64,000 nt of DNA, taken from NCBI RefSeq assembly GCF_000346465.2, contig NC_034016.1, forward strand, positions 905,481-969,480, written 5' to 3'. The notes beneath the pieces are model-generated. The model saw only the letters and a program-made list of their open reading frames with translations, had not been told where the DNA came from and did no database searches. The first letter of the stretch is position 1; each line of letters starts with the position of its first letter. A program made the translations under genes and the position numbers. The stretch comes from Prunus persica. Lineage: Eukaryota; Streptophyta; Magnoliopsida; Rosales; Rosaceae. This document shows positions 1 through 64,000 of the stretch, in pieces.

Positions 1-80
1 TGACAAAGACAATTTCCAGTAAAGCATTCCACAATTCACTGGATCAGTTGGGCATTGGCGACATCTATGCACCAACGTGA
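1..80 (+). pseudogene. 3' end of a Ty1/copia polyprotein (RNase H tail)
   Basis: Reading from base 3, the frame encodes a tail ending SLDQLGIGDIYAPT followed by a TGA at 78-80. This is the usual C-terminus of copia integrase/RT/RNase H polyproteins. A purine-rich tract (GAGGGGGAG) and an LTR start follow directly, as expected for the 3' end of a copia element. The rest lies outside the window, so intactness cannot be judged. A second copia remnant at 11.8-12.2 kb has the same kind of ending. Confidence 0.75.
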
Positions 81-87
81 GGGGGAG

Positions 88-321
88 TGTTGGCGTGACT
101 TGTGGATATCGACTTACTTTCCTTACACACCAAGAATTTCTATTATAATTGTAATTGATTTACTTTAATTCCTGATTTCCTACTGTAAATGGATTTAGGA
201 ATTTATTATTTACTTGCCCATTCAGGTTTTGTTGTATTATAAATATGGCCTCCTACAAGGAGAAGAATGTACAGAAAATTCCAACAAACAAATATTCTCT
301 TATAATTTTCATATTTTAGCA
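88..321 (+). mobile_element. Probable 3' LTR of the copia element
   Basis: The segment begins with TGTTGG right after the polypurine tract and has a TATA-like TATTATAAATA near 235-245. The right boundary is chosen at a CA dinucleotide near 321 and is uncertain, because the 5' LTR and target duplication are not in the window. Polypurine tract plus adjacent TG start support the left edge well. Confidence 0.55.
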
Positions 322-435
322 AATATACTATACAAACGTACAAATTAAGTGGCCCTATATTATGTAGTTAGTGATCAATTTCCCCTCTACTTACACTTGT
401 GAGTTAGGGCCTACTTTATTAACATAATAATATGA

Positions 436-438
<3 letters not shown>

Positions 439-470
<32 letters not shown>
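439..470. repeat. (CT)n microsatellite
   Basis: About 16 perfect CT units are seen, flanked by C- and T-rich sequence. No gene is recognised between 322 and 660. Confidence 0.95.
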
Positions 471-473
<3 letters not shown>

Positions 474-660
474 CCTTTAAAGCTACTGCCATTCACGCAT
501 ACCAACTCTATTTAGTAGACCAATCCCTCTACAACTAGGACTTCATTACTTTCCCTGTTTTAATGAAAGAATGCAACATTGAGAAGTTCCCAAATGTTTT
601 ACCATTGGTTAAGGATGTAAAACTGAGCGACAAGGATGTAAAAAGACAATAAGACATTAA

Positions 661-2151
661 GGGGTCGTTTGGTACACAGGCTTGGCTTGGACTGGCTTGG
701 ACTAAATTTAGTACCATGTTTGTTTCATTTAATTCTAGTCTTAGATGAGATTGCTAATACCGGGCCCACCAAAAACACCTCCTTAGGAGGGGACTACTAA
801 TCCCATGTAGAAAGGGAGGATTAGCTAGTCCTATGTTTATTAATGTATGAGATGCATATATTATATTGTAATACTAATAACATATATTACTATTATTATT
901 ATTATAACATACACATATATTATAATGTACATATATACATGTATATACACATATACAAGTATATATATACACATATATACATATATAATATATATAAATA
1001 CATATAGATATATACACATATATTATTATTATAATATACTCATATACACATACATATTAATATTATAATAATAGCATACATGTATACATGTATATATGTA
1101 ATATATATTATATTATATATTAATGTACATATATACACGTATATACATGTATATATATAAACACATATATATATACATATATAATATATAAATACATATA
1201 GATATATACACGTATATTATTATTATAATATACCCATATACACATGCATATTAATATTATAATAATAGCATACATGTACATATGTAATATATATTATTAT
1301 AATACATATATATAAGTATATATACATATATGTGTATATATTATACCCATGTATGTATTATAATATACATATACACACGTATATAGACATATACATTATA
1401 TATTTATATTATATGTATATATATTATAATATACATATATACACGTATATACATGTATATTATTATTATAACATACTCATATATATTATCTATTATAATA
1501 TACATATGTATATGTATATGTATATGTATTATACCCATGTATATATTATAATATATAGATACACCTATATACACATATATTATATACATGTATATACGTA
1601 TATATATATATGTGTATTATAATATATAATATATATACATATATTATACATATATTATATATACATATGTATTTTATAATATATATATAATATATATGTA
1701 TATATACATACATATATAATATACATATATACACATATATACATGTATATTATTATTATTATTATTATAACATACCCATATATATATTATATATTATAAT
1801 ATACATACATATATATAAATATATGTATATGTATTATACCCATGTATATTATAATATACATATATACACCTATATACACTTATATATGTATGTACGTTTA
1901 TATTATTTAAAATATATAATATTATTATAATATACTTATATACATGTATATACATATATATTATATATATTATAAAATACATATATACATATATATAGAT
2001 ATTTTTGAAAAAATAAAAAAAATAAAAGTCCTAGTCCAAGCATACACCAAACGCAGGATAAGCGTTATCCAACTTAGACCAAGCCAAGCCAAGCCAAGCC
2101 AGTCCCTAAGCATAGTCCATGCCAAGACAGTCCTGTGTACCAAACGAGCCC
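661..2151. mobile_element. PIF/Harbinger-like TIR element filled with AT satellite
   Basis: The left end reads GGGGTCGTTTGGTAC and the right end is its near-perfect inverse (GTACCAAACGAGCCC, one mismatch in 15). The trinucleotide TAA flanks both ends (658-660 and 2152-2154), the duplication typical of PIF/Harbinger insertions. Subterminal sequence also pairs (GGCTTGG runs on the left, CCAAGCC runs on the right). No transposase is seen, so it is non-autonomous. Most of the interior is the AT satellite described separately. Confidence 0.75.
843..1998. repeat. AT-rich satellite of TATATACAYGTATAT-type units
   Basis: About 1.15 kb is built from short alternating purine-pyrimidine words (ATATATACAC, ATACATGTATAT, TATTATTATTATAATATAC), repeated with drift on both strands. 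Small open frames here are Y/I-rich by-products and not genes. It sits wholly inside the TIR element at 661-2151. Confidence 0.9.
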
Positions 2152-2724
2152 TAAATTAATTGGAAAAACCCCACCACTAATCATGGAATCAAGTGATTTT
2201 CCATTAGCATCAGCGAAGAAGTTTAAAACATCAAGGTGGGTTATATCCACTGGGTGCAAGTCTATAGGATCAACTTCAAACGAGTGTGTCTCAATTGTTT
2301 TTTTTGCCTTTGATCGAGGCTTGGTAAAAATCTACCAAATGTTTTGGCATGCGGCAAACGTGTGCCCAATGCCCATATGCACCATATGTATGGCAAACTT
2401 TCCCAATGACAAATTTATAATATAATTTGAATTTATCTTACTATGTAATTTGAAAGGAATTAATTGTAAGTTTAATTATTATTCAATTGATGTTCTATGT
2501 TTTTCTTTTTTAAATAAAAAATGCTAGGCTTATCATATTTTGATACATATTATGTACCATCTTTCTAACATAGGTGGAACCCACCAATATAATGAGACCC
2601 ACCTCTATTAGAGAGGTGGTATACAAGAAATAGAGCATAATGGAGCCCATCTCTATCAGAGATATAATATACAATGTGGTATTAAAATGTGATAAACCTA
2701 ACATTACCTTTTTTATATAAAAGG

Positions 2725-2908
2725 GTTTAGGAAAAGATTATAACCCACTAAAAGTCGAATCCAAAATCTGAAAGATTTGCTGCCCTTTCAATGACTTTTA
2801 TGACTTGTGTTTTTGTTTTTTTTCCTTTATTTATACCTCACAAAATCTGAAAGTCCTCCATAGTGATCTATGCTATCACTCTTTCCATTTCCACACGTTT
2901 CTTTCTCC

Positions 2909-2943
<35 letters not shown>

Positions 2944-3080
2944 GATGGACACTCAGATGGCAAAAACGTGGCCTTTGCAAGAACATCAATCGATCATAAA
3001 TCTAATGATACCGAGTTGATTTCTAATGTTCTTTTCAACGATACCTTTCTTCTTTTTTGTTTTTCTTTTTTTACACATTT
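2725..3080 (+). repeat. Diverged copy of the sequence at 6417-6740 (upstream region of dioxygenase A)
   Basis: The order of sequence blocks (AGGAAAAGATTA, AAATCTGAAAGAT, TATACCTCACAAAATCT, AAAGTCCTCCATA, ATAGTGATCTAT) is shared with 6417-6740 in the same orientation. This looks like a local segmental duplication of DNA that in the second copy lies about 0.5-0.8 kb upstream of dioxygenase A. A (TA)n run at about 2910-2936 lies inside it. Confidence 0.7.
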
Positions 3081-3081
3081 T

Positions 3082-3173
3082 GCACGACATGATTTATTTG
3101 TTGTTTTTATCGTGAAAGTGGAAATTTGCACGACATGATTTATTTCTTGTTTTTATCGTGAAAGTGGAAATTT
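3082..3173. repeat. Two-copy 46-bp direct tandem repeat
   Basis: The unit beginning GCACGACATGATTTATTT and ending GAAAGTGGAAATTT occurs twice back to back (3082-3127 and 3128-3173) with one visible mismatch. No coding function is seen. From 3174 to 3700 the DNA is AT-rich without a recognised gene. Confidence 0.9.
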
Positions 3174-3714
3174 ATAACCATCGGCGGACCTATTAAGGCG
3201 CAAGGACTGCATCTCCTCTGGCCAAAAAAATCATTGTAGGTGCTTCAGATTGCCCCTTTGCTTAACTGGTGTACAGATCACCTTATTTTCATTTTCAACA
3301 TTTAAGTAAATGTCTTTGTCCTTTTACTTTTATTTATTTTTATATTACTCCATTTACTTAAGTTTACAATGTAAATAAGGAACTACCCCCCATTTGGATT
3401 CAAATAAAAATACTAGAAAATCAAATTCCCACCAAATCAAAATACGCAAATTCGGTTTTAGTGCAAAATAAGATTTAGGCTAAAAATGATGGCTCATTAA
3501 GTCAAGATATACTTCATACTAAAATCCCATAAAATCAAGTTTTCTTATTTGATGTATAAGGAATAAAAGCCGCTAAAAATTATCTTGAGAAAATGATTAT
3601 TTCGAAAAACTATTTTTCATACTTAGTCAATATTACACCTCCGCTAAAAAATTTCTGGATCCACCAGAGTTTATAACCCTCGTCAGTTCCAGCTTTTTCT
3701 TTTCTGCGTATCCA

Positions 3715-4010
3715 CAAGGAAGAGCAATGGGAGACGAGAAAGATTTAGTTGATCTTAACAAGGAAGAGCAATGGGAGACGAGAAAGATTTAGTTGTTGGG
3801 AGACAAGAAAGATTTAGTTGATCTTAACAAGGAAGAGCAATGGGAGACAAGAAAGATTTAGTTGTTGGGAGACAAGAAAGGAAAGATTTAGTTGATCTTA
3901 ACAAGGAAGAGCAATGGGAGACAAGAAAGATTTAGTTGTTGGGAGACAAGAAAGATTTAGTTGATCTTAACAAGGAAGAGCAATGGGAGATAACAAAGAT
4001 TTAGTTTTGC
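3715..4010. repeat. Minisatellite grown from a dioxygenase 5' leader
   Basis: About four copies of a roughly 66-bp higher-order unit are present, made of the words AAGGAAGAGCAATGGGAGA, CAAGAAAGATTTAGTTG and ATCTTAACAA. The same words occur once at 16414-16463, in the 5' leader of dioxygenase B (minus strand). The array is therefore an expanded copy of that leader. Confidence 0.85.
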
Positions 4011-5350
4011 ATGCGTTGATGCGAATACGTTCCTCCAATTTATGAGGAGAATATAGGGGACCTCCAATGCATGCTAAAAAAAAAAATATTTTACGCAAAA
4101 GTATAAACTAATAATCTTAGTCAGACCAGTTTATTTGAGATGCTTATTGAGTCAAACTTGGCGTTGTTTTGCCTGGTATATTGGCAAGTTGGCAACCATT
4201 TATCTGATATATATATATATATATGTAGCGCGCTAAGATTGTCAATTAAAACCGTTGATCAAGCATAGCTATATATGAATGTATGTTCTTCGTTAATAAT
4301 GTGACAAAATAATATGTGAGTCTTATTTGTTAGGGAGGATTAGATTAGACTAGTAAAGCGGCAATATTTCATGTGCAATCAAGGCATAATATGAATATTG
4401 TTGTCTAACATTGAGGATGAAGGATGACTATTCATAAGAGGTTGATTATGAAAACTTATCCCTCATAGTCATAATCCCACCATTTTCAATGGGATTAGGA
4501 GGATAAGTTTTAGTCATCAGCATTGTATAGATAGTCCCCATTATTTCTCAAAGTTAGACAACATATCCATATTACGCCTTCAATTTACATGAAATATAGG
4601 CATTTTGCTAGCGTAGTCTAGTCTAGTATAATCCTCCCTATCAACCAAATCAGAGAATATTATTCTTTACAATTTTGAATTAAATTTTAACTTGTTAGAC
4701 TCTTAATCAAGATTGCACTTGCATTGAGATATACATGTTTCAAAAGTCCTAAGGGGTAGCATGGCCTAATGTAATCTCATTCTTTTCCTAAATTGTCTTG
4801 TACATTAATTTTATTTTCTGGTTACATTTTGCACTCCTGTTTGGGACATGTTACAATTTAGTTCCCGTCTTTTAAATGTACAGTTTCAAGAATGGCAGTT
4901 ACCATTAATCATGTGTGAAATCAAGGTTGGATGTGTGATGCTTATTGATAATGTGAAGTCAAGTTTGGATGAGTGCTCCTAACAAAATAAGATGTTTTTT
5001 TTTTTTTTTTTCAATCAATAGAAGAAGGGATATTCGAACTAGGGTTAAAAAGAGAAAAAATATCATGCTCAGGGTTCATATTAATCCTTATTTTTATTTT
5101 GTTTTAATTAGTTGCTACTAGAATCTTACTAAAGGATAAGATTTGAAGTTATTGGTGGTGCAAGGAAATAATAAATTAGTTTTTGCGAGGAATATTTGCA
5201 TTATGCTTGAGTCATGTTGATGACGTTTGCACTGCTTAGTAAGCAGAATTGTTTGTTTGTGCATAGCAAAGCAAAAGAGTTTTGGGAAATCAAACCAACA
5301 ATGCCTTTTACCGATTAGCATTTGGTTTAGTGTATTCATGCCCATTTAGT
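3960..5350 (-). promoter_or_regulatory. Duplicated promoter of dioxygenase B without its gene
   Basis: Blocks in this interval match 16440-17000, upstream of dioxygenase B, in the same orientation. Examples are GCATGC..ATGC.AATACGTTCCTCCAATTTAT, ATATTTTACGCAAAAGTATAAAC, ATGTGAAGTCAAGTTTGGATG, GATATTCGAACTAGGGT and TTTGGGAAATCAA. In the gene B copy the leader leads to an ATG. Here the leader is a minisatellite and no dioxygenase coding sequence follows at lower coordinates. The TATA-like TATAAATT of gene B reads CATAAATT here. A MITE (4326-4650) interrupts the copy. I infer an orphaned promoter duplication. Confidence 0.7.
4326..4650. mobile_element. MITE with arms of about 150 bp
   Basis: The left arm (TTTGTTAGGGAGGATTAGA, then ATATTTCATGT, GTTGTCTAACATTGAG) is mirrored on the right (ATAATCCTCCCTATCAACCAAA preceded by the inverse of the other blocks), forming a long imperfect hairpin centred near 4490. 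There is no coding content. The exact ends and target duplication are uncertain. Confidence 0.7.
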
Positions 5351-7058
5351 AAGATTTTATTTGTGAACATATTCATATATATATATATTTTTTAATTTTT
5401 TTTTGTAAAGAGTTCGATATTTAGTTAATAATAATATAATCTTGTTGTAGATGTATTGGTCCGTTGCCAATAATTGTAGATATATTAACATGTTGTAGAT
5501 AGAGTATCTTGTTATTATTCTATTATATATTTATCCCACTTTTTTTTTCCCCTTTTTCTCTTGTTTTCTCCCTTGGGGCGTGCAAGTGTCACGCTGCATT
5601 TCCGCGCGTGCAAGTGGAAATACTCCTCTAGCTACATTTCCACTATATTTAAATTAAAATGCTACATTTTGTGTTCAGATGAGAGTATGGTAACTTATTA
5701 ATCTAATTTTTGTTTTAAAAAAAAAACTGGAATGTACCATTTTTTGTTCTTTGGGTACTGAAGATTGTTGGCTAACGAAGTCAAATATATGAACTAGTTC
5801 CATTGTTTTTTAACCTATTTGTTGGAAATTGTATGTTCTCACTTCTCTTTTGTTCACTTATATTCCCTTGTTAAAATTGTATATTGTAGTAAAAATTATT
5901 TTAAAAAAATAAAAGGAAGTATAAGTAGACAAAAGGGAGTGGGAAAATCACCACCTATAATTTACTCTAAATTGATATAATTAATCTATCGGGAGGGAAT
6001 TCTATCTTAGGTTATTTGCATCAACCAATTTCATCATTTGAACGAGGGAAATAAACTTGGGATTTTGACAAAAGTCAAAATTTCTAAATTGATATAAACC
6101 AATTCTCGTATTTGGATAAATAAAAAACATAGAAATTTAGAAATTCTGCATGGGGGAAAAATGGAATTTGGAAGTCATAAATCCCAACTTTAAATTCTAT
6201 CTAAAAGTCGTCATTTCTAAAATTCTAAGAGAGATTAAGTTTTTAAAAAAGATAACTTTACAAATAAAGGTTAAATTTCATATTTTAAACCCGTCATCCA
6301 AACAAGAAACTTTATAAATTTTAGAACATTAATTTTCGTCATTTATAAATTCCTTTATACTTTTAAATTTCCTCATTTAAATGAATTTAGAAAAAATATT
6401 GCATGGCTGCATTTAGGAAAAGATTAACCCAATAAAAGTCCAATCCGAAATCTGAAAGATATGCTGCACTTTCAATGACTTTTATTACTTGTTTGTGTTT
6501 TTTTTCCTTCATTTATACCTCACAAAATCTTAAAGTCCTCCATATATAGTGATCTATATGCTCACTCTTTTCATATCCACAGGTTTTTGACATTGAGGTA
6601 AAGCCAACCACACCGATGATGATCAATCCATTGGTCATACATCTAATGATACCGACTCTATTTCTAATGTTCTTTTCAAAGATGCCCTTCTTTTTTCTTT
6701 TTCATTTTTTACACGTCTTGCACGAGCCTTTCTATTCTGCGTGTCCACAAGACTCTTTCTATGTCATTCGTTGAATGACGTGCTAACTTGCTGCAATCAA
6801 ATAAATGTAGGCTCTCATTGATTGGCCATTGCTTTCTTGTTACAGTGCATGCATATTATTTTTCTTCCAATTCAACTGTTCACTAATAGTTCTATACGAG
6901 GCTCTCATTGATTGGCCCTATATGATATAGTTTATTGTTATTTACATTTTGGTTATACTTAGTTCCCATAATTAAGGTGTGAATCATGCTTTAGTTGTTC
7001 TAGTTTGCATATTCACACGTTTTATATGGTCCGGTAATTATTTTACTTCTTTTTTTTG
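5351..7058. other. AT-rich spacer upstream of dioxygenase A
   Basis: No gene or element boundary is recognised beyond the second copy of the 2725-3080 duplication, which lies at 6417-6740. The direct repeat GAGGCTCTCATTGATTGGCC (near 6808 and 6900) is also present. Confidence 0.6.
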
Positions 7059-7060
7059 GC

Positions 7061-7068
7061 TATAAATA
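7061..7068 (+). promoter_or_regulatory. TATA box of dioxygenase A
   Basis: TATAAATA lies 120 bp before the ATG in the context GGCTATAAATATGGT. The same 15 bases occur 124 bp before the start of dioxygenase C, showing a conserved core promoter. Confidence 0.8.
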
Positions 7069-7180
7069 TGGTCACTTGGGGATTCTTGTTTTTGCATGCG
7101 AGTCCTCAAACTCTGAGTCTCATTTAGTCTCAGCTAGCCCCTCTCATTGAATCCTCTCTCTTTTTCTCACTACGCACACC

Positions 7181-9670
7181 ATGTCTGGAACTCGAGCAAC
7201 TCCACTACTGCTTACTCAAAGTCAAAACCCTTGTTTTCAGTCCTCACAAAGTGTTTCAAGTACCAACGGCAGCATAAACTGCATTTCAGGACGTGACCAT
7301 GAATCATGTCATGTTCCAAATCCAATCATTGACTACTCCATGCTCAACTCCAATGATTGTCTCAAAAGGTCTCAAGCTATCAATGACCTCAATCAAGCTT
7401 GCCTCAACTATGGCTTCTTCGCAGTATCCACTTCTTCCTCCTTCCATTTGTCTCTATTTTCACTCCACTTAAATTGCCAACTAATCACGTTTTAGACCAT
7501 ATTAACTGATAACATGATACCTTAAGTTTATATACACTTATTACATACACAAACTATATGTATATGCATGTGCGCGCACACACACAGAGAGCTTCAATTG
7601 GAGGATCTCTCAAATAAGTATATTAAGAAACACTTTTGTAGCGCACATTATGCATTGTATTTCAATAATCCGAATCGTCTATTTCTTAAAACACCATGTT
7701 CATCTATTTTTTGGGTCAAAACTAGATGTCTTAATGATTTTCAATTTACTTGAATTTTTTGCAAGGATGATCACTGAATGATGACTTAAAAAATAAACGT
7801 TTTGATATTGTTTGAAGTAAAATTTGTAGTGGACCACACAACGTATCCCTCAAATAGTTTTTTTTTTTTTAAGGATCTCTCAATAGAATAGGACTAATGT
7901 ATAGAGAGCTTCAATGGACGAATCTCTCGAATAATTATTTGTGGGGCACCCTTTTAGTGCCCACTTCACACTTTATTTTAATGATTCGAACTATCTATTT
8001 TTTTAGGTGGTCTCTCAAATATCATTTTTGAAAAAAATACTTGAACAAGAGACCATTTAACAGAAACCACTCAATTAAATGGTTGTTATTTTTTGCATAG
8101 GAGAAAATCTGTATAGCAGTTCTTCTCATTCGGACGTCCGCACGTTATTACCATGCGGACGCCATTTAACTAAAAAGCCCTAGGTGTTTCTTGATAAAAA
8201 CGAATATATATTGCATTGGAAGAATGAGTCCGATTAACCATTTGGAATGTTTAATATCTCTTTCTGATGTTTGAGTGGCCTTGATGATTTTGTAGGTGAC
8301 AAATCATGGGATCCCAGATAGCTTGATTGGGAGTGTTATGAATTGGCTTTCCAAATTTTTTAATCAAAGTGATGAGGAGAAGCGAAGGTATGATACGAAT
8401 GATCCGACGGATAGGATCAGATTCAGGTGGGGCGGCAGAACCCAAAGAGAGCTTCTCCACATGAGGGCACATCCCACCTTCCATTGCCCAACAAAGCCTG
8501 CCGATTCCATGTAACCCTGCTTGTATCAAACCCATGCATTCATTCCCTTTCACACAAAGAAGCCACACACACACATATTTTCTTACTTATTACAATGTTG
8601 GCAGGGTTTTAACAGAGTATTGTGAGAGAATGCGAGAGATGGGAATGCAATTACTTAGAGGGATTTCAAAATCTCTAGGGCTTGAAGAATGCTACATAGA
8701 AAACAAAATGAAGCTGGAATCGGGCTACAACGTTTTTGGACCAAATTACTATCCAGCACTGTCGCAGTCCTCGGATGATAAGAATCAGATTGGCCAATTC
8801 CCTCATCGCGACCCTGGTTTACTTGTTCTCCTTGCACAAAACGTGGGTGGGGGGCTTCAGATAGAACATCAGAAGAAGTGGCTCAATGCAGATTTTCCTC
8901 CTAGTTCCATTTTTGTCATTGTTGCCGACCATATAGAGGTGCGTTTAAGATTCTCAAATTTTTTATTACTCTCCATAAAAACTAATCACATATGATTGGA
9001 TTAGGCTAAACACATAGATCAATTGTGTGTGATCATATTAGGCCCTGCAACGTTTGTCCTTCCCCCATGTTAAGATTAGGGTATCTAAGTCAATTGGCTT
9101 TGAGTTGAGAGGCTAATCATATTTTTATATTATAATGTACAGTTTTAAATATTCAACTTGAGGGTTTTATATTCTCAACTCAACACATGTTCAACTAACG
9201 CTTCGTCTTGTGGTACTTTACTTTTCAGTGTTAGAATAGGTTATAAGTTCGAATTGCCCCTTCCCAATTCATAAGAAAAAATGTTCTCAACACATGAGAT
9301 GTGTACGATCTGTAATATCACTAGCCTCATCTATATATTAGTTTTATTCACTAAAACGTTTGTGATAAATTTTCTTCTGAGGTAATTGGTCTGAGAACTT
9401 TTTGGGTTATAACATGATGCATGGCAGATTCTTACCAATGGAAAATACAAGAGCTTGTTGCATCGGGTGGCCTTAAACAGCGAAGTGGAAAGGATGAGTT
9501 TACCCTTCTTTTTTGGGCCATCGTTGGACGTAACTGTGAAGCCTGAACCAGAGTTTGTGGACGACCACAACCCACCCTCTTATCGTCAAATGACTTACAA
9601 AGCATACTTGGAATCCAATGACCACCATGTGATTGAAGCGAGAGCAAACTTGAATCAGATTCGACTCTGA
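7181..9670 (+). CDS. 2-oxoglutarate/Fe(II)-dependent dioxygenase A (intact, four exons)
   Basis: The predicted coding sequence is join(7181..7423, 8296..8510, 8605..8938, 9428..9670), 344 aa. All introns are GT/AG and the phases are consistent. The N-terminal DIOX_N part ends in LNQACLNYGFFA joined to VTNHGIP. The C-terminal 2OG-Fe(II) domain carries the iron ligands H220 and D222 (FPHRDPG) and H276 (LLHRV), and the 2-oxoglutarate-binding R286 and S288 (RMSLPFFFGP). These are the residues needed for this cytosolic oxidoreductase fold. Enzymes of this DOXC class hydroxylate or demethylate specialised metabolites or hormones; the substrate cannot be read from sequence. Start choice: the first ATG after a TATA box 120 bp upstream, matching the start of copy C. 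It is the best candidate in this window for a functional member of the A/C pair. Confidence 0.9.
9170..9275 (+). mobile_element. SINE-like piece in dioxygenase A intron 3
   Basis: The order CTTGTGGTACTTTACTTTTCAGTGTTAG then AAGTTCGAATTGCCCCTTCCC resembles the A-box/B-box order of the dispersed tRNA-derived family seen at 11.4, 18.7, 22.6 and 30.9 kb. It is degraded, so the assignment is tentative. Confidence 0.35.
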
Positions 9671-9906
9671 AACTTCAAATTAATAGCTGCTTATATTTAA
9701 GAATAATTGGATGGTAATTCCATTCAAAAATATATATTTACTTGTCATGTATTATGATTCAGACTCTCTTATTAGTCTATAATATGTGTGGTACTCTTTT
9801 CTACCATGAGGTTTGTCCTTTAGGAAGGTTTTAACGAAGCCATTGTTTCGTGTTGCTCTATGTATGCTACCTTAGTTATATGAATGAAATTATTTTTCTC
9901 AAAAAA
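9671..9906 (+). terminator. Probable 3' UTR and polyadenylation region of dioxygenase A
   Basis: Downstream of the TGA the sequence contains GAATGAAATTATT near 9882 before an A-run. The segment GGTACTCTTTT..AAGGTTTTAA.GA.GCCA also appears after dioxygenase C (24.93-25.01 kb), so the 3' flank was duplicated with the gene. The exact cleavage site cannot be fixed. Confidence 0.45.
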
Positions 9907-9996
9907 AATATACTATGGTCCCTGTGGAAGCTAGCCATACTTCTCAGTGACATGAGGAGGGTTGGGAAATACAAATAAAAACAAAGGTCCATAGGA

Positions 9997-10198
9997 GGAG
10001 TAATTTTTGGGTGTTCCAGGTACATCACGTGGCTGGTGTACCATACAATAGACGGAAGACATATGGAATATTTGCAATGCAGCCCGCCACATGTTATAAA
10101 AAGAAAGGCAGTAAGTTAAACAATAATTCCACATGTCCTATGTTTATTGGATGGTACACCAGCCACGTGGTGTACCCGGAACATATAAAAATTTCTCC
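9997..10198. mobile_element. 202-bp MITE with inverted repeats of about 55-60 bp
   Basis: The ends GGAGTAATTTTTGGGTGTTCC and the inverse of AACATATAAAAATTTCTCC open arms that continue through GTACATCACGTGGCTGGTGTACCAT and its inverse. The 7-bp CATAGGA flanks both sides (9990-9996 and 10199-10205). There is no coding capacity. Each arm contains a CACGTGG G-box core. Superfamily uncertain. Confidence 0.8.
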
Positions 10199-10343
10199 CA
10201 TAGGAGAACGTAACGATGTTGGTTAATATTTTCGGATGATGTATCCAGTACTATTATGATAAGGATTTCTGTTTGTTTGTAATGGTGTTGTGCGCCTTTT
10301 TCCTATTTCAAATAAGACCACCAAAACCAAAATAAGAGTTTAA

Positions 10344-11177
10344 GGACTTGTTTGGGAGTGATTATAGGCATGGACAGACCCATGATTTCAAAATGGTATG
10401 GGTTCAATTTACCTTACGTACAAACATGTTGATCTGACAAAAATTCCAATAAAAACATAGTTAAATAGTTAAATATCTAATCAAAATTAAAAAAACATCA
10501 TCAATTATAAATAAGAAATTAGGCCTTTATCACATCTTCAATCAACATGTCAATAACTAATCAATTGATCAAAATCCCCAATTGATAATTCTTACAAGCA
10601 AGAACACCAAAACCAATTTCCCTAATTGCAAATCCCTAATTGATAAACCTCAATTGTAAATATTTAATTCATACTTCATAAACCCTAAATAATCTCCAAA
10701 ATTTCAACATAAAAAAAAAAATTGAGTTAGGAAAAAAAGAAAAGAAGGGAATTTATGTGGTTAGCCTAGTCGTGCGGTCAGCCTAGTGGGAGTCTAATAT
10801 TTCATGAGTTGTGTGGGGGGTTAGTTTTTTTTTTTTTGTTGGTCAACCTAGTGGGATTAGTTAATAAGGTTTTATTTGAGTGGCCTAGACTACGGTATTA
10901 ATTTAGTCTATATATATATATATAAATAGGTTCTCTTTGCTATAGTCCAAGTTAGCATGTTTAAGGAACTGTCCCTGATTATGGGAGGACCAGAATCACT
11001 AATAGGGATAAGCATCTCACACATACTTCTCCATATAATCACCACTTTTAGTGATTTTAAGCAATTTGAGGAGAATCACCTCTCATGTAATTTCCCATAA
11101 AATTACTAAAAACTATTTAAAGTGATTATATGGAGAAGTGATTATTGGCCTATCTAGAATCACTGCCAAACGAGCCC
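10344..11177. mobile_element. PIF/Harbinger-like TIR element
   Basis: The left end GGACTTGTTTGGGAGTGATT pairs with the right end AATCACTGCCAAACGAGCCC, and TAA is duplicated at 10341-10343 and 11178-11180. It belongs to the same broad end-sequence group (GGG.TCGTTTGG) as 661-2151. The right half contains inverted GTGATTATATGGAGAAGT blocks (near 11025 and 11120). The left half looks like unrelated AT-rich DNA, perhaps a nested insertion. No transposase is seen. Confidence 0.7.
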
Positions 11178-11394
11178 TAAGTTGTATTCCTTTATAATTT
11201 TGTGTATAAGAAAAAAGAAGACAGAAAAATAGTATCATAACCCAAGTTGGATCGTGAAATGAACGACTCCAATATTTATTCTAGTTCATTTCTTTACTAG
11301 AAAAAGTAAAGAAAATTTTAATAAAGTTTTTCATTCCAAGCATCTTTCTCTTTTAACATACAAGTACATTCCTTGAAATAATTAAGAATCTGCT

Positions 11395-11515
11395 AACGGG
11401 ATTTAACTTAGTGAAAAAGGGCATTGACTTGCAAACTAGTATAGTCTCAAGTTCGAACAGTGATGGTACTTCGGTAGTGTGTGTGTGTGAGAAACCCCCC
11501 TCCCTTTCCTAACTT
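11395..11515 (+). mobile_element. tRNA-derived SINE-like copy
   Basis: TTAGTGAAAAAGGGCATTGACTTGCAAACTAGT followed by CTCAAGTTCGAACAG resembles pol III A-box and B-box spacing, with a (GT)n stretch and C-rich tail. Related copies lie at 18.70-18.81, 22.56-22.64 and 30.84-30.94 kb in the opposite orientation. Confidence 0.5.
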
Positions 11516-11596
11516 CGGAAGAAAAAAAAAAAAAAAGAATCACTTGAATTGGAGGCTTTGGTTTCAAATCTACCGAATGACCAAAAAATGAGCGAC

Positions 11597-11805
11597 TGTC
11601 AGTCAAACAATATAGGTAGAATATTTTCAGGTTGTATTTCATTATCCAAAAGGAGATATTTATAATACAAAGATGTAATCCTAGCATAGTCAAACAAGGA
11701 AACAAGATAAAATCCTAATTACACAATATCTGTACAAAAGGAAAGAAATAGAGTCCTAATATACTAGGAAATAAATATCCTAATTAGTCTAGGATATCGC
11801 TAACA
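11597..11805 (-). mobile_element. LTR of a copia remnant
   Basis: On the minus strand this begins TGTTAGCGATATCC immediately after a polypurine tract (TTGAGGGGGAG) and ends ..GACTGACA, so it is bounded by TG..CA. TATTATAAATATC provides a TATA box. It belongs to the truncated copia coding piece at 11813-12235. Confidence 0.65.
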
Positions 11806-11812
11806 CTCCCCC

Positions 11813-12235
11813 TCAAGTTAGAGCAAAGATGTCACTCATGCCCAACTTGTCAAGCGAGTCGAGGAAGACCGTAGTAGACAGAGCTATCATAAGAACATCT
11901 GCTAATTGATTCTCGGATGATATAAACAGAAGAGAAATAATTCCAGCATCCAACTTTTCTTTAACAAAATATCGATCAACCTCCACGTGCTTTGTACGAT
12001 CATGTTCCACAGGGTTATGCGCAATTACAATTACAGTTTTGTTTTCACAATTCAAATCCATGGGTTTATGGGATCTAAACTCGAGATCTCTCAACAATCT
12101 TCTCAACCATAGTAACTCACACACCCCTTGAGCCATCCTACGGTACTCGGCCTTAGCACTAGACCTAGACACCACTTTTTGTGTTTTACTCCTCTAAGTA
12201 ACAAGATTACCACCAACGAATGTAAAATACCCAGA
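11813..12235 (-). pseudogene. Truncated Ty1/copia polyprotein, RNase H region
   Basis: The reading frame contains VSRSSAKAEYRRMAQGVCEL, then HVEVDRYFVKEKL, then ENQLADVL and a C-terminus LDKLGMSDIF before TGA. This is the C-terminal RNase H domain of copia polyproteins (SRSSAEAEYRA and adjoining motifs). Just upstream the sequence continues as SGYFTFVGGNLVT, then an in-frame stop, then RSKTQKVVSRSS. Similarity ends near 12235. There is no RT or integrase, so this is a dead 5'-truncated remnant. Confidence 0.85.
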
Positions 12236-12238
12236 CGT

Positions 12239-12301
12239 GGAATGTGTAGGAATTTGAGGGTATTTCAACTATGAGTATGAATGTGTAGGAATTTGAGGGT
12301 A
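12239..12301. repeat. Two direct copies of a 23-bp word
   Basis: GAATGTGTAGGAATTTGAGGGTA occurs twice about 40 bp apart, at the edge of the copia fragment. Nothing else is recognised from 12302 to 12790. Confidence 0.85.
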
Positions 12302-12823
12302 GATGATGGAGGATCGATTGATTAATGACCTAACTCCCTATTCATAATACTCCTACAAATCCTACCTATTTAAGGTATAATTACAATTATTATAAAAGTA
12401 GGGTCTTCTTTATTTCTCATTGTTTGACTTAATAAGACTTGAACCATTTTGAACTAGAAAATTTGACAACATTCTTTGCAACAAAAGGAATGACTTGGCT
12501 TCTTTTTAATTAAACTCCAATCTTTATCTTCTTACCATTTTTAGCACACTTTCTCCTATTTCATAATTCCTTCACAAATCTCACAAAACCTAAAAACAAC
12601 CAATTTAATCCAAAAAAATTAACAAATAAATAAACAAAGGAGGCATAAAATATAGGCTTATCAATGACCTACTCCCAGCAGTGACATTTCTTTTTAGAGC
12701 AATGTCTTATTTCAATACTCTACACACAAAGTGTAGCCCATTCGGAAGGAATGCTAAATCTGAAGTGAAAGTCTTGGTTGCCAAGTTATTAAATTTTTGT
12801 GTTTTTTCTTGTCTAAATTTCTA

Positions 12824-13085
12824 GTCATCTGGGTTTGATATGGGATACTGGAAAATGCAATATCTTGTGTTTATTGGCCAGCTTACGGAGGTAACCATAG
12901 AGCTCTCTGATGGGACTAATAATACTGATTTTGCAAGGTATGTTCTTGAGCATCCTCAGAATTTGAAGAAAATGGTGATTGAACTTTTTGATACCCATCA
13001 ACAAGATGTTGTGGCAGATTTGGTAGGGAAAAGCAAGATCAAATCCAATGCCAAAGTTTTTATTCGGGAAAGTTTTGTACGATGA
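12824..13085 (+). pseudogene. FBD/F-box-like C-terminal exon fragment
   Basis: After a plausible acceptor (AATTTCTAG), the frame encodes EVTIELSDGTNNTDFARYVL, then EHPQNLKKMVI, then a short tail ending at a TGA at 13083-13085. The segment with acidic residues followed by YVLEH..NLKKMVI resembles the FBD module that closes many plant F-box/LRR proteins. No F-box or LRR exon is seen upstream, so this is most likely an orphan exon. Family assignment is by pattern only. Confidence 0.4.
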
Positions 13086-13494
13086 AAAAGGGAGAACTTT
13101 TTATATATGTTGGAGAGAATTTTATGTATGTAGTAACCTTATTGTGGATGCTAGAAGGATCCATTTTGTCATTGCTATATTTAAATTTTCTTGTTTACTG
13201 GTCGTTGTTGTCGTAAGTTGTAACCTTGTTGTGGAGGTGCTGGATTTACACCTTGTGTAACTCTGTGGTTATATCCTATCTGAGTCAAAATCGTTTCATC
13301 TCTGGTTTACTTTTTCGTTAAGACTTCCATGAAGCAATGCTCAACCTTGCTCAAGTTTTATTATTTTAAGTCCTAGCGGGTAACTCCTGCACTTATCACT
13401 ACGCTAACTATGCCAATAATATTTGTCCCTACGAAAATTCTTTCTCTGCTATACAGAATTTTCTTCAAATATTTTAGTGCATTTTATTTTGCAG

Positions 13495-13605
13495 ACTCAT
13501 AACTAATCCATCTTTCTTCAACATAGATATCCAACCCAATACAATTCTAGGCACCAAACTAGCGTCATATGTTGGTGGGCGATTCAATCAGTCTCTTAGC
13601 TGGAA
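13495..13605 (+). other. Orphan exon of unrecognised gene
   Basis: A strong acceptor (TTTTATTTTGCAG) precedes, and a consensus donor (AAG|GTAAGA) follows, an open segment of 111 nt. Its phase-1 frame reads LITNPSFFNIDIQPNT then ILGTKLASYVGGRFNQSLSWK. No stop lies in this frame. I do not recognise the family. No partner exon is found nearby, so it may be a gene relic. Confidence 0.35.
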
Positions 13606-14018
13606 GGTAAGATGGGTGCTTCATTATAAAGATACTTTCAACTAGAAATCTGCAGTAACGATTCAAAACATTCTCTGACCACCACTTGAAAACTAATTAA
13701 TAACTTCTGTGCTCAATATGTTATCAATAAGTTATCAGATTTTTATGAGAAAAAGACAGTCAGTGCACATAAATTAGAACATTGATTTATTGATTCCTGT
13801 CACTGATTTCAAACTAACTACCAACATTTCATAATATCTATTAGGAAATACAAATTTATTCAGATAACACAGTAATGAACCCCGCACAACTGAAATAACA
13901 TTTTCAACCACATGACATATGCTTACAGCAGTTTCTGTAACTACAAATTTTGAACCAATTACTTGTACTTGTTCAAGTTCATTGACACCCCACAATTTAA
14001 ACTGTCCGCAGATCAAGG

Positions 14019-16391
14019 TTAAAGACGAATTTGTTCGATGCTAGATTGGACATCGATCTCATCGGAGCCATTAGCTTGTAAGGATTGCTTGTAGGTCATT
14101 CCACGATATGCAGGTGGGTGAGAGTCATCCACAAACTCTGGTGCTGGGCTCACAAATGCATCCAATGAAGGTCCATGAAGCGTAGCCACTGAGATCCTCT
14201 TCACTTTGTTGTTGTCCACAACCACTCGGTGAACATGGCTCTTGTATTTACCATTTGTCAATATCTAAATCAAGACAATTAGTAAGTACTAGGGAGCCTT
14301 CACTCCAGAATCATTTTGATGTTTTTTTTCTAGTTGGATGAATTCTCTACCGGTTATCCGAAAGAAAATTGTATTTCGCTCATAGTGAAGTTGATATAAT
14401 TTTCGTAGAGTGTTTGTATTTGTTAGTGATTAGGGAATTTATATTTAACAAAAACATCATCATGAAGATATAAGTAAAGATATAACAAACTATTAAGGGA
14501 TAGAGTTGTACCTCAAGATGGTCCCCAAGGTTTATAAAAATGGCATTAGGGGGCATATTGACTTTGATGCAGTTTCCATCATTGGAAAATACTTGTAGGC
14601 CACCATTCACATCTTGAATGAGTGAAACAAAGAAGCCAGGGTCAGTATGGTCAGGTACACCAATGGAACCTTTTGATCTGAAATTTGGAGGGTAGAGGTT
14701 CATGGCAGACACATCAAAGCCCGTTCCAAGCTTAAAAGCTTTTTCTATGTAGCATTCTTCAAATCCCAAGGCTTTTGACACTGCCTTTCCCAAACCCTGT
14801 ACTACCTCTCGCAAGCCCTTGAAATACTCTTCCATGGACTCACTGTTGAAAACAAAAACATTTACCTGGCACCATTAGAATATGCCCGACACCGCGGATC
14901 TTGACCATATTTATTCGTGTGATGTGAAGACAAGGATTAAAATATCTTACTTCTTGTGAAGATTCTTAGATGAGAGAAGGACAGAGAGACACAAATATCG
15001 TATGTTACACGACAAGAACGAGATTCGAATTTAAGAATTAAGAAATTTTTCAGCACACTGGATAGAAAAACCATTAGCCAAATATATGTGATTTTAGGGC
15101 ATGTTGATGGATTTTCCGTATATTGATTTACTTGAATAATAGAGAATATCTTAATATAGTAAATAAATTAAATCATATACCTGAAACCAGATGGTTTAGT
15201 AGGGCAGTGATACTGGGGATGCGCAATGATCTTGAGATATTCCCTATTCTCTCCAGGAGAAGATCGTAAGCCCCATCGAATTCTATTTGTTGGATTCTTT
15301 TTCTCGTACTGCTTTCGGCTCTCTATCTCCGTTGGATTAAAGAAATCAGAAATTCCTTTGAAAACACCCTCAAACACGCTATCGGATATGCCATGGTTTA
15401 CTAGCTGAAATGTAATGAGTTCAATACTTAATTCAGAGCATAACAATTTGTAAATCATAAAAATATTTATAAAAAAAACAATGAACATATTGCATGCCAA
15501 ATGAAGAAATGAAATGAAATATTTCATATGTTCAATGTCAAAGAAGATTTCAATTCCAGTTTAGGGAAATACTCTATATGGATCCACTTGGATTGATACT
15601 TCAGATCCAAGGTATGAAATCTAACTGAAACTTTACTAGTTCATATTTTCTCTAATATTTTTGCGTCATGTCGACTTGTATTAGAGTAAATCCGATCAAT
15701 TATGGAATTAATAGAAATCAACCTTTTAAGTTCATTTTTGAAGAGAAATAAGTAAGAAACTTAACTTGATACAAATATTGGAGATTTCTGGTTGAACTGT
15801 CTAACATAAAATGTTATGTTGTTAAACCATAATCGTCCCAAATTTAGACAAGAAAGCATTTCTTATAATATCGAACAAGACAAATTTTGCAAAATATATA
15901 ACACTATTTTTCTCAATCATATGCTATTTCCCCGATTGTAATATTGTTAAAATAGATATAAAAATATAGAACGTTCAGAATAAATTTTAAAAAAAAACAA
16001 TAAAATATTAAGGAAGCGAGTAAACCCTATTTGGTATTTTCATTTTATGATTAAACGTACGAAAGTAAAAAAATACAAAAAGGGAAGTTTTGGCATTAGT
16101 TAGGACATGTATAAAAGCATAGAAAAAGCCTGTCAAAACGAAAAGAAACAATCATACATAGAAGAAGCCAAAGTCCTTGCACACATGGCCTATGTATTCG
16201 AGGGCTTTGGATCGTTCATCGAGATCATCAGAGAATAACATGAAGTAATCGACGGTGGGGATCTCAACATCATCAACAACCGCAATGGAATCATGAGGTT
16301 TGATGATGGATGAGTCAATGGAGTGAAGGGAGAGGATAGGGTTTGGTTCAAAAGGCCTGTGGTTAACAAGAACTGGAGCTGTCTCAGCCAT
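14019..16391 (-). CDS. 2-oxoglutarate/Fe(II)-dependent dioxygenase B (intact, four exons)
   Basis: The coding sequence is complement(join(14019..14264, 14512..14842, 15181..15404, 16158..16391)), 344 aa, with GT/AG junctions in phases 0, 2 and 0, the same as dioxygenase A. The N-terminus is MAETAPVLVNHRPFEP. The DIOX_N domain runs to CKDFGFFY|LVNHGI. The catalytic domain shows H218 and D220 (VPDHTDPGF), H275 (SHVHRVVV) and the RIS arginine near residue 285. It differs clearly from A and C in sequence but keeps the exon plan, so they are ancient tandem relatives. A soluble oxidoreductase is expected; substrate unknown. The start is the first ATG downstream of a minus-strand TATAAAT about 110 bp away. 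Its promoter is partly duplicated at 4.0-5.3 kb. Confidence 0.9.
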
Positions 16392-16501
16392 TTTGTTTGT
16401 GTGTTTGGAGAGGTAGAAAGATTTAGTTGATCTTAACAAGGAAGAGCAATGGGAGACAAGTAGATTAGTTTTGCATGCATTCATGCCAATACGTTCCTCC
16501 A

Positions 16502-16508
16502 ATTTATA
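16502..16508 (-). promoter_or_regulatory. TATA box of dioxygenase B
   Basis: TATAAAT on the minus strand lies about 111 bp before the ATG, similar to the 120-124 bp spacing of dioxygenases A and C. Confidence 0.6.
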
Positions 16509-16999
16509 AGGAGAATACATGGGATCCCCTGGCTAGAAATAAAATATTTTACGCAAAAGTATAAACAAATAATCTTAGTTAGACCAGTTTAATTATTTCA
16601 GATGCTTATTGAGGTGTGAACATATATCAACTTGGCGTTGTTTTCCGGGAAGTTTTAAAATGCACGTTGATATAAGGACAGACAGGTAGTTGTTGCCTGA
16701 TTGATCATGTGAAGTCAAGTTTGGATGTGTGCTCCTAACAAAATAAGATGTTCTTTTTAATCATGGGATATTCGAACTAGGGTCACATTAATCTTACCAA
16801 AGGATAAGATTTGAAATTATTGGTGCCGCAAGGAAATAATAAAGTTGTTTTTGAGTCATGTTGGATGACGTTTGCACTGCTTAGTAAGCAAAATTGTTTG
16901 TTTGTGCATGGCAAAGCAAAAGAGTTTTGGGAAATCAAGCAAACAATACCTTTTACCGATTAAGATTTGGTTTAGTTGTATTTTTCTTCATTTAATAAG

Positions 17000-18690
17000 A
17001 TTTTATTTTTGAATATATTTAAATATATTTGTGATTGTGAATGTATTAGTTCATTGTCAATAATGATGAGTATATTAATCTGTTGAATACAATAAGGTGG
17101 GATCACTGCTATGGTCAACTAATCTGACCCACATTTGTTAATGATCATTAATTTGTTCTAATGATATAATTTGTACTTTGCTGGAGAAATTTCTAACTAT
17201 ATGTCTCATTCCAATTACGGAATAATCATTTACGTCTAATTTTCTATTGTAATTATTCTACAGAGTGTATTAATCTGGTTTTGATACTTTTTTTTATAAT
17301 TGGCAACTTGTCAGCTTGTATACATGATACATCTACAATACCTGAGTATACTGGATACACACATTGGCACATTATAGAACATCAACTTGCTCCATTAAAG
17401 TAACTGGTTTTGTCCTGTCAGTCTTTTCAGTAGATTACTATATTTTCTTGTTGGACAAACTTATAGTAGGTGGTTGCTGGTTACGAGGGTTATAAACCAA
17501 ACGTTGAAGTCCTTTTCTTTTCTTTTTTTTCTTTTTTTTTAAAATACAAATAGTAATCTAAATTACCATAAAAATTTGAATGAAATGAAAATAACATTGT
17601 TTTATTATCTTTGGCTAATCACAGACTGCCACGTAGAAAAGTTATATCATACATAGCATACCATGATTGACTGGAATAATAAAATAGTGTGTTTTATTTT
17701 ATTTTATTGTCACGTCAATTATTGAGTGGTTGCATAATGTTCTTGTGGTCAAGTTTAACTGTTAAATTGAACATGTCCTAAAGAGAGAAAATTTTAATTG
17801 ATCGATCAAACCATCAAAACTACTGAGAATGAAAGAAGCTAGAAATTTAGTTTGGATAATAGCTTTGATCGAAATAAATTAAGCCAACAATGAATGATTA
17901 AATATTGAACCCCACTCTTGAATCGAGACAAATAAAATAATATTGTTTGGGGCATTCCGTAAAACCAGTTACTCTTGACATGTTTCTGTATATGTAAATC
18001 ATAACTTTTCACATATACATACTGATTTGAAAGCACACATTTCAAATAAAGTAAAAGGAAATGGATCTTTCCATGGAGAAGCCAAGAAATTTCCTACGTA
18101 AAATTGGGTCTATTCATTAACCGTCAGCCAAACATCCTCGTAACAAAAGCCATAAAATAAATTAGTAGAAAAGAAAACAAAGAAGCGAAACGTCGGATCC
18201 ATGTTAGGGTTGGATTGGGCTCCAATCCAACACTGATTAGAAAATAAATTTAAATGGAGTCGTTCTATTATATGGTCTTCAAGTCCATACCTGTATTATT
18301 AACCGTATAATTAAATTGAACCGTCCAGATTTGAAATTAAAAGAATAATGCCACAACTGCTTAGCACGGTCGCACACACCTTTGACTCAACAAACATTAC
18401 TTGTGTCTTTTTCTTGAAGAAGTTAATTTTAGTTTTGTTTTCCGTTTTGCCCTTTGGACAAATATCACCAAGGAAATCAAAAATTCATTCGAGAAATCCC
18501 GAAGTTCCATGGCTTGGCTGACAGATCTGCTCATATGTCTGAGGGCCATGAAATAAATATTCAGATCGAATGATCTTTCGTGGACTATAAGTATTGATTT
18601 CAGATGTGTGGAAACAAAGACATTAGATGGTGGTAATTTCAATGAAACCCATCTTCAGCTTTGGACTCCTCTTTCTCTTTCTATCTCTCT
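17000..18690. other. AT-rich spacer, no gene seen
   Basis: Only short unsupported open frames occur. A small palindrome GGATTGGGCTCCAATCC lies near 18212. No splice-supported exon or domain was recognised. Confidence 0.6.
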
Positions 18691-18699
18691 TTCTCGACA

Positions 18700-18812
18700 G
18701 AGAAGGAGTTTCTTATACACACACAACTAAGATGCTATTTAGGTTTGAACATGAGACTTCTATTTGCAAATCAATATATCTTATCCACTTAGCTAAACTC
18801 CGTTGACAACGT
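18700..18812 (-). mobile_element. tRNA-derived SINE-like copy
   Basis: On the minus strand it reads GGAGTTTAGCTAAGTGGATAAG..ATTTGCAAAT..CATGTTCAAACC, with A-box-like and B-box-like segments and a following (GT)n stretch, as in the copies at 11.4 and 30.9 kb. Confidence 0.5.
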
Positions 18813-19473
18813 AAAAGTTACATGTGCAAAATTGTTTTATTTTAGTCATCGATTCTTGAGTTATTTCCACTTTTTTTTTTTATGGCTTTCATTTTCAATA
18901 AAAATGTCTTAGTTTAAAACTAATTCCCGAGAGTGAAATAGTCCATATTGTCGGCCACGCATAAATCAGCGAAGACATTATTTGTCGAAATTATCCACGG
19001 CTTACAACACCTCCATATGTGACATAGTCATGCATGGTCATGTCTGATCATTCATGACCAATGAGAACCTTGTGGAACAATCGACGTGGGATTATTTTAC
19101 CCAAAAGTATCAAAGTCTGAATAAGCTGCTTTGCCGGATACCATTTTAATCCACATAAGCTCGGTCCCAAACATGATACATACATTCAAAAGGAAATCTC
19201 ATTAGACCTTTGACATAGATTGAAATGTTAAAACAAAGCGTAATTAGCAATGATTGAGAGTCTCAATTACCTATGCGCGCACATAAAGTCACTTTATGGG
19301 TAGTGTTGGTACGTTGATAGGGAACGGCAAGCAACCTATGCTCTAAGGCTAAATTAGTTAGCAGTTTACCTGTATTTTGAGACTAAATTGATGTTGTACG
19401 ACTAATGAATTGGTAGGTACGTTAATATCTTATATATAATATATTGTTGGTCGCGCTAAAAATTATATTTTGG

Positions 19474-20264
19474 GTTAATTTCAATTTAGTATCCTGAACT
19501 ATTACCGTTAAGGTACGTTTGCTCATGTACTCTCAATTTTAACGGTTACATACCTTAAGCTTTTCAATTTTGTGCAATTTGGTTCCGGCGCTTCACCGTC
19601 AAAATTTTCGTTAATTGCTTATATGACAAGCCTGGATCCCACCTATTCACTTATTTCAATGTCAGTTGAAGAGTAATTTGTTAAAAATTAGTTTGGTATT
19701 AATGCATGTAATAATGTGTTCTTTATGGGAGGGAAGATACCAATTACTCGAAAATACTCTTCCACTAACATCGAAATAAGCGAATAGATGAGACTAGTGG
19801 CAGAGCCAATGCATGCCCAGTGAGGGCATGTGCCCCTCCTCAAATATTGTTGTATGGATATTTAGTTATAGTAATATTATACAAATATTATGCAATTCCT
19901 CTTAAAGTCTTAAATTCCCTCTTCTTCTTTTTCTTTTTCTCTTTTATTCTCATGTCTAAATTTCTTTTGAGTTGTATATATTTTGTTATTATAAATGGAT
20001 GTTAGGCTATTTATACAAAAAGTAACAATAGGGAAAGTGAAAAGAGTTTGAATTTTTAAATGTGCCCCCTCTCATTTAAATTCTTGGCTCCGTCACTCCC
20101 ATGCCTGTCATGCAAGCAATTAACGAAAATTTTGATGTCAAAGTTAACGCTGAAACCAAATTGCAAAAAATAAAAAATTTTAGGGTATGTAATCGTTAAA
20201 ATTAAAAGTGCAAGGACAAACATGCCCTAATAGTAAGAGTTCATGATACTAAATTGAAATTAAT
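19474..20264. mobile_element. Foldback element with inverted arms of about 200 bp, carrying a nested element
   Basis: The left arm from 19474 (TTAATTTCAATTTAGTATC, GTTAAGGTACGTTTG, TTTTAACGGTTACATACC, AATTTGGTTCCGGCG, TTTTCGTTAATTGCTTATATG) is inverted at 20100-20264 and continues across 19738-19795 once the nested insert is removed. There is no transposase. The arms are longer than in most MITEs; a Mutator-like or foldback origin is possible. Confidence 0.75.
19796..20097. mobile_element. Small hAT-like element nested in the foldback element
   Basis: The ends AGTGGCAGAGCCAA and TTGGCTCCGTCACT are inverted repeats with two mismatches. Removing the segment restores pairing of the outer element's arms, which shows it inserted later. 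Interior words (GGGCATGTGCCCCTCCTC, GTGCCCCCTCTC) also pair. The 8-bp duplication is not clear. Confidence 0.6.
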
Positions 20265-20269
20265 CCTTA

Positions 20270-21290
20270 TATTTTATATATGGAATAACAAGCAATAACT
20301 AGGAGGACTACTAGCAGGTGAATTAATTTAGACGTGCAAACAAGTAGGTAAATTATGCTTATCTTACGTATAAACAGAAGAAAAGTAAACCAAAACTCAC
20401 AACTTCAGGAGTACTTGGCAATTAAGTGGCATTACAGGACCGAGGTATATAAATTATAATGGAGATAGTGTGGGTATGGATTAGCAGTAGGAGGAGGGTG
20501 ATGGGCTAGCTACTAGTAGAGAAAGGTTGGTGGTACGAGAGGGTTGGCCACCTATTTTACTTAATGTTCTTGTTTATGCTATGAAATTAGTTCAAAACTC
20601 AAAATTTTCTTAATAAATTACACAAAATCAATTGTCTAATTTGTTCATTTCATTAAAATGTAATTAATGACCCGCATTTCGGAAACAAAAGGTACAAAAT
20701 CATTAAGCATATACATGCTGTGCTGCGAGTGAAAAACAATCCGTAACACGGGTAAATTGTTCTAGTTTTCATTCGGACATGTTTATATCGTTCCATAGTC
20801 GTGAGTTAATTCACGATTTTAGAGATGTGCAAAATCTAATCTCAACTGTTTAAATTAGTCAACCCAATCCAATTTTAATTGAATTTTGGATTCAATTCGA
20901 TTGGATGCTAATTTTGATATAATCCAATTGTAGTGAACTTGGGAGCTTCAGATACAAGTCCATGACAACTTTTTTTGGGTAGTTAAAATCATATGATTTT
21001 TTTTTTTTACTTGAGCATGCTTCTCGTTGCCACTACACTTTTCTATCTATAGTACTACACTGTTGAATTCACCAAAATTTTACTTTTACTATTAATATAT
21101 TTTTTTTTACACATAGGAAAGAAAACAGACACAAAAAATATATAAATAAAACAGTATATACCAAATTTTTTTATTTATTTATTTTTTTTATAAGAAGAAA
21201 CAGATATTAAAATTTCTTGATGTTGATTAATAGTGAAGCAAACGAAAGCATAGAATAGGATGTGATGACACGAGTGGAAGTGTGGCTGGA
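20270..21290. other. AT-rich spacer upstream of dioxygenase C
   Basis: No gene, RNA or element with definable ends was recognised. Confidence 0.6.
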
Positions 21291-21301
21291 GTGTTTCTGG
21301 C

Positions 21302-21309
21302 TATAAATA
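21302..21309 (+). promoter_or_regulatory. TATA box of dioxygenase C
   Basis: TATAAATA lies 124 bp before the ATG in the context GGCTATAAATATGGT, identical to the dioxygenase A core promoter. Confidence 0.8.
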
Positions 21310-22554
21310 TGGTGGCTTTGGGTTCTGATATTTGCATGCATTAAGCTTTTTTTCTTCTGAGTTTGTCAGTCTCATTTAGTCTCAACTAGCCTCTCTCTCT
21401 ATCTCCTTTTCTCACAACACACACAATGACTGGAACTGAAGCAACTCCACAACTGCTTACTCAAACTTGTTTTGGCCATGAGTCATGTGATGTTCAAACT
21501 CCAGTCATTGACTACTCCATGCTCATCTCCAATGTTTCTCTCAAAAGCTCTCAAGCTATCAATGACCTCAATCAAGCTTGCCTCAACTATGGCTTCTTCA
21601 CTGTATACCTACCTCTTCCTCCTTCCATTTGTCTCTACTTTTCACTCCACTAAAATTGCTAATTGATCACGTTTTTAGACTGCATTAGCTTGACCACATG
21701 ATTTATTACATACATATGTTGTATTATGAACATTAATGATGTTCTTACGTTTCAGTTTTATCAAACAAACTACGATTTTTTTTATTTTTTATTTTTGCAC
21801 ATTGACGATTCTGATCATTGAACTACATCGTTGAGTAGCCCTAAATAAAATACGCGTGCATTTTTCTCAAAATAAGGGCACTTTTATGTATGTATATGCA
21901 CGTATATTATCTCCTTACAAAGATCCCTTTTGATGAGTAGAAAAAATGGATCTCATTGTTGGAGTCATTCAACAATGTTCCTCCTTCAAAGGTTATTCCC
22001 CAAAAGAAAAATCATCCAAATCTAGAAGATTTTGATTATCTATAGTTCACTAATTTTTTTTTAATAAATAAATAAATAACTTGTTTCTTAATTATAAAAA
22101 TGAATATATTGCAGTATCTGGCACGTATAATATTTCTTTGTCAAGTTTGAGTGGTAGTGGCCTTGATGATTTGGCAGGTGACAAATCATGGGATCCCAGA
22201 TAGCCTGATAGGTAGTGTAACCAGTTGGCTTTCCAGATTTTTCCATCGGACGGACGAGGAGAAGCGACGGTATGCGAGAAATGATCCCACGGATAGAATC
22301 AGATTCATATTGGGCGGCGTAACCAAAAGAGAGCTTCTCCACATGAGGACACATCCCACTTTCCACTGCCCAACAATGCCTGACGATCGCATGTAAACCA
22401 CCTTCTATATTAAACGCAATCATTGGCTATGCATGAAGTAATTAATTCACTTTCCCACAACAAAAATGGGAGGTTCTCGAATAAGTATTTTATGATAAGA
22501 ATTAGTTACATACTTTTAATTTTAGTCATTAAAATATATTAATAGTTTCTTAAA

Positions 22555-22645
22555 TGCAAGACACCATAGAAGTTTGAATCTGAGATCATTAATTTGCAAA
22601 ATAAGGCTCTTTTCCATTTAGCTAGATCTCGTTGACACCTGCTTT
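22555..22645 (-). mobile_element. SINE-like piece in dioxygenase C intron 2
   Basis: On the minus strand GAGATCTAGCTAAATGGAAAAGAGCC..TTTGCAAATTAATGATCTCAGATTCAAAC carries the A-box/B-box order shared with the 11.4, 18.7 and 30.9 kb copies. Confidence 0.45.
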
Positions 22646-23194
22646 TCTAAACTTTATTTTACATATAGATTATTACTTCACTTACAGATCGATTTCATCT
22701 GCTTTAACAAATTTAATTATTATAAAACTAATAGTCGTATTTAGAAAAATTAGGTTACATAAAAGATGTTTGTATCTAGTTGATGTGATGCGTAGTCTTT
22801 GATGATACTTATCTTGGTAATTAAGACAATAACTTTATTCTTTCAAAAATGGTACAACAAATAGTTCTGATACTTTAATCTATGTTTAAACTTAATTACC
22901 TAACATGCAATAACAATTTTTGGTGTTTATACATGATGAAAGCAGGGTTTTGCAAAAGTATAGTGAGATAATGAGAGAGATGGGCATCCAATTGCTTAGA
23001 GGGATCTCAAAATCTCTGGGGCTTGAAGAATGCTACATGGAAAAGAAAATGAAGTTGGAATCTGGCTACAATATTTTGGGACCAAATTTCTATCAATCTT
23101 TGTCGCGTTGCTTGGATGATAAGAATCAGATTGGGCAGTTTCCTCATCGAGACCCTGGTTTGCTTGTGCTCATCGCACAAAACGTGGGTGGGGG

Positions 23195-24060
23195 CAGGGA
23201 CGGATCCAGGAATTTTTCCTCCGGGGGTCAACTTTTAAAAGGTTAAAAAAATTCTATACAAAATATACCCATAAATATTTTTATTATTAAGAAATCCTTT
23301 ATTCAAACTAAAGGTAACTAACCAAAATTAAACCTCCTTGGAAAAAAATAAAATAAAAAACCTCAACAACTAATCAAGAAAAACATCAATATTCATCCCA
23401 TAAAAATAAAACGATAAATTATCATTCATATATAATTCATTGAGAAAACAATTGAGAAAACACATTAAATCAAGTAACTTCCCCAGATGAGTCTTTCACA
23501 TGTGGGTTCACAAACTCTAAAAGCAGAACAGTTGTTTGGATGGCTAACAGAGACAAAACTGTCAATAGCCTTGGCGCCAGAGTTTCGCTTCGAAAAGATG
23601 GCTCATTGGTCTTGAGACCGATGTGGATGGCGCAACTGTCTGGCAGACCAGCACCAACTCCAGTAGTCTTGATGTTGAGAGAGCAGAGCTTTTGAATTCT
23701 GGCAACCTTGTTCTGAAAGATGCACATGGTAAAATTCGATGGCAAAGCTTTGATTTTCCCAATGACACTGTTCTCCCAAACCACCCTTTGCAAAGAGCAA
23801 GAAGCTGATATCCAGCTGATATCCACTTTAGGAAGAGGGACTTTTGGACGAAAAAAAGGAAGCGCTCTGCGTGCACTCCTTCTTGCTGCGCTGAAGTTGA
23901 AGTTGCTGCAACCCTTTGAGGCATTTCCTCGAACAGATGGCGGGCATGAATTGCCCAGCCATCCAGCCATTGCAGGGGTCAATTTTTCTTCCTCTAGTGG
24001 CGGATTCTGGAGTTGCAGGGGTCAATTGACCACCCTTGCTCCTCTGTGGATCCGTCCCTG
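23195..24060. mobile_element. hAT-like element with captured receptor-kinase fragment (Pack-type)
   Basis: The ends are CAGGGACGGATCCA and its perfect inverse TGGATCCGTCCCTG. The 8-bp GGTGGGGG flanks the insert at 23187-23194 and 24061-24068; deleting one copy plus the insert restores the dioxygenase frame exactly. Perfect 8-bp duplications and CAGGG ends fit the hAT superfamily. There is no transposase. The interior from about 23520 to 23815 is a fragment of a G-type lectin receptor kinase gene, so this is a gene-capturing non-autonomous transposon. Confidence 0.9.
23520..23815 (+). pseudogene. Captured G-type lectin S-receptor-like kinase fragment
   Basis: The first part reads WMANRDKTVNSLGARVSLRK then DGSLVL. 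After a 2-bp frame slip (GTCTTGAGACC) it reads TDVDGATVWQTSTNSSSLDV, then ERAELLNSGNLVLKD, then HGKIRWQSFDFPNDTVLPN. This matches the bulb-type (D-mannose) lectin domain of S-domain receptor kinases, including the hallmark NGNLVL/WQSFD..DT.LP region. Only about 95 residues are present, with no S-locus, PAN or kinase segment. It is carried inside the hAT-like element and is in the same orientation as the host gene. Confidence 0.85.
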
Positions 24061-24814
24061 GGTGGGGGGCTTCAGATAAAGCACCAAGGGAAGTGGCTCA
24101 ATGCAGATTTTCCTCCTAGTTCCATTGGTGTCCTTGTTGCTGACCATATAGAGGTTGGTGCATTTCAATACATTTCTCAAATTTTCAATTCTTCTCCACA
24201 AAAATCTAATCATCTTGCCAAGTTTTTTTCTCTTTTGCACATTATATATCTTTAATACTAGGTTTAAGGAAAATGCTATACTTCAATATTGTCAGCAACT
24301 TTCTCTATGCTAGCGGTGTTTAACCCAAAACTAATTAATCATATATGTATAACCGAAAACTAATTAATCATATACGTGTATACAGACTAAGCGAGATACT
24401 TAAATAAGTTATATTGGATGACTTGAAGTACATGTGACAAAATTCAGTCCGTCACTTATAAAAGTTGAATATTTTCCATTTTAACCTTTAAAAACAGCTC
24501 CTATTTGTTTCGTTTGTTAAAATTCCTATGCCATATTTAATTTGTAATTAATTTGTGGTTTGCAGATTCTTACCAATGGGAAGTACAAGAGCTTGTTGCA
24601 TCGGGTGGCTTTAAACACAGAAGTGGAAAGGTTGAGTTTACCCTTCTTCTTTGGACCATCATTGGACGCAATTGTGAAGCCTGAACCAGAGTTTGTAGAC
24701 GACCACAACCCACCCTCTTATCGTCAAATGACTTACAAAGAATACTTGGAATCCAATTCTCGGTACCATGTGATCGAAGCAAAAGCAAACTTGATCAATG
24801 AGGCTCTGCTCTAG

Positions 24815-26300
24815 CTAACACCAAATGAAGCTGCTTCTTTTCAATAAATAAATAAAAAAAATAATAATAATAATTGTATTTCTATTTAGAAAAAAAAAAG
24901 TATTAAGACCATGTATTCAAGTAATAAGGGCTCCATTTGGGGTACTCTTTTTCCTTGACCGGATTTTCCTCCATTTGGGGTTTTTTATGGCAAGGTTTTA
25001 ATGAGGCCACATTAATGCTCTCCGTTCGTTTGTAAGCTTTTGTCGTTTATTTGGTGATAGTGATGAATGAAATTATTCCTATTTGATCCACACAAAAAAT
25101 TTGTGATAAGAGCCCCCCTGGGAGCTAGCCATGAGGAGGGTTAATTTTCCCTTTAAGACAAAAATAAAGGTCCCTATAAGGAGTAACATTTGTCTGAAAC
25201 GAGGATAGCACTGTTTTGCATGTGGCAATCTGTGATTCCTTTGGGATAGCAAGACAGTATTATCTCTATTTCACACAAGTTTTTCTATCCTATAAGGAGT
25301 ATACTAAGTTGTTATATTAAGATCTCTGTTTGTTTGTAATGGTGCTGGAGCACCTTTTCCCTATTTCAAATAAGACTCCACCTAAAACCAGATGAAGGGT
25401 TTAATTTGTGCTGCTTTTCGTGGCTTTGTACTAAACCAAATTAAGGGTTTTTTCTGACTGTCCCCGCATGGGGCAAGGAAGAGAACAACTTATGTGAAAG
25501 GGTGTAGTTAGGGCCTAGGGCTGGCCCGGTTTGGCCACATGGAAATGCCCAGCCCTAGTTAGGAAGCTTTCTAATTGCTATTGGCCTCGTGGACCCAAAG
25601 CATGCATTCAGCTTATCCCCACCCAAATTCTCAGAAAAAGCTTGAATTTTTGGAGCTTACGGATGACCAAAGTTAAATGGCTACTTACAAGCTATTTCAG
25701 ATATGCACTTGGGCTGCCCCTTGGTATAGCATATTTCAGTAGCTTTCAAAAAACTAATTTCTTTTATTTGGGACCATGAAATGGCAGTGTATTAGAACCC
25801 TAAACCCTATTCAACACAAAAAGAACTGAAATCAGTATGGATGGGGAGCTTAAATGATGCTGCAAAATGCATATCAGTTGTGCTAAATATCTTGTGAACA
25901 ATTAACCAATGGAATACTTACATTATAAAATAGATAATAATAAGGAGATGATGTGTGGTATGACCAATCATTCCAAGAATGTCATGTATTCAAATACATA
26001 CCACCATCTTTTTAGTTTCAATACACCCACGTAATATAATTGAAAATCAAAATTTCATTATGACCAAGGACTGTATACGAAAACCATGTGGCATTTTGAA
26101 TAGTATTTGATGCTTTTCAAATAACCTTAACAAAAGAGAGCAAACAATTTGGATCATTTAGTTCATTGATTGCACCAACCCCTCATTGTTCTCACAGTAT
26201 GCTAAAAAACATAACTATATTAATAAACTTTTCTATGAGGAATTATATTAGTGAAATAACTAATTGCAATTTCCAAAAGTTGCAACACTGCAATAAGTAT
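24815..26300. other. 3' flank of dioxygenase C and spacer
   Basis: The 3' flank duplicates that of dioxygenase A (GGTACTCTTTTTCC, CAAGGTTTTAATGAGGCCA, ATGAATGAAATTATT). From 25.2 to 26.3 kb no gene is supported; the open frame at 25.53-25.78 kb has no recognisable domain. Confidence 0.55.
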
Positions 26301-26316
26301 AGGCAGTAAAGTATCA

Positions 26317-27972
26317 TCACCTCAGAGCTGGTAGAGCCTTCTCTTCTTCGGTGATAACAAACTTGCCCTCTGTGAACTCACAAGTTGCAATTGGAACGCT
26401 AAGCTGCCTCTGCAGCTTCTTCACAACAAAAACTTCTGACTCTTCACATATTGTTACGACAGTACCCTTCCTGCCAAGCCGACCAGTCCGACCAGCTCGA
26501 TGCGCATAATGAATAGAGTCAGTGGGTAAGTCCAGATTGACTACAAGATCACATTCTGCCACATCCAAACCCCTCGCTGAAAGTTCATTAGTCACCAGAA
26601 TTCTAACCTCCCCATTCTTGAACTTTTTCAGAGTTGTTGTCCTACCAAGTTTACCAAGATCCCCATGTAGCTCTGCTGCTATCATTCCACGAGCCTCCAG
26701 CTTGAAGACGGTATCTTTTAGTTGCTTAGTGTGGTTCATGAAGACAATAACGGACTTGGCATCAAGAGCATGAACACATCTTCTCAACGTGTCAACCTTG
26801 TGTTGTAACTTTGTAACGCAGTAGTAGTGTTTTAGAGATGGAGGTAGGCTCTGTATTGCAGCCTGAGTCTGCACATTTGAGGATGGATCAGAACTGGTCG
26901 ACTGTCCTGACAAATTAATGGGTCCAGATGGAGAAATTGATTCAATGGAAATGACTTTTTTGGCTTGGATGAGAAGTGGATCGTGCCCCCAGCTCCTGGC
27001 TGCCCGTATCACTGAAAATGGTACTGTGGCAGAAACCAGAACAGTCTGACGCTCAGCCCGCTTGGCAAGGGAGCCTTTTGGTCCATGCGAGTCTCCACTG
27101 GATTTCCTCCCAACATGTTCCAATATCCGGTGCATGTCCTCCCGAAAATTAAATGAAAGCAGTTGATCAACCTCATCTAAGACCAAGAAACGGCAGCCGT
27201 GGGTGTGAAGCTTCCCAGCTGCACTAATCTCCGAAATCCTTCCCGGGGTACCAACAACAATGCAAGGTTTATTTTTCCTCAGTGCTTCTTCCTGTCTTGA
27301 TCGATTTGCACCCCCTACAAGCTGCTGAACTACTTTTTTGTTTGCAGGTCCTAATATCTTCTCAAACTCTCTCACAATTTGCATACCCAGCTCCCTCGAA
27401 GGAGCCACAATTACTGCTTCTATGTCTGTTTTCTTCCCAGGTTCACCATCACCATCACCATCAGATGTTCTCGTCTTTAGCGGGCCAACTTCAGAGAGGA
27501 TGGGAAGAAGATAAGCCAATGTTTTTCCTGAGCCTGTGTAAGATTGAATCACAACATCATGATCTTTAAGAATTGTTGGAATTGCAGTGGCTTGAACATC
27601 AGTTGGAGTCTTGAAGCCTTCCTTCTCTAACCTCTCTATCAACAAAGGTGGAAGCCCAAGCTCAAAAAATGATTTAGCATTAAAGATAGTCGAATCTATT
27701 TCAAGCGATCTGTGTTGCCCAGCTGCCTTGACTACATGGCTTCTAACCCCCTTGGCTTTACTTTTGGGGACTTCTGTAAGAGAATTCAGCAGCTTGGCTT
27801 CGTTGATTTTCCCAGTCTCTACTGTTTCATGATCATTTTTTAAGCCGAGGCTTGCAAGACTCAGACTACAAACACTTCTATGGAACCAAGCATTCCTAGA
27901 AACATGTGGAAACTTATGGAAGGATAGAGACTCTCCAAAAAGGAGCAACTTTGGAGAGATCAATGCCGGCAT
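26317..27972 (-). CDS. RH47: DEAD-box ATP-dependent RNA helicase, RH47/ISE1 type (mitochondrial)
   Basis: A single uninterrupted exon encodes 551 aa. All helicase motifs are visible: Q-motif (FKTPTDVQATAIP, residues 119-132), motif I TGSGKT (146-151), Ia PSREL (191-195), Ib GTPGR (241-245), motif II as DEVD (266-269), SAT (314-316), SARGLD (465-470) and HRAGRTGR (491-498). The first 40 residues are rich in S, R, H and hydrophobics and poor in acids, fitting an organelle transit peptide. DEVD in place of DEAD, the N-terminal layout and the insert between motifs III and IV fit plant RH47 (INCREASED SIZE EXCLUSION LIMIT 1). That mitochondrial helicase is needed for embryogenesis and limits plasmodesmatal transport in Arabidopsis. 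Orthology is by recognition and not by search. The start is the first ATG, with a 5' UTR intron likely upstream. Confidence 0.88.
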   Translation of the reverse strand: MPALISPKLLLFGESLSFHKFPHVSRNAWFHRSVCSLSLASLGLKNDHETVETGKINEAKLLNSLTEVPKSKAKGVRSHVVKAAGQHRSLEIDSTIFNAKSFFELGLPPLLIERLEKEGFKTPTDVQATAIPTILKDHDVVIQSYTGSGKTLAYLLPILSEVGPLKTRTSDGDGDGEPGKKTDIEAVIVAPSRELGMQIVREFEKILGPANKKVVQQLVGGANRSRQEEALRKNKPCIVVGTPGRISEISAAGKLHTHGCRFLVLDEVDQLLSFNFREDMHRILEHVGRKSSGDSHGPKGSLAKRAERQTVLVSATVPFSVIRAARSWGHDPLLIQAKKVISIESISPSGPINLSGQSTSSDPSSNVQTQAAIQSLPPSLKHYYCVTKLQHKVDTLRRCVHALDAKSVIVFMNHTKQLKDTVFKLEARGMIAAELHGDLGKLGRTTTLKKFKNGEVRILVTNELSARGLDVAECDLVVNLDLPTDSIHYAHRAGRTGRLGRKGTVVTICEESEVFVVKKLQRQLSVPIATCEFTEGKFVITEEEKALPALR

Positions 27973-28035
27973 CTTTAGGAGGTCCCAAGTCCCAACAAGT
28001 AATTACTAATTAAATACCATCTGATTGAACTAAGG

Positions 28036-28560
28036 CTGCAAATTCAGATTCGAGAAGAAACAAGAACTGGATGATAAGGATGGAACCACATGAACAGATA
28101 ATTAACTAAATAGCTATCAGAAAAATAGAAATCCATACACTCGATCTGACATTCTAAGAAATAGCAAATTCACCCTAATAATGGATTAATAATCTTCTAC
28201 TAGTTAGAAAATAAACAGCATCAAAATAAGAAACTTCATGACCAAATGTAATATCAGTAAGCTTCAACAGAGACAAGAACACATAAGATTACACATAAAC
28301 ACAAGAGACTACACACAAACACAAGAACACATAAGATTATATATACAGACACACGAACACAAAGCCAAAAACACATAAATTATATTTACAGCTGCAGAAA
28401 AAACAAACAAACAAACAAAAGAAGCTCAGCAACACAGAAAAACTGACTGGATTCCAGTGAATGTGACATTTCTCAACAGAACAGAGCAAACATTATGATA
28501 TAATATCCCATTAGAAATTAAACCCTAAACTAGAAAAAGAAAACGGAAATGAAGAAATAC
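28036..28560 (-). other. Probable 5' UTR intron of the RH47 gene
   Basis: On the minus strand a donor (CTGAAAG|GTATTT) at 28560 and an acceptor (pyrimidine-rich, AATTTGCAG|CC) at 28036 bracket an AT-rich stretch ending about 60 bp before the ATG. The upstream part (28561 to about 28700) would be the first non-coding exon. No coding content is seen. Confidence 0.5.
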
Positions 28561-28719
28561 CTTTCAGGGTTAAGTCATCAGAGTTGAAGCAACCTAAGAA
28601 AAACTGAAGAAGAATAAGATAGGCAGGGCAGAAGAATTTGATGCAGACCACAGGTTTTACTGAAGAAGACCCACGCGAGGTTTAGAAGGGGGGGACTGCG
28701 GGAGGAGAGAGCTACTGGG

Positions 28720-30600
28720 TTCAAGGAGATAAGGATGGGCTTGGGCGGCTGGGGGTGGGTTTTGGGCTACTGGGTCTTAAAAGAAACACGAAAATAAACA
28801 AAGCTTTTGGGTTGATTAAGAAATATTTTGTCACTCACACAAATCTTTTAAGCCATCTCCAGGTGGGGAAGGCTACATTTAGCCCTCTAAAAATAATTTT
28901 ATAAGAAAAAGTGTCATGTTATATTTTAACCGTTTCTAGTAACAAATGGTTAAATTTAATACTTTAATAATTTTTAGTATATTATGTAAATTTATTAGTT
29001 AATTTAATTAAACTACTATTTATATCCTCTTTAAAATACATTTAAGAAGAGAAAAATATTTTGGGATGTGATTTTTGACATCCACGTGTCGGCACGTGAT
29101 TAGCCCTATAGATTTATGATTAGATTTTTTCTTGTTCTAAAAACAACATAAAAATTAATTTAAATATAAAAAAGATAAAGATAGTTTGTAAGAAAATGAA
29201 GAGATTGTGAGAAATTATGTAAAAGGATGAAATTGAGGATTGATAATATGTAAAATGATGAAGATGTTGTGAGAAATTATGTAAGAATGAGGTAAGTATT
29301 TATACCCAAAAAAAAAAGGAATTTTTTTTTTATAAAAAAATCATTTTTTTCGAATTATAAAAAAATTGAAAATTATATAAAAAAAAATTTAAAAAATGAA
29401 AACTGACTAACATCACCTAACAGCTAGGTGACGTCGGCTGGGCTCCATCCAAATAATTAGCCCAGGCTAACCAAAGGGTCACATGTGGCCCTCAATTTAA
29501 GAATTGGCCCTTTGTGTAACACTTACTTTTTTTTGTAGCTCTTTGTGTAGCTCACTTTTGGAGATGAGTTTTGGGAATTTAAGGCTATAATTTAAAAAAT
29601 TGACCCTCAATTGGCTGGCAATCAAGTCCAAATCGTAATCTTGGTTAATTAATTGATGATATTCAGTGTGACAATGTGCAGCTACTATAGGTGAAGATAC
29701 TTTTGTCTTTTTTCCTAATAATTTGACATTTGTTGGACTTCATCGCCACTTAAAGAAAAGTAGAGGACTAGAATTGTAAAAAATTAAAAGAACAGGGAGC
29801 AAAGTGGAAAATAGGCCAACCCACTCTACTAAATTTGGAGGTTCTAGAACAAGCTGATCTCAGCCAAAATAGACATATATAATAAAAATAATAATTGTGA
29901 CAGGGAATAATATAGTATATTGAAGCATGAGAATGTACCCTTGACTAAAAAAATAAATAAATAAAAAAATGGCAAATAATATTTGTGATAGACATCAACT
30001 TCTGTAAAGTTGTTGAGAACAGCCCACATACAAAGATTCAAAATGAAATCATTACTCTGTTTTCCATATCTTTTACATATACATATAATATTTCGTCATT
30101 CCATGCTTAGAAGTCTGGCATCTTCAAATTCAAGAAAACCATCCTCTCCCTATCAGAGTCACATTACGTTATATACAAACAAACGAGCTACACGTGGATT
30201 CTTAACAATTAGTATCAGAATAGTCAACACATTTGAAGCCACGTATTTCCATAAGTCAATTTTTCCATTATGACACTCATCATCAGTAAACCATATTAGA
30301 TAGAATTCATTACAGACCGTCCAAGCAGTTGTATAACTGGAAGCAACACTCAGCTCTCAGCAAGCAGATGTTGAATTATATAATCCAATAAAACAGGAAA
30401 TGATTTTATAAAATAATAAATAAAAAAAGAAAGAAAAAAGATTTACCATCTCTTTCAAAAACTGCAAGACTATACATAAGCAACGGAAAATTTCGTCTGC
30501 AATATTCTATTATATGTATACCTAAGCATTTTTTTATTTGAGAGATAATTACACAAACATTTAATTAATATTAATCTCCAGCTTTTTATATCTAGAAGGC
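28720..30600. other. AT-rich spacer with a degraded MITE-like segment
   Basis: AAGCCATCTCCAGGTGG near 28853 and TTTTGGAGATGAGTTTT near 29555 may be inverted ends of an old element, but pairing is weak. The sequence between is A/T runs. No gene is supported. Confidence 0.4.
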
Positions 30601-30611
30601 AACTCCTTCAA

Positions 30612-32418
30612 TCAATCCCGCCTTTTATTCTTCTTGAGCATGATAAATGACCAGCAGCCACCCTTCTTGCGCCTGCAATATTGCACCCATAAACTAATTC
30701 TTAAATCAAACCATTAAAAATAAAAAGGATACTGAGATAGGTGCACAATGTGTCACTGGTTAGATGACTCCAGATGTCCATTTTATGTACATATTTTTCT
30801 GAATAAAGTCTAAACTACAAAAGGGAGGAAGTTTCGTTTTCGCACACACACTATCAAGGTGTCATGGGAATTTGAACTTGAGACCATTAGCTTGCAAGTC
30901 GAGATTCTTTTCCACTAAAGCTAGACCCTGTTGGGGTCCATTTTCTAAAATTGATATGTTACCTACCACTTGTATGTTGACAAATATCTAGAAGTTCTTA
31001 ATACAAAAATGATGTTGTAAACTTCCTAACAATTTTCTAATGGTGCCAAATTTGGAAAAACCCCCAACTTGCATTGCTTTTGCATCATACAGTCCTAACT
31101 TTCGATTTTAGTCATGACAGTTGGAAAATCAGTTTCTAGAATGTGAATTTTTTCCCTTTGTTTTTGGGTTTTAGGTCAGCAAGAAGAATGTGAATTACAT
31201 TCAACTTGATCAGTTTCACACGTTTGTATGCTTTTCCTTTTGCTCTTTCTCTGTTCCTTCACAAGAGACTTTGACCTCCATTACTGAAAAACAGAACTCT
31301 AGGTTTTTTTTTTCAGGATTTCTTTTTTATTTCTTTCCTGAAATCCATGAAACTAAAATCTCCCTGTTTCATCCTATAATGACTTGATATGCAATATTTG
31401 TTTAGCCTAATGAAAAATTGATATGAACGGAAGAAATAGACAAAAACAATTAATGAAATGAAAACTGAGAGTGAATTAATACATACCTGCTGCTGCTGCT
31501 GATGCTTCTGGTGCTAGAACTGCTAATGCTGCTGCTGCCACTGCTTTTCATGCTTCCACTGTTAATACTAGAAACACCACTTTCACTCCTTTCAGAAACA
31601 GAAAGCCTCTTCATCTTCCACCACTCACTCTCCACACCCCCCTTCACAGATCCATCCACCCCCTGCCCATGCCCCTGCCCCTGAGGCTTTGGAGACACCT
31701 TTGCACTTGTTGAATTATTGCTATTTGCACCCACCACCACACTGTCACTCTTCTTCATCTTGTTGTTGTTGTTGTTGTTGCTGCTGTTGATCTTGTTCAT
31801 GTTTTTCTTATTGAGCCCCAAAGAAATTGGGAAAACCATCTTCAAAAGAAACCCCCCACTATCTATACTCCCACTTCTCATAACCAATTTCTTCTTCTCA
31901 CTCTTTTTCTTCTTATAATTCCCTTCGTCATTTAGATTTCCCCTCCTAACCAAAACTTGAGTACTTTTATCATCTTCTTCTTCATTTTGATCTCGATCAT
32001 CTTCTTCATCCACCATTGGCTTCTTATGCTCCACCAGATCTTTCAACGAAAGCTCATAACACGACTCGGGCATGTTCTTCACCATCTCCATCATCTCCCT
32101 CTGCCCTCTGGCAATCGCTTGCGTTCTAGAAGCAGGGGACAAGCTCCGGTAGTTGTTCACACGACTTGCCGTTTCCCACAACGGCGGCGAGCAAACACGG
32201 GAGTCGTATTCGTCATCATCAGTAGAAGCTCCCTCGTTTATCCGAGCTCCCATGCTGTTCCAGCTCCTGTAGTTTGCATAATTCTGAGCTGTTTTCTGAG
32301 CCCGGGAGGCATAGTTCACGGCCTGCCAAGTATCATGGCTTGTGTCACTTGTGATTTTCTCTGTACCACTGTTGAACAGGAAAGGGTGTTCATGTGGATT
32401 TGCGTTGAGATCAAACAT
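30612..32418 (-). CDS. Uncharacterised plant-specific protein, two exons, 330 aa
   Basis: The coding sequence is complement(join(30612..30672, 31487..32418)). Exon 1 gives 310 codons plus two bases before a GTATGT donor; the 61-nt exon 2 completes an Arg codon and encodes RKKGGCWSFIMLKKNKRRD. Visible features are an N-terminal MFDLNANPHEHPFLFN, a block of aromatic and basic residues (about 30-60), and a compact motif RGQREMMEMVKNMPESCYEL then SLKDLVEH (about 105-132). Then come acidic and lysine-rich tracts, an Asn run and a long serine-rich region (about 270-310). A basic GCWSF-containing tail follows. The EMVKNMPESCYELSLKDLVE-type core looks like a conserved plant family of unknown role. 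Low-complexity tracts suggest a disordered, possibly nuclear protein. No function is assigned. Confidence 0.8.
30836..30940 (-). mobile_element. SINE-like piece in the intron of the uncharacterised gene
   Basis: On the minus strand CTAGCTTTAGTGGAAAAGAATC..CTTGCAAGCTAATGGTCTCAAGTTCAAATTCC shows the family A-box/B-box order, followed by a (GT)n stretch (CACACACA on +). Confidence 0.5.
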
Positions 32419-32519
32419 AGTGTTTGTTTCCTGGGAAAATTTGAGGGGTAAGTAATGGAAGAAGAGAGGGAAACTGGTTTTGTGTGAGGTTTGTTGTGGA
32501 AGTGGTGTGTTTGAAGCAG

Positions 32520-33402
32520 AGATTGCCAGGTGGGTGGGTGCCAGGCGTTATCATCACCGACCCTTTTTTTCTTTTTGTGTCTTTGTCATTTTCTTGGCAG
32601 CCAAGTTTTTAATGGAGATGTCATGAGAGTGGGAAGGTTGAGCTCATGAAAAGAAATTGGGTTTTAAAAAGTCAAGGGGTTCTAGATGGGGCTGATCTGG
32701 TTGGATGTGGGGCCCATCTCTCCCCTCTAATTTTCTCTGTATTCTTTTTTCTTCTACTCTTTTTTGTCTTTTGAGGAGGAGCGTAGATACTAATTAATAG
32801 GCTTTTAATTCCTTTTCATCTTTATTTTTAGGTGGAGTGAAAAAATTAGTATCTTCGTTAGTTAGAGGAGGTTTCACGATTGACTCAATGAAGATATTTA
32901 TTTGCGATGAATTTGATATCTAATTATAATATAGCTTCGTTGTGGAGTGTATTGGTATATTGTATGAGTTTATTAACCCGTTATTTAAATAAAATAAAAA
33001 TAAAAAAGACTAGCATGTCTCATGCCTATTTCTTTTTTACATTTTCTTGACTTTTTGGGGTTTGGCTGTGCTACTACTATATCATATCTTGCAACGGCTA
33101 TATATCCTAAAGTGAAGTTTATTACTGCTTGATTAATTGCACTTTATTTTAGTGTTGGCTTTATAAAAAGAAAGAAGGTCAGTACCAAAAAAAGCTCACG
33201 CTATCTGCCTATCAATCATGTTGTCTCATTATAGCAACTATTGGAGGTCCTTTGATTGAATAGGCTTTACACGTTTCGAGATTTTTGTTAACTTCCACCT
33301 TGGGCCAACCTTCATAGAAATATATTAATCTCTCTCTTTTCTTCTTGCTTCCAAAGGGAATTTACAAGTTTAATTGCCATTAATGACGAGTTTTGGTTGT
33401 AA

Positions 33403-33438
<36 letters not shown>

Positions 33439-35100
33439 AAGCGATATTGAAGAGGGAGAATCGAACCTAGTACCTTATGTAAATGGTAAATACTTAAATC
33501 CTCACTCATATTTTATAGTGCATATGTTAAACAACTATCAAAAATTCGTGTAATTAATGATTCAAAATATTTATAGCCGCTAGTCTTTTTTTTTTTTTTT
33601 GGGGGAAATTCAGAGTTAAGGTGCTAGTCTACTGCCACTTTGCAGCACTTTTTTTGGTTCATTAAATATTTCCATTGCCCCAAATAAAAGAAATTCATGT
33701 ATTTAAATTTAAAGTTACGGAATTATAATGTAGCCAAGGGGCATTGTAAAGCGTAAAACACAAGTGCAGGTGGATCTGAAGTAGCCAAAGCTAATTGCCA
33801 AAAGTACAAGCTTTTTTGAAAAGTAGGGTTGGGATAAGCTGGGAGTATAATGTAGGGTCACGAGGCTACAAGCAATTAGCAACAGTCCTAACTAACACGT
33901 TACATACTTTTACAAATTACTGTGAAATCTGTCCCTTGCAAAACAAAAGCATTTGCTAAAGCAAAAACCCTCCTTTGAGTGCATTTGGTGTCTACTTAAA
34001 GCATGAATAGGTGAGTGATAGAGCCAATTGATTTCTCAGTTGATGAAGCAAAGCAGTTTCATGTTTATAATATTTTTAAAGTGTTGTTAATATAAAAAAT
34101 AATGTCAAAATCATTTGGCAAATTTTAATACAAAACTATTGTAACAGGGGATAATGACTAAAATGCACATGATGTTAAAAGTATTATGTGCTAACCATGT
34201 GGTGGTGGGAAAGGGGGGTATTGGTGGTGGTGGTGATGGTAGTGGTGGTTGTAGTGGTGGTGATGGTAGTGGTGGTTGTAGTGGTGGAGATGGTGGTGGA
34301 GGTGGAGGTGAGGTGGTGGTGTTGGAGATGGTAGTGAGTTTTGAAATTTCCATCGTGAGGGTAATGGTTTTCAACGTGTTTTAATTTTTTTTTCTTTCTA
34401 AAAATCTTTTAATTATGTTTAATGGCTTCATTTGACCGTTTACCCCATTTATATTGAAATATTTGTTTTTGTGTTTTTAATAAAGCAAGGGCATTTTTGG
34501 AATTTCTGAATATTTCAGTTTTATATGTATCTACCTATCCGAAAATTCTGTGGTACATTGATGGTACCGGTGCACTCACTTATCCAAGGGCTGAAATTGG
34601 ATTTTAAAATTCAAGGGCTGAAATTGGATTTTAAACATCAATGGCTGAGATTGAATGACTTGATGACTTGTCCAGCCTTTTTTTATTGAACATCACGTGA
34701 GTCACATGTGACTGTGAGAAATGAAAAGAGATCCAGACTCACGCACTAGAGATCGTCCACAAGAAAACCTAGGATGCTGGCGACTGATCAAATTTTCATC
34801 AGACTCGTATATAATATTGAGAAGTCTTTTGGTGTTGTCAATGTTGGGGAAATATTGTTGTCAAACTGGTGCTTCTCTCTACACTAAATAAAGTGTGAAC
34901 AGCTTGGAACCAACCATTCAGTGTTTCAATTTACAAATTTGTGCTCATGATTATAGTTCACATAGTTTTGACATGCAAGCAATGCTCAATTGCATCTCTC
35001 CTCAGACTGATACCAATTCAAAAAAGTTATAAAAAACCAGAAGTTTTAATTGCTTAACTTTTGATCGTAACATGATACAACTGAATCATGAAAAAAGAAT
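32520..35100. other. Intergenic spacer with simple repeats
   Basis: It holds a (TTA)n run at 33406-33433, a GGT/GGTGAT-type minisatellite at about 34198-34320, and a two-copy repeat of AAGGGCTGAAATTGGATTTT near 34588 and 34614. Open frames in the GGT array are glycine- or proline-rich by-products. No gene is supported. Confidence 0.65.
34198..34320. repeat. GGT-rich minisatellite
   Basis: The unit GGTGGTGATGGTAGTGGTGGTTGTAGT occurs about two to three times within a longer GGT/GGA run. It is strongly purine-biased on one strand. Confidence 0.85.
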
Positions 35101-35112
35101 TGACTATTTGAG

Positions 35113-36690
35113 TCATAATTCATCAAAATCACATTCATCATCGTAATTGTATTCGTTATCGTAGTTGCATCCATTATATTCGTCATTTGCAACATATGTA
35201 TCATCATCATCATGGCCTTGTCTGGCTTCAGCCTCTTTCACTATATCCATTACTTTCACGCTCAAAATCATCATCATGGCTGCCTTCAAAACTGTTCTTG
35301 TCATTTGACAGTTGCATATCACCATGACTACCACAATTAGACTTTGTGCCTTCTTCGAATGCAGGTGCATAACCCTGATTTTACACATGGGGAAAAAAAA
35401 AATTAGAAAAGGTTCTAGCAATTACTCGCAGAAAGACAACTCTATTCTCTAAAACCTACTAGGATTTCTAACTAGGAACTACATTGCATGGCAAAAAAAA
35501 ACTATTAACCGTGTAAAAGGATGAAAGATTTTCCTATGCCATGGTTTGTGACACTTGTATATACCTTTATTCCATTAAACAGGGATTTGATGTCTGCACA
35601 CTAACCAGACATTAAGAAAACAAAAAATATATTGAACAAGTAACATCATATTTGACAATCGAAATTAAACGTGCCATTAGATTTGATTCGCTTTTAGTCA
35701 CTTGTAGTCTGTGCATCAGTTAACTAGACCTTGGATGTTGACAGAACATAATATGAGATTTGCAAAGCATGAATGAAGCAAAATTGATTCTAAAATAAGA
35801 CATATAAAAGATGTTTACAAGCTCTTCATTTGATTTATCCAAAGCATCATAGTTGATTTTTGAACTCAGCCTCTGCAAGAACAAAATGTCACATTAGTAT
35901 CTGTTAAATAAATTATAAGGAGGACAATCAACATTGCCGGAAAATTTAAGCACCAAAAATCCCATAAACCAGTTTATTAACTTACATTCTTAGTATCCAT
36001 CACAGCAGAAACTTTGACAGCCTTTTCTGGCTTTTCAGCTGGAGCAGCTTTCTTGGCCATTCTGGCTCGTTTTCTACTCTTTCTCTGCCAATTTTATAGT
36101 TGCATATAGAGATCAATACATAAGACTCAATGCTGGCAGTAAAACATACACAGATAGTCGAAAGAACAAAAAATAAGTCAAATGCAAATAAGATTGAAGT
36201 GAAAATTTTCAACACAGTTATGCAGTGTGTGACTCCAATAACAGCTCAGAACCAGGCAAGAACTCTAAGCTGGATGAGACTTCCAAGCCTATGCTTCAGA
36301 TCACAACGCACATATGACATGCAGCAAACATAAACTCAAATACAAGAAAAGAGGTCAGTTTTAAAAGTGCAGAATTCCCGCACAATCACAGAGCTAAGGA
36401 GAATGAAGAGGCAAATAATGCAGGGGCTGATAATCATGATTAACTACATAACCTCAATGATTTTCAATCTAAAGACTCAAAAGCCAAAAATATAGACAAC
36501 AAATAAAAAGAAACCATGGAACAAACAGAAACTAAGAAAGCCCCTACCATTGCACCGAATCCTTGTGAACACACATATGATAAAATTTATGAATTTCCAA
36601 AGGCATTACCTTATCATAGTCCTTGTTCATTGCTTCCCAAATCATTCTTTTGAACAGTGCCTCCTGCTTGCTGTTAAGGTACCCAACAAC
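35113..36690 (-). pseudogene. BRF1: 5'-truncated BRF1 (TFIIIB subunit) C-terminal fragment
   Basis: Three splice-consistent phase-0 exons are seen on the minus strand. 36610-36690 encodes VVGYLNSKQEALFKRMIWEA then MNKDYDK. 35986-36084 encodes RKSRKRARMAKKAAPAEKPE and more. 35819-35872 encodes RLSSKINYDALDKSNEEL. The order (helix with IW.E.N..Y, basic RKRAR block, then LSSKINYD) matches the BRF homology region of the RNA polymerase III initiation factor BRF1. A further exon from 35374 (GYAPAFEEGTKSNCG) reaches a stop. The acidic tail typical of the C-terminus continues only in another frame (to 35113), which suggests a frameshift. No zinc ribbon or cyclin-fold exons lie upstream; instead a hairpin repeat array begins about 450 bp away. 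It is most likely a partial duplicate. Confidence 0.7.
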
Positions 36691-37139
36691 CTACAAACCA
36701 CAAGCATCATGCCTTCCATGTCAAAATTCCAAAAATAAAAAATTGAAGCAACAATCATATACAAATCCAAATCAAAGACAGCACTTTACAGATAAGTCTA
36801 CACCAAGCACTATATACCAAGTGGCTATGATGGAAGTGATCTTGAAGAAAGCTGATGGATCATGGGCAGGGGTAACTTTCAGTTTCAGGATCGCTGCTAT
36901 TGTCTTTCATTAATTTTTACCCTTTAGTTTCAAACATAGAAAATGTGGTTGATTGTCATGAACCAAGAACAAAACTTTTTACAATAACCATGAAAAGATA
37001 TTCCAAGAGCATTGATATGTAGATTAAATTCAAATCATCATTGAGGAATTTGAGCATTTCCCTTCTATTCATCAACTTGAGAAAAATGGGCAACCACGAT
37101 TCAAACTCAAGAAAAGCAAGAGCAATATACCTCGGTTTT

Positions 37140-37645
37140 TTATTTAAAAGAATAGTACAGTCGTCGGCTATACTATGTTTTCCCCCCTTTTTAAAAAAAT
37201 AGTATAGCCGCGCGGCTTTACTGTTTGACACGTGGCGCCTTGCGCTAAGTAGGTCCTTTTTTTAATATATATAAATAGTATAGCCGGGTGGCGATACCCC
37301 TTTTTTTATTTTTTTTCAAAAATAGTACAGCCGTGCGGCTATACTCGATTTTTTTATTTAAAAAAATAGTATAGCCGTCCGGCTTTACTGGGTTTTTCTT
37401 TTTCTAATTACTTTTAAAAAATAGTATAGCCGGGCGGCCATACGTGGTTTTTTCCTACTATAGCCGCCCGGCTTTACTAAGCGGGTCCTTTTTTTAAATA
37501 TATATAAATAGTATAGCCGTGCGGCTATGCCCTTTTTTTTTTTTTGAAAAATAGTACAGCCGACAGGCTATACTCGGTTTTATTAATATTTCTTTTAAAA
37601 AAATTAAAAATTTTAAATAAAAAAATAATATAACCGCAGCGTTAT
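37140..37645. repeat. Array of about ten GC-rich hairpins in AT-rich DNA
   Basis: The word ATAGTATAGCCGNGCGGCTATACT and variants recur at about 37150, 37199, 37277, 37323, 37368, 37422, 37456, 37510, 37552 and 37627, separated by 35-80 bp of T- and A-runs. Most cores (GTATAGCCG..CGGCTATAC) are self-complementary. A higher-order unit is visible: GTAGGTCCTTTTTTTAATATATATAAATAGTATAGCCG near 37247 and a nearly identical stretch near 37485. No coding function is seen. Confidence 0.85.
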
Positions 37646-37699
37646 TGGGTTATATATATATATATATATATAAATATATATACTCTCATTAGATTTGAG

Positions 37700-38970
37700 G
37701 CAATTTCATCCAAATTGCCATAAACCAAGAACAAACTTTTCACAATTAGCATCGAACTAATTTATATCGGCAATTTGGTTCCTTCTAACCCCTTTCTCCC
37801 CCAATCCCCATCTTCCTTTTCCTCTTAACCCATTTATTACAGTAGAGAAAGAAGAAGAAAATGCGAATCTGCAAGTGGTAGTTTATTACAGTATATGCAA
37901 AAGATATTGCATATACTTAGTTAAATACTAGCCTTTCTGCACGCGCATACGAGAGGTTTTTTTTAAAAAAAATTTAAATTTATTTTAGAATTAAAAAAGA
38001 TAATGGATATTTGTGTTCCATAAAAATAGGACACATTATCTGAATTTTCTTTTAATTATAATTTTTTTAATACGAAAAATTGTGAATTTACCATATTATC
38101 CTCATTTAATTAATAATTTCAATTCTTAATGTTTGCATTAACCAAGGGCATTTTCTGGTATTTTGAATGTTTCACCATTCTCTGCCTTTTGCTTTATATA
38201 TATAGATACACACTAACAAAATTCAAATGGTAGTTTATTACTACAATCAAAATCAAAATAAGACAAAAAGAGAGTATGGGTAGTAATAATAGTGGACAAG
38301 GGAGGGAAGAAAAATATGAAAGGCACTTTGAAGTTTTATAAAAAGATGTGTAATTATGTTAAGAAACCCAAGGTCTCAAAAACATTGAGAGAGCCTGAAA
38401 TTACCCATGTCTCGCCCCAAGTCATGACCACACTTTGAAATTGCATGAAACTAAGATAGTTCACACTTGCCTTCAAAACGAGGGGAGTGCTGATTGCAGA
38501 AGAGAGGAGTGCCGACAACCCACCAATGACTGGAAAAACCCAATTCCAATTCCAATTATCAACCCGAAATGCTAAACCCAAAAATATGCGCAAAATCCAA
38601 ACCCTCAACTTTCAAATCAAAGATATGCAAATGTAAAGGGTGCCTTAGGAAATCCAAAAATAAAGAAGGACAATTTTGTCCATTTTGGCTTCTTTTAAAA
38701 AATTTCTCTCTCCTTTGGGGTTTTTCCAAAGTCTCCCTTGCAGAAGAGGAGTTTGAAGAAGACGAAAAAGACGAGTTTGAAGAAGAAAACTTCAAGAAGA
38801 GATCACACGTGAATTGTTTTGGTTGATTTTAATTGGTTGACCATCACAGCAGGTTTCACTTGTTTTAAAAAAATAGCACGTGACTCCCATGTGAGTGACT
38901 GCACGGGTGGAGTTATTATTATTATTTTTTTTTGTCTGACGGGTGCAGTCATTGTACCACAGAAATACTC
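37700..38970. other. Spacer, no supported gene
   Basis: The start (AATTTCATCCAAATTGCCATAAACCAAGAACAAAC, near 37700) partly repeats sequence at 36950, on the other side of the hairpin array. The open frames at 38.35-38.83 kb on both strands have no recognisable domain. Confidence 0.5.
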
Positions 38971-39474
38971 CTAGGGGTCGTGTGGTATGGCGGACTGTCA
39001 TAAACTGGACTAAATCCTGGGACTGTCTTGGATTAGCTCGAATTGGTCTAAGCTGGATTATATATTGATCTACGTTTAGTGTTTCATCAGACTAAGAAGC
39101 TGGATTGTAAAAATAGTAATGACCTATGTTTGGTTCTGTGTCGGACTAAAAAATAATTTTTTTAAAAATTATTTCTAATTACTCAGGCAAGAAGAAAAAA
39201 ATATACACGAACAAAATTGATACCAAAAATTGTAATGGGGTTGTTGTGATGTATAAATATAAATACAAATTACCAAAGAAAATTAGAAGAAAAAAAATCC
39301 CTCTTTTTAAAGCCTAAGGTTTAGCTTGGGTATTTGCAATAAAAAATAAAAAATAAAGAGTTTCAGCTTAGGTAGTCCCAAATATCTATAGATTGCAACC
39401 TTTCCCAAACCCAATTCTAAAAGGATATGAAATCTCTCTTCAAATCTGAAGTGTGAAATTGAACAACTCATGCT

Positions 39475-39850
39475 ATGCATTTGAGAGCATGGATGTCAAT
39501 ATTTTCAATTTCAGCTTCATCATCTTCTTCCCTTCTTCCTAATGTCTCATTCTTCTCCTCAAGATGCTGCTATTCATTTCTCACCCCACCAACCCACAAC
39601 CACCACCTATTTCTACCCATCGCAAAATCCACGAAGAAGAAACCAATCGGAGTGACCATGAGCATGGAGGTTGGCATAGAAGTTATGGCCACAAAGCTCG
39701 GCATGATGAGCTTCTTCCAACCCAGCGACAAAGTAGTCCCAGTCACAGACGGATACGACGCCGTTCAAGTAGGCTACCGCCGAGTCAAGGATCGAAAACA
39801 TAAATGGGTCATCTCCAGAGAAGGCCAAAAATCTTGCCTTGTTAGGAAAT
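39475..39850 (+). pseudogene. Plastid-type 50S ribosomal protein L3 gene fragment
   Basis: The open frame encodes a Ser-rich transit-peptide-like start, then KSTKKKPIGVTMSMEVGIEV, MATKLGMMSFFQPSDKVVPV, T, then DGYDAVQVGYRRVKDRK. These are the first conserved blocks of the bacterial-type (uL3) protein of plastid ribosomes. The stretch expected between VVPVT and TDGYDAVQ is missing (about 20 residues in the family), and the junction GTCACAGACGG would fit a microhomology deletion. After DRK the sequence departs from L3 and runs into a (GA)n tract. It cannot make a ribosomal protein. Confidence 0.8.

Positions 39851-39854
<4 letters not shown>

Positions 39855-39898
<44 letters not shown>
39855..39898. 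repeat. (GA)n microsatellite
   Basis: About 22 perfect GA units lie inside the L3-carrying element and extend the fragment's open frame as an Arg-Glu repeat. Confidence 0.95.
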
Positions 39899-39901
<3 letters not shown>

Positions 39902-40180
39902 GATGAGATGCTAAAGGAAATGAGAGAGAAAGAAGCGCTTGGACTCACGTGTTCTATACAGGCAGGGTGTTATTTTGTGAACCCCTTTTCAGCCTCGCTA
40001 TATTAGAATAACGAGTGAAGTGTTTTTTTTACTATTGTCCTGTACAATCTCATTTAACTTAGTACCTTCTTTTACCAAACATGGGTTTCAAGTGTTATTT
40101 AACACAGTTCAGTCCAGTGAGGCATACCAAACATGCCCCTATAGTAGATAGATAGAATAGAAGATATGGTGATGGGTAGG

Positions 40181-40854
40181 TAGGGGTGGGCATAGTACGG
40201 TATAGTACGGTATTGAACCCGTACCGCTACCGATATCAGAAATTTAAATCTGTATGGTATGGTATGAGATTATGATTTGCCAAAGTTTGTACCGTACCGT
40301 ACCGTGCCAAAGCGGTATCTATACCATTTCGGTACCAAAATGATACAACTAAAAAATAGAACAATTCAATATTCAACACCAAAATAAGTGATGCCTAAGC
40401 TACAAATTCAAAGATTCAACATATTCAATATCCAAATCCTAATCAACCTATTTAATATCCAAATCCTAATCAACATATTCAATATCCATCAACATATTCA
40501 ATATCCAAATCAACCAAATCAATATTTATCTATCAACAGATTCATCAAATACAAATGGTTAAAACTCATGCCTTATGGCTTACAAACTAAAATAGTTAAA
40601 ATTATGTCTTATGGCTTACAAAAATACAAACACAATCTAAACATAAATGACAAAAACATAAAATTATACTATTCGGTACGGTACGGTATTGACCGGTATC
40701 AAAATCTTGATACCGCTACCACACCATACTCTATTGGTACGGTATGGTATGGTACCGAAAATCTCCCCATAACTAATGAAACAGTATGAAATTAGTATGA
40801 TACGGTGCGATTAAGGTACAGTTTCGGTATTTCGGTTTAAGATGCCCACCCCTA
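40181..40854. mobile_element. Non-autonomous hAT element
   Basis: The ends TAGGGGTGGGCAT and ATGCCCACCCCTA are perfect inverted repeats. TGGGTAGG is duplicated exactly at 40173-40180 and 40855-40862. The 8-bp duplication and T/CAGGGGTGGGCA ends are diagnostic of plant hAT elements. The interior is unusual: subterminal regions on both sides are dense in GGTACGGTA/TACCGTACC words, which are typical candidates for transposase-binding repeats. There is no transposase. Confidence 0.92.
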
Positions 40855-41405
40855 TGGGTAGGGGCCAAAATGAGTTTGGGTGGTGGGCCATTTCATAGTT
40901 CAAAATAAAAGAAGATATTGGGCCATTGCCCCAAAACTTGATGGCAAGCCCAAAGCTTGCTGGTCTTTTTTCATACCCCTAATTTTTTATTTCTTCCCCA
41001 GCACATCAAATCAAAGCGCCGTTTTGACCCAAAAATAATAATAAATCAAAGCGCCGTTTCTTCTTGTTCTCTATCAACATTTGTATTACTCATCCTATGT
41101 TCACTTTTGACATAATCACCTAACTTAATGTGAAAATCCTTCCAGAATCGGAATCTTAGAAATTTATATATTGGCAATCCTCCCGGGAAAAGGCGAATCC
41201 CAATAGCCTGAATCTCTCTCTCTCTCTCTCCCTCCCTCCCTCCCTCTTCTCTGTCATTTTTTAGCAAAACCCTATTCTCTTTCTGTCACTCTTTGCCTCT
41301 GCAATTTCTATGGAGTTTTCAATTTTATTTATTTATTTGTAATATACTCGGTCCGTTGCGGTCAACCGCTCAGCGAAAATCGAAATCGAAAGTGTTTGAG
41401 TAAAT

Positions 41406-44272
41406 ATGCAGAACGACGAGGTCATATGGCAGGTTATCAGGCACAAACACTGCAGCTTCATGTCCAAGTATGGCATTTTCTTTCTCTAATATCCCTTTTT
41501 GTCTGTAAATTTTTATTTTTTACCTGTTTTTTATTTTTTATTTTTTACTATTTTTGAGTGTTAATTGTTTTTTTGTTCCTGTTTTTGTCAGAATTGAAAC
41601 TGGGATATTCTGTAGAAACCCATATAACGTCACTGGGATTTGTAACCGAAGCTCGTGCCCTCTGGCTAATAGTCGCTATGCCACCATTCGCGACCATGAT
41701 GGTACTTGTTTCTCATTTTGCTTCGTGAATGGTTCTCTTTACTCTGCTATGAAGATGTCAAAGAATGACTGGATGTTAGGGTCATTTCCTGCTTTAACAA
41801 GGTGATTTGCTTAATATTAAGTTGACACTTGATCAGACGTTGTGGGAATTTAGGTAGAGCTACAAATTTTGATTTTCGGGGTCAATAACAAAAATATAAT
41901 TTTATGGAGGGTATTCTTTAGTAGAAATTAGGATAGAGGCCTGCATTTAAACCAAAGTCAATTATCTTAGCAGATTCTTCATAACCCTTTTAGCTCAGGG
42001 CCAATTTTTTTAATCTATTATGAATAGGCTAGGCACCCATATAACTTTCTCCTTGATCAACACAAAAGCCTCTTGGCTGCTTCCGTTCACATACATAAAC
42101 CTTCTGCCTTTCATCCATGGAGATGCCATCTTTGAACACGATATACTGTATGTAAAAAAGAAGCATCTAGAAAATGCTGCGCGCAACTTTCCCTCTGCAA
42201 AACTAAGAGCACTTAATGTACGACATCTTATAAGTACAATATAAGAGAACAAACAATCTCCAATCTCCTTTGAAACCTATGGTTTTCTAACATATATCTG
42301 AAAAGCTTATAGTCTTGTTGATTTCCTAAGAGTGTAAGTTTACTTAAAATTTCTACTTATGCTGATACCAATGAATTTGTTTCTATACTAGCAGCAATGC
42401 ATATAATGTTTTCCTATGCTATGTTTGTGTCCTGCAGGAGTCTTCTATCTTTATATGAAAACTATAGAAAGAGCTCATATGCCAAACAAATTGTGGGAAA
42501 GAGTTAAGTTACCCAGGAATTATGAGAAAGCACTTGAAATTATTGACAAACATCTGGTATTGAAAATCTGAACACTCTTTTTAACTGTTTCTGATTAATT
42601 GTATGTTAGTTTTCATAGAGTTAGAGGTTCTTGAAGTGATTAATCAGCATGACCTTCCTGAATTGGCAGATGTACTGGCCTAAGTTTCTCGCGCACAAAA
42701 CAAAGCAACGGCTTACTAAAATGACCCAGATGAGGATACGCATGAGGAAGCTTGCTTTGAAAACAAGGTCCATATCATATCATTGTGTAATGCTTCGTGT
42801 CCATTTGATAAATGTCCACTTCATCAAATAATTATGTTTTTAAAATAATAAAAAATTGTCCGAAAAGTGACTCCAGAGAACTGACTTCTTACCTTTTTAA
42901 TGTTGATATTAAAAGTTGTATTGAGCCATTGTATTGATGCAATTTATTGTGTTTACCAGGGAGAAAATAATGACGACACCAAGGAAAGAGAAAAAGAGAG
43001 AGGCTAGAAGAGAGGAAAAGGCTGAAAAAGCCGCTGTGTTGGATAAGGTTTTAACTTAACTGCCATACATTATAAATGTACTGGACTTGATCAGTATTAT
43101 TGCTAGCTCTCATAAAGATTTACTGTCCTTCTGCAGAGCATTGAGAGAGAACTATTAGAACGCCTCAAGAAAGGAGTTTATGGTGATGCATATAAAGATA
43201 TATATAATTACCCCTTTGATAAATACCAAAAAGTTCTTGAAGGGGAAGAAATGCAGTTGGATACTGAGAGAGAAGAAGAGGAGGAGGTATTCTTGTTCAA
43301 GTTTATCATTTCCTTCTTTTTGGATGATCTAATATCTCAATTATTAGTATTTTGAAATGTGAAGTATTTCATGGTATGCTTACTTCAAATTGTATACTTT
43401 CATAATCTAAATACTTTGTGGTTGGAATAAGCAGGAACCTGAGATAGAATATGTTGAAGGTTATGATGAACTTGAAGAGGAAGATGATATTGAAGATTTT
43501 GCTGGTTTTTCAATTGACAATTCTCATGCAGATGATGATAATGGTAAAGCTAAATTTTAGTCTTAACAGAATATGAAATGAATGCATGCATAGTCCACAC
43601 AAAATTTGCATAACAGACACTAATTTTCTAGTCAGCTGTGACTAAAGAAAAAGGTTTATAATGCTTTGTTCCAACCGTTGTATAAAGTTATGGGGAAGAG
43701 TTTGTGTGCTTGTGCGTATCAAATGGACTCAATGAAGGATCTTAATGATGCAGTTGGAAGTGAGGAAGAGGCAGAAGCAGTTACTCGCAAGAGAGAGAGA
43801 AAGGAATCTGCTTTTGCTTCTAGAAGATTTGAGAAAGATGAACCTGCTGCCAAATTGAAGAAGAAGCCGAGGGTACTTGTTGAGGTAATGGCTACTTACA
43901 TCTTCAGTCTTGAGATCTTTAGTTGGTTTGGCATAGTTTTCTCGCTTGTCTTGTGTGAAAAGCATTGATATATCACTGTAACTAGAAACTATCTTTCCTA
44001 TCCTTAGGACTAAGGGGTTGGTATTAGACCATATCATATGTTAAATCCAAGCTGCATCGATCTTATCTTCCTTGTAGTTGTAATTGATTAGTATATCAGT
44101 ACACTTAATGTAAATAATACCCCTTTTAAAATAATTGTGAAATCACTAGAAATAACTTGCTATATCTACACGTCTGTTGTGATATGTAACTCATCCCTCG
44201 AATCTGAATCTATTCCTTATTTATCAGGTTGAGCATGAAGATTCTGGTGTTAGGCAAAAGGCAGTCCACTGA
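41406..44272 (+). CDS. MAK16: MAK16-type ribosome biogenesis protein, nine exons, 303 aa
   Basis: The coding sequence is join(41406..41467, 41592..41701, 42438..42556, 42670..42767, 42960..43047, 43137..43286, 43435..43543, 43754..43884, 44228..44272). All junctions are GT/AG and all phases agree. It starts [20 protein letters not shown] and continues [20 protein letters not shown], the cysteine-bearing N-terminal block of Mak16. Then come [20 protein letters not shown], the W.KF..HK.KQR(L/F)TK(M/L)TQ segment, and [15 protein letters not shown] near residue 162. The last third is acidic ([20 protein letters not shown]) followed by a basic KRERK..KLKKKPR stretch, as in nucleolar proteins. In yeast Mak16 is a nucleolar factor for 60S subunit assembly; the same role is expected here. 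The first ATG fits the family start. Confidence 0.95.
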
Positions 44273-44994
44273 GAACTTTTGCTTATTTCATTATTTGATC
44301 TGGAAAAGAGATGGTTGCAACGCTCTTCTTCTTGTGAGGTTGGCCGTCGATTTTCCTAAAAGCTTGTTGCACAAGGAAGAAACTTGGTGACCAAATTTTG
44401 AAAGATTTTGATAGCTGAACAATTTTTTAAAATAACTGTAGAAAGTTAATTCGTTGTTTTTAGTGTTGGGAAACCATTGTATTGCTAGCTTTGAATTGGA
44501 GCTGGCTTTGGTCTGTGGGTTGATTGTAGGCCAAGGGGCATTGTTAGTTAGTTCTTGGTTTTCTGTATTGTAAACGTCTTCTATAACAAAGAAAAACAAT
44601 AGTCTGTTGGAAGGATCCCAGCTTTTTCCTTATATAATTAAATTTGCTTTTGTTTTGGATTTTATTTCTGTTTCTTCTCTTTTCATTTGGATGACGTTAA
44701 TGAGAACTTCTCCTGTCATTGCCTTCCCAATGTAATTTTAAAAACATAGTTCTAAATTAGAAGGTTCTACAGTCTATGGGTTGTTCAAGATCCAACAAGT
44801 CGTCAAGGTTTCCAACAGTTAAACCCCTTCTTTGTATCGGAAGAAAACCAGCAGCTGAGCAGCCGCCCGGTTTGAGCCCACAGGTCCCTAGTACTTTCCA
44901 GTTCTCTCCTCTTTCTCCAACACTATGTATTTCTGCCTCTCTCTCGAACTATCTATTTGTCTATCATCTTCTGCTTGTATAGTCTGAAAGAAAT

Positions 44995-45587
44995 GAATAT
45001 TCCAAGAACCTTTTGATCCTGAATCCAATCCACCACTCTCACCCCAAGAAACTGTTGACTCAGCTTCCCCACCTGAACCACCCCAAAGTCCTTACCTCCA
45101 TGACCCACCTCATCCCCACCACCCTCTCTCAGACCCTCTCCCTGCTCTGGGCCCTCCGTCCTCCACCCGACCCGTCCACTGTGGCACGTGCCAAGATCGC
45201 TGCAATCTAGTTTAAGCTCCAAAACAGTAGTGGTAGTGCCTTCCAAGAAACCCAGAACTACTCGCACGCAAGAGAAGCGGCAGAGAAAGAGTTGGAAATA
45301 TACAAGGCAGTGGTGAGGTTGGAGGAGATGCACGAGGCCTATGAGGAACAGTTGAGGGATGCGGAAGTGAGGCTTGCTGAGGCATATGGCTCGGCCGTGG
45401 TTGATTTAGAAAAGGAGGAGGGTGAGGTGAACAAACTGAATGAGGAAGTGGTTAGGATTTTGGAGGCAGAGAGTGGGGTAGCTGTTAAAAGAGTAGAGCT
45501 TTCTGGGAGTCATCTGAGGTGCCTTCGGGAAGCTTCATGGGTTGGTCTCTCACAACCTATCAAACAATCAGCTACTGGTTTCCACTC

Positions 45588-45639
<52 letters not shown>

Positions 45640-46630
45640 TATCTTAGAGAAAGAAAAGCATACAACTTTCAGAGAATCAGTTCACTTTTTGAATTTGACA
45701 TATGCCAATAGCTTCATAGTGAATTTAGACATACCAATAGCTTTAGTCTATTTAATGCTGTCCCAGATCAAGCATTTAGCCAATCCTATATGAAATATTA
45801 ATATAGCTTACAAGTCCACACACAATTGGTTTTCTATATTTAGAGTGAAATCCAACTAACCAACCAATGCTTGCAGCAGATTGATAGAATTAACACTTTC
45901 CTTGGCATAATTGATCTCTAGGTAGTAACTTATGATTGCATTTCATTGATGTAGTTCCTGGTAACTTTTTACATAACAGGTTTATTTGTTTGGCAAAACA
46001 GTCCATTCCAGATTCAATAGCAGGACTTGAGAAACTCAAGCAGCTCCATGTTTTGTGTTATCTTTTAGTTTCCTTGCCCAACTCCGTCGGATTGTTGCTT
46101 AACCTGAGGGTCCTCAATGTGTCAGGAAACAAGCTGGATGCCCTTCCTAAAAGCATTGCTCGTTGTAGGTAACGTCTCAAATTTTCTTTTTCGACTTGTC
46201 CCATCTGTTCTTCATGTGTTCTGTTCTTGGTGAGTAATGTTTCCTTCCTTTCCTGCAATTCTCACTTTGTGACTGTTTTCAAAACAACTTTTTCGACTCA
46301 ATATACTGGTGGAGCTAGATGCAAGCTTTAACAACCTGATGTGTTTGCCAACAAATATTGGTTATGGGCTACTGAATCTCGAAAGGCTCTCAATCCACTT
46401 GAATAAAATCCGTTCCCTTCCTCCATCCATCTGTGAAATGAGGTCACAGATATCTAGATGTTCATTTCAATGAGCTTCGTGGGCTGCCATATGCAATTGG
46501 GAGATTGACGACTCATGAGGTGCTCAACCTGTCCAGCAACTTCAGTGACTTGACAGAGCTTCCTGAATCAATTGGCGATCAAACCAATCTCAGGGAGCTT
46601 GATCTAAGAAACAACCAGATTCGAGCTCTC
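44995..46630 (+). pseudogene. PIRL (plant intracellular Ras-group LRR) pseudogene
   Basis: Recognisable blocks appear in order but in several frames. QLPHLNHPKVLTSMTHLI and LRPPPDPSTVARAKIAAI are followed by a TAG. Next come AAEKELEIYKAVVRLEEMHE and VNKLNEEVVRILEAESGVAV then KRVELSGSHLRCL (45240-45530). After a (CT)n tract and a gap follow IPDSIAGLEKL, VSLPNSVGLLLNLRVLNVSG then NKLDALPKSIARCR (46003-46170). Beyond an intron remnant lie [24 protein letters not shown], [14 protein letters not shown] (46310-46440), then after a frameshift [20 protein letters not shown] and [14 protein letters not shown]. This is the PIRL1/3/9-type layout (N-terminal helix region plus LRRs). Stops and frameshifts make it dead. 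It ends abruptly at a dioxygenase fragment. Confidence 0.8.
45591..45634. repeat. (CT)n microsatellite inside the PIRL pseudogene
   Basis: About 22 CT units interrupt the region where the first LRR should be. Confidence 0.95.
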
Positions 46631-47770
46631 ACAAGCTTGTGAAGAGTATGGATTTTTCCAGATCATCAACCATGGAGTGCCTGAGGAGTTATGTTATATA
46701 ATGATGGCTGCCATGACCCAGTTCTTCAAATTGCCTGCCAAAGAAAGAGCACAATACTTTACCACAGATCACTCCAAGCCAATAAAGCTTTTCAACTACT
46801 ACCTCAAGCTTGAAGGTGATCAACATCAAAAGGTCACTATGTGGAGTGAAACCTTCTCTCATCTCTGGCAACCTCTCAATTCTTTGCCTGAAATCCTCCC
46901 CAATACCGGTACTCTTTTCTTATAAACTTTAACACTTGAGCTTATTTTGTAGTTTGTGCCCATTTTTATGTTTGGGTTTTTGGTTTTAGTGAGGTTTTTG
47001 CTGAATGTGAAAAGGAGATTGGTGCATTGGTGAAAAGGCTTTTGGGATTGATATCCCAAGGGCTTGGCCCAGAGGAGGACTGCTTACAGAAGAAATTGGG
47101 TGAGAATCCTACTCAAAAAGCACAAGGAAACTACTATCCACCATGTCCTGACCCTGAGCTCACACTTGGACTATCTGTCCATACTGATCTCAATGCCCTC
47201 ACAATACTTAGGCAAACAGAGGGAGTGACTGGCCTTCAAGTACTGATCAAAGATGAGAAATGGGTTGCTGTTGATCCTCTCCCAAGTGCCTCTGTCATCA
47301 ATCTAGGTGACTGATTTCCACTTTCATCCATGTTGTTTAAATTTGGTCAATTGTGCTCTTGTAGTTTCATAATTGTAGCAATTCAAGGAGAAGTCATAAT
47401 TTCCGTCAATTTCTTTCACGAAGTCACCTCCACGTGCACCTCACGTAGAGGAGTAAACTATAGGGACCAAAAATGACTTTCATTGAAATTTGATTTGAAT
47501 TTGTGTATCTTGTACGTAGGTTTTGAGTAATGGAAGGTATAAGAGCGTGCACCACAGGGCAGTGACCAACAAAGTTGAGCCAAGGTTGTCAATAGCAATG
47601 TTCTACGGACCTAGCAAGGACACGGTGATTGGTCCAACTGAGGATTTGATTGACGAGGAACACCCTCCATTGTACCGGAGTTATAAGTATGCAGAGTTTT
47701 TTTGAAGAATTCTACAAGCAAGAAGGAAAAAGAAGATTGGTCAAGGAAGCTTTTGAGTTGCACAATTGAT
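46631..47770 (+). pseudogene. 5'-truncated 2OG/Fe(II) dioxygenase D pseudogene
   Basis: The exons are about 46631..46908, 46990..47314 and 47520 to about 47769. The first begins in mid-domain with [19 protein letters not shown], directly after PIRL sequence. Exon 2 carries NYYPPCP and the HTD iron ligands (SVHTDLNALT). Exon 3 carries HHRAVTN and the PRLSIAMFYGP arginine/serine pair. Lesions: the exon 1 end appears one base short (GAAATCC before the donor puts the next exon out of frame). The exon 2 end reads NLGD then TGA where a short QIQ-like segment and donor are expected. A T7 run at about 47697-47703 breaks the final EEFYKQEGKRR tail. The family resembles the hyoscyamine 6-dioxygenase/DMR6-like group and is clearly distinct from A-C. 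Confidence 0.8.
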
Positions 47771-48081
47771 AATGGCCATGAATCAATGGACCTTTTCACA
47801 ATGTTTATTCTTTGAGCATCGATTTTAAACACTTTTGGAGTTGCACAATTGATAATGGCCATGAATCAATGATCTGGTTGATGTATTTCAAGACCATGAG
47901 TCAATTCACAGCCTCGTAGGAGGAGAGTTCAATTGACCATTCTCTTGTCTAATAATAATAAGCCAAGAATTGACTGAAATTTAGCAGTTTTAAAGCACCT
48001 TCACTTGGTGAAAAATAAAAACTAGACTTGAATACTTGATAAAAAAACCTTGAGCTAATTTCCAAAGATAAGAAACTAAAG

Positions 48082-48482
48082 ATGGCAAATGCTGCTTCTC
48101 CAGCCCAAATCCCAGAGGTGGTGCTTGGCTCCTCCACTTGTGCTGCCCTCAACAAATCACTTGTGCGAGTCTCAAAATCTCACAATCTCACAATCTAGTT
48201 TGGTTTTTCTTTTCTTTCAAGCAATTGGAATTTTGGGGTGACTGGTTTTGTTTGATTATATGATTATGTGTGCAGAAATCTTCCATTGGAGTACCTTGAC
48301 CTGTATCTCATCCACTAGCCCATCAGTTGACCTGATGCCAATGGACTTCAAGGGTGTGTGGGCAGCCATGGAAGAATCTCAGAGACTTGGCCTCACCAAA
48401 TCAATTGGAGTCAGCAATTTCTCCAGCAAAAAGATTGAAACTTGACTCTCTTTTGCTACCATTCCTCCTTCAGTCAATCAAG
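48082..48482 (+). pseudogene. Aldo-keto reductase (AKR4-like) pseudogene
   Basis: An N-terminal piece MANAASPAQIPEVVLGSSTC (from 48082) is followed by a large deletion of the TIM-barrel front half. From 48276 the frame reads [13 protein letters not shown], then a TAG where Trp is expected (LIHWPIS in the family). A deletion and frame change follow, then [37 protein letters not shown], a TGA, and LSFATIPPSVNQ before a donor-like GTAAG. These are the conserved DLYLIHWP and GVSNF segments of plant aldo-keto reductases (chalcone/codeinone reductase relatives). Catalytic Asp/Tyr/Lys regions are absent. There is no later exon. Confidence 0.8.
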
Positions 48483-49860
48483 TAAGTCCATTTTCTTTCT
48501 ATAAAATGGACAGCAACAGGCAATGACTGCTAATGGTGAGCGGGGCGGACACCCTTTCCCCAACTCTGATGTGCCAATTTTCTGTGCCAGCAAGTTGGAA
48601 AGTCACCGTGTCTCTTATTAATATATATTTTTTTAACTTCAAATAATGCAGAAAGAGGAAAAGGAGAAGCTTTTCGAAGCAGCCATATTCAAATAGGTTT
48701 CTTGAATTGAAATACTGTTTTATGATCTATCTGTTGAAAGAATTTTACGATGAACATTTGCAAGTATAAACAGCATTTGTTATGGGGTAAGCTGAGATGA
48801 ACTCTTATTTCTGTTGCTTATTGTAAAGCATTGAGTGTAACTCTTATTTCTTCTGATGGCTTATTATGGAAATTGCTTCCTCATTTCCTCATAGGATTAT
48901 CTAAACTCATACTGCATATTTTTTTATCATCTCATTCTGTCTCTAATGATAGTGGTTTATCTTAATTGTGGGTGATTAGATCAAGGTTAAGGTACAACTA
49001 ATTTGGGAATATGCATAGCATTGATTCCTAGATTCAATGCAAGTTGCAGAACCAACATATGCTGGTTACAAAGAAGCCAAAAGTTATTTTCATTTCTTCT
49101 CTGGAAACTTTTACCCCTTCACTCTAGATTTTGATAAAATAAATCAAATTTATTAAAAATGAATTTTTTACTATAATAAAAATTAATTAATTAATTAAAA
49201 CCAAAAAGAAAAAACCAAACAGAGACTTGTGGGCCCTGCAGCACTAGGTTGTCCTGTCGTTGACATTGGTTAGAGTGAAAAATTCCATTTCCGTTGAAAA
49301 CGAGAAGAGACAGTTTCATATACTCTTGAGTCTTGACTTGAGGTGCAGCAGAGAAGAGAACCCATTACCTAGCAACCACAACGTTCAGAGGACCAACCAA
49401 GCAGATTTCCTTTCCAGGTGTGCTTATTTTTACACGTTCATATCCAACAGTAGTGTAAATATTGTTGATATGCCTCGTAATTTTGTTCATAAAACTTGTG
49501 CTTAGATGAAAGAACTTAGATTTATGAATTTGGGTTTGAGTTTGAGTTTTTCCATGTGCATTATATTGACCATAAATTTTTTTTAATAATTAAGCAATTT
49601 ACTCTAAAATATCATATCGAAATTCTTTCATCCAAATGGAACCTCGAGGATTTTATTGGAATTATGGACATAGATTATTGTTTTTTCTGGGCATTTTAGC
49701 ATATGCATGTTGAGGGCAAGTGTTGATCAGTCCACATCCATTTGTCAATAATATCTTAACATTATTAGGTATGAAAGAAAGTAACAAGCTTTCATTGAAT
49801 CTTGCATCAATAGAAAAATCTGCAATATCGCACCAGTAATAGTCATTTTGTATTTGATTG
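48483..49860. other. Spacer and possible 5' leader of the + strand NLR
   Basis: No protein gene is supported. A donor-like TTTCCAG|GTGTGC at about 49418 followed by an AT-rich stretch up to 49933 could be a 5' UTR exon and intron of the NLR, but this is a guess from splice consensus. Confidence 0.35.
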
Positions 49861-49933
49861 TAACATGTATTGTCAAAATATAGTGAATGAACAGTTTTCA
49901 TTGATATGCGTTTCGTTTTCATATTCGAAAAGG

Positions 49934-52933
49934 ATGGCTTTTGAGGTGACAGCAGGTGCACAAGCTGTGGGGCAAACAGTTGAGCCAGCTGCTAAATGTG
50001 GCGTGTGGATGTTCACCTATTTGAAACACAAATATGATTATGTGAGAAACTTGGGGAAGAATTTCAAGAAGCTTGAGAATGAAGAAATGCGTCTGCAGAA
50101 TAGAAAGGCAGATGTGCAAAATGTGCTGGCTGCAAATCTTGGTCGAATGCATATCACAAATGAATGCAGAAATTGGTTTCAACAGGTCGATGAAAAGAAA
50201 GACAAAATCCAACATCTGAAGACAAAGTACAGACGCATCAACAAATATCTGTGTGGACTCTGTCCTTTTCCTTCTCTGCTAAGGCTTGGAAGAGATGTAG
50301 TGAAGGAGACAAAAGAGTTAGTTTCCCTGAGAGATCAAATAAAGCTTGAGAACCCAGTAATGACTGAGTGCGCACCGACACCACCTGATAGATTTAGAAA
50401 TAGGCATGCCCAGAAAATAGATGATCTTCCATCACTTAATAGGCATGTCGAAATTGTTCAAGACTTGCTGAAACAAGATGAGTTTAAGAGAGTTTGCATA
50501 TGGGGACCGCCTGGAGTTGGAAAAACAACAGTGATGGAAAATTTGCATGATAAAGTTGGTCAAACAAGTCAATTTGAAGTTATCTTTTGGGTTACTATGG
50601 ACAACACGGAATGCGTGGAAAAGATACAAAGGGTGCTCGAGGATCAGTTAGGCCTACCGGTTGACGAAAAGTCCAGCACAGGCAAAAGAGCAGCAAAGAT
50701 ATCTGAAGAGCTGGAGAACAAGAGCTATCTATTGTTTCTTGACCAAGTTTCTTCAAAGATTAATCTGAGGGAGGTTGGAATTCATGATGACCATAATTGC
50801 GGAAAGGTTGTGTTCGCATGTACTTCAAGAGACAACGGAAACTTCTGTGGACCGACGGATGAGGATATCAAAATAGAGAAGTTGTCAAAGGAGGATGCCC
50901 AAAAGTTATTTAACAGGAAAGTGAGTGCTGATGTTATGAAAAAGCAAGAAATCATTCGATTAGCACCTTTAATAGTCAAGGAGTGTGGTGGAATGCCACA
51001 CATGATCAACTTGATAGCTCAAAAGTTAGCAAAAGTGAATGATTCAGCAAGGTGGCGAGATACACTGTTAGAGTTGCAAGCCCCCAGTAAGCAACAAAGT
51101 CGAGAATTGGAAGAAGTCTACCAGTTTTTTAAACTTCCATACAATGATCTAGATGAGAGTAAGCAGCTGTGCTTGTTGTACTGGGCACTTTTCCCTGTTG
51201 GTTATGAAGTTCATCGAGACTACATAACTGAGTGTTGGAGGGCAGAACAGTTAATTAGTTTTGCAAGGCTAGGGGAAACACGCGACAGAGGTCACACTGT
51301 CCTAGATGAATTTGTAAACGCTGGTCTTTTGGATAGAGGAATAAAGGCACGTCATTACAAGATGTTTGAGCATTTTCAGCGTGTTGCACTACGTATTGCG
51401 AAGTGTAATGCAGGGAGTCACAGCATATTAGTGAAGGAAGGTGCAAATATTACAGAGGAACAATGGACATGTGCAGAAAGGGTCTCATTGATTCAACATC
51501 AACTTTCTTCCCTACCTGAGCAACCTCAATGTTCTGGAATTCTGACATTGTTACTCCAAAAAAACAAGAGCTTGATGCAAATTCCTGTGTCATTCTTTGC
51601 ATGCATGCAAAAATTACGAGTTCTAGATTTGCATGATACAAGAATCATGTCACTGCCATCATCTATATCTAGCTTGATAAAACTTAGAGGGCTCTATCTA
51701 AATGATTGTGGTGAGTTAGAAAATATTCCAGCTGATATAGGAAAACTCCGAAGTCTTGAAATATTTGATATAAGGCGCACCAAGATTCGAAATCTCCCTA
51801 AAGAGATTCAGGAGCTCACTAATCTCAAGTGCTTGAGAGTTTCATTTGAACAGAATGTTAGCAGTCACAACCACTTTCAAGGGAATCCAGTGGTGGTCAT
51901 TCATCCTGACACTGTTTCAAAGCTCATTTCGTTAGAAGAACTAAGCATTGGCATTGACCACCATAACACAGAATGGAATAATATTGTAGGTGCAATTGTG
52001 GAGGAATTAGTTGGGTTGGAAGAATTAACGACTCTTTGTTTCTACTTTCCTGGTGAGGATTGCTTAAGACCGTTCATATGCCAGAGTGTATCATGGAATC
52101 GGGAGAACATGCAGGGCAACAATTTCAGATCATTCAACATCATCGTGGGTCATCACCAAACTAACAATCCTTCTGAATTTGATATCTCAGAATGCTCAAC
52201 TGAAAAACATTTGAGATTCTCTGGAGGTGGAAGTGTTCCTGATACCGTTTTGCAGATACTACAACATGCTTACAGTTTTGAGCTGATTGGTCATCAAAAT
52301 GTGACAAACTTATCACTCTTTGGAGCCGATAGGTTGGGAGGACTGGAAATTTGCAAGGTTGAAGAATGCAATGAAATGGAAAGCATCATTGATGGTGACA
52401 TGATAGGAGGTGTGGCGTTTCAATTCCTAAAACAGCTACACATAATAAATATTCCAAAGTTGGTGCATATATGGAAGGGCTTGGTGAGCCCTGAAAGCCT
52501 ATCCAGGCTAACGAAACTGATACTAAAAGATTGTCCAAGTCTAGAAAATCTATTCTCAAAGGCACATGGGATTGTCCAACAACTCGTTCAGCTACAACAT
52601 TTGGAAGTTGAGCACTGTCTTGAGATGAAAGAGATAATTGAAACTGGAAGTGATGTATCAGCGGCACTCCCTAAATTGAAGACTATAGAACTCCGGAACT
52701 TACCGAAACTCTGTACTATTTGGAGCGAAGTCTCATGGGAGTGGCCCTCTTTGGAGACAATAGAGATCAGGGAGTGTGTGATGCTAAAGGATTTACCATC
52801 CACCATGGCAAACGCAATTAAATTGAGATGGATCAGATGCACCAGTGACTGGAAGAATGAGTTGAACTGGCCAAGTGACCCTGCAATTAAAGATCATTTT
52901 CAACGTATGTTTGTTTCTGTTTATCACCAATGA
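49934..52933 (+). CDS. CC-NBS-LRR resistance protein with non-canonical NB-ARC motifs, 999 aa
   Basis: One exon. The ATG at 49934 (MAFEVTAGAQAVGQ) is preferred over an in-frame ATG 23 codons upstream because the N-terminus then matches RPS2/RPS5-type CNLs. Residues 30-130 form a coiled-coil-like region; the P-loop GPPGVGKTT is at about 191-199. The kinase-2 site reads LLFLDQVSS (about 266-274) where LLLDDVW is usual. RNBS-B reads VVFACTSRD. GLPL reads GGMPHM (about 351). The MHD site reads MFEHF (about 477). LRRs fill 530-990, ending in a variant-LRR domain with repeated IEI/LEVEHC..M.EI units. Family role: intracellular effector recognition and cell-death signalling. The altered ATPase residues suggest a non-switching or decoy-type receptor, or early decay; the full-length open frame argues against an old pseudogene. 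It faces a second CNL tail to tail 1 kb downstream. Confidence 0.85.
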   Translation: MAFEVTAGAQAVGQTVEPAAKCGVWMFTYLKHKYDYVRNLGKNFKKLENEEMRLQNRKADVQNVLAANLGRMHITNECRNWFQQVDEKKDKIQHLKTKYRRINKYLCGLCPFPSLLRLGRDVVKETKELVSLRDQIKLENPVMTECAPTPPDRFRNRHAQKIDDLPSLNRHVEIVQDLLKQDEFKRVCIWGPPGVGKTTVMENLHDKVGQTSQFEVIFWVTMDNTECVEKIQRVLEDQLGLPVDEKSSTGKRAAKISEELENKSYLLFLDQVSSKINLREVGIHDDHNCGKVVFACTSRDNGNFCGPTDEDIKIEKLSKEDAQKLFNRKVSADVMKKQEIIRLAPLIVKECGGMPHMINLIAQKLAKVNDSARWRDTLLELQAPSKQQSRELEEVYQFFKLPYNDLDESKQLCLLYWALFPVGYEVHRDYITECWRAEQLISFARLGETRDRGHTVLDEFVNAGLLDRGIKARHYKMFEHFQRVALRIAKCNAGSHSILVKEGANITEEQWTCAERVSLIQHQLSSLPEQPQCSGILTLLLQKNKSLMQIPVSFFACMQKLRVLDLHDTRIMSLPSSISSLIKLRGLYLNDCGELENIPADIGKLRSLEIFDIRRTKIRNLPKEIQELTNLKCLRVSFEQNVSSHNHFQGNPVVVIHPDTVSKLISLEELSIGIDHHNTEWNNIVGAIVEELVGLEELTTLCFYFPGEDCLRPFICQSVSWNRENMQGNNFRSFNIIVGHHQTNNPSEFDISECSTEKHLRFSGGGSVPDTVLQILQHAYSFELIGHQNVTNLSLFGADRLGGLEICKVEECNEMESIIDGDMIGGVAFQFLKQLHIINIPKLVHIWKGLVSPESLSRLTKLILKDCPSLENLFSKAHGIVQQLVQLQHLEVEHCLEMKEIIETGSDVSAALPKLKTIELRNLPKLCTIWSEVSWEWPSLETIEIRECVMLKDLPSTMANAIKLRWIRCTSDWKNELNWPSDPAIKDHFQRMFVSVYHQ

Positions 52934-53958
52934 CCTCTCTCTCACAACCAATCAAATAAGCTGAACTACTTCAAATAAAGTCAAGTGAAGAACTTGTATG
53001 TTTGTTTTGTAATCTTGTACTTTTTTTCTCTCTCTCTGTTGTTTGTTGATTATAATCTGCATTAACATGTAATCTTCACAACAATCTGCTGGTTAATGTT
53101 TGAATAATATTTATTGTGTTCAATGATGAATGAGAGAACTCTTCATGTTGTCGGTCAGGACGAGTACAAGCTCTTGTGGTCTGATTGACTTTACTGTCAG
53201 ATATTTCCCATTTCATGGTGATGATTTAGATTCTCATTGGCATGCTATCTGCTCTTGCTTTTAAAAACAAGTGATAATCCACATTATGCTGGAATGATTT
53301 TTGTCTTTGTGGTTGTGGCTATCACAGTAAAGCAGAAATTGTTTACTGTTTGAAGATAGTTTGATCCATCATGTGGAAACTGTGCATCAGATGCAGCATT
53401 CAGGTTAACTGGAATATATGGCTGTTAAGTGAGCAACACCACTGTATGAGTACTTTGCATTGCATGTCCTTGTTTTCCTTTTGGTTCCCCGACAGGTTAA
53501 CTTTCTTAAATCCAAAACAAAATTAAGGCAAAGCCTTTGAGACTATCTGGTATTAGGGAATGGTAGTCTTGCATTGAAGAATGGAAGTGCTTCAAATATC
53601 TTGAGCCTCTCTCGCAATTGCCGTTTGGTCTCAAACAGGTTTCAGTGTTATCCAATTCACTTACCACTGTCATAATGTCATTGATTGCATGGAAGGCTAA
53701 TGAACTTCTCCAAGCCATTGCATAATTTTCTTCCCAATTAACATTGTTGATTTAAAAATGTGCATTAAATTCAACAATTTTGAATTTTATTTGACAGTAT
53801 GAAAGGCTTTGTTCTATATACATCAACTATGGACAAGGGTGAAATGAGCTTTAAGATCCAGAACCATAATACCACTGGAATGCATCCTTTGGAGACAGGC
53901 GAAGTGAGCTTTAAGATCCAGAGCAATCATAATCGAAATGCACCATTGCTTCTCTGCT
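52934..53958. other. Intergenic region between the two NLR genes
   Basis: It contains a minus-strand segment at 53567-53640 reading TKRQLRERLKIFEALPFFNA then RLPFPNTR and a stop. A possible upstream exon (AWRSSLAFHAINDIMTV, donor GTG|GTAAGT) lies at 53655-53718. This could be the last exons of an unrecognised gene relic. A direct repeat AGCTTTAAGATCCAGA occurs near 53848 and 53909, in the presumed 3' UTR of the minus-strand NLR. Confidence 0.35.
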
Positions 53959-56900
53959 TTAATCTTCTTTACAGTTTACCTCAACTTTTGAGTTCATAGC
54001 AATGGTCTTCCAATTAGGGCAGCCATACAAGCTAATATACTCTAAAGAGGGCCAAGCACCTTCCGAAATGTTAGCCAATCGAGGAAGATGGTTTAGTGTC
54101 AACCTTTTCAATCTCAAGAGTCTAACAGTTCCAGAATCCATGCTCTCATCCTCAAGTGTGATCACTTCAATGGCTGGGCAATCTTCAACCAACAACTCTT
54201 CCAGATTAGAGACACATGATAGCATGCTTGTTGTAAAAACATTTTTCAGCTTTGGACATGCATACACCAGCAGAATTCTAAGCTTAGTGAAACTTCCAAA
54301 CGGTAAAGGTCTAACGCCCTCCCAAATATTCTCCAAGTTGGGCAAGTAATGAACACTCAAATACTCCAAAGAGGGAAATGCATGATTAGTTGGTTCTGTG
54401 CAATCAATGATTGAGTGAATTTGAGGACATTCACTCAATATACATAATTTCAGCCTGCTCATATTACTAACCCCAAACTCGGATAAGCTGCGAATGCTAA
54501 GGTGATGATCCAAATAGAAGGCAACAGCACGAGCTAATACTTCAACAACCACATCAGGCACCTTCTCACCGTTAACAAATCTCAAGCATTGGCCCTGCTG
54601 ATTATAATCATGCACCACAAAGTTTGGGACCCGAGACACGATACGCTTGACATCATCACCAACCACAAATTTGAACATAGTTAAGAGTTGGTTTTTCCAT
54701 CTGGTACAGGTTTGGATAAAGAGTTGTAGAAGCTCCACTTCTGGGAAACTGAAACAGAGAGAAGTCAACTTTGTCAAGCTACAAACCTCTCTTGTGATGG
54801 ATTCCAAGCTTTTCTTCCACCTCTGATCTCCAGGGTATACATCAATACTTAATGTCTCCAAAGAAATGAGCTTTGATATTATTCCAGGTGAAATCAATTG
54901 ATGGGGCAACTTAGCATACTCACTGGGGCTGATAGATCCATAAAAGGATACTTCCAAGTGTCTTAGAGAAGTCAAACTACCTATCTCATCAGGTAATTTG
55001 TCAACTTCAGTGCCTCGGAGATCGAGCACCTCAAGGTCTCCAAGTGATCCAACCTCCGATGGGAGCACAACTAAGCGCTCACAACTGCGTAAAATAAGAA
55101 TTTTAAGCCTTTTCAGATTCGAGATTGACTGTGGCAAGAACTTTATTCTGGTGTTAGATAGGTTCAACACTTCGAGAGAAGGCATGCGATCAAAAAAGGC
55201 TGCTGGGATCACTCTTAGACATCTGTTCCTTTGAAGGAACAAAATTAAAAGATCAGGGCAGCATGGATTTTCAGGTAGACTGGATAACTCATTATCCATC
55301 AAAGCGATCATCTTGGCTTGTTCCCATTTCTCCACTGGTAGCGACTCCCTCAGACCTGCACCACTTTTCGACAAGAACTGACAACCTTCATCAATCAACA
55401 ATCTATTACTTTCGGGGCTTTCAAGTGGCCTGTACAATAAATAAGGTCTTAGCAGAAACTGCAAACGTTCTGCCTTTGATAATATGATCATTGATGCTAA
55501 ATCTCTAACCATAGCATGCATTTTGATGGACAGACCGCCCTTGGTACTCTGCAATAGGGAGGCACCTACAAGAATGTCAACTATCTCATGTCCCCTCTTA
55601 CATGCATCATCCCAATTCCCAGAAATCAAACCTTCTTGGATATAATATTTCACCAGCTCATAAATATTAACCTCCTGATCTTCTGAAAGAAAAGCGCAAT
55701 AAAGGAAGCAACTCTTTATGTCACAATCCCTCAATCTGTCATAACTGAATTTCATTCGTTGCATAACAGCTTCAGTGTCATATACAGCATTTGTGCTGGG
55801 TAATAAAAGTTCGCTCAATGCATGCTTCCACACTAAAGCATCATTTACACCTGTCAGGGCTCTTCCGGTGACAATGATCAATAACGGCAAACCCCCACAC
55901 TCCTCAACAATGGCTCGGGCATAAGGTTGGACAGATGGAAAATGAACGACTGCACCCACCTGCTCACAGAACAACTCCCAAGCTTCTTCTCTAGAGAGAG
56001 TTTCCATTTCAATAACCCTGTTCACAACCATTTCAATGCAAACAGCCCGTATTCTGGTAGCCAGTATCATCTTAAAACCATTTTCTGAGCTCAAATCAGG
56101 AATGCCCACTGCTTTTAAATCTAAACACTCCCAAACATCGTCCAGAAGAAGCAAAAACTTCCTGCTATTTAAAACTTGAAGTAATTTTTCTGCAACCCTG
56201 GAATCAGTTTCAGAATCTGGTACGCACATTGATAACTGTCTTAAAATTTCATTTTGAATCTTTCTTGTGCTCCAATGTTTTGAGACAGTCACCAAAATGA
56301 CCTTATCAAACGTGCTTTTTCTTTCAACATGATTGGCCAAGGCTTTCAGCACAGTAGTCTTGCCAATCCCACCCATTCCATAAATGGCAATTCTACCAAT
56401 TGTGACACTATTCATGCATCCCAAGATCTCGTGCAGCATCCGCTCAATTGATATGCTATGAACTCCCCATTCAAGCAGTGCCTCACGTCCATCATTTTGC
56501 AAAGGAATATTATTATCAACTTCTATCTGATTGATAGTCTTGCTTGATTTCTTAAAATCTTTTTTCAATATAGCCCCCGCCTGAAGCCGTTTGTTCTCTG
56601 TTTGTGGGTTACCTATTTCAGTGGTTGCTCCCCCAAATTTAAACCCCAGCAGGCTCTTTCTATAGAATATGGATGCAGCTCTTGTTGCTGTTGCTTGGGT
56701 CTCCAAATATTTACCTTCTTGTATTTCTTTACCCTTCACGGCTTCCTTCCCTTGTGTTGGTGACATTTCAATCTCCACATTTGCTTCTCCTTTTGCTTCT
56801 GCTCTCCTTTGCAAGTTCACATTCTTGTTATCTGGTGGTACCAGTCCATATGCCTCACCATGAAGTATTGGACTAGTTACTGTTTTACTCTGTCCAGGAG

Positions 56901-57282
56901 GTACATAAGCCATTGAACCATGTGCACCTGGAGATTTCTCCAAGTGATCAGTAATCTTATTGAGCATACTCATCAGATGCTGATGTAGACCGACGTGCGA
57001 GTGAATCACAAGGTCAGAACTCGTCTCCTGTATCTTCAACATGTCATTCACTTGATCTTCAATTTCTCCCACCTTTTCAAGCCATTTTTTGCATTTCAAA
57101 GTTGGTGCCTTACCCCACATCAGTTCTTTGGTTACCTCCTCGTTGATGGTATCCCTCATGCTATACAAACATTCAGTTATTTGTATAAGCAATTCGAAAT
57201 TCCTTTCAAGCCGTTTCAGCCTGCCAATTGGCTGACAGCGATAAACTAAATATGTAGCTGGTTTTAGCCTCTTAAACTCCAT
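53959..57282 (-). CDS. CC-NBS-LRR resistance protein with long linker and MHA motif, 1107 aa
   Basis: One exon. The start MEFKRLKPATYLVYR at 57282 was chosen by similarity to CNL N-termini; the frame is open for 52 more codons, so an upstream start is possible. Residues 10-100 are coiled-coil-like. About 110-270 is an atypical low-complexity linker rich in Gly, Lys, Glu and Thr. The NB-ARC has P-loop GMGGIGKTT (about 302-310), kinase-2 LLLLDDVWE (about 376-384), RNBS-B KMILATR, GLPL CGGLPLLI, RNBS-D CFLYCAFL, and at the MHD position KMHAMVRDLA (about 587), with Ala for Asp. LRRs follow (LEVLNLSNTRIKFLPQSI, LEVLDLRGTEVDKLPDEI) to the C-terminus. NB-ARC motifs suggest a working nucleotide switch. 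It is a soluble immune receptor by family. Confidence 0.88.
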   Translation of the reverse strand: MEFKRLKPATYLVYRCQPIGRLKRLERNFELLIQITECLYSMRDTINEEVTKELMWGKAPTLKCKKWLEKVGEIEDQVNDMLKIQETSSDLVIHSHVGLHQHLMSMLNKITDHLEKSPGAHGSMAYVPPGQSKTVTSPILHGEAYGLVPPDNKNVNLQRRAEAKGEANVEIEMSPTQGKEAVKGKEIQEGKYLETQATATRAASIFYRKSLLGFKFGGATTEIGNPQTENKRLQAGAILKKDFKKSSKTINQIEVDNNIPLQNDGREALLEWGVHSISIERMLHEILGCMNSVTIGRIAIYGMGGIGKTTVLKALANHVERKSTFDKVILVTVSKHWSTRKIQNEILRQLSMCVPDSETDSRVAEKLLQVLNSRKFLLLLDDVWECLDLKAVGIPDLSSENGFKMILATRIRAVCIEMVVNRVIEMETLSREEAWELFCEQVGAVVHFPSVQPYARAIVEECGGLPLLIIVTGRALTGVNDALVWKHALSELLLPSTNAVYDTEAVMQRMKFSYDRLRDCDIKSCFLYCAFLSEDQEVNIYELVKYYIQEGLISGNWDDACKRGHEIVDILVGASLLQSTKGGLSIKMHAMVRDLASMIILSKAERLQFLLRPYLLYRPLESPESNRLLIDEGCQFLSKSGAGLRESLPVEKWEQAKMIALMDNELSSLPENPCCPDLLILFLQRNRCLRVIPAAFFDRMPSLEVLNLSNTRIKFLPQSISNLKRLKILILRSCERLVVLPSEVGSLGDLEVLDLRGTEVDKLPDEIGSLTSLRHLEVSFYGSISPSEYAKLPHQLISPGIISKLISLETLSIDVYPGDQRWKKSLESITREVCSLTKLTSLCFSFPEVELLQLFIQTCTRWKNQLLTMFKFVVGDDVKRIVSRVPNFVVHDYNQQGQCLRFVNGEKVPDVVVEVLARAVAFYLDHHLSIRSLSEFGVSNMSRLKLCILSECPQIHSIIDCTEPTNHAFPSLEYLSVHYLPNLENIWEGVRPLPFGSFTKLRILLVYACPKLKNVFTTSMLSCVSNLEELLVEDCPAIEVITLEDESMDSGTVRLLRLKRLTLNHLPRLANISEGAWPSLEYISLYGCPNWKTIAMNSKVEVNCKED

Positions 57283-58170
57283 GTTAGCTAGCTGAGAAAG
57301 TTCAGAACAAAGAGTAAGGAATCTTATAAATGGAAGTTCAAAAACCAACTGCCACATAGAACAATGAACATATAAGAAAGGAGCATATAAATTATTATTT
57401 TTTCTTTTTTCAATGACAGAGGGGGGGAATTCGAACATGGGACCTTGTTCAATATTGAGAAGAGAAATACCACTAAAATCATAACTAATTGGTGAATAGT
57501 TAAGACAACGGCTCTCAAATTTGCAAAAACAAACTCGAAATAAACAATTGCTGGAGTAAGCTACTCAAAAAAGTCATGTTTAATAAATAAATAAAACGAA
57601 TAACACCAAATTTTCAAATTTTCTTACGAAATTTCATTCTTCATAGCAAATGATACCTTTTACTCATCCATAATCAATCCGAATTTATAATCAAAGCCAT
57701 CAGCTAGAACTTGTTTTGATAAATACCTAAGTTTATAGCTTTGGACTGAGGATTACTTGTCATGTTTATTGAATTTACTTCTGCTTACAACGGCAATATT
57801 TTTTCTCAGTATATCTGGCACCTTGAATTAACTTTGCACTTAAAAAAAAGGCAAGAAGTAATTTTTGGTCGGCCTAGTTTCAATTCTGCCAATTTTATCC
57901 TGTAGTTTCAAACCCACATTACACTGTCAAATTCCATCCGATTCCGGCCAAAATACCCCTCCACGTCGGGGACACGAACTTACTCCGTCATGAAATATGA
58001 CGGAAATTTGAACATGTCCTTAAGTAAAGGGAAATTTTAAAGAAACTTAAAACCCAAAAAAAAGAAAGAAAAAAAAAAGAACATTTCTGATATTAATCAC
58101 CACTGAAAGAGAAACCCTAAACCCAAAATCCTAGGCAACAAAAACCTATTAGAAGCTTCTGCAGAGCATC
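57283..58170. other. Upstream region of the minus-strand NLR
   Basis: There is a SINE-like stretch at about 57415-57515 (minus strand: ATTCACCAATTAGTTATGA..GTCCCATGTTCGAATTCC). The remainder is AT-rich with no gene recognised. Confidence 0.4.
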
Positions 58171-58175
58171 TGTAA

Positions 58176-58622
58176 TGTTAAAACATTAATGCACACTTGT
58201 GGGATAAAACTAGAAAATTCTAGAATAATTGAGAGAATTACTAAGTAAAGGTTGGTTAACTCTTACTAGAACCATCTTAATAATTATCTATTGTAATTGT
58301 AACTAGAGAATTCTAGAATTATAGGACTAACTTGTCGCTGAAAATGCTTTAGATAAGTCAGTTACTGTGCAACTGGCTTGTCCAAGTAAATTGCCGACTT
58401 AGATAGTCGGTTAGCATCTGTATAAATATGCCTACAGCCCACTCAAGTAATCAAGCTGAAAACTACCAGCTGTCCTATATCCAAAGCTTTGTACCTTTCC
58501 TACTTCATTCAAATAAAACTACTTAATTTGTTACTCTTTCAAAAGTTTTCCATTCCAAGTTAAGCTATTGTCCTAAACACTAAACCAACCATTTCCTAAA
58601 CCTCTTCTCCCATAAACCAACA
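58176..58622 (+). mobile_element. Solo LTR
   Basis: The 447-bp segment begins TGTTAAAAC and ends ACCAACA, so TGTT/AACA are inverted ends. It is flanked by the 5-bp duplication TGTAA (58171-58175 and 58623-58627). It contains TGTATAAATATGCC as a TATA box and AATAAAAC as a poly(A)-type signal. No internal domain or second LTR is next to it, as expected after unequal recombination between LTRs. A copia-type origin is likely. Confidence 0.85.
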
Positions 58623-58627
58623 TGTAA

Positions 58628-60270
58628 AAACTGCAGGAACCCAAATTGACTTTTTGCCACAAAAAGAAAACACTACAAAGAAACAAAAACCATGGACTTT
58701 CATGAATTAACAGTAGAACAGTTGTATGCATGGCAGACAGTAACTGGAGCACAAAGTTATATAATTTTTTTTAATACAAGTTATATCCAAATTTTAATCA
58801 AACCAATGCATTAAAATCAAATTAGTAAACATAAATATAAAGAAATCCATTTGGACAGAAATTTGACTATAACCAGAAACTCTCGAACACTTGCCCAGTT
58901 TGCTGATATTGTACCAAGTAGTTCTGAGAAGACCTTCTGTCCAAGTTGTTGAAGGCTTGCAGCGGTGAATTTGATGCCTTTCCTCCTCTTCAAATCAAAG
59001 AAGTACTGAATCTGTAACCAACCGCAGCATATGACTTATATACTTTGGACCTGAGAAGAGAAGAGGGGAGATAGGATGAGGCACCAATATGACCAAAAAT
59101 AAGGGTTAAAAAAATTATTAGGTTCACGCCTAGGCTACGGTCAACTGGCGCGTCAGGTTTGAAATAGGGGTTTGATACAAAGTCCCAATCCATCAACCTT
59201 AGAGCATCGTCAAAGGAGTTGTCAAATGCAAGCAGACAAATTATTTATTTATTTATTCCCTTTAGTAAACAAAACAATGGATCTGGCAAAAACAAAAAAA
59301 AAACAATGGATCTGGCACCAAAAAAAAAAAAAAAAAAACAATGGATATAGGCAGCCCAAGAAACCAAAGCTCCACACAAGGGACAAACAGGGACACAACA
59401 AAAGCAAAAGCCTGATGGAAAGAAGCTCCAGCTCAAGGCGGCAAGGGCAATGGCATGCAATGCAAACTAAGGAAACTACAAACAAACATGAAAGCGCAAG
59501 AAACGAGGCAACAATTGCGAGGAAATTAATTAAGAGCTAGACGGCTCCACCGCCACCAGGTAAGTCGAAGTAATTTGATCGTTTGATGACTAGCTAGTAT
59601 TGGATTGGACACTCCCTATATTTAAAGCATGTTTCAAGTGTAAGACATTACATCGTCTTAAACCGTATTGGAATGGTCTTCTAATCATATAAGAAGTTGC
59701 AGTTAAGTATTAATCAAGAAATAGACTTCGAGTATATCTGCAGTTCTAGTTTAAAGTGTAGTTTAATTAGAAAACTATAACTTTGTGGATTCCTAGCTCT
59801 ACATGGATTAAAACATTCTATCATATTGCAATCAGGATTTGTTTAAGTGTTCTTCAATGGGAAAAATACTTAAGACAATGCATATATATAGAGATCCTTT
59901 TCCTAGCAGTCAAACACACTCATATTGATATCTCACCCCATCTAGAGAGAGAGTTAAAGGATTGCATAGGAGAAGAAGATTTCTATACCTTCACCACAGC
60001 TATGTCTGACCAAGGTTAGTGTTTAAGATCAAAGACAAGCAAGAACTTACATCAAGAAGAAATGATTTTTATTTTTTATTTTTTATTTTTAACCAAGTTG
60101 AAGGTAGAAGATCGATTACTCATGCAAAGTTGAAGGTAGGATAGCACCACCTTATAACTAAGAGTAATGCTACACTTACCATATTTTTATTCCACATTTC
60201 TATACTACATGATGTGATATGTACACATCAGCTGCTACATCATGTGGTAAGACTAGTATTATTCTGATTT
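58628..60270. other. Spacer without supported genes
   Basis: There are A-rich tracts with the word AACAATGGATCTGGCA repeated near 59272 and 59303, plus a related copy near 59338. Open frames at 59.2-60.0 kb are low-complexity or lack domains. Confidence 0.5.
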
Positions 60271-61570
60271 GTACCACTTTGCAAAACCCAAGCGAAGGTG
60301 TCGTATAGTAGTGTAGTTCGGAAGTCCGAGTGTCGTATTCACAGAAAGCGGTGTAAAGAAAATAACATAGATGAAAAAGAACAATTGTGATTAAGAAGTA
60401 GATTTAATCAAGATTTGATTTAAAGAAAATTTAATTGATTAAAATACTAAGGCATTGGGTTCCACTTTTAACATAAGAATATGCAACTCTTAATAATTTG
60501 ATCCACAAAATATTTTCCACTGTAGTTGTTCAAAATAATTAAAGCTCTTTTTAATTTCCCTGAGAAGTATTCTAAGCATACCTTGTACCATTGGCAACAA
60601 ACTATCAAAAAATAATCTTCGTCGAAATTCTATTAATCTTAGTAATTATCTCATCTTTTAAAAGCATGAAAGTTTTTACTACACAATGGGAAAAACATGA
60701 TTGAACCCATGAAATAGAATATCAAACATTCATCAATTAATTAAAAAGAAAAACTACAAATTCCATTTGAACAAAACTATAAATTCACATTAAAGCTTAA
60801 GTTTGGATCAAACTAATAAAAAATACATACTCATATTAAAAGCTTTCTCCCTAGCCTTAGCTAGGGAGTTAGTTTCCCATAAAATAAAACTAAAGATAAT
60901 AAAACTAGAAGAATTGGAGGAAGGAGAGAGAGCTCAAGAGAAGGTTGTGAGCTTGGTGTGTCTTTTGAAGCTTGAAGACTTCTCTATTTATAGGGCTAAG
61001 AAGGAGAAACATCATGATAGATTCCAACACCATCATTCCTATTTTAATGCAATACCTAACTCCTACTTCATCTTGCCTATATTAGTGTGGTTGGAATCAA
61101 TTCCATTGTTGAATTGTTTTCTCTTTTTCTTCCTTTCCTTGTGGCTTTCATCCTCTTTTTAGATAATATGCATTGAATTTGAGCTTCTTTGGAGTGGATG
61201 ACACCTTACAAGCATGTGAATTCAATTTCTTCTTGTTTGTTTCCATCCCATACTTCTTTTCCTTTCTTCTTTTGGCATGGATGTGGCACTTCATGCATTC
61301 TTTTCAATTCTTTTCTTCTTGTGCTAGTTGCATTTCTTCCTTCATCATCATTGCTTCATGGATATGTTGAAGTTCTTTAATTGGCCACTAGCATATTATC
61401 TTTGGGTGGCTCACTTCTTGGCAGGCAAATTGAGTTGGTTTTCACAACACACAAGCCTACATAGGAAGTCATTGATCAAAGTTAATAAAATGGCATTAAA
61501 CCAATTTGACCAAGTAAAAATATAAATGCATAAGATTATTTAATTACTCATTATAATTGCTTTAACAGAT
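60271..61570. mobile_element. Retroelement-like non-coding sequence (possible LTR or leader)
   Basis: The start (TTGTACCACTTTGCAAAACCC, AAGCGAAGGTGTCGTATAG, GAGTGTCGTATTCACAG) resembles the opening of repeated non-coding retroelement segments in plants and is echoed by the next unit at 61.7 kb. A TATTTATAGG box lies near 60985. There are no gag or pol domains. Boundaries are not defined and the class is uncertain. Confidence 0.35.
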
Positions 61571-61699
61571 AAACGTTAAGGGAAATAAATATGTATTAGT
61601 GTAATATTATCATATTCTATAACTAATCCCTCCTAATCCTCGCCACCATGGAAAATCATTCACCTCTACCTTCATTTCTTCCTTCAACATATCTTAGAT

Positions 61700-64000
61700 T
61701 TAGTGACTTATTGTTGTGAAATTATTGCAAGCGCACAATCCATACAAGTAATATAGAAATAAGTAGAGTGTCGTTCCCACGAAGACTGTAATTTCCTATT
61801 AACTACCAATTATGATTAATGCATAAGTTTATTTGAACAGTTGATTAAGAAGATTGATTAATTTTAAGAAAACTAAAACAATTATGAAAAATAACAATTT
61901 AATTAACAATAGAAAATTAAGATGATGAGACACTAGAGCATCCGACTTCACCATAACCAATTCTACTTAATTCTTGTAGCCAATTAACCCTAATTACTAT
62001 CCATGTTGACAGTTGGTTTCTCCTAATTCATTCGATATCCCCTCTCGGGCTCAACCAAAAGTATTCTCAATTAACAACCCATTCTCTCTCGAGCAACGGA
62101 TTTAGAAAACCAAGAACCCATTAAGTTCTATGAGAACCTACAAGAAAACTGCATGAGTCATGTTAGTCCCTCTCGGGCACTCATTCAAGTCATGGTATTT
62201 GTTACAAGAAGCAAACACCAAACATCTCCTCTCGGTCTCCGCTTGGATCATCAATTAAATATTAGCTAGATATTTAAATCATTAAGAACAGTAACAAATA
62301 CTCAACATAAGATAATAATCAGAAATTAATATAACGATAGAAATTAAGTATTCAAGGTTAGGCTACATCGTAGCCCTAGCAAGGGAAATTAGTTCATGAC
62401 AGAAGAAAATATAAACAAGAGAATTATTGTCATAAAACCAATTTGGCCGATGGACTTGATCTTCAGAATCTTCACAGGAACACCTTCAAAAGCTCCTCAA
62501 ATAATGCAGCAGCAAATTCTTGGCTTCCTCTGATATTTCTCTGGTTGAATGAAAGTTGGTGGAAAAATATGGTAGAGAAGACGATGGTGGAAAAAGATGC
62601 CCTGGCTATAGGTTAAAGCTTTGTATTTATAGGCCAAGGGACTCCTCCAAAAATAAGGAAGATAATATTTTCTTAGGAAGGAAAGGAAAAATAGGAATAT
62701 TAGAAAAACTAAGACCTATTCTCAAAAGGAAGTAACATGCGGCTTAGTCAAAGAGGGAATTTGCTTTGGGGTTTTAAAGGGAAAATAGGAAAGTATTCTC
62801 AAGGGTCCAGCCGATACCCACAATTTGCTCCAAAGCCTTGCTAGGTATGATTTCCTACAAAATCTTCACCAAACGCATTAAACTAACCAATTTCACATGA
62901 AAACAATGCAAATAAAGATAGATTATATATGCAAAATATGAATCTATCAAACTACCTCAAACCTATCTTTTGCTAGTCCTCGAGCAAAATTAGAAATTAA
63001 AACAAACACAAAACAAAAACTAACTGAACCACTTTTGCAGGTAAACTCGATGGCACTTAGCATGTGCCACAAGCCGTTAAACCTCTAGGTGTCCCTAGTC
63101 GGAGGAGTTGTGTCTCCTGAGGGTTTACCAGTCACGATACCCACAAACGTTTTACTACAAAACAAAAGAGCTAAAGACACCACTTTAAACAGGCTAATAA
63201 AAACCAATGCATGCCAATCACATTTGCATCACTAAAGATATGCCACCTTGAGTAAATTGCATCATAGTGTAATGTGTAATACCAAAACTCATAACATCAA
63301 AGCTTAAAGACAGCCACACTCAAACGCCATGGAATTATTTCGCCTTGACTCTAATCCTCACCGGATATCACTCTATAATTTTTCGCTCAGAGTCCTAGGC
63401 TTACCCTCAAATGTCACATATGTGTATGAAGTTATGTAATGGAAATCAAATATTAACACATATGCTTAGTTTGAAGAATGGCAATTTTTAAAAATAATGT
63501 CTCATGAAAAGAATCGAATACTAAGAATTAGAGTACATACCTCACCTCCAAGAAAGATTTCCCAAAAGATCAGTTAGGTCTTTTACTTTGGTTGTAATGA
63601 AAGGCTCGGTTCGGGTTAAGAAAGAAAGGAAAGGAATAACAAAAACTTAGGACATACCAAAGCATTATTCACGATCACATATACGGCCAGCTCTTTTTGA
63701 ACTTTTTATACCACTCAACATCCAGGGATTGTGCAATTTTCTACTCCATTTGGAGTGATTTTGAACTTTTATTCTTTGGATTTGCAAAATATTTCCTTTT
63801 CTTCTCTTTTCTTATACTTTTTTTTTTCTTCTTGCAATTTTGCACAAACACCTCGGTACACGCCAATTCTTTGGTGTAGAGCTCAACCTTCTTATTTTCA
63901 TCACTTTGGCACATCCTAAGCTGTAAGGTATGGCTTAGAAACGGGTTATATAGGTTAAAAGATAGTAGGGGTGATGAAGGAAGGGCTAAGTGTTTGGTTA
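61700..64000. mobile_element. Second retroelement-like non-coding unit, runs off the window
   Basis: TTGTGAAATTATTGCAAGCGCACAATCC..AGAGTGTCGTTCCCACGAAGAC opens a long non-coding stretch that parallels the unit at 60.27 kb. CTCTCGGGC/CTCTCGAGC words recur (62045, 62090, 62165), and TTGTATTTATAGG lies near 62630. No protein domain is seen to the window end. Possibly a large retrotransposon derivative. Confidence 0.35.

What the first reader, a model, noticed from the sequence alone, without database searches (positions are those of the whole stretch)
23187..24068. Gene-capturing hAT element sits in a dioxygenase exon with a perfect 8-bp duplication
Seen directly: TIRs CAGGGACGGATCCA/TGGATCCGTCCCTG, duplicated GGTGGGGG, and exact restoration of the exon frame and length (334 nt, as in the paralogue) when insert and one duplication are removed. 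The insert carries about 300 bp of a G-type lectin receptor kinase. Known: Pack-type transduplication is best described for MULEs; hAT cases are fewer. Here a captured immune-receptor-like fragment has been delivered in sense orientation into an expressed-type enzyme gene, so a chimeric or regulatory transcript is possible.
Basis: partly seen in the sequence, partly recalled or inferred. Interest (0 to 1): 0.75.

Follow-up and report, generated by a model that had tools for sequence, protein, structure and literature searches.

The report
Gene-carrying transposon inside peach dioxygenase exon
A young peach jumping-gene family that picked up a scrap of a receptor-kinase gene has landed in an exon of an enzyme gene, and the public gene model treats most of it as an intron while reading its last 63 bases as protein; a neat new example of a known process.

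Summary
The window is peach chromosome 8 (gene PRUPE_8G011300). An 866-bp non-autonomous hAT element (23195-24060; 14-bp perfect TIRs, 8-bp duplication) interrupts exon 3 of a 2-oxoglutarate dioxygenase gene. It is one of eight full-length copies found; the other seven are 97.1-99.7% identical to it and all eight have perfect 8-bp duplications. Three 3.45-kb elements with nearly the same TIRs keep a 797-aa ORF (hAT transposase). The likely donor is an intact G-type lectin receptor kinase gene on chromosome 6: 373 bp captured, with a 37-bp deletion at a 5-bp microhomology and further indels, so the fragment's frame is broken. The element is a mosaic: its 3' arm differs by 1.4% from the closest sister elements, its 5' arm by 12-16%.

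Other Prunus proteins show the empty site. Unspliced, translation stops about 16 codons into the insert. I favour a recently broken allele with possible splice rescue; expression and splicing are untested here. Kind: Pack-hAT, already reported in grapevine, maize and rice.

The parts
23195..24060 (+). 866-bp non-autonomous hAT element carrying a gene fragment
   Evidence: TIRs; 8 full-length copies with duplications
23187..23194 (.). target site duplication, left (GGTGGGGG)
24061..24068 (.). target site duplication, right (GGTGGGGG)
23195..23208 (+). 5' terminal inverted repeat
24047..24060 (-). 3' terminal inverted repeat
23195..23474 (+). 5' transposon arm, 11.9-16.5% different from seven sister arms
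23475..23847 (+). captured fragment of a G-type lectin receptor kinase gene (likely donor C6:25282193-25284625); internal 37-bp deletion at GGTTC, about 23505-23509
23803..23824 (+). 11-bp tandem duplication found in 4 of 8 copies, absent from the donor
23848..24060 (+). 3' transposon arm, 1.4% different from sister elements L022-L024
23184..23997 (+). 814-nt intron implied by the deposited model PRUPE_8G011300
   Evidence: the spliced sequence translates letter for letter into P0006; use in vivo not tested
23998..24060 (+). 63 nt (21 codons) of hAT 3' arm and TIR read as exon in that model
21426..24814 (+). host 2-oxoglutarate/Fe(II) dioxygenase gene; exons by my reading 21426-21602, 22178-22392, 22946-24153 (holds the insert), 24566-24814
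7181..9652 (+). uninterrupted paralogue, 55-85% identical by segment

Best explanation
A non-autonomous Pack-type hAT element inserted recently into exon 3 of a peach dioxygenase gene. It was probably moved in trans by a transposase of the kind encoded by the 3.45-kb elements with nearly the same TIRs (inferred). Earlier, an ancestor of this family acquired a stretch of the lectin-coding part of a receptor kinase gene, most likely the one now on chromosome 6, between two transposon arms of different history, with a 37-bp deletion at a 5-bp microhomology (structure shown). Junctions with almost no shared bases suggest end-joining repair of a broken intermediate (inferred). The result spread to at least eight sites. 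In the dioxygenase gene the insert shifts the frame and brings a stop about 16 codons in, so an unspliced transcript loses the second half of the catalytic core. The likely state is a loss-of-function or weak allele. A strong-looking acceptor in the hAT 3' arm could restore the frame with a 20-residue longer, TE-derived loop, as in the deposited model; whether this happens is unproven.
For: Perfect TIRs and duplication. Eight copies, other seven 97.1-99.7% identical to this one, 8 of 8 with perfect duplications. No private substitution in the window copy, against 0-4 in the other seven. Three elements of 3454-3456 bp with perfect 8-bp duplications and a 797-aa ORF each; the L019 ORF matches DUF4371 and Dimer_Tnp_hAT. 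Donor-like locus an intact 810-aa lectin kinase ORF; 316 of 330 ungapped sites agree in the main block and 34 of 35 in the small one. Arms with unequal divergence. Stop at 23244 when read through. Uninterrupted site in proteins P0001, P0005, P0026 and P0030.
Against: The deposited model avoids the stop by splicing, and peach v2.1a annotation is said to have used much RNA-seq, so the allele may not be null. The transposase elements share only terminal stretches (86.9% over 84 bp, 88.2% over 93) and differ at one base of the 3' TIR, so trans-mobilisation is not shown. Donor and fragment differ by 3.9%, so the true donor could be a lost relative. Two further Prunus models, almond P0012 and apricot P0025, do not read cleanly through the site.
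Confidence: 0.78

Rival explanations
1. The element works as a new intron: splicing at 23184-23997 gives a functional 344-aa dioxygenase in which 21 TE codons replace one residue at the turn between two core strands.
For: The deposited protein equals this splice form over its 202 residues. The acceptor scores best of 55 AGs and the pair ranks first of 24 frame-restoring pairs among 505 tried, by a crude score of my own. With exons 1-2 the frame stays open. In the model of P0001 the site is a loop between strands 173-178 and 184-188, mean pLDDT 83.7.
Against: A gene finder would choose the same pair, so the model is no independent proof. The donor site ranks only fourth of 37, tied with two others. 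The deposited model lacks exons 1-2 and starts at an internal ATG (22980) although an in-frame ATG lies 9 nt upstream. The predicted structure of P0006 is poor, mean pLDDT 45.6, though the missing N-terminus alone may explain it.
Confidence: 0.18
2. The capture arose by fusion of neighbouring insertions: two family elements flanked the kinase fragment, the outer termini were used together and the inner ends were lost (Pack-TYPE model of Catoni and colleagues), rather than by repair with template switching.
For: Arms of unequal divergence. Sister elements L022-L026 have a degenerate inner terminus 182 bp (185 in L026) inside the outer one. Two family termini lie 11 bp apart in tandem at L038. 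A family terminus lies 68 kb from the donor.
Against: No element insertion seen next to the donor within the 9.9 kb of L016. The 68-kb neighbour is expected by chance in about 6% of cases. The unequal arms could also come from gene conversion.
Confidence: 0.35
3. The insert is an assembly error that placed a repeat copy in the gene.
For: The copies are nearly identical, which can confuse assemblers.
Against: Perfect 8-bp duplication of the exon sequence at the junctions, as an insertion by this superfamily predicts; the deposited protein is built on the same 3' junction.
Confidence: 0.02

Closest known systems
Pack-hAT elements of maize and rice (Gisby and Catoni 2022, PMC8903248; abstract, passages and section 9 seen)
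   Same: Non-autonomous hAT with a host gene fragment inside. One maize Pack-hAT extends an exon and gives a new splice donor; transcripts merging TE and gene exons are reported for three of their four examples.
   Different: Peach was not surveyed there (no occurrence of Prunus). Here the element is in the middle of a coding exon and supplies an acceptor; the captured gene piece is in the modelled intron.
Hatvine-6 of grapevine (PMC2528002, passages)
   Same: hAT with transduplicated genic sequence
   Different: Its members share a transposase coding sequence and TIRs with a variable rest; here one captured fragment is shared by eight small elements without transposase.
Maize Ds2 and Ds-l4 elements with gene fragments (PMC3260210, passages)
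   Same: hAT elements of about 1 kb with captured gene pieces and donors identified in a few cases; capture by break repair suggested there
   Different: Single elements are described in the passages seen; here the capture is amplified to eight copies in two subfamilies.
Ds1 exonisation (PMC5432752, passages)
   Same: hAT termini that supply splice sites close to the end of the element
   Different: Ds1 acceptors lie 24 nt or less from the end; here the acceptor is 63 nt from the end and comes from an unrelated arm.
mMoshan hAT MITEs of Prunus (review PMC13359793, passages)
   Same: Small non-autonomous hATs found in coding exons in peach and sour cherry
   Different: 588-615 bp and not described in those passages as carrying genes; no Moshan sequence was available to compare.

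Membership tests
hAT superfamily | 8-bp target site duplication | tested here: met
   8 of 8 lectin copies and 3 of 3 long elements; among the six sister elements 5 of 6 (L026 has 6 of 8 bases alike)
hAT superfamily | short terminal inverted repeats | tested here: met
   14 of 14 complementary
hAT superfamily | related elements encode an hAT transposase | tested here: met
   797-aa ORF in 3 of 3 long elements; L019 matches PF05699 at 26.4 bits, cut-off 21.4, and PF14291 at 285 bits. That it moves this element was not tested.
Pack-TYPE element | carries a host gene fragment whose source lies elsewhere in the genome | tested here: met
Pack-TYPE element | non-autonomous, no transposase of its own | tested here: met
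   866 bp, and the exon-frame and other forward frames are broken by stops
Pack-TYPE element | mobilised after capture | tested here: met
   eight copies share the same fragment and 37-bp deletion at eight sites
exonised transposon | TE sequence in a mature transcript | not testable with these tools
   only a deposited gene model; no RNA data held
Moshan (Rosaceae hAT) | Moshan termini | not tested
   no Moshan sequence was seen in the passages of PMC13359793

The most novel reading that the evidence does not exclude
The 3' arm of this hAT family is a portable splice acceptor followed by 63 nt with two of three frames free of stops, so that a sense insertion into an exon can be turned into an intron at once. 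In peach this has produced a working dioxygenase with a 20-residue longer, transposon-encoded loop, while the captured receptor-kinase piece rides along in the new intron.
Probability: 0.12. Interest if true: 0.55.

Novelty: new member of a known kind. Interest (0 to 1): 0.4.

Why it matters
A hAT gene capture with its likely donor, its junctions, sister elements, transposase-bearing relatives and a young host-exon insertion all in one genome is a clean case for asking how hATs pick up genes and whether exon insertions are rescued by splice sites in the element. It also warns that a public peach protein contains 21 codons of transposon.

Tried and rejected
Rejected: assembly error (perfect duplication at the junctions). 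Rejected: a lectin-domain chimera by read-through (stop at 23244; fragment frame broken). Rejected: exact removal of the insert as an intron; GGTGGGGG and the adjoining end hold no AG that would restore the empty-site sequence. Sister elements L022-L026: I asked whether their different middle (541 bp) is a second capture; 14 matches from 13 of 13 candidates, mostly family members, one (L030) without recognised termini; no gene source found, origin not settled. L029 was tried as an autonomous partner: three ORFs of 100 aa or more in the stretch asked for, longest 302 aa, not scanned for domains. Structure test: P0006 gave mean pLDDT 45.6, P0001 83.7; not a fair comparison because P0006 lacks its N-terminus. 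Almond P0012 has an altered frame upstream and skips the site; at an empty site that would need a 44-nt intron (my count), so almond may or may not carry the insert. Apricot P0025 jumps from the residue at the site to exon 4 and does not show it. Paper search for '8G011300': 12 papers, none on peach by title.

Full report
Where it is. The window is G000:C8:905481-969480 in a 227.5-Mb genome of 192 contigs. The deposited protein PRUPE_8G011300 of Prunus persica sits on a contig of 22,573,980 bases, the length of our contig C8, and can be translated from this window, so the window is peach chromosome 8.

The insertion. The element is 866 bp with 14-bp perfect TIRs and an 8-bp duplication. It splits exon 3 (22946-24153). 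Without insert and one duplication the exon is 334 nt and open, the same length as in the paralogue at 7181-9652 (the script printed 335 because it began one base early). The host protein, read without the insert, has DIOX_N and 2OG-FeII_Oxy domains. The insert lies between the HxD motif and the distal histidine (motif roles recalled).

The family. The genome search (40 of 171 candidates scored) gave eight full-length copies; the other seven are 97.1-99.7% identical to this one, and 8 of 8 have perfect 8-bp duplications. A second search with the lectin part alone, all 12 of 12 candidates scored, found the same eight. There are two subfamilies: the window copy, L009, L010 and L011 have an 11-bp tandem duplication; L012-L015 lack it, as does the donor. 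The window copy has no private substitution; the other seven have 0-4. With a recalled peach mutation rate of 7.7e-9 per site this gives an upper bound of roughly 0.45 million generations, a rough figure. By a joined-flank ORF test the window copy is the only one of eight seen in a recognisable coding exon. The other copies had seven spanning ORFs of 50 aa or more; six were scanned with Pfam (a 57-aa one at L013 was left out) and gave one sub-threshold match at L010 (18.8 bits, cut-off 26.6), which I treat as chance. L014 and L015 had none. Introns were not modelled, so short exons could be missed.

Transposase-bearing relatives. L019, L020 and L021 are 3454-3456 bp; L019 is 99.5% and 98.9% identical to the other two. 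All three have perfect 8-bp duplications and the same 5' terminus; their 3' terminus differs from the lectin family at one base of the TIR. All three keep a 797-aa ORF; the L019 one was scanned and matches DUF4371 and Dimer_Tnp_hAT. With the window element they share terminal stretches, 86.9% over 84 bp and 88.2% over 93 bp, and a few short matches. A DNA search with L019 gave 179 matching stretches from 40 of 498 candidates scored, so the wider family is large. A protein search scored 7976 candidates, 2803 passed, 120 were listed, from Prunus, Malus and many other plants.

The donor. Besides the eight copies the lectin part hits one locus at 92% on chromosome 6, two chromosome-5 relatives at 79-81% and a 52-nt stretch on chromosome 4. 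The chromosome-6 locus is an intact 810-aa ORF with B_lectin, S_locus_glycop, PAN_2 and kinase matches above cut-off. In the main block 316 of 330 ungapped sites agree, in the small block 34 of 35. Against the older-type copy L012 the distance in the main block is 3.9%. With the chromosome-5 relatives as outgroups 7 changes fall on the element side, 5 on the donor side and 3 are ambiguous, one of these polymorphic among copies. Capture therefore looks older than the present copies, or the true donor is a lost relative.

The capture. The element skips 37 donor bases at the shared pentamer GGTTC. The 5' junction has one filler base and the 3' junction one base of overlap (my reading of the letters). 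The 3' arm (214 bp) of the window copy differs from L022, L023 and L024 at 1.4%, three substitutions within six bases, from L025 and L026 at 2.3% and 1.9% and from L027 at 7.9%. The 5' arm differs from seven sister arms at 11.9-16.5%. So the arms have different ancestry, or one was converted. L022-L026 have a second, degenerate terminus about 182 bp inside the outer one, and L022's outer 60 bp are 96.7% identical to L019. This resembles the fusion structure of Gisby and Catoni (section 9 read). I cannot tell fusion from repair with template switching. The nearest family terminus to the donor is 68 kb away, expected by chance in about 6% of cases.

What it does to the gene. Read straight through, the frame meets a stop at 23244, about 16 codons past the insertion point. 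The deposited 202-aa protein instead equals, letter for letter, the product of an intron from 23184 to 23997 followed by 21 codons of hAT 3' arm. The acceptor TTCTTCCTCTAG is present in the 8 lectin copies and the 6 sister elements shown, and absent from the 3 long ones. By a crude score of my own the pair ranks first of 24 frame-restoring pairs among 505; the acceptor is best of 55, the donor fourth of 37 with two ties. This does not show splicing, since a gene finder would choose the same pair. The model also starts at an internal ATG and lacks exons 1-2, although those exons are open. [quoted passage not shown] I do not know whether any reads support this gene. The tail peptide occurs in 1 of 177 proteins held, P0006 itself; 120 of the 177 are transposase relatives.

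Empty site. Proteins of P. speciosa (P0001) and P. armeniaca (P0005) run QNVGGGLQIK without interruption, as do P0026 (P. yedoensis) and P0030 (unnamed). The almond model P0012 and a second apricot model, P0025, do not read cleanly through the site. In the predicted structure of P0001 the site is a loop between two strands, where an extra loop might be tolerated (inference). The structure of P0006 was too poor to use.

Comparison. hAT gene capture is reported in grapevine (PMC2528002, passages), in maize Ds (PMC3260210, passages) and in maize and rice (PMC8903248, abstract, passages and one section). hAT splice sites are reported for Ds1 (PMC5432752, passages). hAT MITEs in peach exons are listed in a review (PMC13359793, passages). 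A review of gene capture (PMC13317346) was searched for passages only; it had no hAT mention by that term. In the listings of my searches I saw no report of this family; the library is limited and most of those papers were not opened. Verdict: a well documented new member of a known kind.

Noticed in passing
window 7181-9652 (+), 14070-16271 (-), 21426-24814 (+), 46623-47702 (+): Four dioxygenase-like genes or parts in one 64-kb window; the one at 46623 shows only two matching stretches at 35-41% identity.
   Followed up: partly
L038:2714-3823 and 3835-3920: A family element with a perfect AAGAGTAC duplication is followed 11 bp later by a second family 5' terminus in the same orientation, the tandem arrangement that the fusion model of gene capture starts from.
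   Followed up: partly
L022-L026: Sister elements have a degenerate inner 5' terminus and a newer outer one about 182 bp further out, as if a dead end had been replaced.
   Followed up: partly
protein P0071 (Prunus dulcis): A protein named disease resistance TIR-NBS-LRR class carries hAT transposase domains and is 67% identical to the L019 transposase; the name looks wrong.
   Followed up: no
protein P0012 (Prunus dulcis L3X38_040915): The almond orthologue model is frame-altered upstream of the site and skips it; at an empty site that would need a 44-nt intron, so the almond locus deserves a look.
   Followed up: no
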